A stretch of 64,000 nt of DNA from Globomyces pollinis-pini (taxonomy: Eukaryota > Chytridiomycota > Chytridiomycetes > Rhizophydiales > Globomycetaceae): contig MU621112.1 of the NCBI GenBank assembly GCA_025399215.1, positions 47,443 to 111,442 on the forward strand, read 5' to 3'. Below the pieces are notes generated by a model. It saw nothing but the letters and a program-made list of their open reading frames with translations. It had not been told where the DNA came from and did not search any database. Below are positions 1 through 64,000 of this stretch, in pieces. Made by a program: the position numbers and the translations under genes. How positions within the stretch are numbered: the first letter of the stretch is position 1; each line of letters begins with the position of its first letter.

Positions 1-308
1 TGATGTTGCTGGCTAAGCAATCTGGACCCGCTCACCCTCTCGAAACACATTTGGTGTTGGAGGAGGTTTTATTTGATTTTATACAGAATTATATCCCATT
101 GCCAGTTGCATTTAGTCGATCTCCTCATGTTGATGTGGATGGACGTACAGTATTTGGACAACAAGCGTATATTGATATCTTGGCGACTGAAATTGTTCGT
201 TGAATAAATTTATTCTGGCTTTAATTTGAATTTGTTATTATATTGCAGTCAGTGACAGGTTTTGAAAGATTTGTTTTGGACTTAATCAAACAGATCTATT
301 CAGTGTAG
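1..308 (+). CDS. 3' end of an unrecognised protein-coding gene (cut by window start)
   Basis: An open frame enters from the left edge and stays open to a TGA at 201-203. A better model removes a GT-AG intron at 195-248 and continues through VTGFERFVLDLIKQIY to a TAG at 306-308. Only about 85 residues are visible. They are rich in hydrophobic and acidic residues and include the segment HVDVDGRTVFGQQAYID. I do not recognise the family and no signal peptide or membrane segment is visible. The stop lies about 90 bases before the Sec15 start codon on the same strand. The exact splice choice at the end is uncertain. Confidence 0.45.
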
Positions 309-397
309 ACAGGTTCCATTCTGGTCCAATTGTTGTATGTGAAGCAGCAGTGAATGATGTGACTGTAATTTCAAACGCGAAAATTTTTAACTTTAGA

Positions 398-3284
398 ATG
401 GAAGCGACATTAACCAAGGAAGAGAAAGCACATTTGAACCAGTTAGTGAGAGATTTAGTTCAGGGTAAAGGAGAATTTTAATATATGAATTATAGGTGAT
501 GCAAATTTACCCTCAGGATCAGATTCAAATGATGGATTTGATCAAATCCCATACATTGTCAAACAAGTCTACCAGGCAGGGCGAGAAGAAGCATTCTCTG
601 ACCATCTTTCTGTCTTTATATCCAAAAAAGCAATTGAAATTGAAAAAGTATGTTCATTACATTATCAAGAATTTGTACAATCAGTCGATCAACTTTTAAA
701 AGTACGTGTGGGTACCGCTTCCATCAACGATAAACTCAATAATATGAATAATGATGTCCAATCATTCGGATCCAAACTACTAGATAAAGTATCATCATTA
801 GATTTAATCGTGTAGAAAAAAGAATTGATTGAGAATCGACAAAAATTACTAAATGTGGAATTAACATTGGAAGCGGTACAATCCTGCTTATTTGTATTGG
901 ATATTAGTAACAAGATATCAACTCATATCACGAACAAAAAGTATTTCTCTGCCTTACGAGTAAAACCAGTGTATTAATATGAAAATAGATGATTCAAGAA
1001 TTACAGGCAGCTCATTTAAGACTTGTACGAGGTTATTCATTTTCAAAACAAATCAGTAAATCAAAGAAATTAATATTATCTAGTCAATTGGTTACCAGAA
1101 GTCCAAGAAACAATCCGAGATGCAGTTATGAGAGATTTAAAGGAATGGTTTATCATGTAACATTATTTATGATTAAAAATGATAGTGTTAAAACTGGAGC
1201 TCATAAAATTGGAAAATTAGCACTGGAATTAACCAACATTCGACAAACTAAAGCTAATGAATTATTAGCATCAAAATCTTCACTTTGTGCTAGTTCACAT
1301 AGTTTAAATTTACATGCTTCGGTAGAAATGGCAGTGAATGAAGAATATGACCGTAAAATAATATTTATATTGACGATAATTAGTGGATGCATTGGATACA
1401 GATTCTGCTCAACTTGATTTCACACCATTATTTCAATGTATTCATATTCATGAAGTGTTAGGAAAACGTGCACAATTAAAATTGGAATTTGATGAAAGTC
1501 GAAAAGTACCATACATTTCAATTTGACATTAGTTACAATGCGAATTGATTTTAAAATCGGATGTTTCTTTGAAAAGTGGTCATTTAGATGCTTTGGAACG
1601 TTATATTCAAGAAGTTGCTGGTTTTTTTGTAATCGAAGCTACTGTTATTGGAACCACACAAGATTTTAGATCTAAAAGCAGTGTAATGACTCTAATCAGT
1701 TTATTCAATTAGGTGGATACTCTCTGGGAAACATCTACCAATTTGATGAATAAGCATTTATTTGAGGCTTTATCGGAATGCACTAATCCAGACTTATTCT
1801 TGACCATCAAAATGATGGTAAATTCATTTATTCAAACCATGGATGTAAGATCTATTTAAAGCTCTAATGGTAGATATACGGATATCAAGTCGGAAGCCTT
1901 ACAGAACTCATGGTATCATTATTAGATAGATACGCAGAATTGATGAAATCAAGATGTAACGAAATTATCTCCAAAGTATGGTTTTTCAATTTAAATCTTT
2001 AGGTGATACATGAAGATGATGATTATAGTCCAATGACTTTGAGAGATAATGAAGAGTTAGAAGAGATTTTGAAATCAGTGCGAATACCTGAGGATGTATT
2101 AAAACCTGCAATGGCAAGTTCAAAATGGGATTCATCCAATACGTATGAAACTCTGGATGCTTATCTTAGGTTCCCTAAAACCTTGCCGTTTTCAAAAGGG
2201 CTTCCACTTATCTGTCAATGTATTAGAAACTTGATTATTGGATTTTATAAATTTGCTGATGGATTTTCTCAAAAAAACCATGAAATTGATGATTTATTAA
2301 AAAAAATGCTTGAAAATCTATTGATACAAATCAATGGTGCCTTTGTTGATCATATCAATTCATCAGGTTTATCTGTTGTACTACAAATCATGACCAACAT
2401 GCAATTCTTTACACATGCTTGTACAGAATATGAACAAATGCTCCAAGAACGACGGTACGTTTATAGATATTTTTTAATGGTGTTAAAGATTTGTTATTCG
2501 TAGTATGAAAGTAACATTGAATGCAACAAGAAGCTTTCAAGATACACGAGTTGCTGCAGAAAACAAAATATTCAGTATCATCAAAAGCAAATGTGATAGT
2601 TTCCTGGAGTTGATTGATTATGATTGGTTCGATTATTTTTGTTAACATGAAAGGAAACTAGCTGCCCCAAGACGACAAGCAAGTCAGTTTTTATCAGGTT
2701 ATCATATTGCTTGTCATTTATATCACAGATCTCAATACATTTTTATCAACCGTATTGTCTTCCACTTTGGCAGATCTACCAGTCAAGTCAAAAAACAAAA
2801 TGTACTTTGAAACTTTTAGTCATTTGGCAGAAAGAATCAAGGTTTAAAGGTTGAAATCGTTAAATTTTAGGATTCTATGCTTGACTCTAGTGTCACCCAA
2901 ATTACATTGTCAGCATTGGAAACAGTGGAATATGACGTTTTATTTCTAGAACAATGTTGCCGAAAAATTCAAGATACACAAGCTCAAGATTCATTCATCG
3001 AGTTGAAACAGGTATGGACAAGTTAATTCTAATACATTAGTTGATTGCTTATGGAAAATCAGAAAAATATGATGAATATTTGAACACTGCAACACGAAGC
3101 AAAAAGTATGCTAGAGTAACGGCGGAAGATGCAGTTTCTCTATTAGAAAAGTATATTAGAGAATAATTAATTGTACAGGTTGGCTAATATTGACACTTCT
3201 TGGTTTTCCAAAGCGACTCCATTTGAAAAACAATTGAAAGTAACCATTGATAATGTGTTGGTTAAATTGAGAACAATGCATTAA
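398..3284 (+). CDS. SEC15: Exocyst complex component Sec15 (EXOC6-like), multi-exon
   Basis: Subunit of the exocyst, the complex that tethers secretory vesicles to the plasma membrane; in the family Sec15 is the Rab-GTPase effector. The order of conserved stretches follows Sec15: KKELIENRQKLLNVE, KKYFSALR, WLPEVQETIRDAVMRDLK, KTGAHKIGKLALE, LDFTPLFQCIHIHEVLGKR, RYIQEVAGFFVIE, DLFLTIKMMVNSFIQ, then HEDDDYSPMTL and the C-terminal helical bundle. Introns fixed by reading frame include 465-495 (31 nt), 789-815 (27 nt) and 1056-1083 (28 nt). The ATG at 398 was chosen because splicing 465-495 joins it in frame to the conserved N-terminal region. The stop at 3282-3284 is followed by an A-rich AATAAA-like tail and lies 78 bases from the convergent gene end. 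Confidence 0.9.
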
Positions 3285-3362
3285 AACAATTCCGAAAAAG
3301 AAATAAAAAATAGATATTTAGATTAAAGAAGTCATATTTTTGCGTTCTACTTCTATCGCCCT

Positions 3363-5357
3363 TTATGTAAGATGAAATAAGTCATACCTCAATTGATCCA
3401 AACATTCTAGCCATTGGGAATATAACCAATCCAGCTGTGCGTCTTTAATGTTACAATTGAATATTGAATGGTCTAATTGATTAAAGATATGTTCCGAAGA
3501 CTCTCTATAAGTTTGCTCATGCATTTCAGTTTGAGTACTAATATTTCTGTGGGTCAATTCATCTACTTCCGGAGTAGTGCTACAGATTGTATTTTTGAAG
3601 TTAGCAACAGTGTGGTCAAAAATATTTTCTACTGAATTGTCAATGGGACAGTCGGTGCCATTGTTAATATTGAAGGAGTTGACTTCCGAGTCCACCGCCA
3701 TCTCTGTGCTTACTTTTTCAATGATTACTTTATCTTTCATATTTTTAATTTGCAAATCATCAATTTCAAGCGCCTCTCTAGCCATTTCATTATGTAACCC
3801 AACCTCTTGATTTGATTTCTTTTCTAAAGTATCAGAACCCTTATAAGGACTATTAAGATGTTCAGCAGATAGATGTGGTTCATATGAATCAACATCAAAG
3901 CTAGGAGACATTCTGGTGGCTGTATTGTCAGATGAAGTATCCACATTAAATTTGTCTTGTTCGTCATTCAAAAATACTTTTTTCTCTTCATCCAACTCAG
4001 TAGGAGAGTTACGTTTATCTTCAATGGGTATTGCTGGTACTTTCTCTTCTTCGACTGTTAACTCTAACACTTCTTGTTCCGAAATGGCTTCTATATCAGT
4101 TATTACAGTTGTAAGGATTTTCTCTTGCGGTTTGCATTGAATGCTGTCTGTCAAATGATCCGAAGCAGCATCGCCATTATTCAAGTCAAATGAGACTGAA
4201 AATGGTTGATTCTGAGCACTTGAGCAAGAATTGGTTGACTGCATTAGATTGGAATTGGAAGGAATGGGCAGTTGATTTTCATTTACTATCCCAGATATGT
4301 TGGAAACGTCCACCGGCAAATTTATGGAATCAGATAAATTATCTGCCATGCCATTGGAGATTATCAAACTGCGAGAGTCGATAGATCGTTCATTTGGATC
4401 TTTAAATTCTGTAGTTTGCCGCATCTTACTGGTGTGATCAACCCAAAACTCAATATTATCATCTACGGATAGTATCGGTGATTTTAAAATGCTCCAATTG
4501 TTGATAAATGGTTGAGCTATAGAGTTTATCGATACTGTCTCATCACAGTTCGATTCTAGTATTGGTTTCTCCATTGGCACAGGTGGTTCCCTCACCAAAT
4601 CCGATGCAAGTTCATCATTTTCTTTTACTGGCATCAAGTTTTTTTGAAAACCGAATGTGCGAATTCCATCCAACGTTGTGTTGTTTGGATTTTGTGACAT
4701 TAAATCCGTTGCACCTCGTGATAAATATTTGAGTTCTATTTCCTTCAATTTGCTGCTAATAGATTCTTGATCAATATATTTGTTGTTCTGATGGTGTTCA
4801 GGCGTTATAAGTAATTTGTTTACATCATGTAATTTATCAATATTCAACGCATCCATTCCATATCTGCAAAAGTCAGCAATGAAATTAAATACTTTTCTCT
4901 AATATGTGCTAACGTTAGTTGTGGGTCATTCACCCCATTATCTATTGCTGAGATTGGTAGTTCCAACTTCTCAGAGGTCAAACTTGTGTTGAATGAGACA
5001 AGCGATGATTGTTCACTGGTTGTTAACTTATTTTCTATATCGTAATTCTGATTAGACTGTTTTGAGGATTGAAGTGACTCCCACATATAATTATCTGAAT
5101 GTAACTTTGTATCATAAACAAGGTTGGTATTATCAACATTATACCTATAATATTTAATTTCTAAGCGGATACCTGGATAAAATATCAGATAGCCTTCTGT
5201 CTAACAGATCATTATCTTTAGTTGGATCTTGATCAATGGGTTCAACATCAAAAATCGTCAATCCTTTAGTAAAATCATGAAGCGATGGTGAAGTAGAAGT
5301 ACTCGATAATACTCGTTTCTCTACAATCCTGAATTTTGGTCTCTTGGTTTTTGTCAT
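3363..5357 (-). CDS. Large disordered acidic/Ser/Asn-rich protein, unrecognised
   Basis: Three exons on the minus strand give about 640 residues. The start MTKTKRPKFRIVEKR is basic. Two introns are set by frame: one near 5130-5157 joins LSDILSR to YNVDNTN, and one at about 4857-4885 joins HIREKY to GMDALNIDKL. The rest is rich in Ser, Asn, Asp and Glu with little hydrophobic core, except the last 40 residues (LDWLYSQWLECLDQLRYDL), which look helical and could be a docking segment. No domain, signal peptide or membrane span is recognised. It lies tail-to-tail with Sec15 and 53 bases from the end of the His aminotransferase gene. The function is unknown. Confidence 0.7.
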
Positions 5358-5410
5358 TTCAACAAAAAGTAAAACAATTCAAGAACAACAATGAATGGCC
5401 CACAATATTT

Positions 5411-6683
5411 TTATTTTGCAAAGTTGGACATAATCTCTGAAGAAAGTTTTGCCATCAAGATTTTGTTCTCTTCTTCCGTTCCAACTGTGATCCTCAGACA
5501 CCCTTCGCATCCTAATTCCATGCCTCTGAAACGAACTACAACGCCATCAATCTCTGCCAATTGTTTATAGATTGACATTGCTACGTTATTATCTGCTTCT
5601 CCGTTGGAATTAGCAAACTGAACTAGTATAAAGTTGGCATCATGAGCACCCAAGAAACGGCTTACAAATGGCAGTTTCGATAATTGATCAATCAAATATA
5701 CTCGCTGCTTTTGAATTGACTCGATATGAGCACGCATCACTTTCAATCCTGCTGCACTTAAAGCATCTCTACCAAGCATGGATGTTGGAGTTGAAATATT
5801 ATAAGGTGCTTTAGTGTTGTTGAATATCTGAGTAATTTCAGGGTTAGCGATGGACAACCCCAATCTAGAAATCAGATGTACAAATTCATACCTTATCCCA
5901 GCTAGACCAAAGGCTTTTGATAGGGTTTGAGTGACAATGAGATTTGGATACTTTGTTACCCAGGTACATACAGATGAACGCTTTTCTGATGTTTCGCAAA
6001 AGTCAATGTATGCCTCATCTACCAGTACAACTCCATTAAAATCAGAGCATTCCAGAATCTGCTTGATATCATTTTCTTGTAATAGTGTGCCAGTTGGATT
6101 TCCTAAAGTCAGAGTTAAGTTAAGTACCTGGTGAACAAAGGAATACAATCTTAATTAATGGGTCCGATTTGATGGCATCCAAGATCTACCAATATTAGAT
6201 TCAATCAAAACAAAACCTTTATAACATTTAGTTGAAAAGCACCATCATCCACAATCAATGGAATCTTTACAGTCTCCACATCATTGATTTGAGCACATAC
6301 AGAATACATCCCATAGGTTGGTGGAGTTATCAAAATCTTTTCTTTCCCAGGAGTCACGAACACTCTAATAGCCATATCAATTACCTCATCAGAGCCAACT
6401 CCTAAATAAAAGTAATTGGTTGATGGGATATTTCTGAATTTGCACAATAGTTCTTTGACTTCCACTTGATAAGGATCAGGATATCTTTCTAGATCACTTC
6501 CCAATTGAGTATATTTTGATACATCATCTAATGCAGGTCCGTGAGTGTTTTCTAAAGATACATTAATTTGAAATAGAAACCATTTGCGTCCAAAAGTATA
6601 CCAGCAGAGTAATCATCTCGTGCACATCGATAAGGTTTTAATTTCAAGATATTTGGTCTAACTGCCTTTTTTAAATCAAACAT
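5411..6683 (-). CDS. HIS5: Histidinol-phosphate aminotransferase (class I PLP enzyme)
   Basis: Catalyses transfer of an amino group from glutamate to imidazole-acetol phosphate in histidine biosynthesis, using PLP. Splicing restores the family landmarks: LDANENTHGP near the N-terminus, YLGVGSDEVID, CSPGNPTGT (the NPTG motif), VDEAYIDFCE, and TLSKAFGLAGIR, which holds the PLP-binding lysine. The C-terminus RFRGMELGCEGCLRITVGT is also typical. Introns include 6104-6128 (25 nt, just before the NPTG motif) and one that splits the DANEN codon region. The start codon at 6681-6683 gives MFDLKKAVRPNILKLKPY, a usual N-terminus. It indicates a histidine prototroph, which argues against a strongly reduced intracellular parasite. 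Confidence 0.93.
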
Positions 6684-6964
6684 TGAGAATAATTGGACAA
6701 TTTTTTGGTATTAATTTGTGATTGATGGATGCTAGCCACATCAGTGGAAGAATTTAAAATTCAATGAAATCAACGATTTATGGTGTTCAAACCATGGAAA
6801 GTTGAAGGTTTGTAAAGGACTTATTGTTATTCATCTCATTCTGGATGTACTCTGATGATACCATCAAATTTATCAAATTTGCCCAAGTACTTTAATGTAA
6901 TTGCAATTGAATCATATTCAAATGACATTTTATTTACTTTCTAATTAACACTTCAGGTTTTCAA

Positions 6965-7516
6965 TCAATTGCCGCATTTGGTGCTAAAATCGCGAACAGT
7001 AGAAAATTTCCATTGCAAATTGGTACCTGCACAAACTGAGATCATCAGTTCATCCTTGCTTGGATTGGTATCAAAAATACCAAATCCTAATTGTTCAAAA
7101 GCACTAGCCATATCGTCTAAACTGTAGCCTTCCCTTTTCCAATCTGCCATTAATTCTAACGGTTGCTTAGAAAGTGAGCAAACAGTGTTAAAGAAACTAG
7201 TTGGGGTAGATGCAGCACAGTAGCCATGTTTTTCCCATTCATGCTGTTGGAAATCTTTGTCAGTATAACACGGAACAGTAGGCATAGGTTGATTCTTGTT
7301 TCCTCCAACACAAGCAGAATTACCAAATTGACCATTTTCAGGCCATAACCCATGAACTACTGGTGTGTCATGATAGTAATTTCCTGGCCCATCTCCCCTT
7401 TCAAGAGTCAAAACACCACAATACTTTGCACGACCACAATCCATCTTATCAGCGCGTTTGATGACAAAGGCAGAGATTGTTACAAGTAGAGTAGAAAGAC
7501 TGTATAAAGAAACCAT
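6965..7516 (-). CDS. Secreted RNase T2 family ribonuclease
   Basis: Single exon, 183 residues. It starts with a short hydrophobic segment (LYSLSTLLVTISAFV) that looks like a signal peptide, so the enzyme probably acts outside the cell or in the vacuole. Both catalytic boxes are present: VVHGLWPENG (CAS I, with its histidine) and HEWEKHGYC (CAS II, with His, Glu, Lys and His). Several cysteines (CGRAKYC, ACVGG, PCYTD, VCSL, VCAG, TKC) can form disulfides. The family cleaves single-stranded RNA through a 2',3'-cyclic phosphate. It is shorter than many fungal T2 enzymes (often about 230 residues), but both catalytic boxes are intact. A TATA-like element lies 34 bases upstream of the start. Confidence 0.93.
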   Translation of the reverse strand: MVSLYSLSTLLVTISAFVIKRADKMDCGRAKYCGVLTLERGDGPGNYYHDTPVVHGLWPENGQFGNSACVGGNKNQPMPTVPCYTDKDFQQHEWEKHGYCAASTPTSFFNTVCSLSKQPLELMADWKREGYSLDDMASAFEQLGFGIFDTNPSKDELMISVCAGTNLQWKFSTVRDFSTKCGN

Positions 7517-7543
7517 ATTACTTTTCTTTCTATTTTCATTTTC

Positions 7544-7550
7544 TTTTATA
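7544..7550 (-). promoter_or_regulatory. TATA box of the RNase T2 gene
   Basis: On the minus strand the sequence reads CTATAAAAG, ending about 30 bases before the RNase T2 ATG. Several of the metabolic and secreted genes in this window carry a similar element at 34-65 bases; the role is inferred from position. Confidence 0.5.
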
Positions 7551-8126
7551 GTTGTGATGTCTTTGCTTAAATGACCTAAATATGGCAGTTACACGTTGTT
7601 TCTCAAAAAGGTCATGCAAAAAAAAATCCCAAAAGAAGACTCCTAACTCACACATTGCACCCACACATTGATCCTAAGTATAAGTTGCTCTGATTCAAAC
7701 AAGTTCGCAGATTAACGCCGATCATAAAAAAATATCATTAGTACTTTACTCTCACATTTTTAGATCAACTAGTGAATCAGTTTTCCATAACCGCACGAAA
7801 AAGCACACGTTGTAGAGTTTTCTTCAAACATCTGACTAATGACCATGACTTGTACTCAAGCACTATGCTCCTTTGTTACGCAAACCCAAGATAAGCCAAA
7901 GACTCATAAGATAACGTACTAAAACCATACGAGTCTAAGCAGCCCATGTTACATAGTGCACCTGGAAGAAAGCTGCTTATCAAACAATCAACCAACAAAG
8001 GGATTCACTATTGCTAAGTATTCCTTATTGAACTAAATGTAGATGAATAGAACTCTGTAATAATTTGTTCAGACTATTTTAAAAATTAACCTAAGCGCGT
8101 TTTTATCACTACACTTTTCATTCGAC
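7551..8126. other. Intergenic region between divergent genes
   Basis: About 580 bases without a supported gene. It separates the RNase T2 promoter from the next plus-strand gene. I see a short direct repeat, CACACATTG, twice within 25 bases near 7640-7665, and no tRNA, long repeat or conserved frame. Confidence 0.5.
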
Positions 8127-8954
8127 ATGTCAATTCAGATTGAAGAACAAATACAAGCTGACCATATGGCACGTTCTGTGCAGTTCCTCGCAAAGACATA
8201 CATTAGGTAACCTCAACGTGTCTGCTGATAATACAGCTGGCAAATTTGGAAAGAAACGGAACCCGAGTTGTTCTGGTAAGATAAGGATATTAAAATTTAG
8301 GTTGCTTGAACGAACATTCAAAGTCTGGAAATGCGAAGTCAAGTTTACTGGGGATGAGCATTCTTATTTAGTATTATATAGGGTTCTTAACATTAGATTG
8401 AACTGGAAATGCCATTGGATCAAATTGCACGAATTGAAGGAGGGATAAAGGATGGAAGTCTTGCTATTGAAATCGATAAAATCCATGGAATTGATGTATG
8501 AGGTCGTCTAATCTAACGATAGCCAATTTTACATCGCGGAAAAAAAGATGTAACAAAGACATAAATGATTGATTAACATGATAGGTTAAACTATCAAAAT
8601 TTCAAATTTCACTTGCCCCTGCTCGTCCTATCAATATTGAATCCAGAAAAACCATTGAAGCATTAGAAAAACGTTTAGTGGAGTTGGAAGGAAGTGAACG
8701 TACAAGATCTATTGATTTGAAAGGTACACAGATCTAATTAGATAACGTCAGGTACAAAACACACATGAATTGTAACGATGAATAGTCATTATGAGGGATT
8801 TCCAAGGGTTTCAAGTGATGATGATGAAGAAATTCGAGGTATTAATTGAAATATTAAGACATGCCAGGAACTTGATAAGAAAGTAGATGATGGACTGGTC
8901 GGATTAGCTTACAAGTGTGAAAAGATGGAGAAACTAGTAACTAAATATAAGTGA
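8127..8954 (+). CDS. Small multi-exon protein with C-terminal coiled coil, unrecognised
   Basis: The ATG at 8127 opens MSIQIEEQIQADHMARS. Short introns are inferred at about 8191-8220 and 8275-8299, then near 8377-8402, 8498-8584 and several further 3'. The joined frame gives ISWQIWKETEPELFWLLE, KVWKCEVKFTGDEHSYL, IELEMPLDQIARIEGG, SLAPARPINIESRKTIEAL and a C-terminal ELDKKVDDGLVGLAYK that ends at a TGA at 8952-8954. The plan is an N-terminal beta-like region followed by a heptad-like helix, about 200 residues in all. I cannot place it in a family. The exon limits near 8500 and 8720-8790 are the weakest part of the model. Confidence 0.55.
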
Positions 8955-9154
8955 AATATCAATTCATACACCTTTTGATTGAGACCTTTATAAACTTTGG
9001 CAGGTTAGCTCCACCCGTTATAAAAACTTTTCATCTTAGTTCATCTCATTATACTTAATGTAAGCTTATCTACTCATCGTTCCTAAACAGCTACCAACAA
9101 AGACTGTTGTCAATGCTTTTAACGTGGCGACGTGACTTCAATTTTTAACTCAAA

Positions 9155-12110
9155 ATGGCTTCACCATCAGATCATTTTGAACTAAAACCATATCAAAATA
9201 ATCAATTTTCAGCAAACGATTCAGATAGTAATGATTCTCTTGAACCTCCTTTTGAAATTCATGGTATTCAGGACCAAATAGAACAGGAATTGCATATTGA
9301 AAATGTAAAGACAGTTCAAAGTCATATATCCGACCTACCATTCCCTAACGCTTCACCTGCTAATTTACCCAATCAATCTGTGAATAATTCATCAAATCCT
9401 GTTCAGTTTAATCCAAAACGAAATTTAACACCATTGATTAATGTCTTAAATTCCTTTCCTGAACCAGAATTGATGGCTGTTCAGAATCCTGTAAAGAACA
9501 TGAATAACTTTGTAAATTCAAATAATCAATTTCAATCTCCTTCAACTTCAAACTTTAAATCCGGACAATCAACCTCAACTATACAACCAAAGCAGTCATC
9601 TAGATTAAATCAAGTGGTTTTCAAAGATGATCTGGAAGAAAACGATAGCATCTCAATACAAATGAATACCAATGATGTTCGTTCATCAGATTATGAGTCA
9701 GATGATGACGAAGTTCCAAGTTATTTACAATACGAAACTGCACCACTTGTAAATGAATCAAATGTTAGAAGAGGAAATCAAAGGAGGCAGTACAACCTTT
9801 CTCATCTTCACGTTCAGCGGCAACGCGCCCCAAGTAGGAGTGGTCGACCAGAATTGCATCATGAAATATATGAATGGAAAGATGTTCGAAACATAGATGA
9901 TTTTCTTGGAAGAGTAATATTATGTGTGGTTGCTGATGGTAGATTTATGAATATTATGATGGAAAGGGATACCTTTGTATTGTACTAACTCAACTAACTC
10001 AATTATTGTAATTGGATAGCTTTTAATTCTAGAACTGTAATTTTTATTGTTTTCTTGTCTATATTCTTGACACAATGTATCGATTTCAACTTGCTACACG
10101 AGTCTAAAAAACTATCTGATGTCTTGGTACCTAATTGCGTTGATAGGTTCTTTCACACACCATCTAATTTTTATAGTATGAGTTTTATAGCAAAATTCAT
10201 CGGTTTCTTTTGTATCTGTTGGTCACTTTATACCCTTATAAACCTTGTGTCAAAGATATCAAGCCTATTAGAAATCAAACGATTTATGAATAACATTCTT
10301 GATATCACTGATGTAACTAATTTGTTTTATTAACCAGTTTGACTAGGCTGAAGTTCAAACGTAACTATAAAGATTTTTGTTTACAAGCATTTAGAATTCT
10401 ATGGAAAGATGTAGTTGTAAAGATTGTCGAGACGTCCTCTACTGATAATACCCACACACTTCCAAAACTAGATGCCCATAAGATTGCCAATCGTATTTTA
10501 CGGAAAGAGAATTATATGATTGCAATGTTCAACAAAGATATCCTATCCCTTAATATTCCGTTGTTGGGTCAGCGGCAATGGATGACATGGCTTATGCAAG
10601 ATTTTTTGATATATGGAATATTTTCATATGTATTTGATGGACGAGGACTCTTTCGAAAGCGTTTCTTGAAGTCCCAAAATAAGTATGCTAGATTGTTACT
10701 TAATGATTTAGAATGAGATTAGTAGAAGGGTATATATTTTGTTCTCATCATACAGTCTCAAGGAACGATTTAGGAATATGGTTTGAAAAACTTGTTAGTA
10801 ACTCTGTATTAGGCCATTATAACGACCATCTTATCACCATTTCTATTTGTTTTCTTAATTATTCGATCGGTATTCAAAGTATCCGAAGAATATCGTCAAA
10901 ATCCTTCATTGATAGCCGCAAGAACCTACTCTCCACTTTCATTTTGGAAAATGAGAGAATTTAATGAAATGCCACATTTATTCAACAAGCGATTAATCCG
11001 AAGTTATGATAGCGCTAATAAATACATGCAACAGTTTCCCAACCATTATGTCATCATACTATCAAGGTTGGCTATCAAATTACTCACTTGTAGATTTATA
11101 ACTTTTTTGTCGGGATCATTGGCTACAGTTTTATTATTGATTACTCTTTTTGAGGAAGATTTGCAACAAGGGTTCGAGATTACACCTAATCGTTCTGCTT
11201 TCTTTTATATTGGGTTATTTGGATCTATAATGACTATTGCACAAGGTTTAACACAAGAAAATGTCGTCCACGAGCCTCAAAAATGGATGCTTGAAGTTGT
11301 ATCTGATACCCATTATCATCCGGATGAATGGCGAGATAAAGCACATACTCCCCAGGTAAATTAGTCTCATACCATTAAATCTAGGTTCGAGATGAATTTG
11401 GAAAGCTTTACGAGTACAAGATGGTCTTGTTGATACAAGAATTGATTAGTGTCTTAATCGCTCCCATTTTGTTATATTATACATTACCCGATTGTGCCGA
11501 TAAAATTGTCGATTTTTTTCGAGAGTTTACTGTTCATGTTGATTCACTAGGTACATACAATAATGTGTATTAATCATAGGCCATGTATGCTCCTTTGCTA
11601 TTTTTGATTTTGAGCGTCACGGCAATGTTCAAGTAATTAACTAACTCACTGATTAGTTTAGTATGGTGGTAAATTATCTACAGCACCAGCAGAAGAGCAG
11701 GAAAAGATGACTTCTAAAAATGGTATTTAGTCATCAGTATTAATTCAACTAGGTAAAATGGAAAGCTCTTTCTTGAATTTCAAGGTAATTGAGTCTAGCT
11801 AAGCAAATATTAGAGTAACCATCCAGAATGGGATCCTGGGAATAAAGGATCTGAATTCACATCTAGAATTTTACGACCACTCATGAATCCTAAATCAACT
11901 CTTATCCATCCTTTGAGATCTCAACTTGGTCATTCAATGGTGATGCATCGCATGATGGGACAATCTCAAGCTATGTCACATTCAGAAATACCGCCAGGGT
12001 CACTCATTGCCGGTGAATCAATGCTGGCTGATGAATATGAAGATTATGGACGTGATCTTTTTGGAATGCTTGATGCTTTTTATAAAACGTATGGTCATCG
12101 ACTTAATTAA
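9155..12110 (+). CDS. ATG9: Autophagy-related protein 9, lipid scramblase (ATG9)
   Basis: Integral membrane protein of Golgi-derived vesicles that seeds the phagophore and scrambles lipids in macroautophagy. The first 220 or so residues are polar and Asn/Ser-rich, then the conserved core begins at HEIYEWKDVRNIDDFLGRV. After splicing, family signatures follow in order: AEVQTILWKDVVVKIVE, RKENYMIAMFNKDILSLN, DFLIYGIFSYVFD, RTYSPLSFWKMREFNEMP, GFEITPNRSAFFYIGLFGS, LIQELISVLIAPILLYY, and VCSFAIFDFERHGN. Membrane segments surround these motifs. At least eight short introns are needed; one at about 10797-10829 removes an in-frame stop. The last exon, with HRMMGQSQAMSHSEI, ends at 12110. It is convergent with the Swp1 gene, 101 bases away. 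Confidence 0.95.
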
Positions 12111-12211
12111 ATTGTAAAAAAAAATGTTAACATAATAATGTGAAGAATAAAAATAAATGCAAAGATAAACTAGTCTTTAATTGAACAATCTTGTATCAGA
12201 TACAATTATCA

Positions 12212-13095
12212 TCAAGCAGATTTGACTGATGTTCTGAGTTGAGCACGATCAACCAAAGCAAATCTTCCTAATATGGCAGTCACAAACCAAATCGGAGATC
12301 CATAACCAAACAATTGGAACAAGGTTAATTTCAACCAGTAGCTATAGAAAAGAAGAAGCGAAGAAGCTAATCCAATCAAAAACAATGTGCCAAAAACTAT
12401 TGATGGTACTGAGCGCGTCCAATTACGTATATTAGCACCAATGGCAAACCACTACAAAAACATAAATGATATTTTAAGGTACATACACTTCCTATTAGAA
12501 AAACCCAAGGCGACAATGTAGCAATGACAAAAGCATTTGGTAAAAGAGGGTTTGGTGGTAATACATCTTCTTTAAACTTGTGACTGATTTCACGTTTTAC
12601 ACGATAATCCGATTCAATTGGAATTATTTCATTTGAAACAGAAATCGAACCCAATGAATATGCCAATGGATCTGCTTTCTTTCCAGCAACATAAAGAGTC
12701 ACTTTATAATCCGAAGTTTCAGGTAAATTCTTAGCATCCTATTCTGGTCAATGGAATCTATAAAAGTTACTAAATCTAATGTGTAGATTGATCCAAGTTT
12801 AGTGAGAGGATAAGTAGTAGTAGATTTCGAAGACAATGCCAAGACCACTTGTTCTGGTACAATACTTGATCCATCATCTGCCTTGATTGATAATTTCAAG
12901 TTCAATTTATCTTTAGAAAACACCTTTAATTTTGGTAATTGTTCAGGGTAAGAGATTCTAGATTTTGAATATTTTTTATGAATCTTACGAATAACTTTTC
13001 TTTTCTCCAGCTACGATTTGGTTGATTGAGAGAGTGAGTTGAGTTTTCGCATAGATCCCTCCTATAATGAAGAATATGAAGACGTTGAAATTCAT
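12212..13095 (-). CDS. SWP1: Oligosaccharyltransferase subunit Swp1 / ribophorin II
   Basis: Subunit of the ER oligosaccharyltransferase, which moves the glycan from dolichol to Asn in nascent proteins. The start at 13095 gives MNFNVFIFFIIGGIYAKT, a clear signal peptide. A short intron at about 12961-12990 joins EKKSYS to ISYPEQLPKLK. The luminal region contains KADPLAYSLGSI, and the conserved HKFKEDVLPPNPLLPN leads into three predicted membrane helices (FVIATLSPWVFLIG and two more) and a short C-terminus ending RAQLRTSVKSA. It is about 250 residues, close to yeast Swp1 and much shorter than animal ribophorin II. Confidence 0.88.
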
Positions 13096-13244
13096 CCTTT
13101 GGTTTTTACAAAGTCAAGTGAAAATTTTGTTCAATGAATTTTGACGGTATTTTGGACGAGAAGAAAATGATCAAAAGGGAATGGAATCAAGAGAGAGACG
13201 TATGAAATCAAGAGATCAATGATAATTTAGTTTTTATTGGTTCA

Positions 13245-13640
13245 CTATTTCTGGCCAACACCATCCAACTCCACTCGTTCTTGAGTTAATGCACAAGGAC
13301 CACAACAGAAATGCATACAGCAATCACCTGTAAATGCACCTGTAATTCCTCGGGCATCTCTTACGTGTCCACGTCCTACTGCTCCCAAACAAGAATGACA
13401 TCCTAGTAAACCAACGGCCAGGTAGATGATTGAATCTACTAAACAGGAATCGCTTCCCTTCACTGTTGCTTGATTCTGTCCATATACGATGCAAGGACAA
13501 CAACACGAAAGAGCACACACAGTTGGTTTTTTGAAACAGTCAAACAGACCATGTTTAAATTGTCCATTGGGAGAGAGTGGGTGTAATATTTTCATTTCTG
13601 CTTGTGGTTTATAACTAGAGTTGACGGTGACTGAGCTCAT
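13245..13640 (-). CDS. PLAC8-family cysteine-rich protein
   Basis: Single exon, 131 residues. The two signature cysteine clusters of the PLAC8 family are present: LSCCCPCIVYGQNQ near residue 45 and CCMHFCCGPCALTQERVEL near the C-terminus. The hydrophobic stretch between them (DSIIYLAVGLLGCHSCLGA) fits the membrane association known in this family. Members include plant FW2.2-like and cadmium-resistance proteins and fungal homologues, with roles in cell size or metal handling. The specific role here cannot be read from sequence. A TATAAATA element lies 31-38 bases upstream of the start codon. Confidence 0.92.
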   Translation of the reverse strand: MSSVTVNSSYKPQAEMKILHPLSPNGQFKHGLFDCFKKPTVCALSCCCPCIVYGQNQATVKGSDSCLVDSIIYLAVGLLGCHSCLGAVGRGHVRDARGITGAFTGDCCMHFCCGPCALTQERVELDGVGQK

Positions 13641-13670
13641 TTTAGTGTGAAGTGTTTCTCATCTGGTGTT

Positions 13671-13678
13671 TATTTATA
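13671..13678 (-). promoter_or_regulatory. TATA box of the PLAC8 gene
   Basis: The minus strand reads GGTATAAATAAAC, beginning 38 bases before the start codon at 13640. Position and sequence fit a core TATA element. Confidence 0.5.
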
Positions 13679-13844
13679 CCTTTGCCATGGAGACGCATTT
13701 ATCATCACACCATTATTCCCATTGTATCCATGAACTTTAACAAATCAATTTAAGACGCCTTTCATATGATTTTTACTACGTTATTGCTGATCGGATGGAA
13801 TATAAAAAATTGATATCAAATTTCAGTTGATCTGTTTTTATTTT

Positions 13845-14630
13845 TCAATCATTCCATACAAATGCACCATGTTGTTTTCCCCAAATATTCACAATCACAG
13901 AGTCAACTAAAGGCGAGTTTTGTGCCGCACCAGTCACCACCAAATAAGGAGAAAAGTGTTCGGATTTACCGTTCGGTTGACATTCATAAGACCCTTCTAT
14001 ACTTCTCCAATCAGTCAGTGCTTTCACTCTTTCTGATAATGGTAATTTGGAATATTTTTGTAACTGTGCTTCAAACGCACGATTTGCTACTGTGACATCT
14101 TTTGGAGAAAAACTATGGAAAGAAGCACCAGATCCAACAATTGCAATACCTTGGTCACGCAGCTCCGAGAGGGCAGCACCATAATCCAATAACTCTTTTG
14201 CATTTTGATTCTGAAGAACAGACATTTGAATGATTGGGATATCAGCATTTGGTACCATCAAAATGAGTGGAACAAATAATCCATGATCCCAACCTCGTTT
14301 TGAGTCCAGTTGTGAAGAAATATTATGACGAGACAAAACTTGATGAATTTCATTGGCAATGGATTGTGACCCTGGAGCATTATACTTTAATGAATATGCT
14401 TCTTTTGGAAAATTGTAATAATCATAATACAAGTCATGTTTATCACTGGAAGATATGGATGGGATATTTGTTTCCCAATGAGCAGATACCAAGATGATAG
14501 CTTTTGGAGATCCTAGCCAAGTTCTTGCTTTTGTAGTTAAGAATTGAATCAATTCAGCATGATTTGGTTCATTCAAGATTGGCATTGGACCTCCACCATG
14601 AGGTACAAATATTGCAGGTGCTCTTGTCAT
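13845..14630 (-). CDS. LigB/DODA-type extradiol dioxygenase
   Basis: Single exon, 261 residues, the full length of the family. Landmarks are PAIFVPHGGGPMPIL near the start, with the metal-binding His of the PHGGGP motif, ILVSAHWET near residue 47, WDHGLFVPLILM near residue 114, GSGASFHSF near residue 162, and a C-terminal ending at GKQHGAFVWND. Bacterial YgiD, plant DODA and fungal 4,5-DOPA dioxygenases share this fold and use a single metal ion to open catechol rings. The natural substrate here is not known. A TATAAAA element lies 42 bases upstream. No neighbouring pigment-pathway gene is visible. Confidence 0.9.
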   Translation of the reverse strand: MTRAPAIFVPHGGGPMPILNEPNHAELIQFLTTKARTWLGSPKAIILVSAHWETNIPSISSSDKHDLYYDYYNFPKEAYSLKYNAPGSQSIANEIHQVLSRHNISSQLDSKRGWDHGLFVPLILMVPNADIPIIQMSVLQNQNAKELLDYGAALSELRDQGIAIVGSGASFHSFSPKDVTVANRAFEAQLQKYSKLPLSERVKALTDWRSIEGSYECQPNGKSEHFSPYLVVTGAAQNSPLVDSVIVNIWGKQHGAFVWND

Positions 14631-14665
14631 TTTAATTAAAGGATATCGTATAACTTCTTTCTTGG

Positions 14666-14672
14666 TTTTATA
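14666..14672 (-). promoter_or_regulatory. TATA box of the dioxygenase gene
   Basis: The minus strand reads GGGGTATAAAACC, 42 bases before the start codon at 14630. It is a good match to a TATA element at a usual distance. Confidence 0.5.
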
Positions 14673-14898
14673 CCCCAGTGCGGATTTATACTAAACGGAT
14701 AAAAACTTTATCCATGGGAAGCCTTCCGAAAATTGGAAAAATGAAATGGAAAAAATAAGCGTGTGACTCTATTCTTTGTCCATTAGAGAAAGCATCAATA
14801 GAGAATTGTAATTAATCGCTTGTAGTTCGTGCAAGTGTCGCGAAATATCTGAAAGATAATTTGTTAACAACTTAATTGGAACAGAAAAGAAGAATCAT

Positions 14899-15682
14899 TC
14901 ATTTATTTAATGCGTCTAAAGTCTCTGACGCGCATTGAGCAACAATTGCTGTAGATCGTTCATTAAAGTGAGATCCATCACAAGTGGAATAAAACCCTCT
15001 TGATTCCCCAAGATCATTTAAAGAGTACCACCCAAAACTGAACTTGTTGTATAAGAAAACCGTAATCATTCTTTGTGGATCAAGAATTGCACTAATATCG
15101 TCCGAACCAATGGGATTCTTGATCACATCTTTCGCTTGGTTGGCCAATGCGGCTAGTGGAGTATGTACGTCCAAAAGAGTTAGGTTCTTATTCTCGGCAA
15201 TCACTGTTTCAATAACCTTATTGAAGGTCCGTACAACATCATTCAACTTTCCATTAATATCCTCTCCAATCGGTTTGATATTAGAAATTATTAATGGGAC
15301 ATCATACCGTTCTTTTATCAAATTGATAAGCTCTGTTAATTCTAGATGGAACTGCTCTGGACTTGATTTTGGTCGTCCTAATCGTCCTGCCATCATTTTT
15401 TCGTATCCCTGGATCTTCTCTGACTCCTTCAAAGAAGCTGATAGATCATTACCACTAGGTATTAACACAGCAATGCATTCACCCAGCCATGAGAATAATC
15501 ATCGCGGGTTTCAGGGAGACTGGAATAGAATTGTTTTGTATTTGGTCTATAATTCCTGGAATTTGTACACCGTTTATACCATAGTTATGAAATCTGTATT
15601 TTTCCGACTTCATCCAATCCATCCAGTTACCACCCAGTGTGCAAGCAACTAAAGAACTTCCAATAACAAGTACGTCCTTCAT
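14899..15682 (-). CDS. SGNH/GDSL-like hydrolase
   Basis: Two exons give about 245 residues. The N-terminus MKDVLVIGSSLVACTLGG is a block-I-like strand and loop with GSS in place of GDS. A 28-nt intron at about 15451-15478 joins ILMAG to GNDLSAS and restores GGND, the block III motif with its oxyanion-hole Asn. Near the C-terminus FYSTCDGSHFNERS supplies the DxxH pair of block V. There is no clear signal peptide, so it may act in the cytosol. The family contains esterases, lipases and carbohydrate deacetylases; the substrate cannot be assigned. Without the intron the protein would appear broken into two frames. Confidence 0.8.
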
Positions 15683-16017
15683 AATTCAACAAAGTGCTTG
15701 ATTTGGTTACTTTTTACCCCACCCCAAATCTAATAATGACATACCGGATTACCATGTCCATTTGTGGCACATGATTTCGAACGTTAATTGAGTGAATGAT
15801 GTGAGAGATTTCTATCATTATTGGGTATTATTGCTTATAGAAAAACCTCGATTGTACACTTTACCCAGCTATTTTCACTAAAAACTGAAGTTTTGGGATT
15901 TGTGTCATTGTTTGGATTCACCAGAAACCATTCATGTGGAATTGCTGTAAATAAAGAATAATTTATTAACTTTGAGTTTAGTCCATCAAATATTCAAAAA
16001 ATGTCTATAAATGCAGT
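15683..16017. other. Intergenic region, nothing recognised
   Basis: About 335 bases between the SGNH hydrolase start and the 3' end of the cytidylyltransferase gene. It holds a short run of C-rich DNA (ACCCCACCCC near 15715) that could belong to the hydrolase promoter. I see no coding frame or RNA gene. Confidence 0.4.
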
Positions 16018-17189
<1,172 letters not shown>

Positions 17190-17665
17190 TGAATTGGAAA
17201 AGTCGTGAAACTCAATGAAAACGGCGAATTAGTTTGGAAGCTCCACCAAGAGAGAAAGTAGTACGAGCTTATGTCATCAAAAGTATCATGAAAATATAGA
17301 TTCTAGTGAGATGTTTTTGATTTCTAGTCCCTTGTTAAAGGGTGATTTTACAGAGTAATTTACCATAGTAATACTAATTAATACTATAGTAATACTATAG
17401 TTCATTGTAAAACACGCTTTAAATCTAAATTGTTGATAGTATTCATTAAGTTTAGATGAATTAGTTTAACACTGTAGTGTACTTTCAGTAGTATATCGAA
17501 TCAAAGAATTCTCTTTTAAAAAAGAAACAATTAATTGGTAGTAAAGATATTATATGTAAATTGAATAGTATCTACAATTGAATGGTTCTCAAATACCCAA
17601 TCCACGACCATGTCAATTGACTATTCAATCAGACACTATTCATTAATTTAATCTAATCAACAACA
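17190..17665. other. Divergent intergenic region with ATACTATAG-type repeats
   Basis: About 476 bases between two divergent start codons. It is very AT-rich and contains a cluster of short palindromic repeats at about 17360-17402. I see no coding frame. It probably holds both promoters. Confidence 0.4.
17360..17402. repeat. Short tandem palindromic repeats (ACTATAGT units)
   Basis: The unit TAATACTATAG occurs twice in tandem and a degenerate TAGTAATACTA precedes it. ACTATAGT is its own reverse complement, so the block can form small hairpins on either strand. It lies mid-way between two divergent promoters. Confidence 0.6.
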
Positions 17666-19411
17666 ATGTTTTGGGTAACATTTTTCTACCTTGGTAATCA
17701 ATTTCTATCCATTTTGTGGTCTGTTAATTTTTGTTTTCTTTCAATGTCAAAACCATTCAGTTTCAGGCAAGAAGTTGTTCAGAATCACATAAAGAAAATA
17801 CAGTCACAAGAATCACCCAATCAAAAATTAATGACTCCAAAGAAAAAGAATATTCCTTATACTTTTCCTCATTCGCTGATGAATATTCCAACTGCATCAG
17901 CTTACGCTCAAATAGAAAATACTCCTCCTTGGCTAAATTCTAAAATTGATCCAATAGATCCATATAAATGCCTGGATATCGATATTTACGATTTCGTCCA
18001 ATTTATTTCACCAGGTGATCTGGAATTACAAATGCGAAAGGATGTAGTCGATCGGGTGGGATCACTTCTTAAAGCTAGTGATAATGAGTCTTTAAAAAAC
18101 GTCAAATTGGAATCTTTTGGGTCTTATGCAAATGGATTATACCTTCCAACGTCAGACATAGATATGATTATTTTGGATCCAAAAGAAACCTTTTTAACAG
18201 CTAATCAATGTGGATCCAAATTGCAACGATTTCTGCATAAATTCAGGAAGGCTGGTTATAATGCTGTATTCATTTACTCATCTAAAGTACCCATACTCAA
18301 ATTAGTGGACAGCAAAACATTAATTGACATAGATATATCTTATAGTGCTGAAAGTGCTACACAGGTATTATCAGCAACCAAATTATCAATTTCATATCAA
18401 AAACAATATCCATTTTTGAAACCATTGGTTTTAGTGTTGAAGCAATTCCTGCTTTTGCGAGATTTAAATTCGAATGCCAAATGTGGAATTGGTGGATATG
18501 CTTTACTACTATTAGTAGTATCCTTTTTAAAAATTCAGTAACTATTAGTGAATAACATAATTTTCTTTCTAGTCCCATGCTTTATGGCCAACAATCATCT
18601 CCTTTCAATATATCACCAAAGCGAAAAAAATCCAAGCAGAATGATACCCAACCAAGCATTGGCAGGATTTTGATTGATTTTTTCCATTACTTTGGCACAG
18701 TATTTGATTATAGGAATAATGGATTGAGCCGTAATTTTTATAATACCTAATTTGTAGCTGGAGGTTGGAATGGTGATGATTCTATTGTTCTTTTTTCTAA
18801 AAAGGAAAAAGGTTTCTTTGATGTTAAATTACCATCACACCTTGTCATTATTGACCCTTTAGATTCCAAAAACAATTTAACCTATAACACAAAACTAATT
18901 CAATCTATAAGTACCTCATTTAGGGATGCATATGAAACGATTGTACAAAAAGTCAATAGTGAGGTTGATTTATCAAATGGACTATTGAAATTCATTATGA
19001 ATGTTTCTAAAGAGAGTGAACGCAAAAGACTTGAGAAACGTATAATGTTTTCTAAAACTAGACTTTCAAAAACTCTGGATTATACCCCTGCTTTGAATAC
19101 ACATTCTGTTAGACCAATGGCACCATATCCATCCAATCCCGCCTATCAGCCCTATAAATACAACCAAAAAGGGCATTCTCGTTTTGCACCATACCCACCA
19201 ACACCGCAATACTATTCTAATAGTGGTCATCAAAGGTATTCTATCACGTTAACATCTTGTTAGACCTGGTATGTGGAGACCACCAAATCGATCTATTGTA
19301 TTTCATCCTAGTACAGGAAATCAAAAGAAATTTACACACATGAAATTGAAGAATAATACCTATAAAGGTAACACTAACTCCTCGTCTGTACCATTCATCC
19401 CTGAGAGTTAG
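17666..19411 (+). CDS. Non-canonical poly(A) polymerase, Trf4/PAPD5 type
   Basis: Nucleotidyltransferase that adds short A tails to nuclear RNAs; in fungi Trf4 works in the TRAMP complex with the exosome. The catalytic core reads ESFGSYANGLYLPTSDIDM, with the GS motif and the first two Asp residues, then LIDIDISY with the third Asp. The central domain continues with PFLKPLVLVLKQFLLLRDL, GGYALLLLVVSFLK and DFFHYFGTVFDYRNNG. Three short introns follow, near 18539, 18752 and 19235. The C-terminal tail is Pro/Tyr/Asn-rich (RPMAPYPSNPAYQPY). The first ATG adds a hydrophobic leader not expected for a nuclear enzyme, so the ATG at 17744 (MSKPFSFRQE) may be the true start. Confidence 0.9.
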
Positions 19412-19541
19412 GGTGATTTCATGTTTATACAGTTTCTTTTAACTAGTTTTCAATTGAAATGACACTTGTACATTATCAATTAAACTTTTTAATAGGAACT
19501 TATATTATAATATATTTGATCTTTTAAAAACTTTGAAAATT

Positions 19542-22500
19542 CTAGTCTTCATCACTATCATGTAAAACACGACGTCTAGAAGTCATTGGTTTGGTCAGCA
19601 AGCTACGCCTGCGGTTTGATTTCGGAGGAGGACTTAATAGTGGATCTTCCTCCTCTTCACTGGTACCTTCATCCATATCTTCCACCACAGTTTTTGATTT
19701 CTGAGGGGTTTGTACGACGTTATCAGGTATACCAATAGCCTCTGATTCAGTAGCATCACTATCACTATTGGACGTTTCTTCACCTTCAGCAGCCATTTCA
19801 ACATCCGAGTCATTCTTTACTTCACTTTCCAAAACCAAGTCCTCCCCCATCAAATCAATCTTCAAATCATCTTGATCACCTTCTTTTGCATTCATCTCTG
19901 CTTCATGATCTTCCAAAGATTTTTCCTGACATTTCAACAACGTCTCTTTAAAATCATCAATCATTATTTTCAATTCAGGTTTCTTGGTTATCTAATATTA
20001 AAAACTATATACTTACTTTAGTTAAAATATCCATTAAAAATTTAAAAACGGTTTTTTCATAGAGTTTATCTTGATACAATGGTAGATGTTCCATTAATTT
20101 CTTTATACTTTTTTCTGTTCCAAACGTTAATAGAGTTAAGCAGAAAGCAACATCTCTCCATTGTCGTTCTGTTTCAGCATGTTTGAACCGTAAACATAAT
20201 TTTTCAACAATACTCTCGTTTTGCTTTTCCTAAACGGTATCAACATCAAATAAATAGAACTACCTTGACAATAAAAGAGAAAATGAATCTCATTATCTTT
20301 CGATATTGAGATTCTTCAACAGTACTAAGATTACTGATGATATCTGGTAAATTGTTGTAAATGGCATTGTCTTTGGTACTAAGTTCTCTGAAAAACAATT
20401 TGGCCAAATCTCTAATTCGAATATCTTCATCTTCTGTACATTTTGCCATTTCACTAATCTGACCTTTGACTTTAATCATCCCATTCAAGATCAAAAATGT
20501 CAGGACCATCAATGCGTTCTTCTTTACATAAAAGTCATCGTCTCTTAATCGATTATAGAGATATGATATATTTTGATCAATCTGGGAATTAAAACAAATT
20601 GTCAAGTCTCCAAGTCCAATAATTATGTTCGATCGAATGATTGGATTTTTGGTTCTCTCAAGAATAGTAAACAATAATTGCAGATGAGCTTCACAATAAT
20701 CCGAAGAAATACACATAAATTTACATAAAGCTATGGATGCCATAACTTGCAAAGTTGGATGCTACATCTTAGTAATTCAAACCTACATACCTTAAACTTT
20801 TGATTATGGGTGCAAACATGAGCAATCATGGGACCAAACGTACTGAGTAATCCTTTTTGACTAAAAAGTATTTCATGTTCACGAACGTGTGCGACACATT
20901 CCGAAAATTCATCTTCAACACTCCCAGTTACCATATCAAGGTCATTCCCTTGTTTGGATATGCCGTCTTTTTCTTTCAAGTTTTTACGTCGCTTCCATTC
21001 AGATTCAATGAATTCTAAATGGACAATTTGCTTCATACCAACATGGCTGACAAAGAATAAAAGTTGTGCTAACCGGATTGCTTCATTTGCTAGTTGAGGA
21101 GCTACATCTATTGGTGTGTCTTGACGTGTATTTTCGAATAATCCTACATGTTCTTCAGGAAGCTGTAATTCAAAAACTCGTCTTGCCAATTGCTTGATAA
21201 CGTGGCCACAGATCTTATCAGGGTGTTCTGACATAACATAGAGTGCATTGATTCCCTGTTCAGCAAAAGAAAACCATTCCAGAGATTCAGTGGGTTCCAA
21301 TAGTAATTTATAAACCCGTTCACAGGTAGGATGATCAAGCGGTAGCCTTGCCATTGGTGCAACGGATGATCCCTTTGCTCTATTAATCGTGAAGAGCTGT
21401 TGCAAAGCAACGCATGAATATTTTGGAATCTGATAACCCTGAAATTAAAAAATTAAAAATCATGACAAACCTTTGACAAGCCACTTAATCCTACTCTGGT
21501 CAATACATCCAAATTATCATGGAGAACTTCTTTACTGCTCTTTCCAATCATTCCCAAAAGAATAATAGCATATTTTCGCTTTTCAGTCTCTCCCATGGAC
21601 CTCTTATCACCTACTATGAACAAAAATGCGCTTACTGAATATACTCCATAAAGTTGTTGACAATTCTGGCGTCAATTTATCTCTGGTTGCCATTACAGAC
21701 ATTAGCTCCTCTAACGAAATTAGCTCGGCCAAATCCATCGACGATGCAAGGCTATCATTTAAAAATGGAATCAATACTTAATTAGATTATCAGCTACAAC
21801 TTCTCCAGTAGGAATTCCACTTTCAGGAGGATCCATATGAATATCATAAAAGCTATTGATCAATACGTCTCGCACGCTTCCTGCTTCCTTCTCTCCTGTG
21901 TCTTTATCCCAAATCTTGTGCACCATCTTTTTCACACCAACCTTGTCATAGTTAATGGAAATTAACTAACCTCTGCATTTTCAAGTTCGAAACGATATGC
22001 TGTTACAAAAAATTTCATTGCTGATATAATTTCAGTTTTCAAAGTAGATCCTAATAATTCTGACACAAGCAAGCATGCTTCATTGATCTCCTTTGAAAAT
22101 ACCACACCATCTTGGTAGTATAGTAGTAGTCCTTGCAATTGGCTCAAATCGACCATTTCTGGTGTAACTTCTTTCGGAGCTTCCTCAGGTGCAACAGCTT
22201 CATCAAATGTCAAATTTTCCATTTGTTTGTCCAGCGACGTAGCTTGGCTTTCCCGATCTTCTAACGATTCTTCATCTGGCACCGTTCCCAATCCCACTTC
22301 CGGGAAACGTGACTAAATATAAATTAAACTCCCAGCTACCTTTATCACTTCAGTTAAATTGTTCACATGCTTTTCAAACTTCTTTTCTGACAGTGATCCC
22401 ATATCCTCTGGAATAGCAATAAATGGTGAAGTCTCCATTAAAGCAACCAATAACTCGACTGCTCGTTTTCTCACCAAACTATTTTTATCTTTCAATCGAA

Positions 22501-24000
22501 GTTTTGTAAGTGAAACAACCTCTCGACGAGTCTTTACTGGGACATCAGTAATACCAGGTGAATCTTTGTGACGCCTAACCAAATTATAGATGGAGACTTT
22601 ACTGTGTTAATTTGATAAAAACTTTAAGGACTCTGGCCCTGACAAAGTTGTTTGAATCCAAAAATCTTTGTTTCAAAATTTCATAAAACGTAGCAATATT
22701 TTTGGCTGTAATAGGAGTATCATCCAGGATAAGATGACCGTGAATAATATTTCCTATAACCTCCATCATCACTGCACGGATTGTGTATGACTATAATAAG
22801 TGAACAAAACAATACTTCTGAATCAAAAAGGTCATTCAAGTGAATGATATTGCGCATCACGTCTGCAGGTTGCAATTCCGAAAATTTAAGTAAAAACTTG
22901 GCAGTTGATTTTGGCAACTTATTGTCTTGGTCAGGTTTGTCTGAATACAACTTCAAACCCACTTTCCTAGCGAAACAATAAAAATATATAGTGGCTCACT
23001 TTAATATTCTTTCTCCTAAAACAGTCTGATTATAGTTTACAATTGAAGAGTCAATCAAATCAGCCATAAACTCAGCCAAGTGCTCCTCACGTAAAAAGTC
23101 GTCACTGTAATCAACCAAAACTAGAATAAACTAAAAGTATCATCTTTACCTGATACGGTAGATTCATAATTTTTGACACAATGACAGAATATATCCATAA
23201 TAGACTCTTTCGTATCTGCGTTTTTAATCGACTCTGGTGATTCCAAGCTTAATCGTATACACTTGAATATCATACTAAAGATGTAAACGAAATGACAGTT
23301 ACTCATTGATAATAATGTCCAGATGAGAATTAGAGATAAAGATTGCGTTTAGATTCAACAATAAAAACTTGTGAAATACATCAATCAATTGGGATCGATG
23401 ATAACTCCAATCCCAGTCGTCCAATGCACTTGATTTTTTTGAAGTTACTTTTTGGGTTGACTTTACTGTTTTTGGATTCTATAATATCATATTAAACAAA
23501 TCTGACATACTTTAGCAAGTGTCAATTTTTTTGCATTCTGATTTGAATTTGATTCTGCTTCGATAAATAACCAATATAATTGAAATGTATATAATTCCAA
23601 AGCTTTTTTATCAATTTCATAATTATGTTGAGCTTTTTCTTCCAGATCGGATGCTGTAAGTTTGATCTGTTCTCGAAATGCTATGTAAATGAGCTTGGAT
23701 GATCTTTAAATTACCAGATAACAATATATCAACCAATTGGTTCTTTTGTTGGTCATTCAATTTATCAAAATGTCTAGTATCAAAATCATTAATAAAAACT
23801 TACTTCAAGAAGCTTCGAACACTATCAAAAGTGTCTGGTTGTAAGATAGACAATGAATCAAAGGATACTATTCGAATTAGATTGACTAGTTGTTGATCAA
23901 TTTCATTGACGCTCAGCAAATTGATGGTTAATTCCGAATCAATTGAGAAGGTTTTATCAGCTAAATACACTAGCTCTTCTGATAGTTGAAATTCTATCAT
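19542..24000 (-). CDS. Condensin complex subunit 1 (CND1/Ycs4/NCAP-D2), multi-exon
   Basis: HEAT-repeat subunit of condensin, which compacts mitotic chromosomes. The best landmark is the central HEAT block: RSNIIIGLGDLTICFNSQ, YVKKNALMVLTFLIL, NGMIKVKGQISEMAKC, and AKLFFRELSTKDNAIYNNLP. The N-terminal part starts at MIEFQLSEELVYLADK and contains RKRAVELLVALMETSPF. The C-terminus is acidic (SDVEMAAEGEETSNSDSD) and ends with Arg-rich SNRRRSLLTKPMTSRRR, probably a nuclear signal. At least twelve short introns are needed across 4.4 kb. Some exon limits in 23300-23800 were not resolved. The choice of D2 over the D3 subunit rests on the KGQISEM and NAIYNLLPD-like motifs. Confidence 0.88.
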
Positions 24001-24261
24001 CCCTGATTTCTTTCTTCTTTTTTGGAAAACTTTTGACTCAGTTGTTTGAAGTTCGGACTACAATTCAGATGGATTAATTCATTATTTGATAATCGATGAT
24101 CATCATAAACTGATTAGGCATCGATTCTGTTTTGCAATCTAAGGATGGAAGTTGTTGGATGGTTTAATAGATGCAGGAATGAAAGATATGTAAATACGAT
24201 ATTCTGTGAGTAATTGATTATATTAAATTAAATCTGTTTATACTTCCTACGAAAGAGAGTA

Positions 24262-24924
24262 TTAATGAATACTGCATCTACGTTGATGCTTTCTCTTACA
24301 AACCCCTTGAGCATCATTGATTACAATAGTGGGATCTGGATTAATTGGGAATTGACATTCAAGGCCAGATTCACATTCAATTCCAATAAGTCCACCACAT
24401 ACTTGATTCAATTTGGCAGGTTTGTGGATATTAGCTGTAGAAACACTTTTACAAATCCCTTGAGCGTCATTGATTACAATGGTTGGATCAGGATTGACTG
24501 GGAATTGACATTCAAGCCCAGATGCACATTCCAGTCCCATGAGTCCTCCACAAACTCCATTCAAGGAGACAGGTGAATGGACAGTAGTCATTCGTTTACA
24601 AACACCTTGTGCATCATTGATAACAATAGTTGGATCAGGGTTTGTTGGGAATTGACATTCAAGGCCAGATTCACATTCAATTCCAATAAGCCCACCACAA
24701 ACTTGGTTAAGCTTGGCAGGGTTGTGAATAGTATCGCGTTTACAAATTCCTTGAGCATCATTGATCACAATTTTTGGATCAGATTGAACCGGTAAAACAC
24801 ATTTTAAACCTTTCTGACAGTGAATGCCCATAATTCCACCACAAACACCATTCAAAGGTGATTGCTGTTTAATTGGAGCAGATACAACGAGAGAAGCAAG
24901 AATGAGAGTATTGATGAATTGCAT
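24262..24924 (-). CDS. Secreted protein with four Cys-rich repeats and KR sites
   Basis: Single exon, 220 residues. A signal peptide (MQFINTLILASLVVSAP) is followed by four tandem units starting near residues 24, 72, 121 and 172, each 48-51 residues. Every unit has the pattern LNxVCGG, then C-x7-C-x5-C-x18-C, and a near-invariant core DPxIVINDAQGxCK. Units 1, 2 and 4 end with the dibasic KR, unit 3 with KS. The spacers between units are short and polar (for example DTIHNPAK). Units 2 and 4 are the closest pair, which points to internal duplication. I do not recognise the domain. A Kex2-type protease could cut at KR and release separate disulfide-linked peptides; that is inference. A related gene begins at 63908. 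Confidence 0.88.
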   Translation of the reverse strand: MQFINTLILASLVVSAPIKQQSPLNGVCGGIMGIHCQKGLKCVLPVQSDPKIVINDAQGICKRDTIHNPAKLNQVCGGLIGIECESGLECQFPTNPDPTIVINDAQGVCKRMTTVHSPVSLNGVCGGLMGLECASGLECQFPVNPDPTIVINDAQGICKSVSTANIHKPAKLNQVCGGLIGIECESGLECQFPINPDPTIVINDAQGVCKRKHQRRCSIH

Positions 24925-24967
24925 TGTTGGATATTTTGGTTTGGTTAGATAAGCACTTGAGGTGACT

Positions 24968-24982
24968 GTGGGGGTCTTTATA
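24968..24982 (-). promoter_or_regulatory. TATA plus CCCCCAC element of the secreted repeat gene
   Basis: The minus strand reads TATAAAGACCCCCAC, starting 58 bases before the start codon. The related gene at 63908 has the nearly identical TATAAAAACCCCCAC 65 bases before its start. The match suggests shared transcriptional control. Confidence 0.65.
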
Positions 24983-25229
24983 CTTTGCTTGGTGTGACAA
25001 CCATTCATGTTGACACATTCTCGATAATGACTTTGTTCTGAAATTGGGTCTCCGTTCTGTGTTACAGGTCCAATTATAGCAAATGTATAGTATCTCATTC
25101 AACATCATTGAAATAAATAGTTACAAACGGCTATATATGATTCAATACGGCTATGATGAAGTATTATGAAGAATATTTTACAATTGAGCGAATCATAGAT
25201 TGTGATTTTCATTTTAATGTTTATTACAG
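24983..25229. other. Upstream region of the secreted repeat gene
   Basis: Non-coding spacer between the secreted-protein promoter and the 3' end of the Ariadne gene. A frame continues upstream of the signal peptide start, but it begins in sequence unlike a secreted protein and crosses the TATA element, so it was not used. Confidence 0.4.
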
Positions 25230-26902
25230 CTAATTCCCAGATGTATCAAAGTTATACTCCCATCTCTTTTCTAAATGGCCCAATGCAGTATCACTCAACA
25301 CAACCAATCGTCTTCGATTGACATATTCAGTTTTATCTAATACATTCTTTCGCAATTCAGATGCATTTTCGGCAGTGATTTCTGTTTCCAACATTCCTGA
25401 TAGATTTTCAACTGCCATTTCCAAGTCTCGTTGGTTATCTTCAAATAGGGCTGTTGCTAATGATTGGCGAGATAGATAAAAGGCAAGAGCATATGTCCAC
25501 ATTAATGTTTGCCGTGATTCCATTAATACATCCACTGCACTTTTAAGAAATTGAACTTGAATCCATGAAAATTCACTCGATTGTTGCATTTCCTCCATCT
25601 TCTTTTCTGTTCGCTCATACAACTCTTTATCAAGTTTTGCAGATTGTTCATGGTTAGCATAACGATTATAATACTAGAATGTTAATAATTTCAAGACTGT
25701 ACATGTAAATATCTTTCCAGTGCTTGTCTAGATTTAGCTTGACTGTCTCTAGCATCTACACTCTCTTTCTCTTCAAATCGATTGCAAGAGTACCATGAAG
25801 TACCATGATCACTCCAAGGTCCATGACAAATCCAACAGAACTAATTGATTGGTTAAAACATTAAGCTTACCTCGTGTTTACACTTTCTACAAGTCATATG
25901 GTTGCATCCTCCATTCTTTTCAATAATAGAATTACATTTTGTACATTCTTTTGTATTTGCAGCAATCCAATTGGAAGTTTCAGAATCATCAGCACATTTT
26001 TTCAACCATAATTTCACAACTGCACAGGTAATAGGTTCATGATCATTTAAACCACAATAAAAACAAAATAAATGACCACTTGAACATTTTACGATTGGAA
26101 TAATTTGATCTACATCCACATGATTTAAATTACATTCTACAGCATTCTCACAATTTGGAGCTGGACACCATTTCAAAGATTTGCGGTCGTCTACATAAGT
26201 TCTCAACAGTAAAGTTTCATATCTACCATTAATAAACTGAAATTACTTTGCAAAGACTTCAGGAGAGACAATTGATTGAACAGTTTTTTCATCCACCTTT
26301 AAAGGGCAACTTCCGGGACAGGATATATGTCTAGATTCACCTTCTTCGGTGATCTTTTGTTGAAGATAAAACCTATAGCAATCCACACAAAATCGATGTT
26401 TACAGGATAGTGCCATAGTTAAAAGTCCTTCTTCATCATTCAAGCAAATTTCACAACAGAAATCTAAACCAGTTAGTAAATTGAATTGAATTTGAGGGAT
26501 TGAATTGTAATAATAAATTATTGATTAATACAAACCTTTGATTGGACAAATGATAGGTTTATCAACTGCTGATATGATGACACCAGCATCAGCAGTAACT
26601 TTTTCAGGATTTTCCATATAAGATTCGATTAATTTTTCTTTATTCCATTTGAAGTATCTTAATAAAGTAGCAGCTGTTTCATTTAAACAACCTAATATTC
26701 CACTGACATGATTTATTTCGATTGATTGAAATTGTTTTATATCATTTATAGTATAAGGTTTAAAATCTACATGATAAGATTTTTTGAGATCTTTATCATT
26801 TTGAATAGGAGAGAACATTAAATCATTTTCATCATCAGTATCTGAATGAATGAAATCATGATCATCTTCATCCATTGTACAATAATCATCCTCTGAGTCC
26901 AT
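25230..26902 (-). CDS. RBR-type E3 ubiquitin ligase of the Ariadne family
   Basis: RING-HECT hybrid ligase. The acidic N-terminus (MDSEDDYCTMDEDDHDF) is typical. RING1 carries CKHRFCVDCYRFYL and CPGSCPLKVDE. The IBR domain has WCPAPNCENAVEC and CSSGHLFCFYCG. RING2 has ECTKCNSIIEKNGGCNHMTC, where the Cys of GGCNHM is the expected catalytic thioester residue, followed by FCWICHGPWSDHG after splicing. The C-terminal Ariadne domain includes RQTLMWTYALAFYL and LEKRWEYNFDTS. In the family it is autoinhibited by this domain and activated by neddylated cullin-RING ligases; CSN7, part of the complex that removes NEDD8, lies 6 kb away. About six short introns. Confidence 0.94.
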
Positions 26903-27117
26903 TATTTTTTTTTTTTGTTGTTAATAAATTAGGATGGGGGATTGTTTGTAAAAAGTTGAATATAAAGTGGCTTATTAAAAGCCAATGGAAATATGAGTCA
27001 GTTGATGATCTGACTAGAAGGATCTAAAGAATAAAAGTAATTGGAAAATCATAAAAGTTGATTGATATTCATATACAAATAAGTTGATGGATATTCAGTG
27101 TATAAAGTAAAGTTTAT

Positions 27118-27468
27118 TTAATCTTCTTCCAAAAAAGCTACTACTATGTACATCACTAATACTACATTGGCAGAACATGCTGCCATAATTCCGGATACAG
27201 TAGATCCATATGTCTCCAATCCATAAAAAAATGTCATCAATGGTACTGTAATAGCCATTATAGAAAATACTATCAATTTTAATAAAACATTCCTAATCAA
27301 TATTATTATGATTACAAAATACCCTGGGATCTTAGAATAAACTGAATTCTTGGATATTATGGTATCACTAGTATCCTTTCCTTTGCTTGTATCATCAACT
27401 ATATCATTCACTTGTTTGTTGGCATCATCCTTGTTGGTATCCTTTCGTTGTCGAATGGTCTCACTCAT
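27118..27468 (-). CDS. VMA21: VMA21-like V-ATPase assembly factor
   Basis: Small ER membrane protein that chaperones assembly of the V-ATPase membrane sector. The ATG at 27466-27468 gives MSETIRQRKDTNKDD. After a 30-nt intron (about 27297-27326) KIPG joins NVLLKLIVFSIMAITVPLMT, the first membrane helix, and SGIMAACSANVVLVMYIVVA is the second, ending FLEED. The two-helix hairpin and the AANVVLxxYVxVAFLE motif are the family hallmarks. The yeast protein ends in a dilysine retrieval signal; here the last residues are acidic and lack KK, so ER retrieval may differ. Its start codon is only 38 bases from the divergent cyclophilin start. Confidence 0.85.
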   Translation of the reverse strand: MSETIRQRKDTNKDDANKQVNDIVDDTSKGKDTSDTIISKNSVYSKIPGYFVIIIILIRNVLLKLIVFSIMAITVPLMTFFYGLETYGSTVSGIMAACSANVVLVMYIVVAFLEED

Positions 27469-27506
27469 GAAAAAAGAAAATTCATCTTCACTTGAATCTT
27501 TTCTCA
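27469..27506. promoter_or_regulatory. 38-base bidirectional promoter and 5' leader interval
   Basis: Only 38 bases separate the divergent start codons of VMA21 and the SR-cyclophilin. Both transcription start sites must lie within this gap or inside the opposite gene, so the two transcripts probably overlap at their 5' ends. Confidence 0.5.
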
Positions 27507-28785
27507 ATGACAGTTTCTGATATTAGAGTTTACTTTGACGTGTCAATAGGAGATATTCCAGGTATTTGCATTTATACTGATGGGTAGCCGGAAGAATGGT
27601 TTTCGAACTCTTCAATAAATCAGTTCCAAAAACTTGTGAAAACTTTAGAGTCTTATGTACTCAAGAATGGACTCATTCGTATTTAAATTCTACTTTTCAT
27701 AGAGTTATAAAAGATTTTATGATTCAGGGTGGTGATTTCACTAATCATGATGGAACTGGGGGACATTCAATTTATCCTGATGGATTACCTGATGAAGATC
27801 TGACAAGAAAGCATGATCAAAGTTGTATGTTATCAATGGCTAACTGTGGTCCTGATACAAATGGATCTCAATTCTTTATAACAAGTATTTAAGTATTTAT
27901 TTTTCATGAATTAGGTCAACCTTGTCCTCATTTAGATGGAAAACATGTGGTATTTGGTAGATTGATATATGGAGAGGAAGTATTTCGAGCCATTGAAAAT
28001 ATTCCAACAGATGATAATGATGCACCATTACAAAAGATATCAATAACTAAATGTGGAGAATTAATCAAAGTAAAAAAACAAAAAGAGAATGATGAATTAA
28101 ACAAAGTTGAAGATGAAAATGATTCAGAAGTAGATCAAGATGAACCAAAAGATAAAAAAAGAAACAAAAAGAACAGTGATAAGATTTTGGATGAGGATAT
28201 CAACCCATATATTATCGGTGTAGCTCCTCCACCAGATTGTGAAGCTTCTCATAGTAATTGGTTGGATCGTGGTGGTGCAAAAGATTCCCGAAGTTACGTA
28301 AAGTCTCGAAAATCAGATACTACAGATCACCAGGGACGTAAAGTCAAAGGCCGTGGCTCTATAGTAAGTTAAATTCATATTTATGTATTATTATTATTCC
28401 TAATGTTCACCTATTTAATACTAACCTACAGAAATTTTCCAATTCTTCTGGTGAAGATCATAGATACAAAAGAGATTATGGGGATAGAAATCGAAGAGGA
28501 AAAGATGATTCTCGTAATCGACGAGATTACTATGATGATCGAACATCAAAACGAGAGAGATCAAGAGACCGAGATACTCAAGATAGGATAGGTCGTCCAC
28601 GATCACCTTATCGTGAGACTCGTCGACAAAGAGTACCATCCGAGGAGAGAAGGGATGCCAAGTATGTTGTTGTAAAGAATACTGAAAAAATGGAGCGTGA
28701 AGAAGGTGAATCCACTCCAACACGTACTGTAGATGAATTTGGAAGAGATGTCCCAGATTTGAGAAACTCATTAAAATCCAAATAA
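27507..28785 (+). CDS. Cyclophilin with C-terminal Arg/Ser-rich tail (SR-cyclophilin)
   Basis: Peptidyl-prolyl isomerase fused to an RS-like tail, the type linked to spliceosomes. The domain starts after a short intron: [20 protein letters not shown], then [17 protein letters not shown] with the catalytic Arg and Phe, and [10 protein letters not shown] second short intron precedes [14 protein letters not shown]. The tail is Lys/Glu-rich, then [10 protein letters not shown], and finally a stretch dense in RD, RS and RR dipeptides ([13 protein letters not shown]). The short conserved SHSNWLDRG box and KGRG motif also occur in other fungal and animal nuclear cyclophilins. The extra length (about 400 residues) comes entirely from the tail. 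Confidence 0.92.
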
Positions 28786-28879
28786 AAACTGATATCACTT
28801 TAATAGATTTTTTTATCTATAATGCAAATTGAACTATAGTAGTCTTAATATCCATGATTTTACGGAGTCATTGTTATCC

Positions 28880-29316
28880 ATGAATCATGCAATTCAAACA
28901 CCAAATACACTTTTAAAAGATGATTTAAAACATCGTAAAGAGATGCGATTCATTGGTCGACATGGCCATCAAAAACGAATTCTTTATTCCAATTATGGAC
29001 ACTTTAAACAACCGAAACGATATCCCGTACCATATCAAGAACAACATGTTCAACCATTGAACCGTATTTATTGATTTCAACTCATTCTGTAGATTTAAAT
29101 GGTTCACCAACAGGAACGAAATCAGATGAATTATTATCAGAATCCAAAGAACCAATCAAATTTCCGATTGAATCTGGACTTGTTCAAGATTGTATCATAC
29201 ATTCATTGGGAAATTCAAAAGAAATAGATTTATCACCAAATGACCAACCTTTGTATCAATTTCAAAGTCATCCTTCAACAATCGTTTATGATTTGTCCAA
29301 GAATCGAGATAGATGA
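28880..29316 (+). CDS. Short hypothetical protein, two exons
   Basis: The ATG at 28880 starts MNHAIQTPNTLLKDDLKHRK. A 29-nt intron at about 29062-29090 joins QHVQPLN to HLNGSPTGT and the frame runs to a TGA at 29314-29316. The product is about 135 residues, basic in the first half (GRHGHQKRILYSNYGHFKQ) and polar in the second. No domain is recognised. It sits on the same strand 95 bases after the cyclophilin stop. An earlier in-frame segment exists but has no ATG. It may be a lineage-specific protein. Confidence 0.5.
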
Positions 29317-29502
29317 GCTGTACAATTTAAAAAGTATGAAAGACAAGTTCATATTACACTCTTATGAAATAGGATTTCTTGGGGCGGAACATGTACCAAG
29401 TCGGATTTTTAACCTTATAGATAAAATATCGTACAATACATACATGCTGCAATACAACACAATTCATTTCTATTATTAAAGTGTTTATTTTAATCATTAA
29501 AA

Positions 29503-30988
29503 TTACTTTTTAACCTTTTTAAATACTTTTCCAGATTTTTGATTTTGAATTCTTTTTTGACTTCCAAAATCATTGTTGAGTAAATGCTAAAGGTAAATGA
29601 ATGTTGATTACAGTAGATGCTTCTCGTTTGGCAAGATTAACTTGATTTAATAATTCTAATACTGCTTTCTCTGGTACTTCCAATTCAGTCATTTTTTTTT
29701 CTAAATCGTGAATTCATTTCATCTTTACGAGTTTTTTCTTCAATATTTAAAACAATTTGGATATCTCGTTCAGTTACGATTGAAATAGCCATTCCTCCAC
29801 GTCCCGCACGGGCTGTTCTACCAATCCTGTGTACATAATCTGTTGCATCTGCAGGTAGATCATAATTAACTACCGCCTCTACTGTAGGTATATCAAGTCC
29901 ACGAGAACCAACATCGGTTGATATCAATATTGGTACAATTCCTCCTTTAAACTTTGCCAATGAGCTTAATCTTTCATTTTGGGTCATTTGTGCATGGAGA
30001 GCGGTTGAACGTAGTCCCATTTCACGTAGTATAATTCTAATGATTTCACAAGCCCTATTGGTTAACTACCATAATAACTGATACCTTGGCTTTGCTGCAA
30101 AAATGATGATTGATTTGTCAGTCAGATCGTTCAATAACAGGTAAACTAAATAAGATTCACGTACACCAGATGGTACGAAGAGGTATCTTTGATCTAGCTG
30201 ACTTACAGTATCATATCTATCCGTCAAGGTTTATCAAAGTGTTACCTAGTTGCACAGCTATACACAAATGGCGGTTTAGAACCAAACTCAAGGCTTTCTA
30301 TTTCTGGTGACATAGTTGCAGAAAAAAGAAGAGTCTGCCGTTTCTTTGGGAGACAATCCAATATGACTTGAAGATTATCAGTGAATGAATCATCCAGAAG
30401 TCTATCAGCTTCATCCATGACCTTGTTTTTGTTTAATCAATGAAACCATACCAAATATTTTATACGTTTAAAATGAATGGCGTTTGCATTACTCTGTATA
30501 TGATCTGCAAGTCTACCAGGTCTAATTATAGATTAGGATACTCATATCATACGTTGCAACAACAATGTGAGGTTTCTGTGCTAGTTCAATTGCTTGCTTC
30601 ATCATTTCCAAACCCCCTACAATAACAGATTGTTTTAATCCAATCGAACTCCCCAAAATTCTAAATTGTTCTGCAATTTGAAAAGCCAACTCTCTACATA
30701 TTAGAATGATTTCCCATACCGAGTTGGGGTTAATACCAGACAAAAAACGCCAAATGGATCTTCACTTAATTTTTGTAGAATTGGTAAAGCAAATGCAGCT
30801 GTTTTACCACTTCCTGTTTTTGCAGACCCAATTACATCCTCACCACGTAAAATAGCCTAATTGTCACATAAATCGACAAGACTTCTTACGGGAATACAAT
30901 TTTCTTGAATTTCTGATGGTGCTTTGATAGATAAAGAATCCAGTGCTTGTATCAACCAATCATCCAAGCCTAATTTCTTGAATGACAT
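29503..30988 (-). CDS. DBP8: DEAD-box RNA helicase, Dbp8/DDX49 family
   Basis: ATP-dependent RNA helicase of the small-subunit processome. N-terminus [19 protein letters not shown] holds the Q-motif region. Motif I is SAKTGSGKT, Ia PTRELA, Ib ATPGRL after splicing, II DEAD ([11 protein letters not shown]), III SAT, V RGLDIP and [15 protein letters not shown]. The C-terminal segment [20 protein letters not shown] with NLAKREAS matches the DDX49/Dbp8 extension. A run of nine A near 29692 looks like a frameshift, but a 28-nt intron at 29701-29728 skips it in frame. The protein ends with basic [20 protein letters not shown]. About seven introns. Confidence 0.93.
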
Positions 30989-31323
30989 TTTTTTAAAAAA
31001 AAGAAAAAAACCCAGTTCAGTTTAAATTAGTATTTCATTAAAGTAAGGGTATGATGAAGGACTTTTATCAATAAGAATTGGAAAGGGATTGAGTTAATAA
31101 AAATAGTTTAACAAGTAATCGAAAATTGGAGTTGATATAGTAAAATGGAGCATTTGATTGTCTTCTTAGTCATCAAGTTGATGAGTACCATCTCATTGGT
31201 ATTCATTCATTTTTTATTACTATTGTTTATTCGTGTTTTCACTTTTCCAATTTCTCATGGTAAAGTCAATAGATTTAAAAATAGACTGCAAACGCAACTT
31301 CACAATCAATCAGAGTCATTCCT
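30989..31323. other. Divergent intergenic region
   Basis: About 335 bases between the helicase and GID8 start codons. A 67-residue hydrophobic frame from 31145 lies here and runs into the GID8 start in another frame. It is not supported by any family match and was not called. Confidence 0.4.
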
Positions 31324-32117
31324 ATGGAAGAATGGGAAAAACGATTAGATGAAGTTAAAATTAACAAGTCAGATTTGAATAAGTTGATCATGAACTATTT
31401 AGTTATTGAAGGTTTTAAAGTAAAGTATTATAGTATTTTATCTTTAGGATGCTGCTCAAAAGTTTGCTACTGAATCAAATGTAGATCCTGTAGTTAATTT
31501 GGAAACTATCCAAGACAGAATGAATATCAGAAACGCCGTACAAAATGGAAATATCGAATTAGCTATTGAGGTGAGATATTAAAACTCATACTTTGTAGCA
31601 AGTAAATGATCTGGATCCTGAAGTAACGGTACATTAATAACATTAGATTTTGGATACTCATCCTAAACTATTTTTTCATTTACAACAACAAAGGTTGATA
31701 GAATTGATTCGAACTGGATCTATTGATGAAGCTATTCTATTCGCACAAGAAGAATTGGCTCCTCGAGGTGAAGAACATGTAAAATGCCTTAAAGTTGATA
31801 AAATAGCCTGAATTTTTGGAAGAATTAGAACGCACTATGGCTTTACTAGCTTTTGACTCAAGAAAATCTCCAGTGAGTGATTTGTTGGATCATTCACAAA
31901 GGCAAAAGATTGCTAGTGAATTAAATGCCGCAATTTTGACAAGCCAATGTCAAGAAAAGGATCCAAAACTACCTTCAATGTTGAAGATGTTGGTGTGGGC
32001 ACAAGTATGTCGTTCTATTTTAACATGCAGAATCAACTTGAAGAGAAGGTTTCGTTTCCAAAGATCACACAATTGGTCAATGCTGAATTGCAATTGCCTC
32101 CTCCACGCGCTAGTTAA
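31324..32117 (+). CDS. GID8: GID/CTLH ubiquitin ligase subunit GID8 (TWA1)
   Basis: Scaffold subunit of the CTLH/GID E3 ligase that in yeast degrades gluconeogenic enzymes. LisH: DLNKLIMNYLVIEGFKDAA. CTLH: NIRNAVQNGNIELAIEQVND. CRA: LFFHLQQQRLIELIRTGS, EAILFAQEELAPRGEEHPEF, LEELERTMALLAFD. The C-terminus SMLKMLVWAQ joins NQLEEKVSFPKITQL across a short intron. Length about 230 residues is the family length. The ATG at 31324 (MEEWEKRLDEVKINKSDL) matches the usual start. Introns of about 25-30 nt near 31425, 31570, 31625 and 31780 break the raw frame. Confidence 0.95.
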
Positions 32118-32320
32118 TATTTATGTATATTTTTCAATGAATGCTGGTTGGCAAAAAAAGGTTAATGTATTGACTGAGCTATTTCACCTTCTACTTATTT
32201 CTCAATCTATCACTCTGATTAACAAAAGAAAGATGAATATCTTTGGTATTGAATGTATTGTTTTATAATGTTGTTCAATTTAATCACAGCACAGTAAACA
32301 ATAACGTAAGAATTGAAATT

Positions 32321-33091
32321 TCATCGTCTGAACTGTTGTTCTTTTGAAAAGCGATTGTAGATTATTTTTTCATCTTTGGAATTGGAAGCTTGTTGAATGG
32401 CAGTTTTCAGTTCTTTTTCATATGCAGCTTTAGTTGCTGCAGAAGCGGATAAGAGTTCCCCAACTTGAGATTGCTTTGATTCTATTTGAGAAAGCAGATT
32501 TTGAGCAGCAACAGACCTTGAATAAGTCTATAACCTTACCATGTCGTTAATTTCTCCAACAATAATCCAGTATCTTCAGGTTTTAAATCACGTCCAATTG
32601 TGGATTCTACAATAAAGCATTTCTAGAAGGTTTAGTGAATTCATTATACATTCTTTTGATCCAACTTTCCTTGAATAATATTGGAATAGATGGAAGCAAT
32701 TATGATATCTTCCAATTGACGAACATTAGGAATATCAAGATCCTACGGATTAGGAAAATTATATAACCTTTAAGAGATTGTCATATTTCAATACTTTCCT
32801 CTCTGCCAAAGCTACCAAAGTCAATTGCTTCAACTTTCGTAATTGGATATCATTCAACTTTGGCAGGCTTGGATCTTTATAGTAAGTGGTCAAATTTCCA
32901 TAAGCAAAATGATATAAAGCCATATAATGAGAATGCAGATCAGAATCTTTTAAAGCTTGAACGTTTGGACAATCCAATAATTCCCCGAACTGATAAATAT
33001 CTGAAGCAGCTAGAACGTCATTGATTAAAGCGACCATAGCAGCTCCCTTTGCAGTCTTTGCTAGAATCAAAAATGTTTCGATTTTTGTCAT
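32321..33091 (-). CDS. CSN7: COP9 signalosome subunit 7 (PCI domain)
   Basis: Subunit of the COP9 signalosome, which removes NEDD8 from cullins. The N-terminal helical part is [20 protein letters not shown] and [17 protein letters not shown]. The PCI core is [20 protein letters not shown], then [20 protein letters not shown] and [17 protein letters not shown] (joined by short introns), which is diagnostic for CSN7. The coiled C-terminal tail ends QQFRR. About 220 residues. The eIF3 subunit M shares the PCI fold, but the [12 protein letters not shown] motif favours CSN7. It is divergent from the next gene with a 258-base gap. Confidence 0.92.
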
Positions 33092-33349
33092 AAAAGTTCA
33101 GAAAAAACAAAAGAGAGTTTAAAGTAGGAAATTACACCAATGTAACTGATCGATGCATAACCAGTGCTATGAGAATGAGATACTTATCACTTTTAGTATT
33201 AATATAAACCATCACTCCATGTATGGTAATTTAAAATCTTAAAACAACTCATGGTCTATCATGGTCTATCAAATTCATTCATAAACTACCTAGTCATTGG
33301 TTATCAAAGGGATTCATAAACCAACTTTGAATTAGAAAAGTTTGAAAAA

Positions 33350-35236
33350 ATGAATTGGATGAATACAAACCAAAACAAGCGTTCACGTACACATTTTAAA
33401 GGAAAGTATCAACATCAGTCACAGAAATCTAAAGCTATTGATTCAATAAGAGAAAAACTGGGAATTCACAATGCATCTCCTTTGGATCAGAAACCTGCTA
33501 TTGATTTGTCTCAAAGTCAAAAAAGCTATTCATCAAATACTCATCAGAAGGTCTTATCTCGAAAGAAGAGTGAAGAGCTTCAAGTACAAATCATTAACGT
33601 CAGAGGAAAACTAAATCGGGAAAAGCGACATTCGCTGATCAATGGAGAAATGTCTCGGACACATCCGAAAACATTCGAGACCAAGCAAAATATCTTGCAC
33701 CAGACGGATACTAAACTGGACTCCCACAGTTCTTTTAGTAATATGTCTCCTCTGAAACGACAAGCTGACTTGGATTATATCGAAACCAATGATATTCAAA
33801 CAGCAAATTCAGATATTTCCTTCATCGATCCAACTAGTCCCACTAAAGTCCAGGATTTGCACGTTCCAGTTCCTGCAGCGATCGACAGTAGCAGCTCTGG
33901 CACAAACCCCGACCGTTCATTTAATACTGAAGAAATCTCTATTACCAGTTCAGAACACTCTAAAACCCAGGTGATGTCTCAGTGGAGTTTGTTGTTACAG
34001 AACCATATCGAACAGAAGGATCTTTCCAACAGAATAACAAGAGAGAATCAAAACCGTCATCAAATACTATCCAGCAATTGGATGAACGAAACTTATGTAA
34101 TTATATATCCTAATAGAATAGTCCAGAATATCGGGCTTAGCTAGGTTAGTCGAATTACCAAGGGAAAATCTCATTCCTGCTGCTCAATCTCCTACAAAAT
34201 CAATTCTTCCAGAACAAAAGATCGAGTTGCCTCATCAAGTGTCGTAATAACTAGTTTTCCTAATATGTATTTCGCTAGAACTTTAGACTCTCCTGGTTTG
34301 GTCACACAGAAACTATCTCCGGACTTGAAGAAAGAGGTACCAAATGAACAATTGGACATTTCCACCAACCAAACTGACAAAGATTTGATGAATCAAACTG
34401 AAACCTCTATATACAAGTATCCATTTATTACTAATGATTAGGGAACCAAATGATCAATTGCGATCAGAGGATATCGAATGGTTTAATGCAATACTATTAA
34501 TGACTAGTAGTACACAAAAAACTCCCCCTCATCATCTAAATCCAATCTCTATTCAAACGTGAGTTGAAATAAATAGTGATCTAATTAGATAAGACCTTTA
34601 TTAATGACTGGACCACCAACAGACTCTATCAACCAAGATCTTTGTTCAAGCATTAACGACACATTGCCTCGTTCTGATCAACCGTTAGTAACTTTTGATT
34701 AACTTGGGTAGAAATATCAATGAACCAGTTCATACTGAAACGATTGTTACTTGGGTAACAGATCAATTGCCTACGCATTCTGGAGAAATGTCTGCATTGA
34801 ATGATTCTCAAATTCCAATCAATTCAGCAAATGAAATGGAATCACTTGATGTTCAACAGTTTGTTCAGACGGTATGCCTGACCTATAGGACTGATTGTAC
34901 ACGTAATATTTGTGATTCAACGACAGAAAATGATTGGCCCTTAACAGAGGTCATTATTCCATCATCATGTCAAAGGTTTGCTTACTGGATTCTAACAAAA
35001 TTAGAACCAAAGATATTGTATTAGCAACCCAAAATATTGTTTGTGACTCAGGATCAGAATCATCGTCTATTCATTGTGGTCAATTTTACCAAAAATCCAA
35101 CTCTATCACTTTGACTCCACCTCCAATTACTGCAGATCAAATCAAATTGAATACGGTGGAAAAAATGGAACAGATCATTCAATTACATTTGAACAGAATG
35201 AAATCAGAACTATTGTCATTGCTAAATCAATCATAA
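33350..35236 (+). CDS. Disordered Ser/Thr/Gln-rich protein, unrecognised
   Basis: The ATG at 33350 opens a basic N-terminus (MNWMNTNQNKRSRTHFKGK). About seven exons with short introns (for example about 34224-34252, joining EQKID to FPNMYFART) reach a TAA at 35234-35236. Most of the roughly 560 residues are polar and of low complexity. The last part, NTVEKMEQIIQLHLNRMKSE, is a likely amphipathic helix. The ALxxSSSSG and DPTSPTK stretches look like phosphorylation-rich linkers. No domain match. It is followed by two other unrecognised genes, so this may be part of a block of lineage-specific or cytoskeletal genes. Confidence 0.6.
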
Positions 35237-35336
35237 ATAAAACATATTGCAACAGTTATTTCCACTAATTGTAATGATTGTAGATTTTTTAACAGTTTGT
35301 ATATTATTAGAAACCCTATATTAATGAAAATCATGT

Positions 35337-36369
35337 TCAAACTGCCTTATCATCGGTTTCGAATGGATCAGTCAAATAATGCTCTTGTCCATAGTACACT
35401 ATTGGTTTCCTAAACCTATCAGATGTTTTAATGACAGATTTTTGATATGGGCCAAACAATATTTGAGGTATTGGTGGAAGTACAAATGTAGAATTCATCA
35501 AATTTAAATGAGTTGAATGCCCCATGCTAAAAATTACAAGGTATATAGTTTACTATTCACCATCTGGAACCGAACCGTGTTGAGATAGAAACCTTCGTTT
35601 AGCCTTTTTCGGTGGTCGTTTCTTGACAACAGCAACAGTTTCCAACTCTATTTTTGCACCCAAGTCTTTTGGAGGTGCTATTGATAAGATTGGTGCTGTG
35701 ATGTCTTCGACAGGATCCACAGGGGTTTCTGGTACATATGATTCCAATGTAATTCGAACACCAGCAGCAACTGACATTAATGTTGAATCTTGAACAACAA
35801 TTTTTTCGTTTTTGGACTCTAGATCTACTGTACTTGGTTTTAAATCTTTGAGCTTGTATAGTGAAGAGTGTCTTGCTTTCTTTTTACGTTTTGGTGGATG
35901 GATGTCGGCAGCAGGTGATGCTTTTGATGAGATTCGGTCCAACTTAGCGTTATTCGACAAGCGTTACCTCTTGTTTCCCCGACTGTGTCCTAATCCACAG
36001 AACGGGTATTATACTTTCCAGATTATTTGGATCATCTGCATTATCGACGTTGCTTTTCTTCTTATCTAGGCTGGGCAGTATTGTAGTCCCGCTTCTGTTT
36101 AATTTCCATTGAGATGCTGTACCATCGTCGATTGACAGCAGTTGATTGGATATTGGTGATATTTGTTCAGTACTAGCCTTCTTTGCTTTGCTTTGTTTCT
36201 TATTCGTCACTTCTATCAATGGAAGGCTCACGGGTACTCTGGGTGTCAATGGTGGTTCTATCATTGAGTGATCATCCGGTTTTTTTGTTGATATATCGGG
36301 CGTTTTTTTGTTACGCTTTCTTATAGTTTTTGAAGGAGATAATTTGGATGGATCAAAATCTTCATTCAT
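35337..36369 (-). CDS. Disordered protein, tandem paralog 1
   Basis: Three exons, about 325 residues. It starts MNEDFDPSKLSPSKTIRKR. A 25-nt intron (about 35947-35971) joins SGKQE to LDRISSKAS. A second short intron near 35526-35552 precedes HSTHLNLMNSTFVLPPIPQI. Three blocks recur in the neighbouring gene in the same order: LWIRTxxGK, then AGxRITxES, then NLMNxxFxLPPIxxILxGPY with RKPI. Between the blocks the sequence is Lys/Ser/Pro-rich. No known domain is recognised. The conserved blocks look like short binding motifs in a disordered chain. The function is unknown. Confidence 0.72.
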
Positions 36370-36495
36370 TTAAGATATTATTAAACTATATGCAGTTATA
36401 AAACTGCATGTAAAACTGTTTTGTTTACTCCATTGTTATGTCCACGTGGTAACTAGCTTGAATACAAATATTATATTACTATACGTGTAATATGT

Positions 36496-38017
36496 TTATA
36501 CAAGCTGTTTGATATCCAATGGTGAAAAATAACTAATTGGCTTCCTAACGATTGGTTCCATTCGAAGTAATGACGGTTTGTAGGGACCATAGAGAATGTG
36601 ACTTATGGGTGGTAATCCAAATAAAGGATTCATCAAGTTTGGCTGAGTCTCATGATACATACTGTCGATTAAATAAAATTGGGGTTACTATGCACTTTGA
36701 AGCGTTGTTTTTTGATGTTTGATATTAAAACGCTTCACCTGTGGAACAACTGTCTCTTTCTTAACCTTGGCAATGAATGATGGAAGCATTGTAAATGTTG
36801 CAGAAGGCATGGCTAATATGGGATCACTGTTCACTTGTGGTAATACTTCAGGAAGTATTGCTGAAGGTTCTTCTGGTACTTCGTCAGACTCCCAAGTAAT
36901 TCTAATTCCTGCAGTCATGGTCAATTCTTCTAAAGGGTTAAGTGCTGTAGTCTGAAGTGCTGCTAGAATCGGGTCTGGTGGAGCAGATGGTACCACGTCT
37001 GGTAATTTCTTTGATTTATTGGCTGCTTTAATGTCCGCACTATGTTTTAAGCTCTTCCTGCGACCTTTTGACTTTCGAGATTTGGGTTTTGGTGTGGGAT
37101 GTGGGTCGGCGGACTTGGCCACTTGTTGAGACAATAAATCCATCTTAAAAATTAAAAAATCAGATCTATACCAGTTCCATCTTTCCATTTCCAGTTCGTA
37201 TCCATAATGTTGCCAATGGGTCGTCCATAGGTTTGTCTATCTTCTGTTCACTATTAGACATGTTTGTTCCAAAATGATCAGACTTATTGTTATTCTCCGG
37301 TTGGCTTTGATATGACGATTCATACGATGACTTGTCGATATATATCGAGTTTCTATTTGTTTCTTTTTGTTGGGTATTACTTTGGATTCCATTTGCATCT
37401 AAACTAGCGGCAGAACTAGCCAGTTTGAATCTGCTCAGCAGTTTGAATTTATTTGCAATAGATTTGAAATGATGTGCAGATTTACTAACAGTATTTGAGG
37501 TATCCGATCGGGATGGCATTGCCACTGTTGTTGAGTCCTTCTCTTCGTACGCTTGAGTTGTGGAGAATCTTTTAGTTGGCATTTTCTGCAGTTTTGCACT
37601 CGTCTCAGAGCTGTTATTAAAAGTAACTTTGCTATTGGGGATATCTTCCTTTCTTTTGTGCTCCAAAATCTTCTTTGACTTATTGTGTTCGTTTTGGTTA
37701 ACGTTCATTTTTCCAGAAGCAGGCCTAGTATCTTTTTGAATGCCAGTAATTTTCCCTGAAGCAGGTCTGGTGTCTTTTTGGCCGACATTCATTTTCCCCG
37801 AAGCAGGTCTGGTATCTTTTTGACTGCCAATCATTTTACCAGATGGTGGACGCTTTTGGTTGGGTATCTGAACCCTTTCTGAACCATGTAAAACCTGACT
37901 CTTTCCAATAGGGTTACTTTTGTTGATACTCGATAAAATCTTTTTGTTATTGACATTCGTTGGTTGTTGAAAGCTTATATTACGGTTTCCAGCAGATTTT
38001 TGACGTGGGGTAGACAT
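36496..38017 (-). CDS. Disordered protein, tandem paralog 2
   Basis: Three exons, about 490 residues. It starts MSTPRQKSAGNRNISFQQP. Its N-terminal half contains about four copies of a 14-16 residue repeat around KDTRPASGKM. The shared blocks are LWIRTGNGKMEL, AGIRITWES and NLMNPLFGLPPISHILYGPY with RKPIS. An intron at about 37143-37170 sits right after GKMEL, the same place as in paralog 1 (after GKQE), which supports descent from one gene by tandem duplication. It ends SPLDIKQLV at a TAA at 36496-36498. The function is unknown. Confidence 0.75.
37690..37850 (-). repeat. In-gene tandem repeat coding for KDTRPASGKM-type units
   Basis: Four imperfect 45-48 base units encode RPPSGKMIGSQKD, TRPASGKMNVGQKD, TRPASGKITGIQKD and TRPASGKMNVNQ. 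They are in frame and basic, and are confined to paralog 2; paralog 1 has none. Confidence 0.75.
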
Positions 38018-38146
38018 TGGAATACCTTAAGGTTAACTGCTATAAGCTTAACTTGAGATTAGTTTGATTTTTGAAATAAATTTCGAGATTCGTTATCATT
38101 GTCAAATCTCCGAATTACATTGTTCATTCTTTCATACCAAAATTAG

Positions 38147-41081
38147 ATGGAAATTGGGGTGAAGAATTCATTAGCTGATAAAGATGCTGAACATAACTTT
38201 CAAAAATCGCTAAGAGCTTTCACTCAAGAAAGTGTGAATGGAAATGCTCCACTACCACCAATTTCATTAAACATGCATAAGGCGAATTGTAAGAATACAA
38301 TAGGAGCGAACAAAGATATTCAATTTCGATTGGCGTCAGACTTGGGTTCTATTGGAAGTATCTTGGAAAATGCAGAATCATTTTGTGATGACAATGAAAA
38401 AACCAGTCCATTTTCTGTACATGTATGTAAAGAATGTCAAAGTGCATTAGTGAATGCTTTTGACCACTGTCTCATTAATCAAGGACAAGATCCGAATGTA
38501 ATGTTGAATTCAGTACGCGAAATTGATGAGATTGGTGATGGTATCATACAATCTGAAATGCCATACTTTGATATCGTCAAAGATCCTACAAAAAATTGTA
38601 GTAAAAAGATATTTGAAAAGGGTAGAGAGAAAGTTGAGCGTGATAGATGGGTTCTCCAACAAGCAAAAGAGTCTAACGCAAGATTGGATATCACAAAAAA
38701 GATTCCCAAAGTAGGATTAGGCGTTAAAACTGGGAAATCATTTTCTGGTGCTATCTACAAGAGAATGTTAAATGCCAAAGAACTGGAAATCACAAAACTT
38801 CGACAACAGTTATTTGAAACATCTCAAAAAGAAGTAATGATTTCAAACCTAATCGAACTAGAAATTTGAAAGCACGAATGTGCAAAAACTCAAAGTAGCA
38901 TTGAATAAGTCGGTTAATTATTATGTGTTTGCAGAAGAATGGCAAAAAACTGAATGCTCCAGACTTCAAGATGATGTGAGACATTTAAAAACAGAAATAT
39001 CTACTTTAATTGCCATACTGATAAATGCTGAAGTGGAGAAACAATCCGTAACACTACGAAACTAAAACTTAGTTGCTGGGGAATATATCAGAGCTCCAAA
39101 AGACTATTAAAACCAAAGAAGTAGAAGCGCTAGAGTCCAAGAAAGATGCAGAAAAGATAAAAGAGCAACTACGTGAGTCGTTCCAGGAATTTATTGCGAT
39201 GGATGAAACCATGGCACGGTTGAGAAAGGAAGCACATCGAGGTACTGATGCCGTTGAAGCTCGCAATGTTATGTTACAGAAGAATTTGGCCAAACTAACC
39301 ACTGATTTTGAGGTTACTGCGAAGGAGCTTCGAGTTGCTAGTAACAAAACTAGAGAGCTTGAATATGAACTGGATCAACTTGTGGTTGAATTAAAGTATA
39401 CTATATATATTTCTGATTGATAGTGCAAAAGGCGAGTCCCTAAAAAAAATGTCGGCAATGAATGTCACACTCAAGACCAATTTAGAAAACACAACTTTTG
39501 AATTAAGAGATATGACAAAAAATCATGACCAATTGCTATTGCTAAAGTCAAAAGTTGAAGCGGATGCACGAGCGGAGAGTAGCAAAAATGAGACTATCAA
39601 AGCAGAATTCAGAAAGAATTTGTTAAAAACGACAAATGAGCTGGATGCGCTCATGAGCGCAAAGACGGACTTGGAAGTGTTTATTAAAGCTAACAAGCTC
39701 GAAATCGATAAATTAAGTAAAAACGTTCAAGTTCTGGTCACAGAAAAAGAGCAATTGGAGACTGTCTTGGATCAAACGAAAAAGACTGGAATAACAGAGA
39801 GTAATTTGATATAATTAATTAATTGTTAGTTGCTCTTCGAGACACCAAAATATCTGATCTGACTTCCAAATTACAAAGAGAAACCACTATTCTTAAAGCG
39901 ACCCAAGAAAAGAAAGAACAACTCATGTTCCAAGTAACAGATTTGCAAAACAATCTGGAAGTTGAAAGTTCAAAAGCAAAGAAATTTTTAGAAGAATTAA
40001 CCACTACAAGAAGAACTTTGGAAGAAAGAACCAATTCACTTCAGGATCAGATTGACAAGTTAACTATTGGAAAAACAAACCTGGCAAATGACAAAAAAGA
40101 GCTGACAGAAAAGATAAAGGTAATGATTTCATTTCTCATTTGAAGAATTTCCGAAAAGATTTACGTGAAAAAGAAGAGGAATTAGACGAAACTATCAAGA
40201 AATTTGAAGAATATCAAAAAGAATCCATTTCCGAACACAATCAATTGGATAGAAAGTTAAAATTATTAGCCGAAGATCACAAACTACTAATTAAGACTCA
40301 TGATAGTTTGAAAGAAATGTACACTGACTCGGTAAAAAGCAATTTAGCGTTAGAAAAAGAAAAAGAAAACTTGACTAAGAAGTGGGAAGATACGACGTCC
40401 GAACTCTCGACAACTAAAGAGCATGTTGTTAATTTGCAAGCAGAATGTGCAAACATTACTAGAGAAATGAACTATTGGAAGCGAGAACATGGCGACCTTA
40501 AAGAATTGTACGAAGCAGAAGTAAAAGCGCATACCGGCGTAGTTGGCGCCTTTGAAGCATATAAGGAGATAGCTCAAGAGACTATAGAGGCTCGTGACAA
40601 CGACATTACACGACTCACTGATTGCTTGCAAGAATCGGAACTGGATGGTAAAGCATTAGCATCAAAGAATGCTGATTTGGAAAACCAGCTGTCTGATACA
40701 GAACAAAGGCTTGCAGATACAATTAAGAAACTGCTTGCCGAAACTGCTACTAGGGAATGCTTAGAGAAACAACTAGATGAAAACAGGTCTAGCTATTTGA
40801 GTGAAAAGAGAATGCGTAGTGAATTGGAAAGAGTACATCTACACCTAAAATATGGCGATTCAAATAGAACAATGGTTGCATGGAATGAATGGCGCACAAG
40901 AGATAGAAAACTGGCAGATGTTGCAATTGGACTTACTCAAGAGTCCACCAGACTCCGTGAATTAGTTAGTCTATTACCAAGCAAAAGCGAGTTTGGAAAT
41001 GAAAACGATTTTGTTTGGCCAACTGATCTATCTGGGCATCGCAAGAGGGCAAAATCTGCAAAGAAAAAAGAGAAGGAGTAG
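38147..41081 (+). CDS. Long coiled-coil protein, possibly axonemal
   Basis: The ATG at 38147 opens about 240 mostly polar residues with a Cys pair (VCKECQSALVNAF). From about residue 200 to the end the sequence is nearly continuous heptad-like coiled coil in several exons joined by short introns near 38866, 39065, 39415, 39810 and 40120. Typical segments are LEITKLRQQLFETSQKEV and KENLTKKWEDTTSELSTT. Near the C-terminus NRTMVAWNEWRTRDRKLAD breaks the coil, and the last residues are basic (HRKRAKSAKKKEKE). The length is about 930 residues. The form fits a cytoskeletal, centrosomal or flagellar rod, but no specific family is recognised. Confidence 0.75.
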
Positions 41082-41188
41082 ATGTTCAGTATTGTATATA
41101 ATTTTATTGCCAGTTCTTTTCAGCCTTTTTTTGATTTATTTCCTTTGAACACCCGAGTTTTTAAATTAGCTTTGTTTTGTGATATTTT

Positions 41189-44100
41189 CTAAACGTGAAC
41201 TAAAACAATGATTACATCTGGCGAATTAAGTGCTGCATCTAAGTCGTTCAGTGTTTGTCTTAATTCTTCTTCTAATGCACTCTTTTCAATCTAAGAGTTT
41301 AGTTCATTTCGTAAACCTCATCATCATCCTCTTTTACTGGTGCCTTTTCTAGTACAAATTCTTTTACAAATACTGGCTTTGAAAGTAATTTTGGGATGAT
41401 CAATGGATTCATCTCTGAATATGATTGTACATTCTTTGGTTAACGTTTTTAAGAATACCTCATCTTCTTCTGGTGCGTATTTAGTTACCGTCTTTGTGGC
41501 CTTTCTCTGTCCTTTTTTCAAGAACGCTAGCATTATTGTTTACAAAGCATTTTACCATTCCAAACTCTAACAGTATTATCCCAAGCAGCAGATACATATT
41601 GGTTTCTACTGGGAATATGTATTATTGAACGAATTTCATCTGAATGTCCCATATGCTTTTGTACAATCTCATCCTTTTTCTCTATATCGAACACTCGAAT
41701 AACTTTATCTTGCGAGCCAGTGATAATGCATTTGTTTAAAGTGTCCACGCATATAGCAGTGACAGGACCATCATTGTTAATAACTCTTAACATGGGAATT
41801 CCTTCTGCTGCCTTGACATTGATTTAATGAATTTTAAATTTACCCATATTCTGACAGTTCTATCTTCCGATCCTGTGATCCACTGAGATGCTTGCTTATG
41901 CCACTTGATTTGAGTGACTTCCGCTTCGTGACTTTCAATTAAAAAAGAAAAGTATACCCTTGTAAAACCGCTTGTAATTTCATATTAGCACCATTTGTAG
42001 AAAATTTTCGTATATAAGCCAGTTTATCGGAAGAACAATATCCAAACTCATTCCTTTCTGAACTGTATTCAAGATCCAATATAATCCCATCGGCAGCCAA
42101 TTCTTCCTTCCAAGGCGATGTAGCAGAACTGTTTTTGAATACGTCTTGCAATCTTAGCTCATTAAGGTTCCATAAGCATATTTTTCTATCCCATCCGGTA
42201 CTTAGCTATAATCATGAAACGTACAACCAATTACCAACCAGCTGGCTCCGTCTTTCTTAAAGCAAGATAGTGCAGTCACAGCATCTTTGTGTTCACAAAG
42301 TGTTACTTTTAAAGACATCCCAGCAACTCGGCTGGTAACTCTTTCGTCGGTTTTTGAATCTGATCCCATTCCGTGCGTTTCTTGCGTATAAACAATCGAT
42401 TCCTATTTGTCAGGTAAAATGGTGAGATACTTCATTGTATCCCCATACACCTACTACTTAATAAATATGAATTACGTATTCGAGAATCTTCATATCCTGA
42501 AATCAATAAGTCCAAATCTTCAAAGTAGGACATTGACACAACTCCAGGGCGGATGGCCTTAGTTTTATTTGGAACGACGGTCTCTTTCTTCGTTTTTGGT
42601 AAAAATGTATCTACTGCTGCTTTTATTTCTTTTGGTGCTGGTCCTCTATCAAATCTTCTTTTCATTCTAACTGTCTTTAAGGATTTTTTTTCAATCACAG
42701 CTGGTGGTGGTTCCACAACAACATCATTGAATTCTTCTTTTGGTAATACTAATGCCTCTTGGCTAAAATAAACCGGATTTATCAAATTTACCTATACATA
42801 AATGTATTTAACTGAAGTCGCTCCCATTTATGAATGATACCATCGTCTCCTCCACTGAAGATCAATATTGGTTCTTTTGAATCTATGTTGTGAGACAATA
42901 TATTTGATACTGAAGGCCAAGCATTCGGCAATGTCTATATGTCCAGGCAAAACTGTAAGTGGTGCAACTGAGTTATATTTCCAAACAACCAATGACCTCC
43001 TGGTAGAAATTGCCACCACTTCCATCGTCTCTGGTATATATAAAAGATTCCGAAATCCGAAAGTCCCCCCTCTAACATGAAATCGTTCATCATCGGTTCT
43101 CACAAAATCCGATACCTTTGATTATTGAAAGTAGGGTTACATTGATTCCACTTCGAGGATCATACACAACTGGAAGTGGTGAGTTAGCAGTCACCCATAA
43201 TGTTTGAGTGGGTATCACATAACAAAGCGAAGTAATTGTATCGCTAATTACTTTAATTCGAACTGAATTTACTTGAATCCATCAAATCGTTGCATTAGAT
43301 TTCCATCCAATGACCATAATTTTACAACTCGATCAATAGATCCAGTAATAAGCCTGCTCATTATTGGACATAATATTACCAACTATTATCTGCATCCTTT
43401 CCAAATATCATACAGGAGATGGACGCATCATGAGCATCCTTTATAGTGCTTGCCACTCTTAGTTTCAAATCACCGTGATGGGGAACATCATAAATAACTA
43501 TTTTGCGATCATATCTGTTCCATTAAAATTCTAGCATACCCTGCTGAATAAAATCTTCCCTCACAAGAGACTAAACAGCTAACAATATCCAAATGCTCTG
43601 AACACGATACGCTTTTCTTTTCTAATACGTCAGTAGTTACTTTGCTCAAAGCATCTTCTCCGATCAACTGAAACAATCTGACTTTTTTGTTTCTGCTAGA
43701 TTAATTGGAAGCATTTACTGTCCAGCCTATTTTTTAGTCATTTAAAATATATACCATAATCTGCTGTCTTCGAAAATTGTAAGCTAAACAATAGACTGGA
43801 GATCCTGTCTACAAATCGCGAATAAGAATGATTATTAAATACTTGAATCTTTTGTAATGGCTTTCCACTTGGTCCCCATGCAATAATGTATCCATCAATT
43901 GAGCTGGAAAACAAAACTTTTAATTCTTTGCTATAATCTAATAAAGTACTACTTGATTACCAATATAATAGATTGGTAACCCATCCGATATGTTCTGTCC
44001 AACATGAAAGAAGTTTCCCAGATTCTGATTCCCAAACTCTTTCGATTACTTATTTTATACAGATACCGTATAGTTGCATCTATCATGAGACTAATGTTAA

Positions 44101-44206
44101 TACCTTCACCAGCTGTCATAATTTCACGTCTAAATGGGTTGTATTGAACACAAAGTACTGGTTTAGGATGAATATCCATTATCGCATGTCTGAATTCCAT
44201 AGCCAT
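41189..44206 (-). CDS. WD40-repeat protein, possibly ciliary
   Basis: The ATG at 44206 starts AMEFRHAIMDIHPKPVLCVQ. Many short introns separate WD repeats: AGEDATIRVWESESGKLLS, WVTNLLYW, VLFSSSIDGYIIAWGPSGK, later CVDTLNKCIITGSQDKVIRV and YVSAAWDNTVRVWN. An acidic and basic insert near 42580-42770 (KTKKETVVPNKTK) separates two WD arrays. The C-terminus is a helical tail, ELRQTLNDLDAAL, after an intron at about 41293-41318. Two propellers plus an extended tail and the phrase GYIIAWGP are seen in several flagellar WD proteins, but I cannot name the subfamily. Exon limits in 43150-43900 are approximate. Confidence 0.75.
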
Positions 44207-44304
44207 CTTTGAATTTCTGAATTGGAACGCGAAATTTAAGAGTCAAAATATCACAAAATTTGAAAAAGATTTATTGATATTAAAAGACGAAAGATATCTA
44301 CATA

Positions 44305-45725
44305 TTATGCTTGTGTAGCTATGGTGTGAAGCAATGGAAAAGTATTTGACTTCCGGAACACTATCACATTTTTGTCGTGAGAGATATAACCTTTTATAAT
44401 TCCCTGTGATAAAATATTAAACTCAAAAATTACTTGGTCAATCATTGAAACAAGTAAGCATTCAATCTCTTCTACTGTGTCATCTGCATTCATTTTCTGT
44501 GTGATTTGCCAAAGTAGACTGACTGATATTGAGTTACTTTCCATTATTCTATAACTAATCACTAAGAAAAACTAATTGGTACATTCTCTGAAATAGATTA
44601 CGGTATAAGACTATTCTTGTGTGTTGTTCAATGAGCAAGTACAAACCATTCTTTAACAACCAGCTTCTCTGTATTTCAAGTTCTTTAGTGAACATCAAGA
44701 AATTCCCTTTTGATAGGTGAAGACATAAGTTTGAAAAGTATTGATCCAAGTGGAATTCTTTCAATAAGAACTCTGATGGTAGTACTCCACGTATCATTTT
44801 AATCACAATGAGATATTTTAAGAGGATTCTAATGTAAGTTATATGGTAGTAACTGAATACGTTCGTTTAGCCTTCAGTGTTGGTATGCATTTTTGAAACG
44901 CGATCTGAAAGTGTTTTTCAGCCTTGCATTAATTTGTCTATATTACCATTGCAAAACGATGAAAATGTAGTGCGATCTTTCCTGCTTTAAAGTTAAACAT
45001 CACTGTGTCAGATTTTGGACACTTTAAATCGGTTGGTAAAAAATTTGGCAGCATTCGCAAAATATCTAACTATTTAAACGACAAATGCTTACCTAGACTC
45101 GGCTTCATACCATCAAGACTGAACAATACAGAAAACTGAGAGTTTACAATGTAGAGTAAAATAGAGCATATATCTGATGAATCTCTATGTTTCAGCGTAT
45201 AAGTACTCACTTTGATACCATTGCGCACAATCTACCCAACTCAGCATTGGCAGTAATCCTAGTTTTTTCACTGTATGATGCCATGAGTTTGTCGTTCTAA
45301 AATACACATTAAATCTTTGGAAGCACCTTACCAATATAGATAAGTGTACCATTCCTCGGATCAAATGCTTGGTAAATGGAATCAACCATACATTATATGC
45401 AAGACGCTCTCCGGTATATACTCTACACGTTAATAATTGATAATCACTTGAACATGGTCAGAAATGTATCAAAGTTATTCCCCAATACAAACTTCAGATA
45501 AGCAACTATAAAATTGCTGTAGGTATCTGGTATAATTTTGGAAATATTTGTGTTATTCTAATGATATTATCGTTCCACTAGAATAGGTACCTTTAGTAAG
45601 TCCTGTATTTCGTTTCGCAGATTTACAGGCGTTAATTCCAGTTGATTCCATGGAAGCAATCTACATAGTCCTTCTGCATCTTGATTTGACAATGCCTTTT
45701 GAATTAGATTTAGCTGGTTATTCAT
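44305..45725 (-). CDS. PCID2/Thp1-like TREX-2 subunit (PCI domain)
   Basis: Component of the TREX-2 complex that couples transcription to mRNA export. The C-terminal half is clear: PSEFLLKEFHLDQYFSNL, FTKELEIQRSWLLKNGLYLL, RIVLYRNLFQRMYQLV and, after an intron, IIKGYISHDKNVIVFRKSN with FPLL near the end. This arrangement is the PCI winged-helix end of PCID2. A 30-nt intron at about 44402-44431 sits in the conserved SMIDQ-GIIKGYISH loop. The N-terminus MNNQLNLIQKALSNQDAE also fits. The start could lie further upstream. Exon limits between 44810 and 45180 are approximate. Confidence 0.82.
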
Positions 45726-46007
45726 AAGTATGTACTCAGATACGGTTGAAAAAAATGAAGGCAAAAAGAAGACATCAAAGTGATTAAATTTCAATATGCT
45801 GTTATATATTAAATTAGTTACGATCCTTTAGATCTTCATCAGAATTGAAATGGTATTGCACAGTAGTGAACCATGCCTTTGATGTGCAGTTGAAGTATAT
45901 CAATCAATCTAATTTATTTGATTGTTTTGATTCAACATATATCTCCTTTACCATAGTAAATTGTAGTTGTGACTGAATTTGGTAAGGTGAAAAGTTTGTT
46001 CGTTACA

Positions 46008-47135
<1,128 letters not shown>

Positions 47136-47293
47136 TCATTTAAATACATGCAAGTTAGTAAATAATCTTATAAATTACCAACTATTCGATTCCTAATTGT
47201 TTCATTTAGAGCAGAATCAATAACTAAAAGGTTTACAATGCAATTTCAGGATTGTGAGTTATCATGATCTTTATTTACAGTTTTATAGCGCCG

Positions 47294-49610
47294 TTATGAT
47301 TTAGAACTAGCAGTTGAGGTAGGCACGTAGCTGGTGCCATACATTGATTGTGCATCATCATGTCCAGCTACACTATTTTGTTGAGACCAGAATCTTTGGG
47401 GGGTATTGAAGTCATATTGAGAAACACCTTTCTCTACTATATCTGAAGATTCACTCTCTTTCTTTTGAAATAGGTCTAATTTCTGTACCTCAAAATGTCG
47501 ATTTCTAACTTTGCGGATTGGCGAGGTTCTTTCTGCAGCACTTGGTAGTGCTTGCTTTTTAACATCGGTCGGAAACACGGTTTTTCCAAATTCTGCTACG
47601 GCTTCTAAGCATATAGGTGGCCAATTCAACTTGTTTGAAGTTTCTGCATCCTTGGCACTTTGTGCACCATACTTTGACAACCACTCGGACAATGGCTCTT
47701 GATTCATATTACTAGGCTTTGATAACTTTGTTTGGCCAGTAAATGGATTTGGTTCATTTGTACCACCAGGCGCTTGAGACCATTTATTCAATTCCTTTCC
47801 TCCATGCGAATCTGAATCATGGTGTTTTTTCACATTTCGATCGTTTTGAGCTTTTGAATTTGACTCAAAAGCATTTCCTTCTTCTTCTGCAATTCTTTTA
47901 TTCGGTTCGAAGCGTTTCAATGTTGTGGAACTTGGGTTTTTAATACGCGACTTTCGGTCAGACATTTTCCGTTCTTTTAAACTAGCAGCAGAGCTTAGCA
48001 GACTGTTTTGACTTGCCCCAAACGAAGAATCTGAATCTAAATCGTCCGAATCTCGTTCATTTTCATCATCAGGAAATAAGTCATCTTGTTGTCCTCGTGC
48101 TGCTCGGTGATTTTCTGAATGATGTGACAATCTTTCGATTTTCAATGTTATCTTTTTTTTGTTGTGGTATCTTGCAGTTCTTGATATGGACAAATATGGT
48201 TGGATTTTCTCGGCCACTGGGTTGTCGAATATTGGGACATTACGGCTATGTGCAGAACCCGAATTAGTATTACTTCGGTCATACTTTTGGGAAGATTTCT
48301 TCTCCTGTTCCGAATCTTGCTCATTGAGTTCATTGAGCATAACATCCATTTCTTCTGAATCTTTCAACTGTTCTTCATTATTGGGGGCTGCACCTTCGTC
48401 ATTGGTGGACTTTGAATACGATCTGTTTCTGATTGGCTTGTTTGGGATTGCTTTTAATTTTGGCTTCTGATAAAGTTTTAGTTCTTGATTGGTTGTCATG
48501 AACGATGGTTTGTCGATCTCGAATTCGACATTGCCTATCCAAGTAGGATCATTCATAGATTTGCCATGCAAGTATCCCAGCCTGAAATTATTCGAAATAC
48601 TTGACACCATTCCATACTGGTTTATTTTGCCTTCAATCAAAATGTTTGTTTTCATCTTATTTTTTGTGATACTCTCCAATCCCTTGATAGTATCAGCCAG
48701 CACTTTTTGATAAAATTCCGTCTTTTTGTTGTCTACTGCTGCGGGAACCTTTCATTAATTACTTTAGATATTTACAAAACGGCGAATCGGACTATCCGGT
48801 CTCTTGTATTTTTCTAGAAACAATTCAATATCCAATGAGCTTGACGGTAGATTCGTTCCTCTTGTTTTTGCTTGCTTTACGGTTTGTTTGAACGTATTAG
48901 TTGATTTAGCACTGTCAAACGACATTCCCGTTGCTTTTTTAGGCTTTGGCAATACAATACCGAGCATTTTCTTCCTATTATTCGCAAGTTGGATATGATG
49001 TTCGTCAAGGTCTAATCTTGCTTGATGAATTCTATCAGCCTGTCTCCAATACTCTTCACTTCGAAATAGTTCATTTTTTTTCCTATTTTCTATAGGGACA
49101 TCTAACTGAGATTCTGTAGCATTTGCATCTATTTCCATACAATTGTTTTTTGTTGGGACTAATTTGGCAATCGCTGTTAGTCTTTGCCTTTTCTATGTAA
49201 ATATTTAGTTTAAAGATGACAAATACAAGCAATAAAGCATTCTTTCTGTCCATCTCTATCTTTTTGAATTCATTTTCTCGCTGCTCCGCCAAAAACAAAG
49301 CTTTTGCATCAATAGATAAATGCTGCTTTGCAATTTGATCCACCAATTGTTTTCTACGTGTATCTTTATCCTATAAATAAGAAAACAAACTAAAAATCAC
49401 CTTCCTGTCACATTCTGCAATGAAATCGAACAGCATTATTGCTCGCTTCTCCTTCTTTAAGTTATCTTCGCGTTCTTTAGTAATGTCTCTCAAATCCTTT
49501 TTGAAATCGTTCTCTTTTTCTTTCTCTTTTGGATATGGTAGTAGACTTTGCCTCCTGTTATGCTCATTATGTCGTATGGTATTATCTACATTAGGTGAAT
49601 TATTGAGCAT
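47294..49610 (-). CDS. Basic, partly coiled-coil disordered protein, unrecognised
   Basis: The ATG at 49610 opens an Arg/Lys/Glu-rich region (KEKENDFKKDLRDITKERED) that is probably coiled coil. Exons with short introns near 49371, 49193 and 48765 continue with EEYWRQADRIHQARLDLDEHH and ELFLEKYKRPDSPIRRF. The last exon, 470 codons, contains LRLGYLHGKSMNDPTW-like and NVEFEID segments that could be a small beta domain, then a long charged tail ending TSTASSKS. The length is about 700 residues. No family is recognised; the head resembles coiled-coil proteins of centrosomes or axonemes only in composition. It might be two genes split near 48750. Confidence 0.6.
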
Positions 49611-49923
49611 ATGAGAAAAGAAACAGTAAGTCTACGTCACTTTGTGTAATGGACGCGACTGTTCTAAATCTAGTTGATTTAATGATCTTTAAATGATTTG
49701 ATTCCCTTAGAACCGCAAGTATTAATTAAGACTTGTATTAATGATTTCATTTACAGGAAATCCATGAGGATAAACTTTCTACCATTGATTCATAACCTAC
49801 CAATTTATAAAAAGCAATCAATTTATTCGTCTCTCATTTTCATTGTCATTTCATGGTTCATTTATCTCACTGTCAGTCATTCATCCAACCCTGGTTTTCA
49901 CTTTTTAATTTTATTACGTGAAT

Positions 49924-51687
49924 ATGACAAAGCAAGCTAATCCTACCGTTGCTGATAAGAGCGCTGCAGTTCCTCCTGTAACAGAAATGGAAGTTGAAAG
50001 AACTGAAGAATCGATTCAAAAGGGTATTTCTTTTTATTGTAACAAAAGACATACAAAAAACTACAGCTCTCCTTGAAAGAGCAGTGTCTTCATTGGAATC
50101 TAGATTTGCAAATAGAGCACTTAGAGGAACTTCTGATTACCGACATTTGTTAACAGAGAACATCTTGAAATCTTCAATTGAAAATCTCGTACAGGACAAG
50201 TCATTACAATCATTATTGGCATCCTCTATTGGAGTATACTAAACAAAAACTCAAATTTTTAGATTACTGTCGACGCAAATGCATCTGCAAAAACCTTGAC
50301 TCCTGAAATAGAAATTTTTGTTGGGTTCCTGATCACCCAATTCCTATCAGACTCAAAGAAATTTGACAGTGGAATCAAAGTTGCAAAAGACTTAATTGAA
50401 CGAGCAAAAGTATTAAACAGACGAACACTTGATCCTATTGTTGCCAGACTATTCTTTTTCCTTGCACACTTTCATGAAACTAAAGGAAATCTCACAGATA
50501 TTCAACCGTTTGTTATTGACATTGCTCATCCTAGGTTCATTGTCGCTGCGCATCGCACTGCAACATTGCGCCAAGATAACGATACACAGGTATTGTCAAC
50601 ACTCTAATCATAAGGCCACATTGTTGAACATCTTGCTTAGAAATTACTTAAGCCTAAATTTGATCGATCAAGCAGATAAACTCGCAGCAAAGGCAGTATT
50701 TCCTGAAACGGTCGGAAACAATCAACTTGCACGATACATGTATTATTTAGGTAATTACGAAGATTTTAACTGGTACAGGACGAATCAAGGCTATTCAATT
50801 GGTACTGGAGACGATTTTGCCTAATTTGACAGGATTATTCAGCTTCACATCGTCATCTTTTGCAAGCAATTAGAAAAGCACCACAAAGTTCTGCAACTAT
50901 TGGATTTCAACAGACGGTATCTGCATAAGTTGATGATTTATATTTAGGCACACAAACTGTCAATCATTGTTCAATTGTTAATGGGGGAAATCCCGGAACG
51001 GTCATTATTTCGCCAAGAAGATCTCCAATCAGCGCTTGTACCATATCTTCATATTACCCAAGGTTTTTAAATCTTAACCTAATATGCAGCTGTGCGTGAG
51101 GGAGATTTGGGTAAATTCCAAGATTATTTGGTGCGTCATTCTGATGTGTTCCATGCAGATAAAAACATGACTTTAATTTTAAGGTATGCAAACCTTGATT
51201 GACGTATAGACTTCGTCATAATGTCATCAAGGCAGGTGTGCGCCGTATTAGTTTATCGTACTCTCGTATCTCTTTGAAGGATATTTGCCTTAAATTGCAA
51301 TTGGATAGTGAGGAAGACGCTGAATATATTGTAGCAAAGGTATTCATTAAGTTTTTTGCTTAAAACCAGGCTATTCGGGATGGTGTGATAGATGCAACGA
51401 TTGATCATCAGAATGGCTCTATGAAATCCAATGTTTGTTTCGAAGTCTAACAATATTAGGAAATCATTGATATTTACTCTACTACAGAACCTCAGAACGC
51501 ATTTCATGAACGTATCAGTTTCTGTCTCAATCTCCACAATGAATCTGTCCAAGCGATGCGATACCCACATGGTGCCCATAAAAAGGATTTGGCAAAAGCT
51601 GCAGAGCTGCTCGAACAGGAAAGAGAGCTTGTCAAGAATATCCAAGATGGGGAAATGGATGAAGATGATGACATGGGTGATTTCTAA
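49924..51687 (+). CDS. RPN3: 26S proteasome regulatory subunit Rpn3 (PSMD3)
   Basis: PCI subunit of the proteasome lid. Landmarks in order: [148 protein letters not shown] with DICLKL, and a C-terminus ending in acidic DEDDDMGDF. An intron of 25 nt at 50590-50614 joins TQ to ATLLN; about eight others of similar size occur. The start [15 protein letters not shown] is clear. Length is about 460 residues, the usual size. Confidence 0.95.
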
Positions 51688-51955
51688 TGTCGTTAGATAG
51701 TAAAAATAAATAGTTTTTCTATGAGAGTATGATTATGCAAGTCATTGACCGTAAAGTTACAATTCTAAAAGGTTTTCCCACTGAATAGTTTGACCAAACT
51801 GTACAAGAGTGTGATCAAAACGCGTGAGTTCAATCTCTTTCTAATATTTTACCGCACACATCAACATCAACATGAAATTAAAGTTAAACCTACCACTGAT
51901 ATCAGTATATGTTTCGTGTGTATAATTACTATCTATTAACGGATAGGTTGGTGAA

Positions 51956-52399
51956 ATGGCGTTAGTTATATACCATTTTTTAACAACAAAGACTGATGTT
52001 ACACACACTATAGCTATTCTATCTATCATCCAATTTATTGCTGCATTATATATCAGTATTGAATGCACGCTTCGGTTACACTCTGTATATAGGCTGACAC
52101 TGTATATAGTTGTAAAAGTTCTAGTTGCCGCTAATCGGTAGATTCTCACGCTAACGATATTGATGGGGATAACGGCCACCTTATTCTTTTTATACTACTA
52201 CAATCATACTAACCAGATTAGTGATGTATGTTTGGAAAGTGTTTGGTTCTTTTTCATTCAAGTAACTTTTGAGTTTTTAACAATGAAGGTGATTTTACTG
52301 ACTGGAGTGACCAATATTATAGCTAATATGGATACTAACGTGTATTGTTTAATCAGTAAGAACAAAGTCGGTCCTGAAAGTGAAAATATATTGAAATGA
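51956..52399 (+). CDS. Small three-helix membrane protein, unrecognised
   Basis: The ATG at 51956 opens MALVIYHFLTTKTDVTHT. In the genomic frame a TAG breaks a hydrophobic segment; removing a 30-nt intron at 52112-52141 joins YRLTLYIV to ILTLTILMGITATLFF in phase 0 and gives about 137 residues with three predicted membrane segments: near IAILSIIQFIAALYI, ILTLTILMGITATLFF and SVWFFFIQVTFEF. A second possible intron begins at GTGATTTTAC (52289). No family match. It lies between Rpn3 and the glycerol-3-phosphate dehydrogenase gene. It could also be chance hydrophobic coding in AT-rich DNA. Confidence 0.45.
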
Positions 52400-52608
52400 T
52401 TTTTCTTATTCAGTTTTTCATTGCTTGTTTGATTACGCGAATTGAGTGCATTTAATACATCCCTTCTATCTTCCTTTATCATAATCGACTCTACAGACAC
52501 TCTTCAGTTCATTGGATGACTATCGTCATCAAATTATTAATCCACTTGTTTTGCGGTGTTTTTATTTAATTACATCCTGAAACGATTGGGTGACTGTGGC
52601 TTAGATGT

Positions 52609-52616
52609 TATAAAAA
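52609..52616 (+). promoter_or_regulatory. TATA box of the glycerol-3-phosphate dehydrogenase gene
   Basis: TATAAAAA lies 46 bases upstream of the ATG at 52655, at the distance seen for other TATA elements in this window. Confidence 0.5.
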
Positions 52617-52654
52617 CACTGGATTTGAACGTTAGTTTATTTTTCAGTTAAAGT

Positions 52655-53805
52655 ATGTCAAAGGAAAAGGTTGCGATTATTGGATCTGGAAACTGGTAAG
52701 TTGCTATTGATGTCAAGATCTTATTATAGGGGTTCTGCCATAGCTAAAATTGTGGGTCGCAATGTTACCAATTTTCCTGAAATTGATAATGAAGTAATTA
52801 AATTTAATCAACTTATTCATAGGTTCGTATGTGGGTATTTGAAGAAATTTATCAGGGAAAACGATTAACTGAGATCATCAATACTACACATGAAAATGTA
52901 AAGTATCTTCCAAATATTCCATTGCCAAAAAATATTGTTGCTGTCCCAGAATTGTTGAAGGCTGTAGAGGGTGCTACTTTGCTTATATTTGTAGTTCCAC
53001 ATCAATTTGTAAAAGGTTGTTGTGAGCAACTGTACGATCGATTGGAGCCAAATGCCCGTGCCATTTCTTTAATTAAAGGTGTGGATGTGAGTAATGATGG
53101 GTTACAGTTAATATCTGACGTTATTGGAAGTCATCTAAATATCGACGTTAGTGTTTTAATGGGAGCTAATATTGCAAATGGAGTTGCAAAGGATGAATTT
53201 TGTGAATCAACAATTGGTTATAACATTTTAAGTAATGCAGAACAATTTTACAAACTATTTAATACCAAATACTTCCGAATTAGTATGGTAGAAGATGTAG
53301 CTGGAGCTGAATTGTGTGGGGCATTGAAAAATGTAGTCGCCATTGCTGCTGGATTAGTAGATGGGCTAAAATGTGGAGATAATACCAAAGCAGCTATCAT
53401 TCGTCTGGGATTAATGGAGGTATTTTTCAACACAACTGATATTCTCAGATGCGAAAGTTTTGTAAAGCATTTTATGCAGGAGTAAAAGATGAAACGTTTT
53501 TTGAAAGTTGTGGAGTTGCTGATTTAATTACCACTTGTTCTGGTGGCCGTAATAGACGTGTTGCTGAAGCGAGGGTATTAACAGGAAAGTCATTCGAAGT
53601 TTTGGAAAAGGAATTATTAAACGGACAAAAATTGCAAGGTTCCGGTACAAGCAAAGAGTTGCATCAAATTTTAAAAGATAAACATCTCATTCATGAGTGA
53701 GTCCATCATATATTTTCTAATTATTTTAGATATCCTATGTTTACCACTGTTTACCGCATATGTTATGAAGGTTTAAATCCTGCTGCCATTTTGGAAGAAA
53801 TTTAG
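52655..53805 (+). CDS. GPD1: NAD-dependent glycerol-3-phosphate dehydrogenase
   Basis: Reduces dihydroxyacetone phosphate to glycerol 3-phosphate with NADH, feeding glycerolipid synthesis and cytosolic redox balance. [14 protein letters not shown] joins [11 protein letters not shown] across a 34-nt intron to form the GxGxxG dinucleotide site. Further marks are [40 protein letters not shown], and [21 protein letters not shown], which includes the catalytic Lys region. After an intron [10 protein letters not shown] precedes [19 protein letters not shown]. The C-terminus reads [20 protein letters not shown]. Length is about 345 residues. The start has no targeting peptide, so it is cytosolic. 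Confidence 0.95.
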
Positions 53806-53876
53806 AGAATACAATCAGTTTCATTTAATCACTATTCTTAATTAATAAAAGGTTGTTTTTCAACTGTATTTGTTGA

Positions 53877-56800
53877 TTATGGATTAGCTTGTTTATTTGC
53901 TGAAGAATTCTTAATTAGATTCACGTAATCGTGATAGACCTTATGCTTAGAGGAGAGTAACGCAGCCTCCCACAATTGAAACAAGTCTGGGTATAAATTC
54001 AGCACACTAATACAGCAATCAACATCCAACAACATAGTGGCAAGGAGAAGTCCCATTTCAGGAAACTCTCCTTCATTGCAAGCCGCTAAAAACAATCTAA
54101 GATCTAGTCAAAATCTTTGAATCATCTACCTTAACTCTGCTTCACGTCTACTAACTTCTTTCTTGGAACTTTTTGAAGGTGTGACACTCATTTGTGAATG
54201 TCTACGGCGAGCATCAATACTTGGATAACTTGTGTCGATTCGAGGATTATTTACTATTGGTAATTCAGCTAGAATAAGAAGTAAAAAACAATACTTGGAT
54301 ATGGCCAACTAAATTGATCATGAAGTTTCGTAAGAGTTTCCAACCAGTTAACGATTAATAGCTTGGTACTTCGCCTAAGTGGTTTTAACATACAATTGAT
54401 ACCTCTCTTGTTTTAACCAATGTGATATGGCGATGGAAAACATGGATGAAAACTTGAGGAATTCTCGAAATCGTCCCACAAGTACTAACGATCTAGCTTT
54501 ATTCTGAATGAGCGTTTCAAAGAATAACTATAATTAGTGTATTGAGAATTACCATGTTTGATCGCTCTTGGGCAGTTCTATAGTTAAAAAACTAACGTCT
54601 TACAAGCTTTCTCTTGGTGATTGGGGTTGGGTTTTGCCAGTGGGAGTTTCGGCATCTGAACTATTAAAAGCATCAATTTTTACCAAAGATTGAACGCAAA
54701 AATCTGTACAGTTCAGAACCTGTTTCAAAATCATTGCTTTGTAATGATTTATCAAGTAATTGAATTGCCAGCTATTTCCTAACTTAATAGTTTTATGAGT
54801 ACCTGACTACTGACAGACAATGGCTCCAAAGTTTGAATAATAATCAAATATGAGGTGGCAACACCTAATAATCCACAATCAAGCGATTTCTATAAAAATT
54901 ACGGCTTGAATTCTAATGTACTTGATATAAAATTTTCGGATCACCCACAAGGGAAAAAAATCGTGGCCAAAGAGCCATTTCACTCTTTCGCGCGCAGTTT
55001 ACTATTATCTCCAATGATTTGGGAAATTGATTGATAAACTCTACGACAGATACGAGTGCATTATCTATATAATAAGATACATCACCGTATACCTGCTTCT
55101 ATTGATGAGTCTTCCTCCAAAGCGTTATGAAGCATCATCTCTAATGCGTGGTTGAAATAATTCAGGTGTTGATAATACTTTCCAAATGCTAGAGCGCCTT
55201 GAACATTTCTATACATTAACAACGATCAAAGGTGGTATACTTGTGATGCAAAAAGTCGGAGATGATTAAGTGAACAAATAAATGAGTCTAAAAATTGAAC
55301 AAAAAACATTAATACTTTAAGATCCGTGTTGAATTGTGATATAGACAATGCTTTGTTCATTGTAAGCTGTTGCTTGATTCCTACTAGCACTCCCTGGTCA
55401 AGCATTACCACTAACAATTAGTCTGAACTAGCTACTGAAAGGGTAAAAATCTAAGATCATGTTAAAAATTGGCTTATGTGTAGATGTGGAAGAGGTATTA
55501 GCCATTGCAAGTGGTTCAACTAGTATCTTGAATTTTGTTAGTGTCAAAATCATCTAAACCTGTACACCATTTCCATCAAATGCCCAAATGGCTGACGTAA
55601 GGCTGTTCTCCTTATTGTCTTGACTACTGATCCAAAAATGCTCAACCCGAGTTGCCAGAATAGACGCTTTCCATTTTCCATTGTCTTCCCAAATCAGATT
55701 CAATCGCCCATTTTCTAGAATAATAATTGGGCGGTTTTCATATGCGACGTTCATTAAAGGATATCTACAAACTCCCTGGATACATTTCTGGTTAAATTCG
55801 GGGAAGCTTTCCAAGGAAAATTCTTGCCTGAGGATCAGTTGTATCTTGTCGTCTATTATAAATGACACCAAAGTACATACCTTCCATGCAAATAATTTCA
55901 TGTGATTGAATAGTGCCAGCTTTAACGAGAATCAAAAGGAAATCGTCTGAAACATTAATTGACAAAATTTCAGTGAGTAACGTTTTTGAAAATAGTATCA
56001 TTGAATCGTCCAATTTACTCTCACGAGAATATACGCGGATCTAACTTTAATTAATCTAGGTTGACTACCTCATACGAATCGTTATATAGGTTTTCACAAG
56101 AGAGGATTATGTATGATTTATACCAATGCATCCCAGTCACTCTAAATCCATTTTCCTATAATATAAGACATATATACTCAAATTACCTGATGCTCATTCC
56201 CAAATAGTTTCCATTTCCCATTTGCACAGTTGTAGTGTGCAAATCCGTGTTTACCAGCAACTGCAATAAATTGGCCATTGGTAGAAGTACAAATGTGCTA
56301 AAACGATTAGATTTGATGATTACTCTTATTGGCCAATTGACTGTTAAATACATATTTGGAATCTACTGTTCAATAATACCATATATACATGAATAGCACT
56401 CCAATTTAACGGATCCATTCCAACTACTGAATCATCAGCTTGCATTCCATCATAAATGAGTATTTTGTCAGACCCAATCAGAGATATGTTTTTGGAACTT
56501 TGCTGTAATTTTAATGTGTTTTGGAATTACATTGCATTGTGATGATGATATAGAAGATTTTGCAAATCCAATAACGTAAATATCCAATACAATTTCTAAA
56601 AATATGTTAAATTATACATAAAAACCGTTTTGATAAGTGCTTGCTGGTAGTAGAAAAAGATCATGAGTGCCAGGGGCCCAAAACTTCGTTTAGTTAGTAA
56701 CGTGCCATTACAAGGGATTGAACTCCGGTGAAAAATGCTTCTTCTGTATCAGTCAATATTCCATCTCTAAGGGTTAAAAATTATGTTTACGGAGCATCCA

Positions 56801-58061
56801 TAAACGTATCTTCACATATTGTGCTTGTCAATAAACTACCATATACACTCCAGACAGCAAACCCACCATATATCCATGATACTGCTAATGTATAACCATC
56901 TGCTGACCAAGAAAGTGATGTGACTGGACTTAATTTTAAAGGTATGCGTTTGGAGCTCTGTTGACTGATAAACAACTGATGAGAAAGTTTGGCTGTTAAA
57001 TCTTTTAAAGACACTTCATATATAAATGTTATTCCTCTATTATTAGACGTTATAGAAAAAGTTACGTGTTTGTTCCGACTGCCATCAAGGAAAAGCAACT
57101 GTTAAAAGCAACAGTAGATGCTATGGTTTGATCATCAGTGGCCCTGTGAATACAGCATCCTGTCCAAGTAATCTTTGGGTCATTATCAAAAGGCTAAACA
57201 TCAATAATGAGTTTCATACATTCAGCATTTGGATTTTGCGATGACAAAGGTAAACCCAACCTTTGCTTGTGACCAACGCTACTTTCCCAGATTCATTTGA
57301 TTCAACTATTTGCGAAATGCCTTTTGAATGGAATGATTAATTGTTAAAATAAATACCATCAGTAGGGTCAATATAAAAATCCAGTAATTTCAAAAAGGAA
57401 GTCAACTTAACGTTCACTTCTCCATCCCACCCTATAGATAAGAGTGATGGAGGTTCGTTCACAAAAAGTAATAACTCTGATTTCAGAGAGACACCACTAA
57501 AAGTCAATGATCTCAGACATACCAATTAATTATAGAATCAAATTCTAAAGATATGTTAAATCGGAGATAGAATTGTGGTGTTCCTTTAGCTTCTCCTGGA
57601 CCTTTTGCATAATGGTGAGGACTGCTGAATACGAAATCTAACATTGGAGCTGTTTATAAGAAAAACCCAATGAATGAATACCATCTTGCTCTATCACTTG
57701 ATAAAAGTGAACAAATCCTCTGTTTGTCTAAGGTTGAATTAGTGATTTCAAACATACCAAAACTACAATCTGATCCCCATATTGATTCCAAAGTATAGTA
57801 GTATTTAATCCTTCCTGCTTTATGGATTGTTCAGCTCTAGATACTTTTGCTAGTAATATTTGAGGCTACTTTTAAGGATATTTGTTTGAATACTTTGCAA
57901 GACCATAAGAATAATGTATTTGCAGATAAAGTCGCAAACAAAGCTGTTTTAATATGATGAGCGAAAGTAATCAGAGTAGGATTAATAGCATTTGAATTTG
58001 TAATATTTGATTGCAGTTTTCGTTCTGTCAATATCCTGGGTGTTCCAACAGCAATAAGCAT
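53877..58061 (-). CDS. RIC1: RIC1 homologue, subunit of the Ric1-Rgp1 GEF for Rab6/Ypt6
   Basis: WD40-type subunit of the exchange factor that activates Ypt6/Rab6 on the Golgi. The N-terminus MLIAVGTPRILTERKLQSN and FATLSANTLFLWSCKVFKQ match the first blade. Later marks are SLSWSADGYTLAVSWIYGGF joined to AVWSVYGSLL, then GQFIAVAGKHGFAHYNCANG with KWKLFGNEHQ, YPLMNVAYENRPIIILENGR and, near the C-terminus, FPEMGLLLATMLLDVDCCI. At least 15 short introns interrupt the gene and several exons between 54130 and 55550 are only partly resolved. The partner Rgp1 is not in the window. The start is 128 bases from the divergent IDE gene. Confidence 0.82.
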
Positions 58062-58189
58062 AAAAAGTCAAGAAAGGAACAATTTTGAAATTGAAAGAAA
58101 TATCATGGACACTAATCAATCGAATCATTAAAAATATGTTAATCTGAAATATATCGCATTCAATTGTCTCTTTTTCTCTTACCATTGTA

Positions 58190-61181
58190 ATGGTAAATTA
58201 CTTATTATCGCATATACGGAGTTCATCAACCTTTAGACGAATCTCAAATTCATTTCCTTATGTACTGAAAACTCCTCAACTAAAAGATTTACAAACAAGT
58301 AAAATTCAATTGGAAAATGGAATGAATGTTGTCCTGTTGAGTGACCCTCAAACACCAACGTCCGGTGCTGCTTTATCGGTAGAAGCTGGAAGCTGGCACG
58401 ATGGGAAATATAATGGTACTGCTCATTTTTTGGAACATATGCTGTTTCTCGGGACTAAAAAATTTCCAAACGAGAATGATTATGAACGATTCATTTACGA
58501 TTCCAATGGGTCCCTTAATGCGTACACGTCAAATGATCATTCAATGTATTATTTTGATTCTTTAAATCCATCCAAATTATCTGGTGCTTTGGATAGATTT
58601 TCAAGGTTTTTCTATGAACCACTTTTCAATGAATCTTGTGTCTCTAGAGAGATGAATGGTATTAAGGAAAAAATATCTTACACGTAGCTGTCGATGAAGA
58701 ATACCAGAAGAATAAAGAAGTAGACGGATGGAGATTATTGCACGTCAGAAAAGTACGTTTGTTCCTCTAACTTGGATTAGGCACTAGCTCCAAAAGAGCA
58801 CCCGTTCAGTGGTTTCAATACTGGAAATTTGGAAACAATGAAATTGATTAATCGGGACTATTTAAAGAACTGGTAGTATTGTTACCTAACTTTCAGGTTT
58901 ACAACGCATTATTCAGCAGACAAGATGAATTTAGTTATTCACGGAAAAGAATCTCTGGATGAGTTAGAAAGCATGACATTGGCCATGTTTTCTAATGTAC
59001 CAGCTTCAAGATTAGTGGTAAAGAAGTTACACACTCCACTCTTCCAATCGATCAAAGGACAAGTAGTATGGATAGAGCCTGTCAAACAAATTAAGCAGTT
59101 GTCACTCTCTTGGGAGGTACCTGAGGAGTTCTTGGACTTAAACACCAAACCTTTAGTGTTTGCTTCATATATCATTGGTCATGAAGCGAAAAAGTCTCTA
59201 CTATCAAATTTGAAAGATCTCGGATATGCGGAAAGTCTGTCAGCATATCATTCCGTGATAGGGTTAGATAATGTCCTTTTTGAAATAACAATCTCCCTCA
59301 CTGAAAAAGGACTTCAGCATTGGAAACATGTTGTTGAACAAATACATTCTGGTTTAAGGGTTTTATTTCAAACACCATGTCCTAAGGTGAGCAAGCTCAA
59401 AGTAATCTAATTTTAGTATCTATTTGATGAACTTAACATGGTTCAAAAAATGAATTACGAATTTCAACAAAGATCATCTACTGTTGCATTGTCATCTTGT
59501 AGCTCATTAAGGCGTGAGGGAATAGACACTTTCCCATTTCGATCTCTGTTCATACAAGAATTTAAACCCGAATCCCTGGAGTTGTTATACAAGATTCTCG
59601 TGCCAGAAAACTCATTCATCACAGTAATGGGGAAAAATGAAAGTATAGTTTATGATAATGTTGAAAAGTGGATGGGCGCGAGATACACCGTTTTCCCATT
59701 TGAATCCAGTTTGAATTTACGGTCCACTATTGATATCCCTCATCCAAATCCATATATTCCAAAGAATCTCAGTCTATTGAACCATAGTGATACTTTCCAA
59801 GTGCCACAGAAACTAAAAACAGATGCAGGCATATCGTTGTATTACTACCCTGACCATACGTTTCTTATCCCAAAAAGCGACTACATTTTCATTATCAAAA
59901 CTCCAAAAATTGATCCAGAAAATATTGATATGCTGTGTACTGCAGCATTGTATCTAAGGTTTCTAATACTTTCTTATCAACAGATTCGTAACAGAAGAAA
60001 TGAATGAAATCAGTTATTATGCTACCACCGCCGGGTTGTCTTATAACGTTTGGTTAGATAAGAGTTAAGAGAGTTCAATTAACAATTTAGATAATTCTAT
60101 TGGTATATCTGTCAGTGGTTATAGTGAAAAGTCTTTGGTTCTGTTAGAATCTTTATTAGACATTTTAAAATCACCTCGGCTGACTATGGATAACTTTATG
60201 ATATACCGCTCCAGTCAATCTAGACAATACCAAAATAGATCAAAGAATTCTCCTTTGCAACAAGCGTCCGAAACGTATCACAGCCTTATCCTTTCAGATT
60301 ATTTTAAATCTAAGCAACTTTCTATAGCTGTTGAAAAAATTCAGTATGAACACCTGGTTAACTTCTCTGCCTGTCTCTTTGAAAGCTACCTGATAGAGGC
60401 ATTTGTCGGGGGAAATGTTTCAGAGCTAGACGCAGTTACTGCTTGTCAATTAGTAAAAAGTAAATTGAATGGTTCTGTTTGCTCTGAATACGAAATTAAG
60501 AAAACCAATATCATTCCATATCAAGAAGCGTATCGTTGTAAGTCAATCGAGTTGGAAGTTAGTGGCAATGCATTAGTTTGGTCTACTATGGCTGGACCTA
60601 GAACGGATCTTTCCAGATGCAGCTGGGAGTTTTTAGACAAATTGGTTAAAGAACCTTTTTATTCAGAACTGCGCACGAAACAACAAGTGAGTCGAAAATC
60701 TTTTAACAATTTAGACAGGATATTCGGTTTCTTCTGGATCTCTGCAAGTGGATAAACATTTAATTCTTACTGCTCACATACAATCCAGCTTATATGACCC
60801 TAGAGATTTGCTCAGTCGTGTGGAAATGTTTTACGAATCATTCCTGCAAGAGATACACGAATCAAAAGATGTTTTGACTCGATTTGGTATACAGTTAAAC
60901 TATTAACATTAGAGTCAATTAGAGCGTCGACAATTGAAAGGCTGAACAACCCGTTTGACCGTATGAGTTCCAAAAATATGTTTCTCAACTACTTGGCATA
61001 TGAAGAAAATGGAGATTTTGGAATGCTAGAGCGAAGAATCAAGTTAATGGAAAACTACACTATCGAAGATTTAAGATCCTTTGCTGTGGCCGTTCTAGGT
61101 CGACAAAACAAAAGGAGACTCTCTGTCCTTGCCACTGGAAATTCCTCTGAAAATACAAAATATAAATATATAGAAACGTAG
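58190..61181 (+). CDS. M16 metalloprotease, insulin-degrading-enzyme/Ste23 family
   Basis: Zinc peptidase that degrades short peptides in a closed chamber. The zinc site HxxEH is HFLEH at 58424-58438, inside GTAHFLEHMLFLGTKKFPNE. The distal Glu region is AVDEEYQKNKEVDGWRLLHV after an intron. Other marks are GSLNAYTSNDHSMYYFD, PKEHPFSGFNTGNLETM and, in the second half, RTKQQ near 60670. The human enzyme has Cys in the middle of this motif (HFCEH), which gives thiol sensitivity; here it is Leu. The N-terminus MVNYLLSHIRSSSTFRRIS is basic and could be a mitochondrial leader. About seven short introns; about 940 residues. Confidence 0.92.
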
Positions 61182-61220
61182 AGATGATAAAATGAATTGA
61201 ATATATTTCATATACAGTTT

Positions 61221-62135
61221 TTATTTTTCAGTGCTTTGTACAGTGAGAGACACAAAATGTTCAAAAATTAAAGAATCAAGTAAAGAATCAACTTCCTTAT
61301 TACTGATGCTGTAATCTTTGTTAATTGAACTAACCAGTTCTTCAAAGATAAGTTCGTTGAGGATCAAATCCAACTGTTTATCCAGAATCCTCGATTTAGG
61401 TTTACTTGGATATCGCATGAAAACTCTACAGTCCATCTAGATAATTAATGAATTCATATTACTGAATCGCATATTTCCAATATTAATTCTTTTGTCAGTG
61501 AGGATATCGTTTCATTTACACACTTATCGTATTCCATTTCCACAATGATATCAAATATTAGTTCAAAAATAATATCTTCGTCATATAATATATCATCCAT
61601 TAATAGATCAAAAGAGTCTGTGGCCATTTCAGATATCATAAAGTTGTCTATAGATTCATGAATAACCTCCTACAATCAACACTATAACATGAATTACGTC
61701 AAATGTTTCTTTAATCAGTGAACATACCACGTTATCCATTAACTCTATTGCTTGAGCTTCTAACGATTTGGAGTTCCCAGGAAAAGATTCACAAGTAAGT
61801 ATCTTTGGTAAGACAGGTTCCTTTCTGCTTCTGATTTTGTACTTTCGATACGCATTTTGAATCAAACAAGCAGCTTGTGTTTTTGAATCATCTGTGACTT
61901 TGACCTCGAGTGGGTTTACTGGAAGTTTAGGTGAAATACTCGGAATCTGCCAATATGCCAATGAATTTAAAAATATTGGAATAGTATATCCAACAGGAAT
62001 TTGAGGTGGTGGTATGGCTGCATTTATAAGACTTTCTACAGTGTTTTGTAATGGTAATGGATAGACTATTGAAGAATCATTTTTGGATTTGGGAACTTTC
62101 TTGATTGGTTTCAACCTTAATTGATTTAATTGCAT
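61221..62135 (-). CDS. IQ-motif protein with acidic helical tail
   Basis: Three exons. The N-terminus is Pro/Lys-rich (PIKKVPKSKNDSSIVYP). The IQ motif reads AACLIQNAYRKYKIRSRKE, a good calmodulin- or light-chain-binding site. Two introns (about 61655-61678 and 61437-61455) lead to strongly acidic helices such as LLMDDILYDEDIIFELIFDI. The final exon has LDLILNELIFEELVSSINK and SLLDSLIFEHFVSLTV, repeating the pattern of hydrophobic residues every 3-4 positions. Length is about 285 residues. IQ proteins of this composition are common in the axoneme, but no family is recognised. It is convergent with the protease gene, 39 bases apart. Confidence 0.72.
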
Positions 62136-62353
62136 GTTTAAATGTACCTATCCTTTAGCTTTAAGAAGTATGTACCTACTATGTTTGTTTTTCCTCATTC
62201 TTTAGTTAAACGCGATTAGCAGCTTCAGCTAGTGACCATTGAAAATGAACGCACTAAAAATAATGATGGATAGAATTGGATCTGTCAATTGATGGAGTAG
62301 ATAAGAATTTTTTGGTTGGTTTTTTTTACAACTTTCTTACAGTGTATATTTGG

Positions 62354-63307
62354 ATGACTTGGCCAAAGCAGATCTACGCTGGTCGAGGAGTTATTGAAGT
62401 GGATCGAATGAAATCAACCACCTTTGACTTAAACAATATCACTCCTGCTTCTAAAATGCAGCTTCGAACCCATTTTAAACGAGACGGTTATTTACTTTTA
62501 AAATCGTTTTTACCGACTGCAGAAGTTCAAGAAGTTCAAGAAATAATCAAACAGAGACTTAAAGAATCAAATTTGATTGAAAATGGACAACCCGAGTTAC
62601 AAATACCAGAGGTATTTCAAGCACCAAGTGGAAATGAAAACTGTAAAGTGGAGACCACTACAAATCCCGGATTATTGGGACAACAGGATTGGATTAAATC
62701 ACATCCATGTATGGTGAAACTACTTGAGCATCCAAATTTATACAAGTTGTTTGAAGTTTTATTCGATTCTGAAGAAATTACCACCATTCCGTACAAATGG
62801 CTAAGAGCAGTAGGTTCAAACCTTTTTACTGGTCTTCATCGAGATTCAGTTTATGTTGGACATATATCTCAAGATATTTTGACCGCATGGATACCAATAA
62901 CTTCAGTGCCAACAACTAATGGTTCATTGGTAGTCGCACCTGCTTCGCATGATTCCAAGCGCTGGAAGAGTGTGCAAAGTGAATACGATAGTTCATGTGG
63001 TAGGCAAGGTGATGGAACAAGTTCCGGGTGGTTGTGTCTAGATCCCAATGATATTATTCAAAAACTGGACGTCCAAAATCCACCAATAATTACAAAACGA
63101 AAGCAAAAATGTAGCAAAGTACAAAAGAGGACAAGTAGTCAAAGTCGGCCAAATAATGCTAAGGTTATTAGTACTCCTATATGGGTATCTGAAGATTTCG
63201 GCCCTGGCGATGTTGTTATTCTGGACCTAAATGTAATACATATGACTTCAACAAATGTCACCGAGCAATGGAGAATATCCTGTGATACTCGCTGGCTCCC
63301 AATATGA
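62354..63307 (+). CDS. PhyH-like Fe(II)/2-oxoglutarate dioxygenase
   Basis: Single exon for the domain. The family pattern starts at LRTHFKRDGYLLLKSFL. The Fe-binding HxD is LHRDSVYVGH and the distal His and Arg are VIHMTSTNVTEQWRISCD. GDVVILDLNVIHM precedes the distal site. It belongs to the phytanoyl-CoA dioxygenase superfamily; relatives act on fatty acyl-CoAs or secondary metabolites. A Lys/Gln/Ser-rich insert of about 25 residues (KRKQKCSKVQKRTSSQSRP) lies between the HxD and the distal His and is not usual. The frame is open upstream to 62276 but has no ATG there; the ATG at 62354 (MTWPKQIYAG) or at 62408 is the likely start. Confidence 0.86.
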   Translation: MTWPKQIYAGRGVIEVDRMKSTTFDLNNITPASKMQLRTHFKRDGYLLLKSFLPTAEVQEVQEIIKQRLKESNLIENGQPELQIPEVFQAPSGNENCKVETTTNPGLLGQQDWIKSHPCMVKLLEHPNLYKLFEVLFDSEEITTIPYKWLRAVGSNLFTGLHRDSVYVGHISQDILTAWIPITSVPTTNGSLVVAPASHDSKRWKSVQSEYDSSCGRQGDGTSSGWLCLDPNDIIQKLDVQNPPIITKRKQKCSKVQKRTSSQSRPNNAKVISTPIWVSEDFGPGDVVILDLNVIHMTSTNVTEQWRISCDTRWLPI

Positions 63308-63842
63308 CAAAAGTAGGGAAATAATATAAAAACAAGTAATCATTATTTATCATTAGCAATGCCTTTATGAATTATTAGTCAAACACTAATATCCTTGATA
63401 TTGTTTCAAATGTGGTAGAAATATCCCATATGTATTCAAACTTAAAGAACGGAGTAATTTAATTCTTTTAGTTCGTGTCGTTTCAACTTCTTGATTAGCC
63501 CCTCCAATATTTTACTACATCCGGAAAAGTTCACTGACTTTGGAGCGCCGCAACTCCACCACAGCCAAGGATCCGTCATTCACCGTAATGTCCCACCGCA
63601 GGCCGTTCGTGTTCTGCATTGACAGTTTTTCGTTCATTGATAGTATCGTGAGAAACGTGAGAGAAACGTGAGAGAAAGAACAGAATGAATCTTCTATCAA
63701 GATTGTAGTTTTAAGTGTAATATCCGTACTGCCAATGTCAATTTTAAAACAGGACCCCTATTTGCATCAGCTAATAATTCCTTTTTGGTTTGCCATATCC
63801 AGTTTAAGACAGGATTTGATACTTGTCACACAGACATTTTCT
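63308..63842. other. Intergenic region with local GC-rich patch and short repeats
   Basis: About 535 bases after the dioxygenase stop. It contains a GC-rich patch at about 63530-63630 that stands out from the AT-rich background, and a tandem repeat GAGAAACGTGA at about 63649-63675. Beyond the two candidate minus-strand reading frames listed here, nothing is recognised. Confidence 0.5.
63515..63640 (-). CDS. Possible small ORF in the GC-rich patch
   Basis: One minus-strand frame reads MNEKLSMQNTNGLRWDITV, then NDGSLAVVELRRSKVSELFR, and stops at 63515. A second minus-strand frame starting at an ATG near 63585 reads MTDPWLWWSCGAPKSV and continues through a basic helix-like GLIKKLKRHELKELNY to a stop at about 63450. 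The two frames overlap, and only one can be real if either is. Composition differs from the flanks. No family is recognised. It may be a gene fragment, a small protein, or a chance frame. Confidence 0.25.
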   Translation of the reverse strand, partial: SMNEKLSMQNTNGLRWDITVNDGSLAVVELRRSKVSELFRM

Positions 63843-63857
63843 TATAAAAACCCCCAC
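63843..63857 (+). promoter_or_regulatory. TATA plus CCCCCAC element of the second secreted repeat gene
   Basis: TATAAAAACCCCCAC lies 65 bases before the ATG at 63908 and differs by one base from the element at 24968-24982 upstream of the related gene. Confidence 0.65.
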
Positions 63858-63907
63858 ATTTCAACGATCTTATCAACTTCTGAACTTTAATTTATTACTT
63901 ATTTATC

Positions 63908-64000
63908 ATGCTATTATCAATTATTTTATCCTACGTCGTCTTGGCTGTCCCTGTTCAAAAGCCAGCTCAATTAAATGGTGTCTGTGGTGGATTCTTGGGA
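63908..64000 (+). CDS. Second secreted Cys-rich repeat protein (5' end only)
   Basis: The ATG at 63908 opens MLLSIILSYVVLAVPVQKP, a signal peptide, followed by AQLNGVCGGFLG, the same start as the repeat units in the protein at 24262-24924 (LNGVCGGIMG, LNGVCGGLMG). The window ends after 31 codons, so the number of repeats and the KR sites cannot be seen. The gene shares the TATA-CCCCCAC promoter element. The two genes are about 39 kb apart, so they are not a tandem duplicate. Confidence 0.8.
   Translation, partial: MLLSIILSYVVLAVPVQKPAQLNGVCGGFLG

Follow-up and report, generated by a model that had tools for sequence, protein, structure and literature searches.

The window analysed here, a stretch of 64,000 nucleotides from Globomyces pollinis-pini, holds a gene for a protein of four cysteine-rich units, some of them followed by the dibasic pair KR. 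The question this locus raises is whether such a protein would be a precursor, cut into small secreted peptides, or whether the array of units would itself be the working form. Globomyces is a genus in the Rhizophydiales (Chytridiomycota). For one strain of G. pollinis-pini, pine pollen is given as the isolation source (PMC9381765).

The four-unit gene

The sequence-only reading had described a signal-like N-terminus followed by four C-x7-C-x5-C-x18-C units, without naming a strand; both features are present, on the minus strand (Table 1), the spacing being found in all four units with repeat steps of 48, 49 and 51 residues, and three of the units (1, 2 and 4) do end in KR, as had been stated. 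An in-frame upstream ATG would lengthen the frame to 25098 (278 aa), the signal-like start being the one at 24924. The 220-residue protein begins with MQFINTLILASLVVSA-PI, in which a hydrophobic core is found (best 9-residue Kyte-Doolittle mean of 2.73 among the first 12 starts, while no such mean exceeds 1.78 beyond residue 25), and this hydrophobic start suggests that the protein may be secreted. The cores of units 1 to 4 are, in order, DPKIVINDAQGICK, DPTIVINDAQGVCK, DPTIVINDAQGICK and DPTIVINDAQGVCK, and there is neither Trp nor Tyr in the whole protein.

Table 1. Positions, within the window, of the four-unit gene, its parts and two further features
Feature	Position	Strand	Basis or remark
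Coding sequence, single open exon, 220 aa + stop	24262..24924	minus	translation
Signal-peptide-like N-terminus, residues 1-16	24877..24924	minus	hydropathy; cut after SA judged by eye
Unit 1, C1 to C4, residues 28-61	24742..24843	minus	then KR (residues 62-63)
Unit 2, C1 to C4, residues 76-109	24598..24699	minus	then KR (residues 110-111)
Unit 3, C1 to C4, residues 125-158	24451..24552	minus	then KS, without dibasic site
Unit 4, C1 to C4, residues 176-209	24298..24399	minus	then KR (residues 210-211)
C-terminal tail KRKHQRRCSIH	24265..24297	minus	further RR and lone 17th Cys
Glycerol-3-phosphate dehydrogenase exon	52829-53482		
Further family member, start only (signal-like start, then ...LNGVCGGFLG)	63902..64000	+	= G000:C23:111344-111442

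When the four-unit protein was used as a single-sequence query, none of the 272 database candidates scored reached E ≤0.001, and the gene may be missing from the deposited annotation or may have been overlooked by a search of this type. As regards its surroundings, the nearest minus-strand open frames are of the RING/IBR/Ariadne type, with a weak HEAT match; at 25230-26902 (-), adjoining the four-unit gene, lies a ubiquitin ligase gene of the RING-IBR-Ariadne type, in pieces separated by introns. A link to the neighbouring genes was considered and rejected, there being no sign of a cluster. Elsewhere in the window, at 6965-7516 (-), there is an open frame whose translation has a signal-like start and reads like that of a secreted T2-type ribonuclease.

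Paralogs and the growth of the array

The genome contains at least two intact paralogs and at least two cut-off copies, counts that are to be taken as lower bounds. An intact paralog of four units on contig C297 is 52% identical to the window protein and is without its C-terminal tail, ending in CVPL; the other, on C49 (G000:C49:19598-20209), has five units, is more distant, and has a shorter last loop (x12). One cut-off copy is the start at the far end of the window, which matches the C297 paralog at 74% identity in its first 33 residues and is interrupted by the end of the contig; the other (G000:C297:994-1092) runs into a stretch of N. Because the two copies end in this way, breaks in the assembly would seem to be due to the near-identical repeats, and a copy number above those counted is possible.

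That selection acts on the unit had been proposed from the sequence, and this is borne out by the dN/dS values between the units of the window gene, which range from 0.03 to 0.39 over the six pairs (by the simple Nei-Gojobori method, on short sequences) and are therefore below 0.4 in every pair; units 2 and 4, for example, are separated by 8 synonymous differences and 1 nonsynonymous difference. These six values, together with the 52%-identical paralog on another contig, confirm that the pattern of the units is more than chance. At the nucleotide level, the unit pairs within the window gene are 69-91% identical and those between the window gene and the C297 paralog 58-65%, and within the latter, units 1-3 are 93-95% identical to each other, with unit 4 only 64-65% identical to units 1-3. 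As the units of one gene are mostly closer to each other than to those of the other gene, this suggests that, with the exception of unit 4 of C297, they were duplicated or exchanged inside each gene after the two genes had split. The array would thus have grown by duplication of units inside the gene, and the similarity of the units would have been maintained by purifying selection and probably also by exchange between them.

A module of fungi and bacteria

The sequence-only reading had presented the pattern as one without named kin, and had put forward a profile search as a check. With a profile made from the three intact proteins of the genome, and with the 7994 best word-sharing candidates scored, 13 relatives were found at E ≤0.01, some of them in other fungi and in bacteria, in such a way that the pattern can no longer be said to stand alone; the absence of a well-fitting Pfam or NCBIfam name was upheld. 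The relatives include an 8-unit protein of Chytriomyces hyalinus (HDU77_001843, P0002; E 5.6e-17), a protein of a Myxococcota bacterium (E 2.8e-9), and proteins of the ascomycetes Lentithecium fluviatile (E 2.1e-5), where the counterpart of the INDAQG stretch reads ...AVSDAQGICK, and Verticillium albo-atrum (E 5.3e-4); one homolog, P0010, also carries Kazal domains.

What the window gene, its paralogs, Chytriomyces, the ascomycetes and Myxococcota have in common is the module CGG-x5-C-x2-GL-x-C-...-G-x-C, mostly in tandem. In an alignment of 34 hand-picked units, 10 of them from the Globomyces genome (near-duplicates dropped) and 24 from the homologs, of which 10 out of 13 contributed (all but P0005, P0012 and P0014), the invariant elements are CGG, the x7/x5 cysteine spacing, C2, C3 and the final G-x-C, and the L before C3 is nearly constant; CGG, x7/x5 and the G-x-C at C4 are found in 4 of the 4 units of the window protein. 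The tandem modules of Chytriomyces, Lentithecium, Verticillium and Myxococcota are like these units in the x7 and x5 spacings, in the GL before C3 and in the G-x-C at C4, but the last loop in those units of the homologs that are module-like has 6-17 residues as against 18 in the window protein.

Some of the five units of the C49 paralog are about 60% identical to units of a Myxococcota gene (L018:3001-3105), with which they have in common the loop GQPAPTG-x-C, a likeness that could be explained by an old common module, by transfer or by convergence. The idea of a C4-loop subtype in common with Myxococcota was set aside, a genome scan having given 83 pattern stretches, a single one of them a relative, at the already known locus. 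The Myxococcota gene sits between reading frames that, from their translations, are SMC-like and ATP-synthase beta-like, and because these neighbours look bacterial, it would be a truly bacterial gene. With members in chytrids, ascomycetes and bacteria, the module must therefore predate the window gene and extend beyond it. An origin from viruses or phages was rejected: the module pattern gave no match in the viral contigs, tblastn gave none in phages, and PHROG yielded weak matches at E ≤1, the best being 0.0037. No name was found for the tandem CGG-x5-C-x2-GL-x-C family, the NCBIfam scan gave no match up to E 10, and no paper joining PF05980 and fungi was found in the literature. In summary, the window protein is a real, conserved member of a widespread and poorly named module family.

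Dibasic sites and the mode of action

Cutting after KR would leave, besides a tail, three pieces, of 47, 48 and 100 residues (cutting at KR/RR, fragments of 47, 48, 100, 5 and 4), with units 3 and 4 still joined, and the set of near-identical peptides that had been envisaged has to be abandoned, given that unit 3 is without KR. When the mature protein was shuffled with its Cys residues kept in place, at least three KR anywhere were obtained in 127 of 100,000 shuffles, and at least three directly after a fourth Cys in 0 of 100,000, figures in which the three KR are not independent events, because the units are duplicates. Among the relatives, neither intact paralog (C297, C49) has a dibasic site; KR directly after a unit, a point on which the homologs differ from the window protein, occurs in 0 of the 13; and the 8-unit Chytriomyces protein has nothing dibasic between its units, its only such site being a KK at the very end. 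An Arg is retained at nearly the same place in the C297 paralog (CKPR, CKPR, CKSR), KK follows the first unit in the homologs P0003-P0005, and one KR lies inside a linker of the Verticillium homolog P0014, all of which may count as mild evidence toward cleavage. Cleavage is possible in the window copy, yet, since the intact paralogs are without dibasic sites and the homologs without KR directly after a unit, it is not the defining feature of the family.

The explanation that competes most directly is that a Golgi convertase cuts after KR and releases three secreted disulfide peptides, two of them single units (47 and 48 residues) and one a two-unit piece of 100 residues. It would account for KR after three of the four units, where the Arg is kept with three different codons (CGC, CGA and AGA) while the residues that follow differ, and for the lone Cys of the tail being located beyond two dibasic sites. 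The genome has proprotein-convertase P-domain matches at one place, in two pieces on contig C72, which, read from its P-domain, we take for a Kex2-type gene. The published rules for Kex2-processed repeat proteins require either at least four fragments after KR/RR cutting, at least three of them similar (PMC6339444), or, between dibasic sites, a minimum of three repeats each 8-100 aa long (PMC7329392); judged by hand and not via the published scripts, the window protein comes within both, barely, with three similar fragments, the third of which is made up of two units and just reaches the limit of 100 aa. Chytrids are reported to hold many KEPs as well as longer peptides, and because 14 of the 19 chytrid strains surveyed in PMC7329392 had KEPs, the label is not a rare one in Chytridiomycota. 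The window protein resembles the KEPs of these two papers in its signal-like start, its repeats and the KR between some of them, but it differs in that KR does not follow every unit and is absent from the paralogs, and in that its units have the size of a folded domain and have homologs in uncut arrays and in proteins of bacteria. A further criterion, added here and outside the published rule, was that sites should lie between all the repeats and be kept in relatives, and on this the protein departs from a processed precursor, with KS after unit 3 and with paralogs and homologs such as those described above. Moreover, in units that are at least 62% identical, two inter-unit residues staying the same is unremarkable in itself, and no XA or XP dipeptide is found behind the KRs. 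Thus, of the processing into peptides that had been suggested from the sequence, the KR sites, the P-domain gene and a borderline passing of the rules stand in its favor, while the confinement of KR to the window copy goes against it; release of this kind is rather unlikely, and cleavage as the main mode of action would deserve about a quarter of our credence.

The remaining explanations depend on resemblance to known domains. That the unit would be a reduced CBM1-like knottin, lacking the aromatic face normally present and binding to cellulose or some other glycan, is very unlikely: the CGG...C-x5-C...C layout is that of CBM1 domains (PF00734), and six CBM1 matches in the genome exceed the cut-off, several of them on open frames that look to us like cellulases, but when the unit profile was compared by hhalign with the six CBM1 rows the probability was 5.5%, CBM_1 matched 1 of 34 units (E 0.99), the protein is without Trp or Tyr, and the CBM1 domains of this genome have six Cys with a CC pair, as against the four Cys, without CC, of the unit. 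Membership of CBM1 was rejected, in view of the non-significant profile comparison and the missing aromatic face. A channel or protease inhibitor resembling a spider toxin, as would be indicated by the Pfam label Toxin_7 (whole-protein score of 30.7 bits, cut-off 27) and by the Kazal partner in P0010, is highly improbable. The Toxin_7 score is probably the sum of added repeats, as 0 of 11 single units match at E ≤1 and 3 of 34 in the wider set (best E 0.01), and a genome-wide Toxin_7 search did not return the window locus and gave nothing over the cut-off; on these grounds the label is likely to be false. RHIM also comes over the cut-off on the window protein (21.8 against 20), so that matches to short models are loose here, and both labels probably arise because short models are here applied to a protein made of repeats. 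The mini-module of the IGFBP N-domain (IGFBP-5, 1boe, 1h59) is like the unit in the GL before C3 and the G-x-C at C4, with C-x6-C-x5-C-x19-C in place of C-x7-C-x5-C-x18-C; this candidate was rejected, since the PDB match went from E 0.095 with 11 units to 4.4 with 34 and was not listed with the 6 closest units, and Pfam IGFBP gave no match up to E 10 on the window protein.

The reading preferred here, in which our confidence is about even, is that of a secreted array of two-disulfide modules that would act mainly intact, as a protein of the chytrid's coat, wall or matrix, or as one that binds to surfaces. This is argued for by the tandem arrays of the C297 and C49 paralogs, in which there is no dibasic site, by the lack of such sites between the units in Chytriomyces, and by the presence of an array in Myxococcota. 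Each unit would most likely fold alone, with two predicted disulfides, perhaps paired C1-C3 and C2-C4, and the four would work mainly uncut; the KR after units 1, 2 and 4 would be a trait of the window copy that may permit partial trimming, for instance of the tail with its lone Cys, and cutting at KR would not be the purpose of the family.

An analogy for such a way of working, although not a family relationship, may be found in the CREMP modules (C-X4-C-X5-C-X8-C), described as structural coat proteins of the eggshell membrane, and in the C-X4-C-X5-C-X6-10-C repeats of slime-mould spore coats, described in the same source as structural coat proteins (PMC3068167). As far as that source goes, these too are secreted tandem four-Cys modules with a C-x5-C core, whose repeats break genome assemblies, as those of the window family seem to do; on the other hand, they have C-x4-C and a shorter loop where the window units have x7, x5 and x18, the spacing C-x4-C-x5-C-x8-C is found in none of the latter, and only the C-x2-G-x2-C part aligns. 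The best PDB match of the 34-unit profile is a four-module CREMP (9pgb; E 3.4e-4), and two column-shuffled controls that retained the Cys spacing gave no match at E ≤10, but this score adds up four weak module matches (i-Evalues 8.6-27), none significant singly. With the profile of the six closest units the match falls to E 2.2, no better than chance, as the best values of the shuffled controls were 1.5 and 2.2. It is because of these four weak matches to the C-x2-G-x2-C part, and of the chance level of the six-unit profile, that CREMP is used as an analogy only.

The repeat pattern is thus that of a module spread over fungi and bacteria which no Pfam or NCBIfam model named well in these scans, and the Pfam label Toxin_7 of the window protein is probably misleading. 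In addition, this case is a warning that proteins with tandem domains can also be caught by the in-silico KEP rule. A rather unlikely possibility is that an ancient, normally uncut module has become a convertase-processed precursor, one paralog having gained KR and now releasing folded two-disulfide mini-proteins, its sisters staying intact; if so, a coat or binding module would have become a diffusible peptide within one gene family. In any case, the pair of genes with and without KR offers a natural test of whether secreted repeat arrays turn into peptide precursors by gaining cut sites.
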